NCBI GenBank assembly: GCA_902618175.1
Contig: CACMZN010000018.1
Location: 1 to 40,094, forward strand
Source of the DNA: an uncultured Verrucomicrobiota bacterium
Lineage (GTDB): Bacteria; Verrucomicrobiota; Verrucomicrobiia; Opitutales; Seribacteraceae
Reading direction: 5' to 3'
DNA: 40,094 nt
In this document: positions 1-40,094 of the stretch, one piece after another
How the letters are laid out: each line of letters starts with the position of its first letter
How positions within the stretch are numbered: position 1 is the stretch's first letter
Position numbers and translations under genes: made by a program
The notes under the pieces: model-generated
Database searches by the model: none
The model's input: only the letters and a program-made list of their open reading frames with translations
Told to the model about the DNA's origin: nothing

Positions 1-1305
1 TTTGATCCCGAAATTCGAAGGGATGCATTGCTCGCTGATTTGTCTGATAGGGAGTTTCCCGCGCCAGATCCTTTGCTTCTGAATGCTCACGTTCATACTT
101 TTTTTTCCTTCAATTATCTCGGTTATTCACCAACCCGTCTTGCCTTGGAGGCCAAAATCCGTGGGCTTGAAATGGCTGGAATCGTTGATTTCGACGTATT
201 GGACGGGCTGGATGAGTTTTGGCAGACCAGCAGACTCCTCGATCTAAAGGCATGCATCGGTTTGGAATCCCGTGTATTTGTACCGGAATTCTCCGGACGA
301 GTGATTAACTCACCCGGCGAACCAGGAATCAGTTACCATATGGGAACGGGTTTCACGAGCACGGACATACCTAAGGATGCTCGAGATTTCCTGGATTCCT
401 TGGTCCTCACCTCGGAGAAGAGAAACCGGGCGATGATAGATCGCGTCAATTCCTATCTCGAACCCTTGGTTCTGAATTACGACCAAGACGTCTTGCCACT
501 CACTCCAAAGGGTAATGCCACGGAGCGACATTTGTGCATGGCTTATGCCCGCAAAGCCGCATCCAAATTTTTGGAAGAGAGCGAATTGAGATCGTTTTGG
601 TCGCATAAGCTGGGAGTGGATTCCATCAATCTCAAAGATCTTCCGGATGGACGAGGGATGACTGATTTGATACGCGCCAAAACCATGAAAAAGGGTGGGG
701 TTGGCTATGTTCAGCCCGATTCGGGTTCGTTTCCGAAAATGTCGGAGATGAATGAATTCATTTTGAAGTGCGGAGCCTTGCCCACTTTCACTTGGTTGGA
801 CGGGACATCCGAAGGAGAACGTTCGATTGAGGAACTCATTGAAATTGGTCGTTCCACCGGGGTGGTCGTTTTCAACGTCATTCCCGATCGCAACTATACG
901 CCCGGATGCAAGGACGAAAAGCTCAAGAATCTGCAACAGGTCGTAGGTTTGACGAAAGAATTGGATTTGCCTTTGCTTGGCGGAACCGAGATGAACAGTC
1001 CCGGGCAAAAATTCGTAGATGATTTTCAATCCGAAGAATTGGAGCCGTTGCATGCTCTTTTTCTTCGAGGCTCCCACATTCTACATGCTCATTCTACCTT
1101 GCAGAAATTAATCGGTATGGGATATTTGAGCGATTGGGCGGAAGAACAATTCGCCTCAGTCTCTGATAAAAACCTGTTTTTCGCTGAATTTGGCAAATTC
1201 TTTTCACCCAGGGCAGATGCCCGACTTCAAGAGGTTCTAAGCTTGAAACAAAGTGCCGCAGAAGTGCTGGATCACGCTCGAAATGCAATGATCCACTCTT
1301 CCTGA
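1..1305 (+). CDS. PHP-domain phosphoesterase, 5'-truncated by window edge
   Basis: A metal-dependent PHP-family hydrolase, probably acting on a phosphorylated small molecule. The metal-binding H-x-H motif (HVHT) lies at 88-99, followed by a GLES segment (about 259-270) and later GTEMNSPG and HAHS segments that supply typical PHP ligands. The frame is open to base 1 with no in-frame ATG and only a TTG at 28, and the upstream residues (FDPEIRR) look like genuine protein, so the true start lies outside the window. The stop TGA is 5 bases ahead of the next gene, a mannitol-dehydrogenase-like enzyme, so the two are probably co-transcribed and the hydrolase is likely a sugar-phosphate phosphatase of the same pathway. 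That role is inferred. The family also includes histidinol phosphatases and polymerase-associated domains, which this protein does not resemble in context. Confidence 0.8.
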   Translation, partial: FDPEIRRDALLADLSDREFPAPDPLLLNAHVHTFFSFNYLGYSPTRLALEAKIRGLEMAGIVDFDVLDGLDEFWQTSRLLDLKACIGLESRVFVPEFSGRVINSPGEPGISYHMGTGFTSTDIPKDARDFLDSLVLTSEKRNRAMIDRVNSYLEPLVLNYDQDVLPLTPKGNATERHLCMAYARKAASKFLEESELRSFWSHKLGVDSINLKDLPDGRGMTDLIRAKTMKKGGVGYVQPDSGSFPKMSEMNEFILKCGALPTFTWLDGTSEGERSIEELIEIGRSTGVVVFNVIPDRNYTPGCKDEKLKNLQQVVGLTKELDLPLLGGTEMNSPGQKFVDDFQSEELEPLHALFLRGSHILHAHSTLQKLIGMGYLSDWAEEQFASVSDKNLFFAEFGKFFSPRADARLQEVLSLKQSAAEVLDHARNAMIHSS

Positions 1306-1310
1306 AGGAA

Positions 1311-2513
1311 GTGGCAAGTACATTTGTTGGTTTTGGTTTCGGAGCGATCCAAGGGGGTTTGTTTCTGCCAGAGGTATACCTATCCGGAAACTTCACGCGG
1401 ATGGTGGTTTCGGAGATTGATCCTGAAATGGTTTCTCTGGTTCGTGCGGGAAAGGGAACTTATTTTTGCAACGTTGCCCATAAGAACGGTTTGGAGACCA
1501 GAGAGATTACTGATCTTGAGATATACAATCCCCTCGTTCCCGAAGACCGAGAGAATTTGCTCCTTGCCATAGCGGAAGCGTCCGAACTTTGCACTGCACT
1601 GCCGAGTTATAACCTTTACGATGCCGAACCAGCATCGGTGGCGGCCCTCCTTGCAGAGGGATTAGCTCAAAAAGTCGCGGATGAGAGTTTGCCAAGCGCG
1701 GTTGTCTATGCAGCGGAAAATGATGCCCATGCAGCTGCTCGGTTGAAAGGAGCTTGCCAGAATCATTACCCTTCCGGTTTTGGAGACCGGGTATTTTTTT
1801 CCGACACTGTGATAGCCAAGATGTGTTCCGTCGTTTCCCAAAAGAGTCGGATCCTGACTGAAAATTTAATACCTGTGGTGAAATCAGCAAGCAAAGCCTT
1901 CTTGGTGGAAGCATTTGATCAAATACTCATTGATGATGGTCAACCAACTGACTTTGTTCGAGGATTGAAGAAATTCATTACCAAAACAGATTTGAGTCCT
2001 TTTGCCCTGACTAAGTTTTACGGGCACAATGCCATTCATGCGACTTTGGGTTTCCTAGCCAAACAAAAGGGATTGAAGTTCATGCACGAAATTTCACAAG
2101 ACCAGGTTTTGATGAATGAAGCAGGTGAGGCATTCGTATCGGAGGCAGGCGTTGGGTTAAGGTATGAATTTTCCGGAGTGAATGACGTCCTCTTTACGGA
2201 ACAGGGCTTCCGAAACCATGCAGAAGATGCGTTGGGCAGAATGATCAATCCATTTTTACGAGATCCAGTGGATCGAGTTGTTCGTGATCCGGTCAGAAAA
2301 CTTGGTTGGAACGACCGATTGCTTGGATCAATGAAACTTGCCCGCAAAGCAGGAGTTTGTCCATCAACCATGATTCGAGCGGTCCAAGCGGCCTTACCCT
2401 ATGCCTGTCGGGAAAGGCGGTGGAAATCCGAAAAGAGAGCGCTTCAGGAAATGTGGTCTGGAGTTCTTTCAAGCGAGGAGAAATCATTCTTCATGAAGCT
2501 TATATTGTCTTGA
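1311..2513 (+). CDS. Mannitol-1-phosphate 5-dehydrogenase-like polyol dehydrogenase
   Basis: A 400-residue protein of the mannitol dehydrogenase family, expected to oxidise a polyol or polyol phosphate with NAD. An N-terminal Rossmann-like segment (GFGFGAIQGG, residues 7-16) replaces the usual GAGNIGRG. The family's catalytic K-x4-N-x2-H pattern is present as KFYGHNAIH (residues 235-243). The following RDPVRKLGWNDR stretch matches the C-terminal domain of MtlD-like proteins. The start is GTG, the only plausible in-frame start, with AAGGAA immediately upstream. It follows the PHP gene by 5 bases and precedes the DeoR regulator. The N-terminal nucleotide loop is atypical, so substrate and cofactor are uncertain. 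Mannitol-1-phosphate itself should not be assumed. Confidence 0.75.
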   Translation: MASTFVGFGFGAIQGGLFLPEVYLSGNFTRMVVSEIDPEMVSLVRAGKGTYFCNVAHKNGLETREITDLEIYNPLVPEDRENLLLAIAEASELCTALPSYNLYDAEPASVAALLAEGLAQKVADESLPSAVVYAAENDAHAAARLKGACQNHYPSGFGDRVFFSDTVIAKMCSVVSQKSRILTENLIPVVKSASKAFLVEAFDQILIDDGQPTDFVRGLKKFITKTDLSPFALTKFYGHNAIHATLGFLAKQKGLKFMHEISQDQVLMNEAGEAFVSEAGVGLRYEFSGVNDVLFTEQGFRNHAEDALGRMINPFLRDPVDRVVRDPVRKLGWNDRLLGSMKLARKAGVCPSTMIRAVQAALPYACRERRWKSEKRALQEMWSGVLSSEEKSFFMKLILS

Positions 2514-2551
2514 ATAGGCAGATTTCCGATTTGAAGATTGCTTTTCATTCA

Positions 2552-2583
2552 AAAACGATCAAAATCAATCTAAAACGATCAAA
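2552..2583 (+). promoter_or_regulatory. Tandem direct repeat, candidate DeoR-family operator
   Basis: Two identical 12-mers AAAACGATCAAA lie at 2552-2563 and 2572-2583, with a 20-base start-to-start distance (about two helical turns). The second copy ends on the first base of the regulator's ATG. There is no Shine-Dalgarno sequence between them. Direct-repeat operators near their own gene are known for DeoR-family repressors. The assignment to this regulator is an inference from position. Confidence 0.5.
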
Positions 2584-3362
2584 TGATTAGCGAAGCGTAT
2601 CCAGTCCTTGCTCCTCAAAGACGGGAGCAGATTAGAAAGGTTGTCAAACAGGGTGGCATTGCTCGTGTTGAAGATCTCAGAAAGAATTTGAAGGTTTCCG
2701 TCGCTACGATCCGCAGGGATTTGGAAATTCTCGAGGAGGAAGGAAAGGTTCGAAGAGTCCACGGTGGGGCTGTTTCAATGGAGAGTCGATTGGAGGAATC
2801 AGTTTTTGACGACAAAACGAGTCTGGCAAGCAAGGAAAAGATACGAATAGCGGAAGAGGCCTATTCGATGATTGGAACAGAAGAATCCATTTTTCTGGAT
2901 GGTGGAAGCACAACTTTGTTTCTTGCTCGAATGCTTACCGGTCGAAATGATTTGACGGTGGTCACCAACTCCTTGAGAGCAGCCTCTGAATTGGCGGAAA
3001 AGGGACCTCGGGTGATACTGACGGGAGGTGAACTCAGAAGATTGAGTCAGACCATGGTGGGGCCCCTATCCTCAGCCGTGCTGAACCAAGTGCGAGTGGA
3101 CAAGGCTTTTATGGGAACAATGGGTTTTTGTCTGATGAATGGGTTAACCACCACTGATCCGAATGAGGCTTTCGTCAAATCACTGGTTGCCGAGCATGCA
3201 AGGCAAGTAATTTTGCTGGCTGATTCCAGCAAGGCGGAAAAAGTCTCTTTTGCCCGTTTTTCGGAATGGAAACAGATTGATCTTTTGATTTCCGATGATG
3301 GACTTACGGAAGTCCTTGCCAAGTCTTTGCGCAAGCTTGGTCTCGTGGTCCGGTTATGTTGA
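2583..3362 (+). CDS. DeoR-family transcriptional regulator
   Basis: A 259-residue regulator with an N-terminal DeoR helix-turn-helix (the RREQI...GGIARVEDL...VSVATIRRDL pattern, about residues 13-50, followed by VRRVHGGA) and a C-terminal sugar-phosphate-sensing DeoRC domain (DGGSTT near residue 100, TGG and DSSK segments). Such proteins usually repress carbohydrate or polyol catabolism genes and are released by a phosphorylated sugar. It sits between the MtlD-like gene and the E2-E3-E1 genes, so it is the obvious local regulator. The tandem repeat overlapping its start suggests autoregulation. No Shine-Dalgarno sequence is visible, and the ATG at 2583 is the only good in-frame start before the HTH. 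Confidence 0.9.
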   Translation: MISEAYPVLAPQRREQIRKVVKQGGIARVEDLRKNLKVSVATIRRDLEILEEEGKVRRVHGGAVSMESRLEESVFDDKTSLASKEKIRIAEEAYSMIGTEESIFLDGGSTTLFLARMLTGRNDLTVVTNSLRAASELAEKGPRVILTGGELRRLSQTMVGPLSSAVLNQVRVDKAFMGTMGFCLMNGLTTTDPNEAFVKSLVAEHARQVILLADSSKAEKVSFARFSEWKQIDLLISDDGLTEVLAKSLRKLGLVVRLC

Positions 3363-3386
3363 ATTTATTCGTCAAAGGATAAACTA

Positions 3387-4736
3387 ATGGCCGTACCGAT
3401 CATCATGCCAAGACAGGGACAGTCGGTGGAAAGTTGCATTCTCACCGAGTGGAAGGTTTCCATTGGAGATGAGGTCTCCGAAGGAGAAGTTCTGGCAGTG
3501 ATAGAAACCGACAAGGCGAGCTTTGATCTCGAATCCACTTCGTCGGGCCAAGTGCTTGCTCTTTTTTGGGAAGAGGAGGATGACGTTCCGGTATTGGCAA
3601 ACGTTGCGGTGATTGGAACAGAAGGCGAGAATTGGGAAGAATTTCGTCCGCCTAAGTCCGGTTCCGGAGAAACTCCAATTGCTGGCGAAGACAAGGATTC
3701 TTCCCCACAGGAGGTTTCTTTGGTTACAGAGGAAAGTCGTACTCCTGAACCGGGGGAGTTATCCAACGGCATTGGAATCGCTGCTGGAATCAGTCCGAGA
3801 GCCCGTAAGCTCGCTGATCGAATGGCGATTTCCATTGAGGATCTTCAAGGAACAGGACCTGGAGGAAGAATAATTGAACGGGACATCCGATCCTTTGCCA
3901 AGAAACGTCCCCGATTATCCCCCGTTGCAGCAGTCATGGCACGGGAAAATGCCATGAATCCACCTTTCAGAGGGAGTGGACTGGCGGGTATGGCCCTTGG
4001 GTCGGACATGCGAAGGCCCGGAGCTATCGAGGGTGCGGAAGTGGAACCGGTGAGAGGGATTCGCAAAGTCATCGCTGAGCGAATGATGAAGTCCTTGAGC
4101 TCAACCGCCCAATTGACCCTCCATTCATTCTTCGAACTTACTGCCGTACAGGTCCTTAGAAAGCAAAGATTGGAAGAAGGAAAACCTAAGGTTTCGATAA
4201 ATGACTTGATTGCCCATGGTTTGTTGGAAGCGATCCAGGCTCATCCGGAAATGAATGCTCATTTTTTGGGAGACAAAATGGCGATCTTCGAAAAAGTACA
4301 CCTTGGGGTAGCGGTCGACACACCCCGAGGTCTCATGGTGCCGGTGGTTCGCAATGCATCCGATTTGTCTTTGGAAGACCTTTCCGGCACCATTGGAAAA
4401 GCTGCCCTCCAGTGTCGCGAGGGAAGCCTTTCACCCGATGACCTCACAGGTGGATCCTTCACTCTTACAAATCTTGGAATGCTTGGAGTGGAAACTTTCA
4501 CTCCCGTGTTGAATGCTCCCGAGGTTGCAATTCTAGGAGTTGGTGGCATCGTGCTCAGACCGAAGAGGTTGGACTCTGGAGAAATTGTATTTGCCGATTT
4601 TCTGCCGCTCAGTCTGACGATTGATCATCAGGCAGTGGATGGATCGCCTGCGGCGCGATTTCTGCAAACCTTGGTCGACCATATGGAAAAGAATCCTGGA
4701 GGAAAACTTTCACAACCAAAGGAACCACAACCATGA
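3387..4736 (+). CDS. 2-oxoacid dehydrogenase complex E2 (dihydrolipoamide acyltransferase)
   Basis: A 449-residue E2 core enzyme that transfers the acyl group from lipoamide to CoA. It has one lipoyl domain (about residues 1-78, lipoyl lysine K43 in ETDKAS), a Glu/Ser/Pro-rich linker, a peripheral-subunit-binding domain (about 128-170, SPRARKLAD...GTGPGGRI), a Met/Gly-rich linker, and the catalytic domain (about 220-440) ending in DHQAVDG with H414 and D418. The start is preceded by AAAGGA with good spacing. The stop overlaps the E3 start (ATGA), so the two are translationally coupled. The paralogue serving central metabolism is not in the window. Proximity to polyol dehydrogenases suggests a pathway-specific (acetoin-type) complex rather than the housekeeping pyruvate dehydrogenase. 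Confidence 0.92.
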   Translation: MAVPIIMPRQGQSVESCILTEWKVSIGDEVSEGEVLAVIETDKASFDLESTSSGQVLALFWEEEDDVPVLANVAVIGTEGENWEEFRPPKSGSGETPIAGEDKDSSPQEVSLVTEESRTPEPGELSNGIGIAAGISPRARKLADRMAISIEDLQGTGPGGRIIERDIRSFAKKRPRLSPVAAVMARENAMNPPFRGSGLAGMALGSDMRRPGAIEGAEVEPVRGIRKVIAERMMKSLSSTAQLTLHSFFELTAVQVLRKQRLEEGKPKVSINDLIAHGLLEAIQAHPEMNAHFLGDKMAIFEKVHLGVAVDTPRGLMVPVVRNASDLSLEDLSGTIGKAALQCREGSLSPDDLTGGSFTLTNLGMLGVETFTPVLNAPEVAILGVGGIVLRPKRLDSGEIVFADFLPLSLTIDHQAVDGSPAARFLQTLVDHMEKNPGGKLSQPKEPQP

Positions 4737-6076
4737 AATATGATTTTGCCGTTATAGGAGGAGGTCCAGCTGGCTATGTTGCCGCTAAAAAAGCAGCATC
4801 TGCGGGATTGAGCACCTTGTTGGTGGAAAAGGAAAAGCTTGGAGGCGTATGCTTGAATGAAGGATGCGTACCATCGAAAACCTTGCTGCAGGCTGCCAAG
4901 ACTTATCACCATGCCAAGCACGGGTCTGTCTTTGGCGTCGAAGTGGAAGGATTGAATTTCAACTTCGTCCAAGCCCACGCTCACAAAAACCAGGTTATGG
5001 ATAGAATGCGTGGTGGGATAGCTGGTCTGATGAAGAAGTATAAAGTTGAAGTAGTTAAGGGAGAAGCCGTCCTGCAAAGTGGTTTGAGAATAAGAGTGAA
5101 TGGAGAAACCCACCAAGCGGACGACGTTTTGCTCTGCACTGGTTCCTCGCCCTTGATTCCTCCTATTTCCGGAATTGATTCTAAAGGGGTGGTGGATTCT
5201 TCAGGAATTCTACAACTTGAGCAACTGCCTGAGCATTTAATCGTGATTGGAGGGGGTGTCATTGGTTGTGAATTTGCATGCATGTATGCATCCGTCGGGA
5301 TTCCGGTTACAGTCTTGGAAACCTTGCCAGAGATTTGTCCAAGTCTGGATAAGGACATTGCGGCGGTTCTGCGAGAGGAGTTGATCAAGAAGGGCGTTGA
5401 CTTCAAGTTGAATGCAAGAGTGGAGGCCATTGAGCAAAACTATGTTCGTTTCACAAACGGAGTTGATTCCGAAGAGGTTCGGGGAGACCTCATTTTGGTG
5501 GCAACGGGAAGGAAGCCGAACGTGAATAATCTGGGTCTTGAGGAACTGGGCTTGGATTTTGATCCAAGGGGAGTGCGGACGGATGAGCGGGGGGCAACGA
5601 ACATACCGGGTCTATGGGCAGCTGGAGACGTGACGGGTCAAGCTTGGCTCGCTCATGCGGCCAGTCGGATGGCGGAAGTGGTGGTTCACAACATCCTTGG
5701 TCGTGATGATATGATTAGACACGACAAAATGCCGGCAGTGGTGTACACCAGTCCTGAAGTCGCCGTCGTAGGTTTAACGAAGGAAGATGCGGAAGCACGG
5801 GGACTCCATGTGAAGACTGGCCGAATTCCCATGGCGATCAACGCTCGCTACTTAGCAGAGAATCCAAAAGAGGCTGGATTTTGCAAAGTCGTAATGGAAG
5901 CAGAAACCAATCGCTTGCTCGGTGTGCACATGGTGGGTGGCGCTTGTTCGGAAATGATTTTTGGAGCTGCTGCCTTGCTTGAAACCGAATTGCGGGAACA
6001 GGAGATAGAAGAAATTGTCTTTCCTCATCCAACCACTTCGGAGGTCATGAAGGACGTTTTCATGGCAGTGCGTTGA
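4733..6076 (+). CDS. lpdA: Dihydrolipoyl dehydrogenase (E3)
   Basis: A 447-residue FAD-dependent E3 that reoxidises dihydrolipoamide using NAD. The N-terminal FAD motif GGGPAGY (residues 9-15) is followed by the redox-active pair C40/C45 in [13 protein letters not shown] second dinucleotide fold occurs near residues 172-185 (IGGGVIGCE). A FAD-binding AAGDV segment follows, and the C-terminal HPTTSE carries the catalytic His-Glu pair. Length is slightly short for the family (about 460-475) but all functional segments are present. It overlaps the E2 stop by 4 bases and lies 32 bases before E1, so it belongs to this complex. Confidence 0.95.
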
Positions 6077-6108
6077 TTTTTTTCTATATTTCAGACCATC
6101 ATAAAACC

Positions 6109-8562
6109 ATGCCGAAGTCACAAATCGTAGAACCTGCCCGAGAACGCAAAACTGGTATTCTTTCCTTTGGTGAGATTCCCCTCAATCAATACAAACAAGA
6201 CATTGTTCGGGAAAAGCAAGCGCTTGGAAGTGAAGCTCTCCTTGGAATCTATGAAGATATGCTTCTGATAAGAGAATTTGAGAATATGTTGCAAAGCATC
6301 AAGACTCAGGGATCTTTTCAAGGAATTGAATACGATCACAAGGGTCCGGCTCATCTTTCAATCGGACAAGAAGCATCCGCAGTGGGGCAAGCTTTTCTGC
6401 TTGGGGTGGATGACCACATTTTTGGTTCTCATCGATCTCATGGTGAAATCCTTGCCAAAGGAATGTCTGCCGTAAGAAAACTGGATGATGAATCCCTTAT
6501 GGAGATCATGACCTCATTTCTCGGTGGGGACTGTTTTCGCGCTGTTGAGAAGGAGGGATCCGGTACGGTGAGGAATCTTGCTCGTGATTTTCTTCTTTAT
6601 GGCTCTCTTGCGGAAATCTTTGGGCGTGAAAATGGTTTCAATCGAGGATTGGGAGGATCAATGCATGCGTTTTTTCCACCCTTTGGAATTTTGCCCAACA
6701 ATGCAATAGTCGGAGGTTCGGCCGACATTGCCATGGGAGCCGCTCTTTTCAAGAAAATCAATCGCAAGCCGGGAATTGTGATTTCAAACGTTGGTGATGC
6801 CTCGATGGGATGCGGACCAACTTGGGAGGCAATGAATTTCGCTTCCATGCGTCAATTCCATGAACTGTGGGATGAGAGCAGAAGAGGAGGCCTGCCCATC
6901 CTTTTTAATTTCATGAACAACTTTTATGGCATGGGAGGTCAAACTGCAGGAGAGACCATGGCCTTCGATTTTCTTGCTCGGGTGGGTGCAGGAGTGAATC
7001 CCCAAATGATGCATGCCGAACGCATTGACGGCTACAACCCTCTCGCGGTGGTCGATGCGATCAAGCGTAAGAAAACTTTGCTTGAAAGGGGAGAAGGACC
7101 TGTATTACTCGAAACCATAACCTATCGATTCTCCGGACATTCTCCTTCCGATGCATCTTCTTATCGACTTAAGGAAGAAATTGAAGCCTGGCAGGCCATC
7201 GATCCTCTTCATGCATATGCCGAAGAATTGATTGACGCTGGTCTGTTGACTGAAGATAGAATTGGAGAGGCTCAAGCAGATGTGACCGAAGCCATGACCA
7301 AGGCATGTCGGCTTGCTTCGGACTTAAGAGTTTCTCCCCGTCTGCAATCTGAAAAGATCGGCGATCTGATGTTTTCCGGAAGAAGAAAAGAAAGTTATGA
7401 CTCCACGCACGAATCCGAGTTGCTTTTGTCAGCTGAAGAAAATCCTCGTGTGCTGGCATTAGCCAAAAAATCAAGAGCTGGCGTCGTCGATGGAAAACCA
7501 GTATCTAAAAACAAGGTTTTTCAATATCGAGATGCGATCTTCGAAGCTGTGTTTCATCGTTTTCAGAAGGATTCTACCCTTGTTGCATATGGTGAGGAGA
7601 ATCGAGACTGGGGCGGCGCATTTGCCTGCTATCGGGGACTGACAGAATCTCTTCCTTACCACCGCTTGTTCAATTCCCCGATTTCCGAAGCGGCAATTGT
7701 TGGCAGCGCAGTGGGTTATGCGTTGGAAGGTGGTCGAGCATTGGTGGAATTGATGTATTGCGATTTCATGGGTCGAGCAGGTGACGAAATCTTCAACCAG
7801 TTGGCGAAATGGCAGAGCATGTCTGCATGCATTTTGGAAATGCCGGTGGTTCTCAGGGTTTCGGTCGGTTCAAAGTACGGAGCTCAACATTCTCAAGACT
7901 GGAGTGCCATCGTGAGCCATATTCCCGGTTTGCAAGTAGTTTTTCCGTCTACCCCGTACGATGCGAAGGGAATGTTGAACACCGCTCTGGCGGGTACTGA
8001 TCCAGTGATCTTTTTCGAAAGCCAAAGACTTTATGACCTTGGAGAATTATTCGAAAAAGAAGTACCGTCCAAATACTATGAAATTCCCTTTGGTCCACCA
8101 GCTCAAAGAAGGGTGGGGAAGGACATCACTTTGATTACCGTGGGAGCAACCTTGTATCGTGCATTGGAAGCTGCGGATATTTTGGAGCAAAACTACGAAA
8201 TGACCTGTGATTTGTTTGATTGTCGTTCTCTCAATCCACTGGATTATGATCTTTTGATTGAATCGGTTCGAAAAACCGGCAAGGTACTTCTATCTTCAGA
8301 CGCTTGTGAACGAGGTTCGGTCATGCAGGACATTGCTTCCAATATCAGTCAGTTGGCATTTGATCACTTGGACGCACCTCCGGTGGTGGTCGGATCAAGA
8401 AATTGGATCACTCCATGTGCCGAGGTGGAATCCGATTTCTTCCCTCAACCCAGTTGGATATTAGATGCCATTCATGACAGAATCATCCCCTTGGACGGTC
8501 ATCGAATGACAACAAATCCAACCACTGGTGAACTTCTGCGTCGTCAAAGAGCAGGCATTTAA
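6109..8562 (+). CDS. Fused E1 alpha-beta of a 2-oxoacid/acetoin-type dehydrogenase complex
   Basis: A single 817-residue thiamine-diphosphate enzyme combining both E1 chains. The alpha part (about residues 40-420) has GGSMHAF, the ThDP motif beginning GDAS (229) and ending NN (270-271), and the regulatory-loop-like GHSPSD (about 343-348). The beta part (about 468-817) opens with YRDAIFEA and carries GEENRDWGG around 495-503 and the transketolase C-terminal region. Two stretches are longer than usual: about 45 residues between HGEILAKG and GRENGF, and about 13 residues inside the ThDP motif. I chose the ATG at 6109 over the upstream TTG at 6073 because the latter overlaps E3 and adds an unlikely leader. 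No Shine-Dalgarno sequence is seen. GGSMH and GHSxSD fit the pyruvate/acetoin/branched-chain group. The exact substrate is unknown. Confidence 0.9.
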
Positions 8563-8589
8563 AAATGAAAAATTCATAGGGATGATCTC

Positions 8590-10410
8590 ATGATCAAACA
8601 AGTGGGAAATTCTTCTTTGGATCGTGTTGATGTCCTGAAGGAACAAGCTCGTCTATCTCATAAGGGAATTTATCTGACCGGAGCTAACCAGATTGAATTG
8701 TCGGACGATAAGTTGCCGGAAGAAAGTTTCAACGGTGAGCATTTTGTTCTGGCTAGTTTCGGAAATTGTCGATGCGCATCTGACGCAAAGGCGATCAGGC
8801 AATTTGATTCTCATGCTCGAGTACCTTCTGGAGTGGAGAAAATTGCTCTGGGTCATGAAACTTTGCAAATGATTTTGGAGACTCCTGCTGAATCGAATTT
8901 CAAAAAAGGTGACTTGGTTGTGATCACGCCAGGACATTCAAGCGAACCAATCGATCCTTTGACTTTCAAACCATCTGGAAAAGGCGTTTTGGCCGCGCTT
9001 GGTTATTCTTACAGATACATGGGAGGTCTGCGAAAATTCAATGCAGTTTCCGGCAAAGCTCCGGAATTCGTAAAATTGCAAGGTTTTGGAAACTTGTTCA
9101 ACAAGGTAGCACCCAATTCGGATACGAGTCTAGTTTCATTAGCTCATGCCGAACCCTTCGCTTGTAATTTTGGAACCAATAAGAACATTTTTACCATTTC
9201 CCGGGATGGATCCTTTTGCTATGGAGTACCGCCGCGAGCTAGAATTGCTTACCTATCTGGAACCGCTCGTATGGCGATGATTAATCTCACCATCGTCGCG
9301 AACGTGCCTGACTCTGATCTGCCGGAAGTTGTTTATATAACCGGTTCCCAAAAGAAACTGGACGATCTTGATAATTTTGCTCTGATTGAAGATTTAAGAA
9401 AACGGGGCACCAAAATTATACTCATTGATCGAAGTGATCCTGCGATTTTCTCCAAACTTACGCAGTTTGGAAAACCAAAAGTCGTGTGGACGAACTATGC
9501 TTCCGACAATAGTTATGAACTTGCAGTATCCATTCTTGCTGAGGGTGGAAATTTAAATAATTATGCAGGTGCTGCGGATCCTGATTTGTTGATAAAAATG
9601 CCGATTGGTCCTGCAAGGTCTTTTCAAAGTTACGAACAAGAGGCTCATTTTCAAATCAACCAAATGCACCATAACATATCACCCAATAATCCGTTGCGGT
9701 TTCGTGGTCTTTCTGGAAAGCCCAAAATTGCATTGCTCGGATTTGAAGACGATTGCGTACGTGAAAAGGCCTATTTGGATTTGTTGCCTGAAGCTTCTTC
9801 CGTTTTAACTTCTTCCACAAAGCCTTTGTCTTCCCGATTCATTCCTTTGATGGGGAACGAATTGATAACTGACTTATTCATTGCCGGCTCAGGTGAAAAA
9901 GCCGAGAGGATCTATGCTGATCATGAACCTCGCTTGGCTCGTTCGGCTGCGGTCAATTTCATTGATGGAAATTTGATTGTTCCCATCCGTTCAAAACAAG
10001 TTCATTACGTATCACGGCATCAAATTTGTGGCTCAAATGTTCCATGGCATATGACTAATACTTCAGAACCGCATTCTGATGATATGGTTGTTCAGGCATC
10101 CAATCCGATAAGTTTTGATTGGATGGTCAAGGGAATTTGCGGTTTGGGGTCAGTGCCGAATATGATGGAATGGGTCGAAAGGGAGCAACCTTTTGGTTCG
10201 TTCTTTGCCTTCACTGAACTTGTTGATTTGCCCTACCTCGCCACAAACTCGAAATCCTTCCGGGCAAAGGCTTCTTCTTCGGTCGGACGAGTTCGTCAAT
10301 CCTTATTCGATGCGGCCCGAATACTTGAGTCAAATGATGAGACTTGGTCTAGAAAAGTAGAGGAAGCGCTTTATATGGGATATGGTGTTCCGTATCCCTT
10401 GAATCTTTGA
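8590..10410 (+). CDS. Large MDR (zinc alcohol dehydrogenase-like) protein, sorbose-1-phosphate-reductase-like
   Basis: A 606-residue protein whose first ~340 residues follow the order of medium-chain dehydrogenases of the L-sorbose-1-phosphate reductase type: a Cys region (C60, C62), GHE at 89-90, a GYSYRYMGG segment near 138-146, AEP near 187-189, then a degenerate nucleotide loop (SGTARM near 223) and a beta strand ending ITGS. The usual length is 350-420, so about 200 residues are extra. They contain no motif I recognise except a late HSDDM, which may realign with the family's C-terminal part. The start ATG has AGGG eight bases upstream. It sits between E1 and the SorD-like dehydrogenase. 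The MDR assignment is moderately sure. Activity and role of the extra region are unknown. Confidence 0.6.
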   Translation: MIKQVGNSSLDRVDVLKEQARLSHKGIYLTGANQIELSDDKLPEESFNGEHFVLASFGNCRCASDAKAIRQFDSHARVPSGVEKIALGHETLQMILETPAESNFKKGDLVVITPGHSSEPIDPLTFKPSGKGVLAALGYSYRYMGGLRKFNAVSGKAPEFVKLQGFGNLFNKVAPNSDTSLVSLAHAEPFACNFGTNKNIFTISRDGSFCYGVPPRARIAYLSGTARMAMINLTIVANVPDSDLPEVVYITGSQKKLDDLDNFALIEDLRKRGTKIILIDRSDPAIFSKLTQFGKPKVVWTNYASDNSYELAVSILAEGGNLNNYAGAADPDLLIKMPIGPARSFQSYEQEAHFQINQMHHNISPNNPLRFRGLSGKPKIALLGFEDDCVREKAYLDLLPEASSVLTSSTKPLSSRFIPLMGNELITDLFIAGSGEKAERIYADHEPRLARSAAVNFIDGNLIVPIRSKQVHYVSRHQICGSNVPWHMTNTSEPHSDDMVVQASNPISFDWMVKGICGLGSVPNMMEWVEREQPFGSFFAFTELVDLPYLATNSKSFRAKASSSVGRVRQSLFDAARILESNDETWSRKVEEALYMGYGVPYPLNL

Positions 10411-10441
10411 TAAGCTTAAATCTAAAGGACAAACTAAACTC

Positions 10442-11263
10442 ATGAGTTGGATTAATTTAAACGGAAAGGTAGTCATTGTGACCGGAGGTGCCGGAGGGAT
10501 TGGTTTGTCGGTGGTAAAGGGATTCGTAGAGGTGGGTGCAAGAGTTATGATTGCAGACTTTTCTGAGCAAGAGGGCCTTGAGAAGGCTGAAGAAGCAACT
10601 CGAATCGGTCCAGGAGAAGCGGCATTTTCCAGATGCGACGTTTCTTCAAAGGCAGAGGTGGATGAACTGGTTGTCGCTACGATGAAAAAGTGGGGATCGA
10701 TAGATGTTTTGGTAAACAATGCCGGTATCAACGTTCCCAGGTTATTGGTTGATCCTTACGGAAAGGAGGAATTGACGGAGGAAATTTGGGATAAGGTGTT
10801 TGAGGTGAATGTGAAGGGCCAATTTCTTTGTGCTCAAGCCGCAGTCCGCCAGATGCTGAATAATGAAAAAGGAGGAGTACTGATCAACATGTCTTCTGAA
10901 TCAGGTCTGGAAGGGAGTGAAGGCCAGAGCGCGTACGCCGCAACCAAGGCAGCAAGTCAAAATATGACACGCTCTTGGGCAAAGGAACTGGGTAGCCAGG
11001 GAATACGAGTGGTGGGGGTAGCTCCAGGAATCATGGAAACCACAGGAATGAGGAGCGATGAATATGAATCATCTTTGGCTTACACGAGAGGAATCTCGAT
11101 TGAGGATCTTCGTTCCAAATATGCAAAGACTACCTCTATCCCCCTGGGAAGAAGCGGAAAGCTATCTGAGGTTTCTGACTTGGTCGTATTTCTTGCGTCT
11201 GAACGGTCTTCCTATTTGCATGGAACCACGGTAAATTTGTCCGGCGGCAAGTCTAGGGGCTGA
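10442..11263 (+). CDS. Short-chain dehydrogenase, sorbitol-6-phosphate 2-dehydrogenase (SorD)-like
   Basis: A 273-residue classical SDR. It has the cofactor loop TGGAGGIG (residues 14-21), an acidic residue D39 after the second strand that favours NAD over NADP, NNAG at 92-95, and a catalytic triad S152, Y165, K169. Several stretches (INVPRLLVD, SSESGLEGSEGQSAYAATK, RVVGVAPGI, IPLGRSG, a GGKSRG tail) closely resemble sorbitol-6-phosphate 2-dehydrogenase SorD of the Klebsiella L-sorbose operon as I remember it. The reaction is therefore likely oxidation of a hexitol (phosphate) to a ketose (phosphate). It is the last plus-strand gene of the cluster, 31 bases after the MDR gene, with AAAGGA about 12 bases upstream of ATG. 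Confidence 0.85.
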   Translation: MSWINLNGKVVIVTGGAGGIGLSVVKGFVEVGARVMIADFSEQEGLEKAEEATRIGPGEAAFSRCDVSSKAEVDELVVATMKKWGSIDVLVNNAGINVPRLLVDPYGKEELTEEIWDKVFEVNVKGQFLCAQAAVRQMLNNEKGGVLINMSSESGLEGSEGQSAYAATKAASQNMTRSWAKELGSQGIRVVGVAPGIMETTGMRSDEYESSLAYTRGISIEDLRSKYAKTTSIPLGRSGKLSEVSDLVVFLASERSSYLHGTTVNLSGGKSRG

Positions 11264-11277
11264 ACCGCTTGCCAGGT

Positions 11278-11730
11278 TCACCATGTCGTCACCCCTTTCG
11301 CGATGATGAGATTGGCGTAAATTCGAACGTCACCTGTCATTACAACGGCAAAAGCCTTTTTAGTTCTGTCGTAGAAGTCGTATTTGTCCACTTGGGCAAT
11401 GGGAGAGGTTTTAGGATAATGTTTCTTGATAATTGCAGAATATCCGTCTTCAACCTTTTGGTAATCTGCGGCAATTGTTGGATTTTCCAAGTCTTCGGGC
11501 AAGGGTCCCATCATCATTACCGGTTGTTTCATGACATGATCCAATACGAAGAGAGGCAATATGGCGTCGAGTAACGAACTGATGTCGAGTCCATCGGCCC
11601 GTATGATGCGCGGATTGCAGCTTTCGCCCGGAAAGTGGGCATCCCCGAACACGATCTCATCATGATGTCCCATCCGGTACAGGGTTTCCAAAAGCCTTGG
11701 GCTAAGAAGGGGAGAAATTCCACGAAGCAT
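11278..11730 (-). CDS. fucU: FucU/RbsD-family sugar mutarotase
   Basis: A 150-residue protein matching L-fucose mutarotase FucU across its length: MLRGISPLLSP start, MGHHDEI with H22, DAHFPGES, RADGL, then FYDRTKKAFAVV with Y120 and a C-terminal AKGV. FucU interconverts anomers of L-fucose and related sugars before kinase or isomerase action. The gene converges on the SorD-like gene with 14 bases between stops, so it is not in the same transcript as the catabolic cluster. It could instead be read from its own promoter or by read-through from carA and the deacetylase gene. The family is confident. The physiological sugar is not. Confidence 0.9.
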   Translation of the reverse strand: MLRGISPLLSPRLLETLYRMGHHDEIVFGDAHFPGESCNPRIIRADGLDISSLLDAILPLFVLDHVMKQPVMMMGPLPEDLENPTIAADYQKVEDGYSAIIKKHYPKTSPIAQVDKYDFYDRTKKAFAVVMTGDVRIYANLIIAKGVTTW

Positions 11731-11943
11731 GATTTTCTGAATTTATCGTTTGTTTGTATCTACTCAAGAAGACCGCATGAGAAATCTCAATAACAAAACC
11801 ATTTTAAGAGGTTCCTACAAATATTTGAGCTCTTCCAGTTCTGTTCTTTACTGAAAGTAAGTGGAGGAGATTGGGTCCTTGCAGAAAAAGATATAACTTT
11901 TTCAAATTTTCTGTAGGAAAGATTCACCGTAGTTTAACTTAAA
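11731..11943. other. Intergenic region between deacetylase and fucU
   Basis: This 213-base gap should hold the fucU promoter on the minus strand. It contains an A/T-only-looped inverted repeat, GAAAAAG at 11884-11890 and CTTTTTC at 11897-11903, nested with CAGAAAA/TTTTCTG at 11882-11888 and 11907-11913. This might end the deacetylase transcript but lacks a GC-rich stem. No open reading frame of note is seen. Confidence 0.35.
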
Positions 11944-12891
11944 TTACAATCGGTATACCATGGAAGATAGATGAGCCAACGACGCGCTGGCAAGTCCTTC
12001 AAGTGAATATCCTCCCTCCAAAGTTGAAACGACGCGTCCATGACAATGTTCTTCCGCAAGTTCAACGATGATTTTTGTAAGATCGGAGAAATCTTCATCT
12101 TGCAAATAAAAGTTACCCAGTGGATCACCTTCCCGCGAATCAAAACCAGCGGAAATGAGAATCAATTCGGGTTTGAACTCTGCCACTTTTCGGGGTAATT
12201 CCTCACCGAACACCTTATCTACGATATCTTTTCTTCCTGTCCCTGCGGGAAAAGGAAAATTCAGGGTATATCCAAGACCATTTTTCCTACCTGTTTCATT
12301 TTCACTTCCGGTGCCGGGATACCAAGGGGATTGATGCGTGCTCAGAAAAAGAACCGTATCGTCATCATAAAATGTTTCCTGGGTTCCGTTTCCATGATGC
12401 ACATCCCAGTCAACAATTAGGATTTTACCAACTCCAAAGTTGTTTTGGGCGTATCTTGCCGCAATGGCAACATGGTTAAAAATGCAAAATCCCATGCCTT
12501 TTCCAGGTTTTGCATGATGTCCTGGTGGACGTGTCAGACAAAAAGCTCGTTTGTTCGTTTTTTTGAAAACGTGGTCAACTGCCTGGAGCACTCCACCGGT
12601 TGCTCGAAGAGCGACTTCCCAAGAAAGTTGGCATATTTGAGTATCTCCAGATGAAAGAGTGGAGAATTGGTTTTTGATTTCGAATTTTGCTCGTCTGAGA
12701 TAATCCATTTCATGAACAAGCAACAGTTCCTCCTCTGTGCCGGAGCGAATGTTCAAAGTCTGGGTATTTTCCAGAAGTCCTGATTTCCTTAAATTCTCAT
12801 AAACGTGAGTCGATCGGTTTGATTTCTCAGGATGACCACGCCCGGTCCGATGGTTTTCCAAAAAAGGATCGTAGTGAATTCCGCAAGTCAT
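11944..12891 (-). CDS. Histone deacetylase-family (AcuC/AphA-like) amidohydrolase
   Basis: A 315-residue zinc-dependent deacetylase-family protein. All catalytic elements are visible: the paired histidines in RPPGHH (H125, H126), zinc ligands D163 and H165 in DWDVHHGNGT and D251 in SAGFDSREGD, and the transition-state tyrosine Y295 in LEGGYS. Bacterial relatives deacetylate acetylated polyamines, acetoin-pathway proteins (AcuC) or other N-acetyl substrates. The sequence alone does not choose among them, although the FDSREGDPL segment fits the class II-like bacterial group. It begins 3 bases after the carA stop, so it is translated from the same transcript. Confidence 0.9.
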   Translation of the reverse strand: MTCGIHYDPFLENHRTGRGHPEKSNRSTHVYENLRKSGLLENTQTLNIRSGTEEELLLVHEMDYLRRAKFEIKNQFSTLSSGDTQICQLSWEVALRATGGVLQAVDHVFKKTNKRAFCLTRPPGHHAKPGKGMGFCIFNHVAIAARYAQNNFGVGKILIVDWDVHHGNGTQETFYDDDTVLFLSTHQSPWYPGTGSENETGRKNGLGYTLNFPFPAGTGRKDIVDKVFGEELPRKVAEFKPELILISAGFDSREGDPLGNFYLQDEDFSDLTKIIVELAEEHCHGRVVSTLEGGYSLEGLASASLAHLSSMVYRL

Positions 12892-12894
12892 TCG

Positions 12895-14079
12895 TCATGT
12901 AATTTGCTTACCTTTTTTGTTTTCTGACACGAGTTTGTGAAAAGTGTGAAACAAGTGATTTGCATCATTCGGACCAGGAGAAGCCTCGGGATGATATTGA
13001 ACGGAAAAGACGGGGAGCTTGTTTAACCTCATTCCTGCTACAGTTTGGTCGTTCAAATTGTACTCGGTTACAACTGCACCCATTTCTTCCAGTTTTTTCT
13101 TGTCGGAAGCAAAGCCATGATTTTGTGAAGTGATTGCCACCCGTTCGGTTTCCATGTTTTTTACGGGTTGATTTCCGCCACGGTGACCAAATTTCAACTT
13201 GAAGGTATCGGCGCCTATGGCATGGGTCAGAATCTGATGTCCCAAGCAAATGCCGAAAATGGGGAAATCGGGAATTAAATTGCTTACGGTTTGATGAGCG
13301 TATTCCAGAGCAGATGGATCTCCAGGACCATTGGAAAGAAAGATAGCATCGGGTTTCTGAGCACGAACTTGTTCGGCAGTAGAATCAGCAGGCATTACGA
13401 TGACTTCAAACCCATGCCTTCTCAAATTATTGTAAATGGCGCGCTTTGCCCCATAGTCGAGTGCAACAAGTCGATGTTCAACGGACGCAGTCTTGAACGA
13501 CTTTTTAAGATTCGTACCTTGAACCGTAAAAGGAAAACTACGCTTGCCTTCGGGATCCCATGGAAAGGAATCTTCGCAGGTTACTTTACTGACGAAATCC
13601 TGCCCCTCAATACCAACCCATTCTCTGGCTCTTTGCAGCGCCTCTTGATCACTGATTCCCAAAGTCGACAAACAGGACTTGAGAGCCCCACGTTCGCGGA
13701 TCCGTTTGGTAATCGCTCGGGTATCGACGCCTTCAATTCCGGGAACCCCATTTTCCTTCAAATATTGATCCAGAGATCCTGTGGCTCTCCAATTACTTAC
13801 TACGGGACTTAATTCCCGGACCGCAAATCCCGCAACTTTGGGACCGTCAGATTCTTCATCTTGTTCATTAATTCCATAGTTTCCAATCTGAGGTGTCGTC
13901 ATGGCAACGATTTGACCGAAGTAAGAAGGATCGGTAAGCGTTTCCTGATAACCCGTCATCCCGGTATTGAAAACCGCTTCTCCCTGGACTGTCTTATCTG
14001 CTCCAAAGGAAAAACCTCGAAAAACGCTCCCGTCTTCCAAGGCCAATACGGCATTACGAATTTTTGCATGAGATTTCAT
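12895..14079 (-). CDS. carA: Carbamoyl-phosphate synthase small subunit
   Basis: The 394-residue glutamine amidotransferase subunit supplies ammonia for carbamoyl phosphate in arginine and pyrimidine synthesis. The N-terminal CPSase small-chain domain (ALEDGSVFRG, FNTGMTGYQE) is followed by a class I glutaminase with the nucleophile Cys in GICLGHQ and the catalytic His in YHPEASPGP. The ATG at 14079 was chosen because a strong AAGGAG (complement of 14086-14091) lies six bases upstream. A longer in-frame start at 14112 would bury that site. carB is not adjacent, and instead a deacetylase-family gene follows immediately. Confidence 0.96.
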   Translation of the reverse strand: MKSHAKIRNAVLALEDGSVFRGFSFGADKTVQGEAVFNTGMTGYQETLTDPSYFGQIVAMTTPQIGNYGINEQDEESDGPKVAGFAVRELSPVVSNWRATGSLDQYLKENGVPGIEGVDTRAITKRIRERGALKSCLSTLGISDQEALQRAREWVGIEGQDFVSKVTCEDSFPWDPEGKRSFPFTVQGTNLKKSFKTASVEHRLVALDYGAKRAIYNNLRRHGFEVIVMPADSTAEQVRAQKPDAIFLSNGPGDPSALEYAHQTVSNLIPDFPIFGICLGHQILTHAIGADTFKLKFGHRGGNQPVKNMETERVAITSQNHGFASDKKKLEEMGAVVTEYNLNDQTVAGMRLNKLPVFSVQYHPEASPGPNDANHLFHTFHKLVSENKKGKQIT

Positions 14080-14188
14080 TTGCAACTCCTTGCGTAAGAG
14101 TAGGAGGTTCAATTGGCAAACTTGATTTGAAGAATCTTGGATCGCATATGGAAAAGAAATTATTCTTGATCAAAGTTTGACTAAACAG
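14080..14188. promoter_or_regulatory. Divergent intergenic region carA/pckG
   Basis: These 109 bases separate divergently transcribed carA and pckG and must hold at least one promoter for each. The carA ribosome-binding site is at its left end. I found no operator or promoter box that I would defend. Confidence 0.4.
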
Positions 14189-16030
14189 ATGCACTTGACT
14201 AGCGACTATTTCCCAATGGATAAGTCAAAAACAAGCTTCGACAGAAGCAAAACCCGAAACGTAGCCCTGCTCAAATGGTTGGATAAGATGGTTGAAATGT
14301 GCCAACCTAAGGAAGTTGAATGGTGCGATGGCTCAGAACGCGAATGGGAGGATCTTTGCAATCTCATGGTCGGCCAAGGTTCCATGATTAGATTGAATCA
14401 GCAAAAGAGACCTAATAGTTTTTTGATTCGTTCTGACCCAAGGGATGTGGCGAGAGTCGAAAGCAGAACATTTATTTGTAGTTATGGAAAAGACGATGCG
14501 GGTCCGACCAATAATTGGGAAGAACCACGAAAGATGAGAGCCCGCTTGAAGAGACTGTTTCACGGATCGATGAAAGGAAGGATAATGTACATTGTTCCCT
14601 TTTGCATGGGGCCATTGGGATCTCCAATTTCTCAGTATGGCGTTCAAGTTACAGATTCTCCTTACGCCGTGCTTAATATGAAAATCATGACGAGGATGGG
14701 AAAACAGGTTTTGGACGCCATGGGTGAAAAAGACTTTTTCGTTCCTTGTCTTCACTCGGTGGGATATCCGTTGGATGAAGGAGAGCCTGACGTTCCTTGG
14801 CCATGCGATCCTGAAAATACGCACATCGTACATTTTCCTGAACAACGGACCATTGTTTCTTACGGTAGTGGCTATGGGGGTAATGCCCTTCTGGGAAAAA
14901 AATGTCTCGCGCTTCGGATAGCCTCTTGTATGGCCCGCGATAATGAATGGTTGGCTGAACATATGTTGATTTTGGGTGTTGAAAATCCGTCGGGTGAAAA
15001 AACATACCTTGCCGGCGCATTTCCGAGTGCTTGTGGTAAGACTAACATGGCAATGCTGATTCCACCAGATGCAATGAAGGAATGGAAGGTGACCACGGTA
15101 GGAGACGACATTGCTTGGCTGAAGCCGAATTCAAAAGGAGTTCTTCATGCCATAAATCCAGAAGCCGGTTTTTTCGGAGTGGCGCCGGGTACCTCTTGGG
15201 AAACGAACCCCAATGCGATGGAATCGATGAAGGCGAATACATTATTCACCAACGTTGCCCTCACTGAAGACGGGGATGTTTGGTGGGAGGGATTAACGAA
15301 GAATCCACCTCAAAAACTAATTGATTGGAGAGGTAAGGAATGGACGGAGTCTTCAAGTTCACCCGCTGCTCACCCGAATTCTCGGTTCACTTCACCCGCC
15401 AATCAATGTCCTACGATAGATCCGGAGTGGGAAAATCCGGCAGGGGTTCCTATTGCCGCTTTTGTATTCGGAGGTAGAAGAATGTCTGACATTCCCTTAG
15501 TCTATCAATCTTTCAACTGGAATCATGGTGTGTATTTGGGAGCAACCCTAGCATCGGAGACAACCGCAGCAGCAGAGGGATCCGTGGGAAATTTGCGAAG
15601 AGATCCCATGGCAATGCTACCCTTTTGCGGATATAATATGGGTGATTATTTCAGACACTGGATGAAAATGGGAAAACGATTAAGTGAAAAACCGAGAATT
15701 TTTCACGTCAATTGGTTCAGGAAAGACAACATGGGTGCTTTCCTATGGCCTGGTTTCGGGGAAAATATGAGGATCCTGAAATGGATCGTTGAGAGGACTT
15801 CGGGTCGAGGTCGGGCTCACGAGGATTCGTTGGGCTGGATTCCTAAAAAGCAAGACTTGGATTGGTCGGGATTACAGTTCAGCGACGAACAGTGGGAGGA
15901 ATTGATGAGGATTGATAAAGAGAAATTAAGAATGCAGACTTTAAAACATGAAGAGTTGTTTCTGCAGTTATCAGAATTTTTACCTAAGGAGATGCTTTTT
16001 GAAAGAGAGCTTCTAGTATCAAGATTATAA
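14189..16030 (+). CDS. pckG: Phosphoenolpyruvate carboxykinase (GTP)
   Basis: A GTP-type PEP carboxykinase that converts oxaloacetate to PEP in gluconeogenesis. The family landmarks are present: EKRPNS-like [38 protein letters not shown], the P-loop with its reactive Cys FPSACGKTN (15020-15046), GDDIAW, and [13 protein letters not shown]. The length (613 residues from the ATG at 14189) is normal for the family. The start is uncertain: TTG at 14177, ATG at 14189 and ATG at 14216 are all in frame and none has a clear Shine-Dalgarno sequence, while homology begins near 14220. Presence of this enzyme agrees with growth on compounds feeding acetyl-CoA or C4 acids. Confidence 0.95.
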
Positions 16031-16047
16031 GGGAAGGGAATTTACAG

Positions 16048-16875
16048 TCACGTTTTTTGCTGTTTGGACCATCGGTAAAATACAGAAGAAAGTACACCTA
16101 GCGAAACAGCCATATTTGCTAATTTCATAAGAACACCTCCAGCTTTTTGGTCTTCCAAGGGGCTTATTTCAATGATTCTTTCAGCGTAAAAATAGGTGTC
16201 GTACAAAACGTCTTTAGAAAAAGTCAAAATGGCGAATATGGGCGTTTGACCAAGCATCAAAGCAAGAACGTAGAGCATCTGCGGACCATACGAAATTGCA
16301 GGAACTCTCTTCGACTCACTGCATATCGGCCACCACATTAACACGGAAGCAAAAAACATCGTCAGGTGTTCCGCCATATGAATGGTTTTATCGCGTAATG
16401 CCGCTTCGTAAAAGACGCCAATGTGCCAAAAAGAGAAGATCACCGTAAAAAGAAGTCCAGCGATAATAGGATGGCAGAAAAACTTGAAGAGCACTTCGAT
16501 GACGGGTCTTCGCGAAAGAAATCTATCTAGAAACTCAGGAGGCAATCCAAGCAATACAAGAGGGGGGCTTATGTACATGAGTATGTTGTGCTGAATCATA
16601 TGAGCAAAAAAAAGAAAATTTTCGCCCAACGGATCAAGGGGTGAACCGACGGCCAAATAAAAGATCACTAACCCTGAAGAAAAACAAAATACCCTGGTCT
16701 TGGGAAAGGGTAAGGTCGGAAAATGCTTAGTCCTGTAGGCTCCCAATAAAACCGCATAAATCCAAGCTACGAAGAGAATTCCACCGATCAAGGTGGGCTC
16801 GGTGTGCCAATGATAAAGAGTGATTGGAGAGCTCAAGATCTTGAAAACATCTTTTCTACAAAGATCAAACCCCAA
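16048..16875 (-). CDS. ctaG: Cytochrome c oxidase assembly factor CtaG (caa3_CtaG family)
   Basis: A polytopic membrane protein of about 275 residues with roughly seven hydrophobic segments. It shows the family pattern HWHTEP near the N-terminus, then DPLGENFLFFAHMIQHNILMY-type His-rich helices (the H...HMxQH motif), and FWHIG and HMAEHLTMF later. This family of CtaG is needed to form active caa3 oxidase, probably in CuB insertion. It is the last gene of the cox operon. The assigned TTG start at 16875 lies 9 bases after the stop of the subunit IV-like gene and has no Shine-Dalgarno site. A downstream TTG before SSPITLYHWH is possible, so the start is unsure. Confidence 0.88.
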   Translation of the reverse strand: MGFDLCRKDVFKILSSPITLYHWHTEPTLIGGILFVAWIYAVLLGAYRTKHFPTLPFPKTRVFCFSSGLVIFYLAVGSPLDPLGENFLFFAHMIQHNILMYISPPLVLLGLPPEFLDRFLSRRPVIEVLFKFFCHPIIAGLLFTVIFSFWHIGVFYEAALRDKTIHMAEHLTMFFASVLMWWPICSESKRVPAISYGPQMLYVLALMLGQTPIFAILTFSKDVLYDTYFYAERIIEISPLEDQKAGGVLMKLANMAVSLGVLSSVFYRWSKQQKT

Positions 16876-16884
16876 AGGGTTGGA

Positions 16885-17811
16885 TTACTGTTTCTCTACC
16901 CAAAAGGCTTCCGAGCGAACTTTAATTTTGAAATCTTCGGAAGTCGCTGACTGCGCAAGAATGGAAACCTTGGAACCTTCGACGATTTGACCAACTGGTT
17001 TAAGATCGATTTCCTTAAAATAGTCATGCACGTCCCTCAAAGATTGATAAGTTTCACCAGACACCAAAATGAAGTCGTTTTCGGATACTGTCTTGGTCCA
17101 TTCATCGTCTTTCTTTTCGACAGGTTCCAAAACACATGCAACTCCTTTCATGGTAAGCATGTAATGTCCGGATTCTACAATACTGGACAAGGTAATTTCA
17201 TTAACGACGCTACTTGATAGATGAAAAACATTTGCGGATGGCTCATACCAATGAAAAAAAGGATTTTCAGGTTTTTTTGAACTGATTTCAACAAGATCTC
17301 CGGTCGATACCTTCCACTTGATCTCATGAGGGATTCCATTTATTTGCGACCAGTTGACGGAGTCGTTGGAAGGCCCTTCCTTTGAGATGTGATCAAGGGC
17401 TGCTTGATACCAAGACCCAGCAGAGCTGACATAATCACCCTTTTTATAATGAGTATTTTCTTTCCAATCCACATCAAGTGGAGCCACTGCAAATTCTTCT
17501 ACCACAGGGTGCTCGTCAGTCATATACATTACGGCAAAATAAGTGCCAATAGCGATGACCAGTCCCATCAAAAAAAGAATCGTATTGAGAAGTTTGTCCC
17601 ATTTCAAATGCATGAACCACCAGATTACACCGATGAACTTCAGAATCGAAGTGACGAAAAGAATGCCGATTATGTACTTACCTTCGAAAGTTTGTACATA
17701 TATGATGACGATTTCCACGCCGGTTATGGCGACTAGAATCATGGAGAGATTAAAGAAAGTGAAAAAACGCTTGCTTTCCTCTGATACGGGATCTTCCGAG
17801 TGATCACTCAT
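16885..17811 (-). CDS. Cytochrome oxidase subunit IV-like protein with periplasmic CBM-like extension
   Basis: A 308-residue protein. Residues 1-98 form three membrane helices (about 18-40, 47-67, 76-97) in the pattern of prokaryotic oxidase subunit IV, including IWWFMHLKWDK. The remaining ~210 residues, predicted to lie outside the membrane, are not part of normal subunit IV (about 100 residues). Their first part (114-157) has a Y-x2-GD-x-V...WYQA...W layout like carbohydrate-binding module family 5/12. The rest is unassigned, rich in beta-like alternation. Position within ctaB-coxB-coxA-coxC supports an oxidase role. The function of the extension is unknown. Confidence 0.8.
   Translation of the reverse strand: MSDHSEDPVSEESKRFFTFFNLSMILVAITGVEIVIIYVQTFEGKYIIGILFVTSILKFIGVIWWFMHLKWDKLLNTILFLMGLVIAIGTYFAVMYMTDEHPVVEEFAVAPLDVDWKENTHYKKGDYVSSAGSWYQAALDHISKEGPSNDSVNWSQINGIPHEIKWKVSTGDLVEISSKKPENPFFHWYEPSANVFHLSSSVVNEITLSSIVESGHYMLTMKGVACVLEPVEKKDDEWTKTVSENDFILVSGETYQSLRDVHDYFKEIDLKPVGQIVEGSKVSILAQSATSEDFKIKVRSEAFWVEKQ
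17341..17472 (-). other. CBM5/12-like segment in subunit IV-like protein
   Basis: Residues 114-157 contain VDWKENTHYKKGDYVSS, then WYQAALDHISKEGP, and end with NWSQ. This is the spacing W-x(n)-Y-x2-GD-x-V, Y-x-A, P, W of short chitin/cellulose-binding modules. A similar segment occurs in coxB (20814-20966). Pattern recognition only. Confidence 0.5.
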
Positions 17812-17851
17812 GATCTACAAATTGACGATTTTGAATATAATTCAAGCCTAT

Positions 17852-18493
17852 TCAGAAGGCATATTCCATAAGGTATACGACTGGAAAAATGATTATCCAA
17901 ACAATATCCACGAAGTGCCAATAAAGTCCGCAACATTCGATGTCCAAAGCATCTGCTGTGCTCATCTTTCCAGTAAAAGAATAAACCAGCCAACCCAGGA
18001 GCCAAAAAACTCCTATGGCAACATGGGTGCCGTGGGTACCGGTCAATACGTAAAATGTGGAACCGAAGACATGAGGTTCGCCACGGTATGTTGACAGCGT
18101 GAGTTCATTACCTTCCATATTGACGAAATGGGTAAATTCATAAACTTGGCAAGCCAAGAAAATTACTCCGAAAACAATGGTGCCGAAAAGCATCCATCGG
18201 GTACTGTTCAAATTACCTTTGTGAATGGCAGAAACAGCCAGAGCCATGAACAAAGAACTAGCAAGTAAAATGAAGGTACTGAAAGAAGTTAGCTCGATGT
18301 CGAAAATGTCTCTGATGTCTAGAAAGTTGGAACCAACGGTTGCGGAAATCTTACGATAAATGAGGTGTGTTGAAATGAGAGTTCCAAAAAACATACAGTC
18401 AGAACCCAAAAAGGCCCACATGAGAACCTTTTTGTTAGGAATTCCTGTACTGGTGACAGGCTCGTGGTGCTCCAATGCCGCTGCTTCGCTCAT
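17852..18493 (-). CDS. coxC: Cytochrome c oxidase subunit III
   Basis: A 213-residue, five-helix subunit III of the short type found with caa3 oxidases, where the first two helices are carried on the extended subunit I. Visible features include WAFLGSDCMFFGTLISTHL in the first helix and GTHGTHVAIG with HFVDIVWI in the last two helices, typical of the family. It contributes to stability of the core oxidase rather than to redox chemistry. It lies 40 bases after coxA and 40 bases before the subunit IV-like gene, within the same operon. Confidence 0.95.
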   Translation of the reverse strand: MSEAAALEHHEPVTSTGIPNKKVLMWAFLGSDCMFFGTLISTHLIYRKISATVGSNFLDIRDIFDIELTSFSTFILLASSLFMALAVSAIHKGNLNSTRWMLFGTIVFGVIFLACQVYEFTHFVNMEGNELTLSTYRGEPHVFGSTFYVLTGTHGTHVAIGVFWLLGWLVYSFTGKMSTADALDIECCGLYWHFVDIVWIIIFPVVYLMEYAF

Positions 18494-18533
18494 TGAGTAT
18501 TCGAATAGGTGGGTGGTTTAATGTGAGGAAGGT

Positions 18534-20477
18534 CTACTCTTCGCTTTCTTTTGGAAACAAATGGTAACCACCTGGTCCTTCCATCGACCAAAGAATTATG
18601 CCGAGTACGAAAACCGCTCCACCCCCAATGGCAACGGTATAGTTTCTGACAAGCTCTCCGGCCGGGCCAATGGACTGATGAAAGAGCATACCCAGGACCA
18701 TTACAAACAAGCCGACAGCTGTTATGAGAGGGCACCAGGATCGGTCCGGCATGTGAATGCCGTGGTCATCCAACGGTTCCTTCTGAGAATGTTTGTCGCG
18801 AGGACCGTAGTTGTTTTCCCAAGTTTGATCCCTGGATTTGATGATTGGAGTACGCGAAAAATTGTACTCTTTAACGGGTGAAGAAAGACTCCATTCCAAA
18901 GTCCGTGCGTCCCATGGATTTTTGCCGGCTGCTTTGAGCTTCTTATTGAAGAATGAAGAAAGAAATTGATAAACCCCTATAGCTATGCCAACTCCAAGAA
19001 TAAAAGAACCAATGGTTGCGATTTGATTCCATGTTTCAAACCCATGTCCCTCGTTGTAGCTGTGTGTGCGACGAGGTTGACCGATCATGCCGAGGTAATG
19101 CATGGGAAAAAAAGTCAGGTTGAAGCCGATGAACATCAAAGTGAATACAAGCTTGCCAAGTTTTTCATTCATCAGCTTCCCCGACATTTTAGGTAGCCAA
19201 AAATAAAATCCTGCGAAAAGTCCGAAAAGTGCTCCACCAATCAAAACATAGTGGAAATGAGCGACCACGAAGTAAGTATCTTGATGCTGAGCGTCAATCG
19301 GAACAGAAGAATGCATTATGCCGGTGAACCCACCAATCATAAACATGGTTATGAAGCCTAACGCGAACAACATGGGCGTATCAAATCTAATCCTTCCTCC
19401 CCACATGGTACCAATCCAATTAAAAATCTTGATGCCGGTTGGTATGGCAATGAGCATGGTGAGTATGGAAAAGGCGGATGTGGCGACGACTCCCATACCT
19501 GTGGTAAACATGTGATGACTCCAAACTGCGAAACCCATAAATCCGATTATGGCTCCAGAGAAAATGATCAACCCGTACCCAAACAATGGTTTGCGGGAGA
19601 AAACAGGAATAATTTCCGAAACGATGCCCATGGCCGGCAGGATAAGTATGTAAACTTCAGGATGACCAAAAATCCAGAACAGATGTTGCCAGAGGTGGGG
19701 CTTGCCACCCTCGAGAAAGTCAAAGAAATTGGTGCCGTAAGTCCGATCGAACATTAACTCGGCCAATGCGACGGTAATCGCAGGGAAAGCAAGGATGATG
19801 AGAAAACTAACGATCAAAGTCATCCAAGTGAACACCGGCATTCTCATCATGGTCATGCCGGGCGCACGCATGTTGATGATGGTGGTAATGAAATTAAAGG
19901 AGGCAAGTAACGAAGCGATTCCAAGGATTTGAAGGGAGAATACCCAAAAATCAGGACCCATATCCCCAATGACTTCGGCAAAACGCGTGTCTGTCAAGGG
20001 AGCATATCCAAACCAACCGATGGCAGGTGAGCCGCCGGTGAAAAACCAACTTAAATTAAGAGTGATGCCGCCGGCAATGAAACACCATAGACTAAGCGTA
20101 TTCATACGTGGGAAAGCGACGTCTCTGGCACCGATTTGCAAGGGCATGATGAAGTTGAAGAAAGCGGCGCTAAGAGGCATGATGACCAGAAACACCATAG
20201 TTGTTCCATGCATTGTAAACATCTGATTGTACTGTCTGTTTGTGAGTACTTCCATGTTGTGGCTCCAAAGTTGAGAGCGAATGAGAAGAGCTTCCAAACC
20301 ACCAACAAGTAGAAAAAACAAAGCGGATAGTCCGTACATATACCCGATTTTTTTGTGATCAATGGTAGTCAACCAATCAACCAATCCGGAGGCGTGCTGT
20401 CCAGGTCGAGGAAAAGTCTTGGTTTCGGTTTTGACGCCGGTGTCCGGAGCAACATATTTTAATGATTCAATGGCCAT
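18534..20477 (-). CDS. coxA: Cytochrome c oxidase subunit I, caa3 type with C-terminal extension
   Basis: The 647-residue haem-copper catalytic subunit. Ligands can be placed: low-spin haem H90 and H409, CuB H272, H321 and H322, haem a3 H407. The His-Tyr crosslink candidate is Y276, within GHPEVY (271-276), E274 is the D-channel end, and K350 in IPTGIKIFNW marks the K channel, so it is an A-type proton-pumping oxidase. After the twelve core helices there is a hydrophilic segment (about 535-583) and two more helices (about 585-637), which fits a subunit I carrying the first helices of subunit III, as in Bacillus-type caa3 enzymes. It lies 21 bases after coxB. Confidence 0.97.
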   Translation of the reverse strand: MAIESLKYVAPDTGVKTETKTFPRPGQHASGLVDWLTTIDHKKIGYMYGLSALFFLLVGGLEALLIRSQLWSHNMEVLTNRQYNQMFTMHGTTMVFLVIMPLSAAFFNFIMPLQIGARDVAFPRMNTLSLWCFIAGGITLNLSWFFTGGSPAIGWFGYAPLTDTRFAEVIGDMGPDFWVFSLQILGIASLLASFNFITTIINMRAPGMTMMRMPVFTWMTLIVSFLIILAFPAITVALAELMFDRTYGTNFFDFLEGGKPHLWQHLFWIFGHPEVYILILPAMGIVSEIIPVFSRKPLFGYGLIIFSGAIIGFMGFAVWSHHMFTTGMGVVATSAFSILTMLIAIPTGIKIFNWIGTMWGGRIRFDTPMLFALGFITMFMIGGFTGIMHSSVPIDAQHQDTYFVVAHFHYVLIGGALFGLFAGFYFWLPKMSGKLMNEKLGKLVFTLMFIGFNLTFFPMHYLGMIGQPRRTHSYNEGHGFETWNQIATIGSFILGVGIAIGVYQFLSSFFNKKLKAAGKNPWDARTLEWSLSSPVKEYNFSRTPIIKSRDQTWENNYGPRDKHSQKEPLDDHGIHMPDRSWCPLITAVGLFVMVLGMLFHQSIGPAGELVRNYTVAIGGGAVFVLGIILWSMEGPGGYHLFPKESEE

Positions 20478-20498
20478 GATGTATGTGAGTTGAATTTC

Positions 20499-21887
20499 TT
20501 AAATTTGTCCAAGCAAATACTGTACGAGTTGATCTACGACTTTGTCTTCATTCTCAAGATTGCGAAGAGGATGATCATCGTCTATTCCTTCCCCATTCCA
20601 CATAAGATTCCCGTATTTAACCTCGTTGGAATTACGGAGCCACTTGGCGAGACTCTCTTCGTCATTTCTCATCCATCCAGCCGCAAGTGAAGTCCTTAGG
20701 CCAAACAAGGTGAGGTTGGGTCCCTTCGCTCCTATGCCAGTTCGGTTAACTGCATGACATTGAACACATTGGAGGGAAGAAAAAAGTTGTTTGCCTATTT
20801 CATAATCGTCAGAATGCTTCTTAACCCAAGACTGCTCGGAAAGGTTGGGAGCTTCGCCTTTTGCAATTTCCTTGAGAGCCCGGTATTCCCTTGTAGCTCC
20901 TTCTCCAAGAGAATCATCGGGAAACAAAACAGTGTCGCCTGTCGCATAATCAGTTTCTGGATTGTAAGTGGCTGGTTGCAAGTTGGGATTTTGGGAAGAT
21001 TGATAAAGCTCTACCCATGCATCGAAATCATCATCGGTTTGAGCTAATGCGCGAAATGACATGTAGGCATGTGAATTACCGCAGTATTCAGCGCATTGAC
21101 CATAAAACAAACCCCCAACAGGTTCGAATTCATCAGTGAATTTTTGTTTGGCAAAAACAGTTTGCCTCATTTTGCCATCAAATACTGCGGGCATTGCATC
21201 TGCTTCACTTTCGCCTGAGAGTATCTTTTCTTTATCTGCAATAAACCAAAGAAAATTTTCTTGCCCAGGCATCAAATCCATTTTGCCAGCTAACTTGGGA
21301 AGCCAGAAGCTATGTATAACGTCCTCCGTTCGTAAGTTTACCCGAACAGCTTTACTTGCAGGAAAGACTAATTCGTTAGCGGTCACAATGCCATACTGTG
21401 GGTACTCAAAAACCCAAAAAAATCTTTTACCGGTTACATTTACCGTAATCGCTCCGTCGATTTGAGAACGATCCAAGCCAAGTTTTTCGAGAGTTTCCGT
21501 TTTGTTCGGGTCAGGAACACGGTTCATGAGTACAACACCTTGAAGGGTAGGTATCGCCAAAATCACCAAAATTATCGTCGAAGCCAGGATCAGCGTAACT
21601 TCGATCTTGGAGTTTCCATGAGATTGGGCGGGAATTTCGAGGGATTCCTCCTTTGATTTAGCGCGATATTTCCAGAGAACGAAAAGTAGACATCCGCCAA
21701 CTGCGCAAAAAAGGAAAATGGTGATCCAAACGGACAACATGAAAATGTCGTACTGATTCTGAGAAACTAAACCCTTGGGATCGAGTGCAGATTGTTTGTG
21801 ATCAACTCGAGAACATCCGCCGAACAAAACAAGCCATGTGAGAAGGAAGGCTGTAATTAGCGAGAATCTATTGATTATGCGTGGCAT
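20499..21887 (-). CDS. coxB: Cytochrome c oxidase subunit II with fused cytochrome c (caa3)
   Basis: A 462-residue lipoprotein. The signal ends at a lipobox LFGGC with C25 as the lipidated residue. Two membrane helices follow (about 48-73 and 97-120), then the CuA domain with H192, C265, C269, H273 and M276 (GQCAEYCGNSHAYM). The C-terminal domain is a class I cytochrome c with CVQCH (374-378) and a likely axial Met at 429 (NLMW), which defines a caa3-type enzyme. Between the two (residues 308-358) lies an unusual insertion resembling a CBM5/12 module. It is second in the ctaB-coxBAC operon, starting 15 bases after ctaB. Confidence 0.96.
   Translation of the reverse strand: MPRIINRFSLITAFLLTWLVLFGGCSRVDHKQSALDPKGLVSQNQYDIFMLSVWITIFLFCAVGGCLLFVLWKYRAKSKEESLEIPAQSHGNSKIEVTLILASTIILVILAIPTLQGVVLMNRVPDPNKTETLEKLGLDRSQIDGAITVNVTGKRFFWVFEYPQYGIVTANELVFPASKAVRVNLRTEDVIHSFWLPKLAGKMDLMPGQENFLWFIADKEKILSGESEADAMPAVFDGKMRQTVFAKQKFTDEFEPVGGLFYGQCAEYCGNSHAYMSFRALAQTDDDFDAWVELYQSSQNPNLQPATYNPETDYATGDTVLFPDDSLGEGATREYRALKEIAKGEAPNLSEQSWVKKHSDDYEIGKQLFSSLQCVQCHAVNRTGIGAKGPNLTLFGLRTSLAAGWMRNDEESLAKWLRNSNEVKYGNLMWNGEGIDDDHPLRNLENEDKVVDQLVQYLLGQI
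20814..20966 (-). other. CBM5/12-like segment between CuA and cytochrome c domains of CoxB
   Basis: Residues 308-358 show ETDYATGDTV, then REYRALKEIAKGEAPN and a closing SW. The order Y-x2-GD-x-V, Y-x-A-L, I-x-K, P-N, W matches the segment in the subunit IV-like protein almost position by position, apart from about ten extra residues in the middle. Assigned by pattern only. Confidence 0.5.
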
Positions 21888-21902
21888 GATTGAAGGTGCA
21901 GG

Positions 21903-22835
21903 TTAGAGGTAACGGTCAATGACCAATGTTGCCAACAATAAAGGAAGGTAAATGATGGTGACGAAAAAAAGCTTTTTGGCAAATTTGTCCCTGTTGTCGG
22001 AGAAGAAAAACTTAAGGGCGGGAATGAATAGATAAATCGATAGTAGTATGGCAGAAAACAAATAAAATGAACTAGGAGCTCCTTGTGTGGTGGGTAGGAA
22101 ATAAGGACTGAATACAAAAAAAGTTAGTAGAAATGTGTAAAACAAACTTTTCAAGGCAAGATTACGGCCTTGATCGGTGCCGAGCTGATGCAATTTGAAA
22201 CCACCCTTGTTGTAGTCATCCCTGAAATTCCATGCGATTGCCATAAAGTGAGGGAGTTGCCATGTGAAAAGAATTCCGAAGAGAATCCAACCATATGGAG
22301 ATGGTACTCCAGCAGCGGCGACCCATCCAATCAATGGAGGAAGGGCACCTGATATAGCACCGATTTCTGTGGCGTAGGGAGATACTTTTTTGAGAGGTGT
22401 ATATAAAAAAAGATAAATAACGAGGGTCGCAAAGGTAAGAGACATTGCCCAGATATTGGTGCCGAGTCCAAGAACGAGCAATCCAAGGGATGACAGAATG
22501 ACGCCGTAAACAAAGGCAAAGCGTGGAGAAATAAGATTGGAGGGAAGAGGACGACTCGCTGTCCTTGCCATTTTCGAATCTTCTTTTCTTTCCATCCATT
22601 GGTTCAACGAGGCAACCCCACCTGCGGCGAAAGCAGTACCCAGTAAAAGAGCAACAAACAAAAGCCAGTCGTTTTGTAGAGGTTTGTGTAACAGAAATCC
22701 GAGAGCGGCAGTGAATACGGAGAGCAAACTCAAGCGAGGTTTGGTGAGTTCGTATAATGCGTAGAAAGAAACCACATTGCTGGAATCCAATGTATCGGAT
22801 GTTTGTTTGGCGGATATGGTTTTGATAATACTCAC
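21903..22835 (-). CDS. ctaB: Protohaem IX farnesyltransferase (haem O synthase)
   Basis: A 310-residue UbiA-superfamily prenyltransferase that adds a farnesyl group to haem b, making haem O on the way to haem A for the oxidase encoded downstream. The family active-site pattern is present as NQWMERKEDSKMARTASRPL (the N-x3-(D/E)-x3-D-x2-M-x-RT-x2-RP signature), followed by several hydrophobic helices and the second Asp-rich loop near WNFRDDYNKGGF. It is the first gene of the minus-strand operon. Haem A synthase (ctaA) is not in this window. Confidence 0.95.
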   Translation of the reverse strand: MSIIKTISAKQTSDTLDSSNVVSFYALYELTKPRLSLLSVFTAALGFLLHKPLQNDWLLFVALLLGTAFAAGGVASLNQWMERKEDSKMARTASRPLPSNLISPRFAFVYGVILSSLGLLVLGLGTNIWAMSLTFATLVIYLFLYTPLKKVSPYATEIGAISGALPPLIGWVAAAGVPSPYGWILFGILFTWQLPHFMAIAWNFRDDYNKGGFKLHQLGTDQGRNLALKSLFYTFLLTFFVFSPYFLPTTQGAPSSFYLFSAILLSIYLFIPALKFFFSDNRDKFAKKLFFVTIIYLPLLLATLVIDRYL

Positions 22836-23094
22836 AGGATATATATATTCTGTCTCTCGTCACTAATCAAGCAAGGTGAATGGAAACTAATAGTATAATG
22901 AAAGTTTTTCTAATAGGGACCCATAGAGTTCTTAACGATGATCATTTAATGTAATATTGAGGAAAACTTGCCTTCACGCCTTTAATTAACGAACATATTA
23001 TTTCGCTTTTATATGTCCAGCCATGAATAGTGCAGTTTTCAAACATTTGGCATTTGATGTTGCCCGGTTGCTTTTCGCAAATACGTAGAACGAA
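22836..23094. promoter_or_regulatory. Divergent intergenic region ctaB/SCO
   Basis: These 259 AT-rich bases separate the minus-strand oxidase operon from the plus-strand SCO operon, so they should contain promoters for both and could coordinate oxidase structural and assembly genes. A TGGCAT...TTGC pair near 23048-23063 resembles a sigma-54 site but has the wrong spacing. No other element is convincing. Confidence 0.45.
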
Positions 23095-24027
23095 ATGGAG
23101 ATTCTAAGGTTAATCATTCCTGCAGCCGCATGCTTTTCCATTTTATGGCAAACGTCCTGTTCGGAAAGCACGACATCGACACTTACTTCGGGCCTTAGCA
23201 ATTATTATGTTAGAGGAGCGGTCACAAAATTAGATTTTAACAAAAGCCTGGCCTCCGTTAAGGTACTCGGCTTTGGTCGTGGGTTAAGTGAAGAACTTTC
23301 TTTGAATTCCAAAAGTGCATATGATTTTCACATTCAACCTGGAGACTTAAAACTTCTCGATAAAAAGAAGGTTTTCAGAGCAACCGCACACGAAATCTAC
23401 TCCTCCGACTTAGGCAAGATATTTTCACTTTCAGGAGTGTGGCCGGATGAAAAATCTGAAAGAATCCGCGTCAATAACGTGAACCGATTGCTTAGAAGAG
23501 ACACCTTGAGCATGGGAGAGGATATGATCCGCATGGTGGGAGATTTCGTGCCTCCCTTTGCACTTTACGATCAAAACGGTCAAGTCGTCACAACAGACTA
23601 TTTTGACGGTTCGATCACAGTGGTTAATTTCATCTTCACACGATGTTCGGTTGCCGAGATGTGCCCTGCTTCCACTTTGAAGATGAAAAATTTGCAAGAA
23701 CTGGCAGCAAAGACAAAAATTCCATATGTAAAATTTTTATCCATCACTTTGGATCCTCAGTATGACTCACCCGGAGTTTTGAAATCTTATGCTTTAGGAT
23801 ACAACTTGAATGAAAACAATTTTAAGCTGGGAACTGCCCCCAAATCCGTGATCAATGACTTGACCAGACAATTTGGTATTTATAGAAAGAATGAAAAAAA
23901 TCAGCCTCTCGATCACACGATGCGAACAATGATTGTCAACCAGCGTAGACAAATCGTTTACCAAGTACCAGGAAAGGGATGGTCCGTGGAAGATTTTCTT
24001 TCCCGTTTGACTTCCGGAACGATGTAA
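23095..24027 (+). CDS. SCO1/SenC-family copper protein with N-terminal CusF-like domain
   Basis: A 310-residue exported protein. The N-terminus is a signal sequence with a weak lipobox ending at C22. Residues about 38-100 (YYVRGAVTKLDF...PGDLKLL) resemble the small copper-binding domain often fused to SCO proteins, but the usual His and Met ligands are not visible. Residues about 150-305 form the thioredoxin-like SCO domain with C184 and C190 spaced CX5C (FTRCSVAEMC) and the distal His H274 (LDHT). SCO proteins deliver copper to, or reduce, the CuA site of subunit II. The divergent position next to the cox operon fits that role. The CX5C spacing, instead of CX3C, occurs in a known subgroup. 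Confidence 0.88.
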   Translation: MEILRLIIPAAACFSILWQTSCSESTTSTLTSGLSNYYVRGAVTKLDFNKSLASVKVLGFGRGLSEELSLNSKSAYDFHIQPGDLKLLDKKKVFRATAHEIYSSDLGKIFSLSGVWPDEKSERIRVNNVNRLLRRDTLSMGEDMIRMVGDFVPPFALYDQNGQVVTTDYFDGSITVVNFIFTRCSVAEMCPASTLKMKNLQELAAKTKIPYVKFLSITLDPQYDSPGVLKSYALGYNLNENNFKLGTAPKSVINDLTRQFGIYRKNEKNQPLDHTMRTMIVNQRRQIVYQVPGKGWSVEDFLSRLTSGTM

Positions 24028-24044
24028 GTCGTTTTTTTACGGTT

Positions 24045-24947
24045 ATGAATCATACCATAATGCGTCCTGTCATAATGACGATTCCTTTTGTGGCCTGCTA
24101 TTTTTTATTGAGGTCTCTACCCGTGGAGCCATGCGATTTTCTGCACGAAGCCACTTATAATGCTGAAGGAAAATTGGATTATTGTGGTTCAGGTGATTCC
24201 GGTTTTGTTGATCTGACGGTTCGGAAATGGCCAATTAAAATGGACTTTCGCCCTTTGGACGAATTGCAGATTGGTAAACCGTGCAGATTTGAAATCCACC
24301 TTAAACAATTTGATGGATCTCCCCTCAGTGCGAATGACGTGGCACTTAGTCACACCCAAAAGATTCATCTTCTGGCCATAGATTCCAGTTTGTCTGACTA
24401 TCAACACCTGCATCCCACTCACGATTCCTTGTACAACGGTGTTTGGCACTTTACCTTGACTCCAAAAAGGGGAGGAAAATATTCTGTCTTTCTTGATTTT
24501 ATTCCTGTGCGAAGTCCACGACGGGTGTTACTATCCGCGTCTTTTGATGTGGATGGAGACATCCCAAAACCGAGTTCCTATCATGAATCCCTGAAAGTTG
24601 TGAGACAAGACCAGCTCTTTGAAATTCAGCTTATAAGGGAAGATGAGAAAAGTGATCTGCAATTGATTCTTACAGGTAAAAGTTCCGACGGAAATTCTCT
24701 GGAACTTTTGCCTGTTATGGGTGCTTTTGCCCACATGGTCGCTTTTGATTCAAAAATCAAAGGCTTTGCTCATCTTCATCCGAAAGAAAATATTTCAATC
24801 GAGAGCAGCGCCGATTCCCATAATGGAAAATTGACTTTCGTTTTTTCTCCACCAGCGAGTGGGCATTATCGACTGTGGGCTCAATTAAAAGTTACCGGGC
24901 AAGAAAACGAAATTTACATTCCTTTTGACATTAACATCAACACCTGA
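24045..24947 (+). CDS. Exported protein of unknown function with duplicated HLHP domain
   Basis: I do not recognise a named function. From ATG 24045 the protein has 300 residues with an N-terminal hydrophobic segment (about 8-24) that acts as signal or anchor. Two similar units follow: one near residues 107-152 (KIHLLAID, YQHLHP, GVWHFTLTP, GGKYSVFLDF) and one near 228-281 (FAHMVAFD, FAHLHP, GKLTFVFSPP, SGHYRLWAQL). The repeated histidines suggest metal, perhaps copper, binding. It sits between SCO and DUF420, overlapping the latter by one base pair set (TGATG), so a part in oxidase or copper assembly is inferred. ATG 24060 is an alternative start. Neither has a Shine-Dalgarno sequence. Confidence 0.7.
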   Translation: MNHTIMRPVIMTIPFVACYFLLRSLPVEPCDFLHEATYNAEGKLDYCGSGDSGFVDLTVRKWPIKMDFRPLDELQIGKPCRFEIHLKQFDGSPLSANDVALSHTQKIHLLAIDSSLSDYQHLHPTHDSLYNGVWHFTLTPKRGGKYSVFLDFIPVRSPRRVLLSASFDVDGDIPKPSSYHESLKVVRQDQLFEIQLIREDEKSDLQLILTGKSSDGNSLELLPVMGAFAHMVAFDSKIKGFAHLHPKENISIESSADSHNGKLTFVFSPPASGHYRLWAQLKVTGQENEIYIPFDININT

Positions 24948-25552
24948 TGTCGGGGCAAATTCAAGAGTACAGAAACCGAGAAGCTAACGAGAAGCTCGCC
25001 AAGAAATTGACGGTGCTCGTATGGGCAGTTTCAATTCTGGTTCTTGTTCTTGTAGTTTTAATGAGAGAAATCAAGCTACCCTTGCCGAAAAATCTGAGCT
25101 TGGATTTCCTGCCTCCTTTCAATGCATTTCTGAATTCCATTGCTTCCGTTTTTCTAATTCTAGCTCTTGTTTTCATTAAGAAAGGCTTGGTCAAGAGACA
25201 TCTTAGTATGATTTATGGAGCTATGTGCTGTTCCATCATTTTTCTGCTTTCCTATGTCTTTTATCATTTCACCTCGGACGCGACGATTTATGGAGACTCG
25301 AATGGAGATGGCGAGTTGAGCGAACAGGAAAGCCTGAACATTGGTTCGACACGCTCGACTTATCTTTTCATATTAATCAGTCACATAACTCTAGCTGCCT
25401 TGAGTTTACCCTTCATACTTATGAATTTCGTATACGGCTTCACCAATCAATTCAACAAACACCGCTCGCTCGCCAAGAAAATTTTTCCAGTCTGGTTGTA
25501 TGTGGCGGTTACAGGACCAATCGTATATTTTCTGCTCAGGCCCTATTATTAA
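24947..25552 (+). CDS. DUF420-family membrane protein with an EF-hand loop
   Basis: A 201-residue membrane protein with about five hydrophobic helices. The conserved pattern KRHLSMI, YHF, ISHITLA and the C-terminal KHRSLAKKIFPVWLYVAVTG identify DUF420, a family that includes CtaM, required for haem-copper oxidase activity in Staphylococcus. Between the third and fourth helices, residues 117-128 read DSNGDGELSEQE (25295-25330), a perfect 12-residue calcium-binding EF-hand loop (D1, N3, D5, G6, L8, S9, E12). The start overlaps the upstream stop by one base. An oxidase-maturation role is inferred from family and neighbours. Confidence 0.88.
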   Translation: MSGQIQEYRNREANEKLAKKLTVLVWAVSILVLVLVVLMREIKLPLPKNLSLDFLPPFNAFLNSIASVFLILALVFIKKGLVKRHLSMIYGAMCCSIIFLLSYVFYHFTSDATIYGDSNGDGELSEQESLNIGSTRSTYLFILISHITLAALSLPFILMNFVYGFTNQFNKHRSLAKKIFPVWLYVAVTGPIVYFLLRPYY

Positions 25553-25592
25553 GGTCATACAAAACTTTTTCATTGAGTAATGGAAACAAAGC

Positions 25593-26063
25593 TCATTTTC
25601 TTTCCCATCTTCTCAATACGAAATCATCATTCCCATCCATTATCTCTCGTTGTATAAAATCGTTTTTAAAATCGGGAAAATAGGTGTCTCCATCTGAAAT
25701 CATTTTCATCACCTCGGTCACATATAATTCCTTACATAGAGAGAGAGTCTGAACATACAATTCTCCTCCTCCGATAACAAATATAGTCTTACCTGAGGCG
25801 CAACTGAGAGCCTCCTCAATACTTCCAAAAACGCGAATTCCTTCAGTTGGCTTCATTTTTCGACTCAAAACCCAATTCTGCCTGCCGGGAAGCGGACCTT
25901 TGAGTGATTCCCAAGTCTTCCGACCCATGAGAATGATGTGCCCCATGGTTATTTTCCTAAACCATTTCAAATCTTCCGGCAATCTCCATGGAAGTTCGCC
26001 TCCTTTCCCAATCACACCATTTTGTGAAACCGCCACGATGGCTTTGCAAACAGTTACCCCCAT
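25593..26063 (-). CDS. folA: Dihydrofolate reductase
   Basis: A 156-residue enzyme that reduces dihydrofolate to tetrahydrofolate with NADPH. Motifs: AIVAVSQNGVIGKGGELPW at the N-terminus, the acidic active-site region LPEDLKWFRK, MGRKTWES, and VIGGGELY for the cofactor. The start codon overlaps the thyA stop by one base (TAATG), the typical coupling of thymidylate synthase and DHFR, because thyA produces dihydrofolate. It converges on the DUF420 gene with 40 bases between stops. Confidence 0.96.
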   Translation of the reverse strand: MGVTVCKAIVAVSQNGVIGKGGELPWRLPEDLKWFRKITMGHIILMGRKTWESLKGPLPGRQNWVLSRKMKPTEGIRVFGSIEEALSCASGKTIFVIGGGELYVQTLSLCKELYVTEVMKMISDGDTYFPDFKNDFIQREIMDGNDDFVLRRWERK

Positions 26064-26857
26064 TAGACGGATATCGGAGCTTTGATGGAAGCGTGTGGAA
26101 AGTAGTCGATCAATTCAAAGTCATCGTACTCGAAATCGGTGATTTTTGATTTGCCTTCAGGTAGAATCATCTTGGGAGAAGGGCGAGGTTTTCTAAGAAG
26201 TTGAGTCTTTGCTTGATCGATATGATTCGAATACAAGTGCAGATCTCCAAAAGTGTGAATAAATTCGTAAACCTGCAACCCGCATACTTTTGCAATCATC
26301 ATTGTCAACAAAGCATAGGAAGCAATATTGAATGGTACTCCAAGGAACAAATCGGCACTTCTTTGATAAAGTTGACAACTCAGTTTACCATCGGCGACGT
26401 AAAACTGAAACAAAGCGTGACAAGGAGGGAGAGCCATAAGATGAAGTTCTCCGGGATTCCAAGCGCATACCACATGTCTTCGACTGCTTGGGTTTTCCTT
26501 GATTGATTGAATCACCTCTTCGATCTGATTGATCTTTCCTCCATCCGGCTTTTGCCAACCCGTCCACTGAGCTCCATAGACCCGCCCTAAGTTTCCATCT
26601 TCATCTGCCCACTCGTCCCAAATGGATACTTGGTTTTGTTTTAAATATGAAATGTTGGTTTCTCCACTCAAAAACCAAAGGAGTTCATGGATGATGGAAC
26701 GCAAGTGAAGTTTTTTCGTTGTGAGAAGAGGGAATCCCTGACTCAAATCAAATCGAACCTGGGCTCCGAAGACAGATAAGGTCCCAGTTCCAGTTCGATC
26801 ATTGCGCGGAGAACCTTCTTCCAATACACGCTCAAGTAGTTTCAAGTAAGTTTTCAT
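26063..26857 (-). CDS. thyA: Thymidylate synthase
   Basis: A standard 264-residue ThyA that methylates dUMP using methylenetetrahydrofolate. Clear landmarks are RNDRTGTGT near the N-terminus, the catalytic Cys in [32 protein letters not shown], and [12 protein letters not shown]. Length is the same as the E. coli enzyme. It is the first gene of a thyA-folA operon and is divergent from a secreted-protein gene at 26914. No strong Shine-Dalgarno sequence precedes its ATG. Confidence 0.98.
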
Positions 26858-26913
26858 CAGTTTGACTGGTACATTCTTGCATAAGAGGAAAAAATCTAAT
26901 TGTATTTTTATCC

Positions 26914-27717
26914 ATGCAAGTCAGCCTAAAGTCGAGTTTTTCCTACTTCTTGTTACTTTCTTTTTTGGTTGGTTTCGTCGATTTGTCAGCCCAACAAAAA
27001 TCAAATGACTTTACTAAGCGAGCCGTATTCCAGAAGGGAAAAGTAATCGTCGGATCCAAGCGAAATTTCATAGTTCATCCTAAGGACAGCATTTTCTCCA
27101 AAATAATCAAGGTTGAGGATCTGCCCAAAAAGTATTCGTCTTTTGGAAGCAAGCGATTGGCACTGAACGGACAAGTCAGATGGGGCGAAAAAAGGGTTCG
27201 GTCAGATAAGATCTTGGTGGAAAGGAAAATCTCCAACAACATGGCCAAAGAGAACAGCATGGCGGCTTATGAGGGTTTGAATTCGGACTTGGCTTTTGAT
27301 TCGACTTCGAGGAGTTTACCAAAGCAATATTATTCACAAATCGACAAGCGAGTTGATGAATGGCTGTCAAAAGTAAACAATCTTTCCATGCAGGACATCA
27401 ACCGATTTCAATTTCGCAAGGGTAGATCCACGAAACCCGGTTTTCCTGTCCAAAGGGCTGGAGGTCTTCCCATTCTTTCTTCGGTAAGTGAAAGAGGTGA
27501 CTCAACGATTTCGCAAACCATGGCAGATAAAAAGGACAGACAAAGGAAATCTCAATATTGGATCGGTTCTGGAAACTTTGGAACTTCCGACCCCGTGAAG
27601 AGTGAAGAAAAGAGTATCAGACCTAAAGTCAAGATTCCGAATCAAAGGAATTTACGCAGCGTGACAAGATCCAAGATAGGAAACCGAAAAATTACCGTTG
27701 AGGTTTCGGTCGAGTAG
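26914..27717 (+). CDS. Secreted basic protein of unknown function
   Basis: A 267-residue protein that I do not recognise. Residues about 1-26 form a signal peptide (hydrophobic [14 protein letters not shown] ending LSAQ, likely cleaved after SA). The mature part is rich in Lys, Arg and Ser, has no cysteine that I can see and no membrane helix, and alternates basic stretches with short aromatic ones. It stands alone between thyA (divergent, 56 bases away) and the tRNA-Val gene. It reads as a normal coding region with a clean ATG but may be lineage-restricted. Confidence 0.7.
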
Positions 27718-27776
27718 TGATTCTCGCTTGCTTCCACCCTTGGTTGTCGTATTTTAATCGTTCCAATTTATTTCAC

Positions 27777-27853
27777 GGACGGCTAGCTCAGTTGGTTAGA
27801 GCGACTGGTTTACACCCAGTAGGTCACAGGTTCGAGTCCTGTGCCGTCCACCA
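27777..27853 (+). tRNA. tRNA-Val (anticodon UAC)
   Basis: A full cloverleaf can be folded by hand: acceptor GGACGGC/GCCGTCC, D-arm GCTC/GAGC, anticodon stem ACTGG/CCAGT with loop TTTACAC (anticodon TAC), variable AGGTC, T-arm ACAGG-TTCGAGT-CCTGT, discriminator A, and an encoded CCA (27851-27853). It reads valine GUA/GUG codons. Its 3' end is only 18 bases ahead of the ilvN start. Confidence 0.97.
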
Positions 27854-27871
27854 TTCCCACCTTTTCTCACA

Positions 27872-28357
27872 ATGCGCCACATCATATCTGTTCTTGTCGA
27901 AAACAAGTTTGGTGTGTTGGCTAGGATCTCTGGACTTTTCAGCGGTCGCGGCTTCAACATCGAAACTCTAAATGTAGGACCGACTCACCAAAAGGGAAGG
28001 TCTCGAATCACCGTTTCCTTAAACGGAGACGAAAAATCCCTGGATCAATGCATCAAGCAATTAGATAAGTTGATCGACGTAATCAAAGTGGAAAACTTTG
28101 TTGGAGAAGAAGGAGTCGGGCGTGAATTGGTGCTGGTCAAAGTGGAGTCAAAATCTAAGACTAGAGCCGAAATTACTCAAATTTGCGATGTCTTTAGGGG
28201 TAAGATCATCGATGTGGCCAAAGAGAGCCTGATCATTGAGGTCACTGGCAACGAAAATAAGATCAAGGCCTTTTTGAATTTGCTTGATTCATTTGGAGTC
28301 AAGGAACTCGCAAGAACGGGGACAGTTTCTTTGAAAAGAGGAATGCTGGACCATTAA
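27872..28357 (+). CDS. ilvN: Acetolactate synthase regulatory (small) subunit
   Basis: A 161-residue protein with an N-terminal ACT domain (ISVLVENKFGVLARISGLFSGR, FNIETL) and the ALS small-subunit C-terminal domain. It binds valine and confers feedback inhibition on acetolactate synthase, the first shared step of branched-chain amino-acid synthesis. Length matches the family. The catalytic subunit ilvB, normally just upstream, is absent: a tRNA-Val gene occupies that place 18 bases away. ilvC follows after 30 bases. No Shine-Dalgarno sequence lies in the short leader. Confidence 0.95.
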   Translation: MRHIISVLVENKFGVLARISGLFSGRGFNIETLNVGPTHQKGRSRITVSLNGDEKSLDQCIKQLDKLIDVIKVENFVGEEGVGRELVLVKVESKSKTRAEITQICDVFRGKIIDVAKESLIIEVTGNENKIKAFLNLLDSFGVKELARTGTVSLKRGMLDH

Positions 28358-28387
28358 TTTTACGTTAACCAAAACCAAAGAGAACAA

Positions 28388-29422
28388 ATGGCTATGACCG
28401 CTAAGGTATACACTCAAAAGGAGGCGAAGATAGCGCCGATAAAGAAAAAAACGCTTGCCGTCATAGGGTACGGCTCTCAAGGACACGCGCACGCGCTGAA
28501 TCTGAAAGACAGTGGATGTGAGGTCATCATAGGTCTTTACAAGGGGAGTAAGTCCATCCGAGTTGCCAAAAAGCATGGTTTCGAAGTTGTTCAAGTCTCA
28601 GAAGCCGTCGAACGAGCTGACGTCATCATGATGGGAGTTCCAGACATGAAGCAAGCGGAAGTTTATGCAAAGGAAATCGAGCCTAATTTAGCCAAAGGAA
28701 AAACCCTGTTGTTTACTCATGGGTTTGCCATTCACTTTGGGCTCATCAAGCCACCGCGTGGAGTGAGCGTCATCATGGTTGCACCGAAAGGACCTGGTCA
28801 CGTAGTGCGATCGCAATTCAAGGAAGGCAAAGGTGTGCCTGCTCTGATTGCCGTTCTGAAAGGATCCAGCAAAGATTCCAAAAAAATTGCACTTGCTTGG
28901 GCAGCGGGAGTTGGAGCGGCCAAGGCAGGCATCCTTGAGACAAGTTTCAAGGAAGAAACGGAGACCGATCTTTTTGGCGAACAGGCAGTTTTATGTGGCG
29001 GAGCATCCGCCTTGGTTCAAGCAGGATTCGAAACTTTGGTTGAAGCCGGTTACGCACCGGAGATGGCTTATTTCGAATGTTTGCATGAACTCAAGTTGAT
29101 TGTTGACTTGATGATCGAATCGGGTGTGGCAGGAATGCGTTTCTCCATCTCAGAAACAGCTAAATATGGAGATGTCACAAGGGGACCACGCGTGGTTAAT
29201 GGAAATGTCAAGAAAACCATGAAATCGATCCTGAGAGAAATTCAATCCGGTAAATTCGCCAAGGAGTGGGTCAAGGAATACGAAGCCGGTCTGCCCAAAT
29301 ACAACCAGCTTCTGGAAGCTGGTGAAGAACATCCCATCGAAATCACTGGCCAAAGACTGCGTTCGTTAATGCCTTGGATTCCCAAAAAAAACATCAAGGG
29401 AGCTCAGGCATCCTATTCTTGA
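28388..29422 (+). CDS. ilvC: Ketol-acid reductoisomerase (class I)
   Basis: A 344-residue class I enzyme that isomerises and reduces acetolactate in valine and isoleucine synthesis. The N-terminal Rossmann motif GYGSQGHAHALNL is followed by a short cofactor loop GLYKGSKS, expected for NADPH. Then come HGFAIHFG, APKGPGHVVR, the metal-binding glutamates in ETDLFGEQ and CLHELKLI, and SISETAKYGD. The start may be ATG 28388 or ATG 28394. AAAGAGA lies just upstream of the first. It is co-directional with ilvN. Confidence 0.97.
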   Translation: MAMTAKVYTQKEAKIAPIKKKTLAVIGYGSQGHAHALNLKDSGCEVIIGLYKGSKSIRVAKKHGFEVVQVSEAVERADVIMMGVPDMKQAEVYAKEIEPNLAKGKTLLFTHGFAIHFGLIKPPRGVSVIMVAPKGPGHVVRSQFKEGKGVPALIAVLKGSSKDSKKIALAWAAGVGAAKAGILETSFKEETETDLFGEQAVLCGGASALVQAGFETLVEAGYAPEMAYFECLHELKLIVDLMIESGVAGMRFSISETAKYGDVTRGPRVVNGNVKKTMKSILREIQSGKFAKEWVKEYEAGLPKYNQLLEAGEEHPIEITGQRLRSLMPWIPKKNIKGAQASYS

Positions 29423-29503
29423 GTTGCTTCTCTTTTTTTTGGATGAACCAAGTCCATTTTCACTTGGTGTATATTCGCTTACTGGTTGGTTGTGACTTGA
29501 TGA

Positions 29504-30352
29504 ATGAGTGATTCTTCTCCATGTAGGTTGGTTACCAGAAAAAGCCCTCTGGCTTTGAAGCAAGCTGAAACAGTCGCTCACCTCGTTGAAGAAAAGATGG
29601 GTCTGAAAGTTGATTTGATTCCCATGACCACATCGGGTGATCAACGATTGGATTGGTCTTTGCAGAAAAAAGGAGGAAAGGGTCTCTTCACCAGAGAGCT
29701 AGAACAAGCTCTGTTGGAAAAACGCGCTGATATTGCGGTACACAGCGCCAAGGACATGCCGACTGATTCTCCATCTGGGTTGGCGTTGTCTGCCTTTTTG
29801 AAGCGTGAAGATGTTCGTGACGTCTTGGTGCTTAGGAATGGAATCAACAGACCGACAAGCTTGGCATCTGGCAGTCCGAGGAGAATCTCTCAGTTGAAAA
29901 CTCGATTTCCAGAAATTAAATGGTTGGAGTTGCGGGGAAACGTAGAGACTCGATTGAAAAAAATAGCACAGGAACACCAGGCCGATGGGACAATTTTGGC
30001 TGCGGCAGGTTTACATCGCCTAGGCATAAAGAGTTATCCGGGTTTGAATTTTGAATATATGCAAGTCAGTGAGGTCGTGCCGGCTGCCGGACAAGCTGCG
30101 ATTGCCCTGCAAACGAGGAAGTCAGACCGCGCCAAATACTCTGCCCTCGGTCATTTGGAGACTGAGACAGCAGTAGGCTTGGAAAGGTCTGTTCTGCGTA
30201 GTCTGGGAGGAGGATGTTTGGTTGCCTTGGGGATCTACTTCAATGGGCGAACGCTTCATTTTTTTCATGATCAAACTGGATCGATTGAGCTATCCGTCAG
30301 TGACTTCGGCACCGGGGAATTAATCGCCGAACTTAAGAAGAAGATAAGCTGA
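29504..30352 (+). CDS. hemC: Porphobilinogen deaminase (hydroxymethylbilane synthase)
   Basis: A 282-residue enzyme assembling four porphobilinogens into hydroxymethylbilane for haem. Motifs visible: TRKSPLALKQAE (N-terminal substrate loop), GKGLFTRELEQALL, DIAVHSAKDMPT, LRGNVETRLKK, and the dipyrromethane cofactor Cys in GGGCLVALG. The protein is slightly short (family about 300-315) because the C-terminal domain is reduced. The stop overlaps the start of the next gene by one base (TGATG), coupling it to cobA-hemD. Confidence 0.96.
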   Translation: MSDSSPCRLVTRKSPLALKQAETVAHLVEEKMGLKVDLIPMTTSGDQRLDWSLQKKGGKGLFTRELEQALLEKRADIAVHSAKDMPTDSPSGLALSAFLKREDVRDVLVLRNGINRPTSLASGSPRRISQLKTRFPEIKWLELRGNVETRLKKIAQEHQADGTILAAAGLHRLGIKSYPGLNFEYMQVSEVVPAAGQAAIALQTRKSDRAKYSALGHLETETAVGLERSVLRSLGGGCLVALGIYFNGRTLHFFHDQTGSIELSVSDFGTGELIAELKKKIS

Positions 30353-31893
30353 TGCTTGAAAAAGGTAAAGTCTATCTCGTCGGGGCTGGACCAGGTGATC
30401 CTGGCTTGTTGACTTTACGGGCGAAAGAATTGCTTTCCCAATGCGACCTTTTGGTATTCGATAACTTGGTAAATCCGAAATTAAGAAAGTGGACAAAGAA
30501 GGATTGCCGTCAAATCGATGTCGGGAAAAGCCCCGGCAGGCACACGGTTGACCAAGTTGAAATTGGAAAAACTTTAATTTCCAATGCCATGGAAGGTCTT
30601 TCCGTGGTTCGATTAAAGGGAGGCGATCCATTTGTTTTTGGTCGTTGTGCAGAGGAGATGTCGATGCTTGATTCAGCAGGTGTTGCCTATGAAATCGTGC
30701 CTGGGATTACAGCTGCCATAGCTTGCGCAGCATACGCAGGCATTCCCTTGACTCACCGGGAATACGGCTCTTCGATCTCTTTCTTGACTGGGCACGAGGA
30801 AATAGCCAAGGAATCACTCCGAGTCGATTTCACAAAGTTTGCGAAAGTAGGAGGAACGTTGTGTATTTACATGGGGATGAGCAAGCTTGCTGACATAGTG
30901 GAGCGTTTGGTCAAGGGAGGGTTATCCTTGGAAGAACCTGTGGCTGTGGTAAGCCAAGGGACTCTTCCTGTGCAGAAGCACTTGATTTGTTCGTTGGGGG
31001 AACTTGTTTCGTCAGTTAAGGAAGCCGAACTTATCGCTCCCGCGATAATTTTCATAGGCAATGCGGTGGGCTTGGCGAAGAAGGTAAGTTGGTACGAAAA
31101 CAGACCACTTTTTGGAAAAAGATTCGTGGTCACTCGGGCAAGTCGACAAAACGGAAAGGTAAGGGAAAAGCTCGAGCACCTAGGGGCTGAGGTTTTGGAG
31201 TTGCCTTTGATAGAAATCTTGCCGACCGAAAATCGAAAGCTTGTTGCTGAAATTTTCGCTGGCATTGCCACCTACGAATGGGCCGTATTTACAAGTTCGA
31301 ACGGAGCCCGTGAATTCATGAAGATCTTCCTCAGAGCTTTTGAGGATATTCGAAGCTTTGGTCCTATGAAAATCGCCTGTGTTGGAGAAGCGACGGCTTC
31401 TGTTTTTCGTGATTTCCAATTACAGGTTGAATTAATCCCTGAAATTTCAACAGCTGAAAATCTTGCCCAATCTTTGATTTCAACCGATTCATTGGATAGC
31501 GCGAATGTGCTGGTTGTTTCGGGAAACAGAAATCGGGAAATTCTGGTTGGCATACTGGAAAAGATAGGACATGCAATCGTAGACGTGTTACCAGTTTATG
31601 ATACTGACTTTGCGGACGTTTCTGAAGCTTCTGATTTGAAGTCATTCAAGGAATTGGGGGCCGATGGAATCATTTTTACGAGTTCTTCGACCGCTCTTTC
31701 CTATGTTGAGCAAGAAGACGATCTGCAACTTCATAAAGGAGCCACGATTCCATTATTGTGTTCGTTGGGTTCGGAAACATCCAAAACTTTAAGGGAGAAT
31801 GACTTGTATGTTGGTCTTGAAGCGGAGAATCCCAATTTAGACTCATTGCTTGAAGGTTTGCTTAAGAAGTTTGGCAGAATCGAAACTGCATGA
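30352..31893 (+). CDS. Fused uroporphyrinogen-III methyltransferase and uroporphyrinogen-III synthase
   Basis: A 513-residue bifunctional protein (CobA-HemD fusion). Residues about 1-245 are the SAM-dependent methyltransferase (VYLVGAGPGDPGLLTLRA, VVRLKGGDPFVFGR, VPGITAA, IPLTHRE), giving precorrin-2 for sirohaem or cobalamin. Residues about 255-505 are uroporphyrinogen-III synthase (VVTRA, VFTSSNGA, CVGEATA, IFTSSSTA). It catalyses consecutive steps after hemC, which overlaps it. Such fusions are known in several phyla. The trpF gene starts one base after its stop. Confidence 0.95.
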   Translation: MLEKGKVYLVGAGPGDPGLLTLRAKELLSQCDLLVFDNLVNPKLRKWTKKDCRQIDVGKSPGRHTVDQVEIGKTLISNAMEGLSVVRLKGGDPFVFGRCAEEMSMLDSAGVAYEIVPGITAAIACAAYAGIPLTHREYGSSISFLTGHEEIAKESLRVDFTKFAKVGGTLCIYMGMSKLADIVERLVKGGLSLEEPVAVVSQGTLPVQKHLICSLGELVSSVKEAELIAPAIIFIGNAVGLAKKVSWYENRPLFGKRFVVTRASRQNGKVREKLEHLGAEVLELPLIEILPTENRKLVAEIFAGIATYEWAVFTSSNGAREFMKIFLRAFEDIRSFGPMKIACVGEATASVFRDFQLQVELIPEISTAENLAQSLISTDSLDSANVLVVSGNRNREILVGILEKIGHAIVDVLPVYDTDFADVSEASDLKSFKELGADGIIFTSSSTALSYVEQEDDLQLHKGATIPLLCSLGSETSKTLRENDLYVGLEAENPNLDSLLEGLLKKFGRIETA

Positions 31894-31894
31894 G

Positions 31895-32536
31895 ATGACT
31901 TTGATCAAGGTTTGTGGAATCACCAGAAGCCAGGATGCCCAGATGGCTCTGGATTTGAATGTTGATTTTCTTGGATTCATATTGCATGAACAATCACCCC
32001 GTTTTGTTTCAATTCCTACATCCCTTTCCCTTCGAAACTCTCTGGAGTTGGGTAAAGCAAAATCGGTGGCTGTTCAAGTTAATCCTACTCCCAAGGAGTT
32101 GGAAAATACGAAAAATGCAGGATTTGATTTTTTTCAATTGCACTTCAACCCCTTCGCAGATCGAAGGCGCATATCCGACTGGTCAAGAATCGTAGGCAAA
32201 GACAGACTTTGGCTTGCTCCTAGATTGAATGCTGAGTCGACAATTCCAGAGGATATCTTTTCTTTCGCCAATACCATTCTAGTGGACGGATATTCCAAGG
32301 ATAGGTATGGAGGAACGGGAAAGGTTGCGGATTGGTCAAGTTTTAATCAATGTCAAAAGATGAATCCTGAAATAAGATGGATGTTAGCTGGGGGTTTGGG
32401 TCCGCAGAATATTCGACAGGCGATGCAGCAAGCATCGCCCGCTGGGGTTGATTTAAACAGTGGAATCGAGGAAAGTCCGGGGATTAAAAGTAGGATTAAA
32501 TTGAAAGAAACCATACAAACGATTTCCAAAATCTAA
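31895..32536 (+). CDS. trpF: Phosphoribosylanthranilate isomerase
   Basis: A 213-residue TIM-barrel enzyme of tryptophan synthesis. The N-terminal KVCGITRSQDA carries the catalytic Cys, DFLGFI follows, then YGGTGKVADW, MLAGGL and VDLNSGIEESPGIK, the phosphate-binding and product end of the family. The usual QLHG is replaced by QLHFNP. The ATG at 31895 gives the standard N-terminus. An in-frame earlier start would overlap the cobA-hemD gene. It is the last gene of the hemC unit and converges on ffh, 11 bases apart. Confidence 0.93.
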   Translation: MTLIKVCGITRSQDAQMALDLNVDFLGFILHEQSPRFVSIPTSLSLRNSLELGKAKSVAVQVNPTPKELENTKNAGFDFFQLHFNPFADRRRISDWSRIVGKDRLWLAPRLNAESTIPEDIFSFANTILVDGYSKDRYGGTGKVADWSSFNQCQKMNPEIRWMLAGGLGPQNIRQAMQQASPAGVDLNSGIEESPGIKSRIKLKETIQTISKI

Positions 32537-32547
32537 CTACCCTCAAT

Positions 32548-33933
32548 TTATTTGAATTGCTTGGTCAATTTTGCCAATTGCTTGGGATTCATATCGCTCA
32601 GGTCTGGCATTCCTCCGTCACCAGCTCCAAGGGCTCCCATCATCCGCTTCATCTTCCCGCCTTTCATCTTCTTCATCATCTTTTGCATTTGAGTGAATTG
32701 TTTGATCAGTTGGTTGACGTCCCTGATTTGAACCCCAGAACCAGTAGCAATGCGTTTTCTTCTGGAACCACCTAGTATTCTGGGCAATCTTCTTTCTTCC
32801 TTAGTCATGGATAGAATTATTGCCTCATGTTTTCCAAGAGTGGCCTCTTCTTTATCACCCACTTGAACACTTCCCATACCAGGTAGCATTTTGGCAATTG
32901 AACCCATCGAACCAATTTTTTTCATCTGTCTCATCTGCGAAAGGAAATCATCAAAATCGAATTCTGCCTTGAGCATTTTCTCGGTCATTCGCATGGATTC
33001 TTCCTGGTCCAAATTTTCCTTTGCCTTTTCGACCAGAGAAACAACGTCTCCCATTCCCAGAATTCTCGACGCCATTCGTTCGGGATAGAAAAATTCAAAG
33101 TCATCAAGCTTTTCTCCGACGCCCAGAAATTTGATGGGGGCCCCGGTTAATCTTTTCATTGACAGGGCTGCACCTCCTCGAGCATCTCCATCGACCTTGG
33201 TTAAGATAATCCCGGTAAGATCAAGTTTTTGATGAAAGACTTTAGCTACGTTGACTGCTTCCTGTCCGAGAGCGGCATCGGCAACCAGCAAGATCTCGTG
33301 CGGATTGATTTCCTTTTTCAGCAGTTCCAATTCACCTACCAATTCCTCGTCTATCTGAAGCCTTCCTGCGGTATCGAAAATAATCAAGTCCGAGCCGTTC
33401 CTTTTTGACTCTTCCCATCCTTCGCGAGCCACAAGTGATACGTTTCGAGTCTCTCGGTTCGCGTAGCATGGGATCTTTTCTTGGTTTGACAGAATCTCCA
33501 ATTGATCAACGGCCGCAGGTCGATAAAGGTCGCAGGCAACTAGCATTGGTTTTCTTCCATCCTTCGCCATTTTCTTTGCCAATTTGGCACAAGTCGTGGT
33601 TTTGCCGGCCCCATGCAGACCAACAATTAGAACGCGAAGGGGACGATCTTCGCGAATTGCACTACTTCCTTCGCCGAGAAGTTTGATCAACTCATCATTA
33701 ATGATTTTGATTACCTGTTGACCAGGCGAAACGGATTTGAGCACCTCCTGTCCAATGCATGCCTCCTTTACTTCTTCAATGAATTCACGGGCAGTGCGAA
33801 AATGTACGTCCGCTGAAAGCAAAGCCTTTCTGACTTCGGACAAAGCATCGTTGACGTTTTCTTCGGACAGTTTTCCAACGCCCCGCAGGTTGCGTAAGGT
33901 CTTGCTTAATTTTTCAGTCAGGGTATCAAACAT
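32548..33933 (-). CDS. ffh: Signal recognition particle GTPase Ffh
   Basis: A 461-residue SRP54 homologue that targets nascent membrane proteins to the inner membrane. The N domain ([18 protein letters not shown]) is followed by the GTPase domain with G1 [25 protein letters not shown] and the [12 protein letters not shown] element, then a Met-rich M domain containing [23 protein letters not shown] and MKKMKGGKM. The ATG at 33933 gives the standard N-terminus. A longer start at 33963 adds a poor leader. No Shine-Dalgarno sequence. It is divergent from serA across 117 bases. Confidence 0.97.
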
Positions 33934-34050
33934 CGTATTTGTGACATATGATAAGAGAGACACTTAGGACGAAGCAATAAATTTCAGTCTGCCTTTACCA
34001 GTTGCCATTACGGTAAATTTGGACACCATACGATTATTTTCCTTCCCATT

Positions 34051-35646
34051 ATGAAGATACTTATTGCGGACCGCATTTCCCCTCTCGGAGTGGATTTTTT
34101 GAAAAAGCAAAATGGCTTTGAAGTCGTTGAAGCCTATGGGTCAACCCCAGAACAAATACTCGAAATCTCAAAAGACGTTTCCGCCATCATTGTCCGGAGT
34201 GACACCAAGATAAGTCGACAGGTTTTTGAGGTTGCCTCCGAATTGAAAGCGGTTGGCAGAGCAGGAGTGGGAGTGGACAACATTGATGTGGACGCAGCTA
34301 CTGAAAAAGGTGTCATCGTGATGAACACACCGGGTGGAAATACCATTGCCACTGCTGAATTGACCTTTACTCATATGCTTTGTGGAACTCGTCCAATTGT
34401 TCGTGGAGCTACCAGCATGAGAGAGGGGAAGTGGGAACGAAAACTCCTCAAGGGGGCTGAACTTCGAGGCAAAACCTTGGCGGTTTTGGGATTGGGTAGA
34501 ATTGGAGCCGAGGTTGCAAAGCGGGCTCTTGCCTTTGAAATGATGGTCATTGCCTACGATCCCTACCTTACGGATGAAAGGGCAAAGGAACTTGACCTCA
34601 AAAAAGTTGAACTAAGTGAAGCCTTTGCTGAAGCCGATTATCTTACCGTTCACATGCCCTTGACCCATGAAACTCGAAATATCGTGGATGAGGCAGCATT
34701 TGCCAAGATGAAGAATGGGGTACGGGTCTTCAATTGCGCCAGAGGTGGAATCATTAAGGAAAGCGCTTTGGCGGAAGCTTTGAAAAGCGGAAAGGTCGCC
34801 GGAGCGGGATTGGATGTTTATGAAAAAGAACCACTGCCTGAAGATCATCAGTTTCGCCAAATTGAAAACCTGACTCTGACTCCGCATTTGGGAGCCTCCA
34901 CTGCTGAAGCTCAGGAAAGTGTTGGGGTCGAGATTGCTGAAGCGGTGTCGGAAGTTTTAAATGGTGGTAGAATACGCAATGCAATCAACATGCCCTCGAT
35001 CGATCCGAAGGATTTGGAACTCCTCAGTCCATATCTCGATCTTTGTCAAAGGTTAGGTTCCTTTGCCCGTCAGGCAGCCAAAGGATCAGTCGCTGCAATT
35101 CACATTTCTTATTTTGGAAAAATCGTAGATTTTGATTGTGTTCCTCTTACTCGGGCAGTTCAGAAGGGGTGGCTGTCAGGAGTTGCGGGTGATGAAGAGC
35201 TTAATGACGTCAACGCACCCTACAAAATCAAAGATCTTGGAATAAAGGTGGAAACGATCAAATCGTCTTCTCCCGTCGATTACAATGAATTGATTGCGGT
35301 TAAAACCATATCAAGTGAGAATTGCGAACAAGAGGTTCGCGGCACTCTACTGGGCAAGGGAAACGATCCAAGGATCGTCGAGGTGGATGGTCAGGCCATA
35401 GAGGTACGTCCCGTAGATACGCTATTGGTGGTGAGAAACGTCGATAAGCCTGGAATTGTTGGAAAGTTAGGCACCATTCTGGGAGATTGTTCCGTTAACA
35501 TTGCCAATATGTCTCTTAGTCGAGCAGAGGAGGGTGAATGGGCTTTGACCATATGCGAATTGGATGACGAACCTCCTGCTTCCGCTTTGCAGGCCTTGGT
35601 TGATGATTCGGACATCAGGGAAGCTCGTGTTTCTCGACAGGGTTGA
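34051..35646 (+). CDS. serA: D-3-phosphoglycerate dehydrogenase
   Basis: A 531-residue long-form SerA that begins serine synthesis. Domains: substrate-binding N-terminus, Rossmann domain with GLGRIGAEVA, catalytic RGG (Arg), Asp/Glu and HLGAST His, then the allosteric substrate-binding domain and a C-terminal ACT domain (about residues 455-528, LLVVRNVDKPGIVG) that binds serine for feedback control. Length matches the long (type I) enzymes. plsY follows 31 bases later on the same strand. Confidence 0.97.
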   Translation: MKILIADRISPLGVDFLKKQNGFEVVEAYGSTPEQILEISKDVSAIIVRSDTKISRQVFEVASELKAVGRAGVGVDNIDVDAATEKGVIVMNTPGGNTIATAELTFTHMLCGTRPIVRGATSMREGKWERKLLKGAELRGKTLAVLGLGRIGAEVAKRALAFEMMVIAYDPYLTDERAKELDLKKVELSEAFAEADYLTVHMPLTHETRNIVDEAAFAKMKNGVRVFNCARGGIIKESALAEALKSGKVAGAGLDVYEKEPLPEDHQFRQIENLTLTPHLGASTAEAQESVGVEIAEAVSEVLNGGRIRNAINMPSIDPKDLELLSPYLDLCQRLGSFARQAAKGSVAAIHISYFGKIVDFDCVPLTRAVQKGWLSGVAGDEELNDVNAPYKIKDLGIKVETIKSSSPVDYNELIAVKTISSENCEQEVRGTLLGKGNDPRIVEVDGQAIEVRPVDTLLVVRNVDKPGIVGKLGTILGDCSVNIANMSLSRAEEGEWALTICELDDEPPASALQALVDDSDIREARVSRQG

Positions 35647-35677
35647 CTGCTGTAAGTTCTCTTTTGCTATTTTCGTG

Positions 35678-36316
35678 ATGATCCCCATTGAATGCACCGC
35701 GGTATTGATCGGTTATTTTTTGGGATCGATCCCGTTTGGTGTTCTTGTCTCAAAAAGAGCTGGTGTGGACATCTATTCCATTGGAAGTGGAAATCCCGGT
35801 GCCACCAATGTTTTGAGGGAGATTGGAAAACCTGCAGGCTACTTGGTATTTACTTTGGATTTTCTAAAAGGATTGATTTCAACCACATGGTTTCTTTTCC
35901 CTTTTTTTTCCTTTTCTGGAAATCTCTCTTTGGGATTGTTGGGCTTGCCGGCGGCTGTTTTAGGTCATACCTATCCACTTTTTGCGAATTTTCGCGGAGG
36001 TAAGGGAGTTGCCACAGCAATGGGTGGTTTGCTTGGGGTTATGCCAGAATGTCTGTTGATTGGCCTGGTCTGTTGGGTAGTGATTTTTTATTCTACAAAA
36101 TACGTAGCCATTGCCTCCATCGGCTTTGGTCTTAGCTTGCCGGTTTGCGCACTGTTCGGGTACTGGTCAGATTTTGGAGATACGACGAAGGGAGCCAAAC
36201 TGCTCTTGGCAATTTTGGTCATGAGTTGGATTGTCTGGAGGCACCGTTCGAATCTCGCTCGACTGAGAGACGGAACGGAAAATCGTTTCCATCAAGAAAA
36301 GAACTCATCAAATTAA
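35678..36316 (+). CDS. plsY: Acyl-phosphate:glycerol-3-phosphate acyltransferase PlsY
   Basis: A 212-residue inner-membrane acyltransferase that makes lysophosphatidic acid from acyl phosphate. The three conserved motifs are present: GSIPFGVLVSK, SGNPGATNVLR and the GGKGVATAMG loop, interleaved with hydrophobic helices. The ATG at 35678 (or GTG at 35675) gives the normal N-terminus. The frame stays open upstream into serA, but an earlier start would only add unrelated residues. It lies 14 bases before hom. Confidence 0.95.
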   Translation: MIPIECTAVLIGYFLGSIPFGVLVSKRAGVDIYSIGSGNPGATNVLREIGKPAGYLVFTLDFLKGLISTTWFLFPFFSFSGNLSLGLLGLPAAVLGHTYPLFANFRGGKGVATAMGGLLGVMPECLLIGLVCWVVIFYSTKYVAIASIGFGLSLPVCALFGYWSDFGDTTKGAKLLLAILVMSWIVWRHRSNLARLRDGTENRFHQEKNSSN

Positions 36317-36330
36317 ATTTATCAATCATC

Positions 36331-37653
36331 ATGAATGACATACCTACCATACGAGTTGGAATCTTAGGTTTTGGAACTGTGGGACAAGGAACTTGGAAGC
36401 ATTTGCAGGAAAATTCCTCGTTTTGGGAAAAAATTCTCGCTGTTCGACTGGTTCCAGTCCGAGCTTCGGTCCGAAATTTGAACAAGGAAAGGAAGGTTCT
36501 CATACCTATGGAGTCTTTGACCACCGATTCGAATGCAATTGTTGATGATCCGGATATCGATGTGATTTGCGAACTCATAGGTGGAATTGAGGAAGCCAAA
36601 AAATTGACTCTGCGGGCTTTTTCTCATGGAAAGTCAGTTGTCACGGCCAATAAGGCCTTGATCTGCGAACATGGTGAGGAATTGTTTAACGCAGCAGAAA
36701 AAGCGGGAGTTCATTATGCTTTTGAGGCAAGTGTTGCGGGGGGAATCCCAATCATAAAGGTCCTGCGGGAGAGCTTGGTTGCAAACGAGTTCCCCCTTAT
36801 TTATGGAATTCTGAACGGTACTTCTAACTACATACTTACTCGGATGGAAAACCAAGGAGTGGGTTTCGAAGAAGTTCTAAAGGATGCTCGTAGATTGGGA
36901 TATGTTGAAGCTGATGAAGCTCTTGATCTTGAGGGATTTGATGCTGCTCACAAAGCGGTAATCCTAGCTTATCTGGCTCATGGATTATGGGTCGATCTCA
37001 AATCGATAACGGTTGAGGGAATAAGCAAGATATCGAATGAAGATCTGGAGGCTGCTTTTGCTTTGGGTTATAAGATTAAACTCATCGGAGTGATTCGTCG
37101 AAACTTCGCAAACAATCACATATCGGTGGGTGTCTACCCGGCACTTGTTCCCGTTGCTGAAATAATTGCTAGAACGGATGGTGTCTACAACGGAATCAGT
37201 CTCACCGGTTCGGTAGTTGGGACCGTCGTTTTGACAGGGCGCGGTGCCGGTCAGGATCCAACATCCGGATCTGTGATCAGCGATTTGGTAGATGTAGTCA
37301 AGGGGATTCGGGGAATGAATTCTTACTCAAAATTGATTCACGTTGCTCCTGAAGAATGTAAACTCGCGCAAGCCATTGAGATATGCGGGTGCTATTATTT
37401 GAGGTTGTCGGTCGTGGACAAACCCGGACAACTGGCGAAAGTGGCTGAGTGCTTGGCTGAACATGAAGTCAGCTTGGCCACCGTTTCCCAATCTCCAAAA
37501 GGGGCAAGCGCATCGGCAAACATCATTCTTACCACTCATGAAACGAACGAGCATTCGATTGCTCAGGCGATGAAGTCCCTTGAGCAACTTGGAGGAGTAA
37601 AAGAGCCTCCGGTTCTTTTTCGAATTTTTGATCCCGGACCTGCTTCCCGATGA
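36331..37653 (+). CDS. hom: Homoserine dehydrogenase
   Basis: A 440-residue enzyme that reduces aspartate semialdehyde to homoserine. The N-terminal NAD(P) motif GFGTVGQG, the ANKAL segment, the NGTSNYIL catalytic loop, EADEALDLEGFDAAHK and a C-terminal ACT domain (about residues 360-435, LRLSVVDKPGQLAKVA) are all visible. The ATG at 36331 begins the standard N-terminus. An upstream in-frame start would overlap plsY. Its stop overlaps the lysC start (ATGA), making a hom-lysC-thrC operon with feedback control probably through the ACT domains. Confidence 0.97.
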   Translation: MNDIPTIRVGILGFGTVGQGTWKHLQENSSFWEKILAVRLVPVRASVRNLNKERKVLIPMESLTTDSNAIVDDPDIDVICELIGGIEEAKKLTLRAFSHGKSVVTANKALICEHGEELFNAAEKAGVHYAFEASVAGGIPIIKVLRESLVANEFPLIYGILNGTSNYILTRMENQGVGFEEVLKDARRLGYVEADEALDLEGFDAAHKAVILAYLAHGLWVDLKSITVEGISKISNEDLEAAFALGYKIKLIGVIRRNFANNHISVGVYPALVPVAEIIARTDGVYNGISLTGSVVGTVVLTGRGAGQDPTSGSVISDLVDVVKGIRGMNSYSKLIHVAPEECKLAQAIEICGCYYLRLSVVDKPGQLAKVAECLAEHEVSLATVSQSPKGASASANIILTTHETNEHSIAQAMKSLEQLGGVKEPPVLFRIFDPGPASR

Positions 37654-38864
37654 ATATTGTAGTAAAGAAATTTGGCGGTACCTCGGTTGGGGACGTTGAT
37701 CGAATCAAGCGGGTAGCTAAACGGGTCAAGCGAACTTGGGCAGAAGGAAACGCGGTTGTGGTTGTCGTTTCCGCTCGAGCAGGCGTGACCAATACCTTGA
37801 TTGAAAGAGCAAAAGCGATCCAGGCCAATCCAATGGATCGGGAACTCGACGTATTGATGACCTGCGGTGAGCAGGAGACAATTGCACTGATGTGCATGGC
37901 TTTGGGTGCATTAGACGTTCCTGCGGTTTCTCGCACGGGTTGGCAAGCGGGTATCGTTACCGAAGGCCTTCACTCGAAATCGCGCATTCGCGAAGTTTCC
38001 GGCGGAGACATGAGAAAGCAATTGCGGGAGGGAAAAGTGGTGGTGCTGGCTGGTTTTCAAGGAATCAATGAAGAAGGCGATCTTACTACCTTTGGGCGAG
38101 GAGGATCGGATTTGAGCGCCATTGCAATCGCAGGTGCTTTACGAGCAAAGAATTGTCAGATTTTCACGGACGTTGAAGGAGTATTCACTGCCGACCCTCG
38201 AATCGTGCCAGATGCACAAAAAATTCTTGCGATCAACTATGAGGAGATGCTTGAACTTGCAAGCAGTGGTTCAAAAGTTATGCAGACTAGGGCGGTGGAG
38301 TTCGCGCAAAAGCACAATATTCCCTTTGAAGTCCGATCTACCTTTTCAACGAAATCCGGTACCATGGTTAAGAAAAAAGTAAAATCACTCGAAGACACCC
38401 GTGTAAGCGGAGTTGCCATAGATAAAAATCAAGTCCGGGTCAGCATCATTGAATTGCCTGACCGTCCGGGTGCCGCTGCCGCCGTTTTCAAGGTAATGGC
38501 CGCTGCAGACGTGATAGTTGATATGATCGTTCAAAACGTGGCTCGGAACGGAAAGGCGAATCTCACTTTCACAGTACCTTCAGAAGACGCATTCAGAGCA
38601 GAAAAGGCTTTGAGGGAACACCTTTCCGATGGTCCTGGGGGAAAATTGGGGAAAAGTACGAACATAGCAAAAATCTCAGTAGTTGGAGTGGGGATGCGAT
38701 CTCATTCGGGAGTTGCTTCGACTTTTTTTGAAGCCCTGGCGAATGCGGGAATCAATATGTTGATGATAAGCACATCGGAAATAAAGATTTCGGTCGCCGT
38801 TAACCCGGAACAGGGTGATGACGCCACTCGGGTCGCTCATCAGGCATTTGGTTTGGGTAAGTGA
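37650..38864 (+). CDS. lysC: Aspartate kinase
   Basis: A 404-residue aspartokinase making aspartyl phosphate, the first step to lysine, threonine and methionine. The N-terminal kinase motif KFGGTSVGD is followed by VVSARAGVTNTL, GRGGSDLSA, FTDVEGVFTADPR, and two C-terminal ACT units (VSIIELPDRPGAAA, SVVGVGMRSHSGVA) expected to bind lysine and/or threonine. It overlaps hom by 4 bases, and thrC starts 26 bases later. Confidence 0.97.
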   Translation: MNIVVKKFGGTSVGDVDRIKRVAKRVKRTWAEGNAVVVVVSARAGVTNTLIERAKAIQANPMDRELDVLMTCGEQETIALMCMALGALDVPAVSRTGWQAGIVTEGLHSKSRIREVSGGDMRKQLREGKVVVLAGFQGINEEGDLTTFGRGGSDLSAIAIAGALRAKNCQIFTDVEGVFTADPRIVPDAQKILAINYEEMLELASSGSKVMQTRAVEFAQKHNIPFEVRSTFSTKSGTMVKKKVKSLEDTRVSGVAIDKNQVRVSIIELPDRPGAAAAVFKVMAAADVIVDMIVQNVARNGKANLTFTVPSEDAFRAEKALREHLSDGPGGKLGKSTNIAKISVVGVGMRSHSGVASTFFEALANAGINMLMISTSEIKISVAVNPEQGDDATRVAHQAFGLGK

Positions 38865-38890
38865 CTTGAATTAGAATTACCACTGTTGAA

Positions 38891-40094
38891 ATGGAGTTCG
38901 TAAGTACTCGCGGGTCAACTGAATCGGTTGGATTTTGCGATGCAGTGGCTCAAGGCTTGGCTCCTGACGGAGGACTTTATCTCCCCAAAACTTTTCCTGA
39001 TCTCTCCCCATGTCTCGAGAATTGGCAGTCACTGAAATATCCCGAATTGTGCTTCGAATTCTTTAAGTTCTTCGCCACTGACATTAGTGAATCAATCCTT
39101 GAACGGTGCATCCATTCTGCATATTCGAACTTTTCCGACTCCGAAATTGCACCTCTTGTCCCTTTAAATGAAAACTGGAGGGTTCTTGAACTTTTTCATG
39201 GGCCGACTTTGGCTTTTAAAGATTTCGCTCTTCAATTACTGGGAAATTTATATGAGGCTCAAATTGAGCGTACCGGAAAAAAACTTACGGTCTTAGGAGC
39301 CACTTCAGGAGATACCGGGGCAGCCGCAATTTCCGGTTTGCTGGGGAAGAAAGGAGTACAAGTCTTTATTCTTTACCCGAACGGAAAAGTTTCACCTTTG
39401 CAGGAGAGGCAAATGACCTGTACGGAAGCAGAAAACATATTCCCCATTGCCATAGAAGGAACTTTCGATGATGCACAAAAAACGGTAAAGGAAATCTTCT
39501 TGGATCTGGAGTTTCGAGAGAGGGTTGGATTGTCAGCCGTCAATTCAATTAATCTGGCAAGAATTCTGGCCCAAAGCGTATATTATTTATTTGCTTGGTT
39601 GAAACTGGAGCCCGAGTTGCGTCAACGAACTTTGTTTGCTGTTCCAACGGGAAACTTCGGAAACGTATTTGCGGGCTGGTTGCTCACAAAAATGGGGGTT
39701 CCCTTTTCTGAATTCAGAATTTCAACCAATCAAAACGACGTTTTGCATCGCTTGTTCGGAACCGGCGAATATTCACTTGGTTCCGTGGTTCCCAGCTTGG
39801 CTCCTTCGATGGATATTCAAGTGGCTTCGAATTTTGAAAGATTGCTTTATTTTTTGGTCGATAGAGAAGAGAAAAAAGTAAGAGAAGTTATGCAAGCCTT
39901 TCGAACCGAGGGAAAATTTTCCTTTGATGATTTTTTTCCAAGAGGTTTTTCCAGTTCAAGCATGAAGGATGAGGAAATTCCTCAAATCATAAAATCGGTT
40001 TGGAAAAAACATAAGTACCTGATTGATCCCCATACTGCCTGTGCATTCAAAAACCTAGATCCTTCTCGTCCCACGGTGATCTTGGCCACCGCAC
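38891..40094 (+). CDS. thrC: Threonine synthase, 3'-truncated by window edge
   Basis: A PLP enzyme converting phosphohomoserine to threonine. From ATG 38891 the frame reads MEFVSTRG, then GLAPDGGLYLP, HGPTLAFKDFALQ (PLP lysine), GATSGDTGAAA (phosphate loop), AVNSINLARI, VPTGNFGN, and near the end IDPHTACA, with no stop before base 40094. About 401 codons are visible, so only the C-terminal tail is missing. It completes the hom-lysC-thrC set. No strong Shine-Dalgarno sequence precedes the ATG. Confidence 0.96.
   Translation, partial: MEFVSTRGSTESVGFCDAVAQGLAPDGGLYLPKTFPDLSPCLENWQSLKYPELCFEFFKFFATDISESILERCIHSAYSNFSDSEIAPLVPLNENWRVLELFHGPTLAFKDFALQLLGNLYEAQIERTGKKLTVLGATSGDTGAAAISGLLGKKGVQVFILYPNGKVSPLQERQMTCTEAENIFPIAIEGTFDDAQKTVKEIFLDLEFRERVGLSAVNSINLARILAQSVYYLFAWLKLEPELRQRTLFAVPTGNFGNVFAGWLLTKMGVPFSEFRISTNQNDVLHRLFGTGEYSLGSVVPSLAPSMDIQVASNFERLLYFLVDREEKKVREVMQAFRTEGKFSFDDFFPRGFSSSSMKDEEIPQIIKSVWKKHKYLIDPHTACAFKNLDPSRPTVILATA

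Follow-up and report, generated by a model that had tools for sequence, protein, structure and literature searches.

A gene module of sugar dehydrogenases and a 2-oxoacid dehydrogenase-type complex recurs in Verrucomicrobiota and Planctomycetota and may serve the breakdown of 6-deoxyhexoses

Polysaccharides of algae and plants have L-fucose and L-rhamnose among their major sugars. In the L-sorbose pathway of enteric bacteria, SorE and SorD, an MDR and an SDR enzyme, act on ketose and hexitol phosphates. The acetoin dehydrogenase complex, which cleaves acetoin, is made of a ThDP-dependent E1, an E2 and an E3 encoded in a catabolic operon. According to the accessible part of PMC3870299, the RhaEW pathway for L-rhamnose is biochemically proven. 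In the published view, as given in the accessible part of PMC8857213, Planctomycetota and Verrucomicrobiota process L-fucose and L-rhamnose in microcompartments that confine lactaldehyde.

Here we analysed a window of 40,094 nucleotides (the whole stretch of DNA studied) from an uncultured Verrucomicrobiota bacterium. Its first 11,730 positions carry the following genes, for which we recognised no paper describing this set in the open-access literature:

1–1305, + strand: PHP-fold protein, 5' end truncated by the contig start (below-cut-off Pfam match and predicted fold)
1311–2513, + strand: MtlD-like dehydrogenase of the mannitol-1-phosphate 5-dehydrogenase family (Pfam Mannitol_dh_C)
2583–3362, + strand: DeoR-family regulator (Pfam, NCBIfam)
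3387–4736, + strand: E2 acyltransferase with lipoyl, E3-binding and catalytic domains (Pfam)
4733–6076, + strand: E3 dihydrolipoyl dehydrogenase (TIGR01350, 493 bits, cut-off 409)
6109–8562, + strand: single-chain E1, a fusion of alpha and beta (frame open from 6073)
8590–10410, + strand: long MDR dehydrogenase of 606 residues, distantly related to shorter MDR proteins
10442–11263, + strand: SorD/SrlD-like short-chain dehydrogenase, SDR (NCBIfam)
11278–11730, − strand: FucU-type mutarotase, convergent (NCBIfam)

A gene-by-gene check of the window recovered all nine genes of an earlier sequence-only reading in the order and range it gave. The strand layout was also as described there: FucU is convergent, and the eight same-strand genes are tightly packed, at distances of 5, 69, 24, −4, 32, 27 and 31 bases with E1 starting at 6109. 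This ATG is probably the E1 start, since nine aligned relatives have their first residue at the M of MPKS or the equivalent position. Two of the earlier labels, those of the PHP protein (a sub-cut-off Pfam match) and the MDR protein (no family match), were weaker than claimed.

The E1 (E1_dh, Transket_pyr, Transketolase_C), E2 (lipoyl, E3-binding, 2-oxoacid_dh) and E3 (pyridine nucleotide disulphide oxidoreductase) domains all scored above the Pfam cut-offs. Judged by these domains, the complex is a member of the 2-oxoacid dehydrogenase complex superfamily. The fused E1 failed the NCBIfam pyruvate dehydrogenase models in its alpha part (196.3 against a cut-off of 393.85) and its beta part (225.3 against 321), and the cluster E2 failed them as well (265 against 722 and 254 against 445). 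No acetoin-specific E1 model was among the NCBIfam matches of the fused E1. A canonical E1alpha/E1beta/E2 set was found on another contig of the same genome, and all three proteins passed (TIGR03182, 423 against 394; PRK09212, 424 against 321; TIGR01349, 447 against 445). This second set rules out, for the window's genome, that the complex is the organism's only pyruvate dehydrogenase, the outcome that the earlier reading had named as fatal to it. A stand-alone E1alpha of 286–304 bits occurs in 27 of 41 family genomes. In two genomes, G074 (92% complete) and G177 (91%), the complex may be the only pyruvate dehydrogenase; there the search, which covered E1 of the E1_dh type, found no above-cut-off gene except the fused one. 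The E1 adjoining the PHP gene in G888 passed a pyruvate dehydrogenase beta cut-off (357.9 against 321).

The SDR passed the NF004817 model "sorbitol-6-phosphate dehydrogenase subunit" (360.7 against 304) and stayed below NF009050 (159.5 against 307). NF009050 was passed by the SDR of locus L175 in G695 (363.9 against 307) and missed by those of L172 and L222 (228 and 230). The MtlD-like protein scored 48 bits for Mannitol_dh_C (cut-off 30.7), with a top NCBIfam match of 85 bits against a cut-off of 356. FucU passed NF011949 "L-fucose mutarotase" (143.6 against 141). No Pfam or NCBIfam family matched the 606-residue MDR, whose putative assignment comes from alignment to shorter relatives bearing ADH_N and from C62, H89, E90 and E188, invariant among 11 aligned proteins. 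Sequence identity to frames of 419–604 residues in other families of the phylum was 24–35%. In our reading of the alignment, the usual glycine-rich nucleotide motif, present in its relatives, is missing from the long MDR. Its predicted structure (mean pLDDT 65.4, pTM 0.43) was too poor for a fold search.

The Pfam match of the PHP protein was under the cut-off (21.1 against 26.4). Its predicted structure is a PHP fold by Foldseek against the PDB; a second comparison gave the same top families and is not independent, being a re-alignment of the Foldseek list. The usual metal ligands of PHP proteins are HxH, H, E, H and D-x-H. Among 15 aligned proteins, HxH and E89 were invariant, and the C-terminal motif was E-x-N in 14 and D-x-N in one, where D-x-H is usual. 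By our assignment of the ligands, the full set appears to be absent, and we rejected an ordinary phosphatase, which the fold fits but the altered ligand set does not. Xylose isomerases, far down the Foldseek list (E 0.1 and above), were given no weight, and matches to designed repeat proteins (phmmer and profile searches), apparently due to chance or composition, were discarded.

The neighbourhood is conserved in relatives, as the earlier reading needed. All eight genes stood in the same order in 19 of 37 loci from the window's family and distant genomes; of the other 18, many stop at a contig boundary, L025 has a rearranged order, and three (L029, L030 and L032) are distant. Partial conservation extended across phyla. 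FucU was convergent and less than 1 kb from the SDR gene in 23/37. The earlier reading saw no kinase, which turned out to be an effect of the contig edge. When the genes left of PHP were checked in relatives, a PfkB-family kinase gene lay directly there in 21 of the 22 loci with at least 900 bases on that side, several of the 21 repeating a contig already counted; the exception was the Planctomycetota locus L029. Of 273 genomes of the order, 33 gave a match for the long MDR, and the 30 with an E1 match at E ≤ 1e-100 all belong to these 33. The long MDR was also found in five distant genomes, G599, G600, G325, G563 and G661 (the last met through its PHP protein); G601, the genome of L032, has match positions identical to those of G325 and was counted once with it. 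Four of the five carry E1 at 63–74% identity, on another contig or unlinked, and G563 has an E1 at only 40%.

Downstream histone-deacetylase-like, carA-like and pckG-like genes are also syntenic in the family. Because such unrelated neighbours are syntenic too, we set family synteny aside as proof of function and used recurrence across phyla as evidence instead. Planctomycetota carry relatives of E1, E2, E3, DeoR, PHP, SDR and MDR together, once as a single run (PHP-SDR-DeoR-MDR-E2-E3-E1 in L175). Locus L172 of G743 combines FucI-like, rhamnulokinase-like, MDR, SDR, PHP, E1 and DeoR genes, with E2-E3 divergent. Frames in these neighbourhoods came from a longest-frame caller, which also yields spurious antisense frames, and only those supported by homology are named. 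PHP and E1 occurred together in 44 of 392 Planctomycetota genomes, where 8.9 were expected; the p-value of 2e-32 takes no account of common descent and should not be read as the probability of a function. Of the 44 genomes, 9 have the two genes no more than 10 kb apart and 33 have them on different contigs. A close E1 was present without PHP in 12 of 48 genomes, and PHP without a close E1 in 15 of 59, E1 matches at 38–41% identity having been set apart as weak in this count (11/59). A DeoR-E2-E3-E1 unit stands apart from the MDR in BB1, Lentisphaeria and f54. These results suggest, with confidence well short of even, that the run in the window is the Verrucomicrobiota form of a module common to Planctomycetota and partly to Lentisphaeria, whose substrate may be a 6-deoxyhexose or a similar sugar.

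The neighbours of the module in Planctomycetota bear on this substrate. RhaA lies about 7 kb or less from PHP in G758, G810 and G862 and about 4 kb from it in G728, and rhamnulokinase-like genes are also neighbours. In G888, a FucI-like gene with FucU beside it lies some 19 kb from PHP. PL11-type proteins (rhamnogalacturonan lyase) adjoin E1 in three loci, one of them confirmed by Pfam. Together, these neighbours point to 6-deoxyhexoses. The deoxy-sugar half of the earlier proposal thereby gained ground. In the window's family, RhaA turned up in a single genome of 25 and FucI in 5 of 15; neither is supported as the general entry enzyme there.

We propose, with a probability of about 0.3, that 6-deoxyhexoses are degraded by a new route: two dehydrogenases would shift a ketone and a ThDP-lipoamide complex would split the product. 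A kinase (PfkB in the window's family, RhaB-like or FGGY elsewhere) would form a 6-deoxyketose-1-phosphate. The SorE-like MDR would reduce the ketone at C2 of this compound. Oxidation at C5 by the SorD-like SDR, in the window perhaps also by the MtlD-like enzyme, would give a 1-deoxyketose-6-phosphate, a methyl-ketone acyloin. The fused E1 with E2 and E3 would split this into acetyl-CoA, NADH and tetrose-4-phosphate with no aldolase. This cleavage is modelled on acetoin dehydrogenase acting on acetoin. The accessible part of PMC3424233 gives a precedent for forming the bond in the reverse direction: pyruvate dehydrogenase joins pyruvate and glyceraldehyde to 1-deoxyxylulose. Besides the recurrence across phyla and the sugar-specific neighbours, the route is favoured by the PfkB kinase at the head of the run in the family, the sorbitol-6-phosphate dehydrogenase scores of the window and G695 SDRs, the E1 scores far under pyruvate dehydrogenase cut-offs that the genome's second set passes, and the lone AraD-type class II aldolase of G743. 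What we observed are the genes, their conservation and co-occurrence and the sugar-specific neighbours; every reaction, the order of the steps and the sugar of the window organism are inferred.

Several observations speak against the ketone shift. It leaves the PHP protein without a step, and the long MDR, as we read its alignment, does not show the glycine-rich nucleotide motif. The Aldolase_II gene of the rhamnose-type clusters (G758, G810 and G862), the rarity of RhaA and FucI in the window's family, the separate contigs of PHP and E1 in most Planctomycetota genomes that have both, the genomes with one and not the other, and the distant E1 of G563 count against it too. The E1 of G888 and the missing second E1_dh gene of G074 and G177 fit pyruvate as the substrate.

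The earlier reading had the complex bypass an aldolase, which holds in some genomes and fails in others. There is no aldolase gene in the window run, and the window's genome has one RhaEW-type aldolase-domain gene elsewhere, amid sulfatase-like genes. The sole class II aldolase of G743 is of AraD type, and class II aldolases of FucA or RhaD type were not found in G743 or, within the window's family, in G149, G205 and G074, drafts that may miss genes. An Aldolase_II gene lies inside the clusters of G758, G810 and G862, where classical cleavage may thus be available, and was found in 12 of 15 window-family genomes, adjoining E1 in 6 of the 15.

The main rival to the ketone shift is a dedicated pyruvate dehydrogenase acting after a classical aldolase. 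A class II aldolase would give DHAP and L-lactaldehyde, the SDR would oxidise the latter to lactate as in RhaEW, the lactate would be turned into pyruvate, and the co-regulated complex would convert this to acetyl-CoA. The Aldolase_II genes, the proven RhaEW precedent and the pyruvate-like signs in G888, G074 and G177 favour it. The SDRs of several Planctomycetota clusters score, below cut-off, to RhaEW-type aldolase-dehydrogenase models, and in some of them an Aldolase_II domain is still part of the same chain. However, this scheme leaves the MDR and PHP proteins idle, four genomes yielded no FucA- or RhaD-type enzyme, the window's genome already has a canonical pyruvate dehydrogenase, and both the window's SDR and that of G695 pass as sorbitol-6-phosphate dehydrogenases. 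We consider it rather unlikely.

We are similarly doubtful that the same ketone shift acts in the window's module on a different substrate, be it the phosphate of a hexitol, of a non-deoxy ketose or of some other sugar or polyol, with a possibly different acyl-CoA product, e.g. glycolyl-CoA. The scarcity of RhaA and FucI in the window's family, the extra MtlD-like dehydrogenase and a kinase by PHP that is PfkB rather than RhaB-like agree with this, but the conserved convergent FucU, which also adjoins the FucI-like gene in G888, and the RhaEW-type aldolase domain among sulfatase-like genes argue against it. That a second pyruvate dehydrogenase is merely co-located with sugar dehydrogenases, sharing no substrate and kept there by family synteny, is improbable: the equally syntenic downstream genes, the units apart from the MDR and the 33 genomes with PHP and E1 on different contigs agree with it, but PHP, MDR, SDR and E1–E3 are reassembled in other orders in Planctomycetota and co-occur at genome level even where unlinked.

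If the ketone-shift route is true, an architecture of the 2-oxoacid dehydrogenase type serves as a sugar-cleaving enzyme, and a lactaldehyde-free route direct to acetyl-CoA would alter how carbon flow is read from genomes. Even should the mechanism be wrong, the module has clear bounds and can be tested, and the libraries used assign no function to two of its families, PHP and the long MDR.

Among described systems, the SorE/SorD pathway shares the MDR and SDR pair, and the window SDR passes one of its NCBIfam models; here the MDR has 606 residues and no Pfam or NCBIfam assignment and is linked to a 2-oxoacid dehydrogenase-type complex, and we noticed no PTS gene among the genes read. The locus resembles the acetoin dehydrogenase operon in its catabolic setting for a ThDP E1, E2 and E3 and in the proposed acyloin cleavage, and differs in the fusion of E1 alpha and beta and in an acyloin substrate that is putative here. 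With pyruvate dehydrogenase it shares complete E1, E2 and E3 domains and the QHSQ and GHSPSD segments of E1 (ten sequences aligned), whereas its E1 scores fall far under the cut-offs (196 against 394, 225 against 321). The RhaEW pathway is similar in the DeoR-type regulation known for rhamnose genes and in the RhaA, RhaB-like kinase and aldolase-SDR proteins of some clusters here; the accessible part of that source (PMC3870299) does not mention the PHP protein, the long MDR or a private E1–E3 complex. The microcompartment of PMC8857213 (accessible part) concerns the same phyla and the same sugars, fucose and rhamnose; in the loci we read, no gene for a shell protein was noticed. In the sulfoquinovose pathway, as far as the accessible part of PMC11659671 describes it, a transketolase-type ThDP enzyme likewise cuts a 6-deoxy sugar derivative; the enzyme there is a transketolase, whereas the one proposed here would be a lipoamide-coupled complex.

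The eight-gene neighbourhood that the sequence-only reading treated as a unit was kept in relatives. Of the order's 273 genomes, 33 carry the long MDR, every one in the window's family f1 (33 of 36 listed f1 genomes), and 30 carry the fused E1 (E <= 1e-100), all inside the long-MDR set. Among 37 loci from named genomes, all eight genes stood in order on one strand in 19, E1-MDR-SDR was present in 27, and FucU was convergent and within 1 kb of the SDR in 23. Since carA-like, pckG-like and further genes also remained next to the run in f1, family-level conservation alone reflects synteny, not function.

Relatives of the long MDR (49-54% identity) were detected in two Planctomycetota genomes (G599, locus L029; G661, locus L217), one Lentisphaeria genome (G600, locus L030) and two Verrucomicrobiota genomes of family f54 (G325, apparently the genome of locus L032, and G563). 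An E1 of 63-74% identity accompanied them in G599, G600, G325 and G661; in G563, despite its long-MDR relative, the E1 match was no better than 40%. The E1 of G599, G600 and G325 was held in a separate DeoR-E2-E3-E1 unit, and PHP, a class II aldolase-like protein, MDR and SDR were adjacent in G599, with DeoR and an FGGY kinase close by. Of 392 sampled Planctomycetota genomes, 59 carried an E1 that reached the threshold, 48 of them with an identity of at least 56% and 11 with one of 38-41%; PHP likewise reached it in 59. Both occurred together in 44 versus 8.9 expected, a comparison whose p-value takes no account of relatedness; they were less than 10 kb apart in 9 of these, 33 kb apart in G851, and on separate contigs in G599 and 32 more. 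The gene order was PHP-SDR-DeoR-MDR-E2-E3-E1 in locus L175 (G695). Locus L172 (G743) held a FucI-like isomerase, a rhamnulokinase-like kinase, MDR, SDR, PHP, E1 and DeoR, with E2-E3 divergent. Locus L222 (G888) was a single run SDR-MDR-PHP-kinase-E2-E1 with E3 just past it, its MDR showing only 28% identity across 151 residues. We recognised no description of this gene set among the open-access papers listed. The module is genuine and recurs across phyla, its genes being less tightly linked beyond f1.

Neighbouring genes in Planctomycetota point to L-rhamnose and L-fucose. The L172 isomerase scored 131.9 bits against the NCBIfam FucI cut-off of 775, and its kinase 467.8 against 528. About 19 kb from PHP, G888 carries a FucI-like gene and a FucU (144.5 against 141; 44% identity to the window FucU). 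Loci L225, L228 and L229 each joined a cluster of isomerase and kinase genes to Aldolase_II, DeoR, PHP, MDR and SDR, the L228 isomerase scoring over the RhaA cut-off (673 against 572). In G758, G810 and G862 a ~370-residue Aldolase_II protein is encoded as well, with RhaA on the same contig; beside E1 stand two PL11-type proteins, one confirmed by Pfam. The module is tied to 6-deoxyhexose genes in Planctomycetota, but the tie is weaker in the window's own family, where 1 of 25 genomes yielded RhaA and 5 of 15 yielded FucI. RhaA and an Aldolase_II gene of G695 lie on contig C43, away from the PHP-to-E1 run (L175 6902-16590), which may therefore serve another sugar there.

The window contig stops at base 1, so left flanks were taken from relatives: seven window-family genomes were fetched and three inspected by eye, and the L098 PfkB was later used to query every locus whose sequence reached 900 bases or more beyond PHP on that side (n = 22). 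No kinase had been visible in the window, which is not true of relatives: a PfkB-family gene heads the run immediately left of PHP in 21 of the 22 loci (71-100% identical to the query; the 21 include some contigs that were fetched twice). Only Planctomycetota locus L029 had no such gene directly left of PHP. The L096 kinase was above the Pfam PfkB cut-off (88.8 against 25.8), and those of L096 and L098 were under every NCBIfam kinase cut-off. Farther left lay a 441-residue protein (L096 15854-17179; L097 15519-16835), cupin-like by eye, whose L096 copy matched neither Pfam nor, at 1e-10, NCBIfam; beyond it we read polyphosphate-kinase-like and porin-like proteins.

PHP enzymes are expected to carry a C-terminal D-x-H. 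The 15 aligned PHP members kept HxH, E89, E175-R176-H177 and R297-N298, but at the C-terminal motif 14 of them had E-x-N and the remaining one D-x-N. The protein may not be a phosphatase. By our alignment reading, the long MDR (window 8590-10410) has G-T-A-R-M-A-M in place of the glycine-rich nucleotide motif of shorter relatives, and its cofactor binding may differ from theirs. Elsewhere, a 103-residue open frame (window 35692-36003) may, in our reading, be a frame-shifted plsY-like gene.

The complex, regarded from the start as private to the cluster, is not the only pyruvate dehydrogenase (PDH) of the window genome: E1alpha, E1beta and E2 on contig C21 all pass PDH models. An additional E1_dh match, a 938-residue frame on contig C16, is probably a 2-oxoglutarate dehydrogenase E1, named from its size. 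Stand-alone E1alpha (286-304 bits) was present in 27 of 41 family genomes. Only the fused E1 was over the cut-off in G074 and G177 (92% and 91% complete), in a search for E1_dh genes rather than homodimeric AceE-type E1. The G888 E1 (L222; 31% identity to the window E1, P0006) passes the PDH-beta cut-off (357.9 against 321) and therefore may be that genome's ordinary PDH.

In the alternative, RhaEW chemistry would lead through lactate to pyruvate, which a dedicated PDH would then use. The enzymes of the RhaEW route are proven (PMC3870299), but the route assigns no task to MDR or PHP. The aldolase genes support the proposed bypass of an aldolase in part. Aldolase_II matches were absent from G149, G205 and G074 (drafts, 91-93% complete). 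In G743 (completeness not stated) the single Aldolase_II is an L-ribulose-5-phosphate 4-epimerase (NCBIfam subfamily model, 351.6 against 257), so the search gave no FucA- or RhaD-type enzyme there. Against the bypass, besides the Aldolase_II proteins of G758, G810 and G862, E1 has an Aldolase_II gene next to it in 6 of the 15 genomes examined from the window's family (G045, G192, G097, G086, G177, G159); in the four where the contig runs on, that gene separates E1 from MDR. The best match of the L010 gene (9242-9991, E1-MDR gap) was 3-oxo-tetronate 4-phosphate decarboxylase, below cut-off (99.5 against 250). The single Aldolase_II gene of the window genome encodes a RhaEW-type aldolase domain on a different contig. 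Several sulfatase-like genes surround it (L285 290-15837), which we read as consistent with use of sulfated polysaccharides. Aldolase-SDR fusions adjoin an MtnA-like protein in G222 and G168 (L291 8304-11438 and L292 5534-8688), a context that to us suggests 5-deoxyribose or methylthioribose salvage.

From precedent, a possible chemistry for the module is a ketone shift followed by cleavage. SorE and SorD interconvert L-sorbose-1-phosphate, glucitol-6-phosphate and fructose-6-phosphate, in effect moving the ketone along the chain, and the window SDR passes a sorbitol-6-phosphate dehydrogenase model. A ketone shift on L-fuculose- or L-rhamnulose-1-phosphate would give a 1-deoxyketose-6-phosphate, an acetoin-like methyl ketone. 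Cleavage of C2-C3 by ThDP with lipoamide oxidation would then yield acetyl-CoA and a tetrose-4-phosphate. Because the C3 configuration is common to both, the L-fucose and L-rhamnose routes would share one tetrose-4-phosphate if the C2 centre were set alike. A 1986 paper reportedly described 1-deoxyketoses from PDH and acetoin dehydrogenase. For the reverse bond formation, PMC3424233 describes purified PDH making 1-deoxyxylulose from pyruvate and glyceraldehyde, and rescue of DXS loss by E. coli aceE mutants. Further precedent is the cleavage of 6-deoxy-6-sulfofructose by transketolase (PMC11659671).
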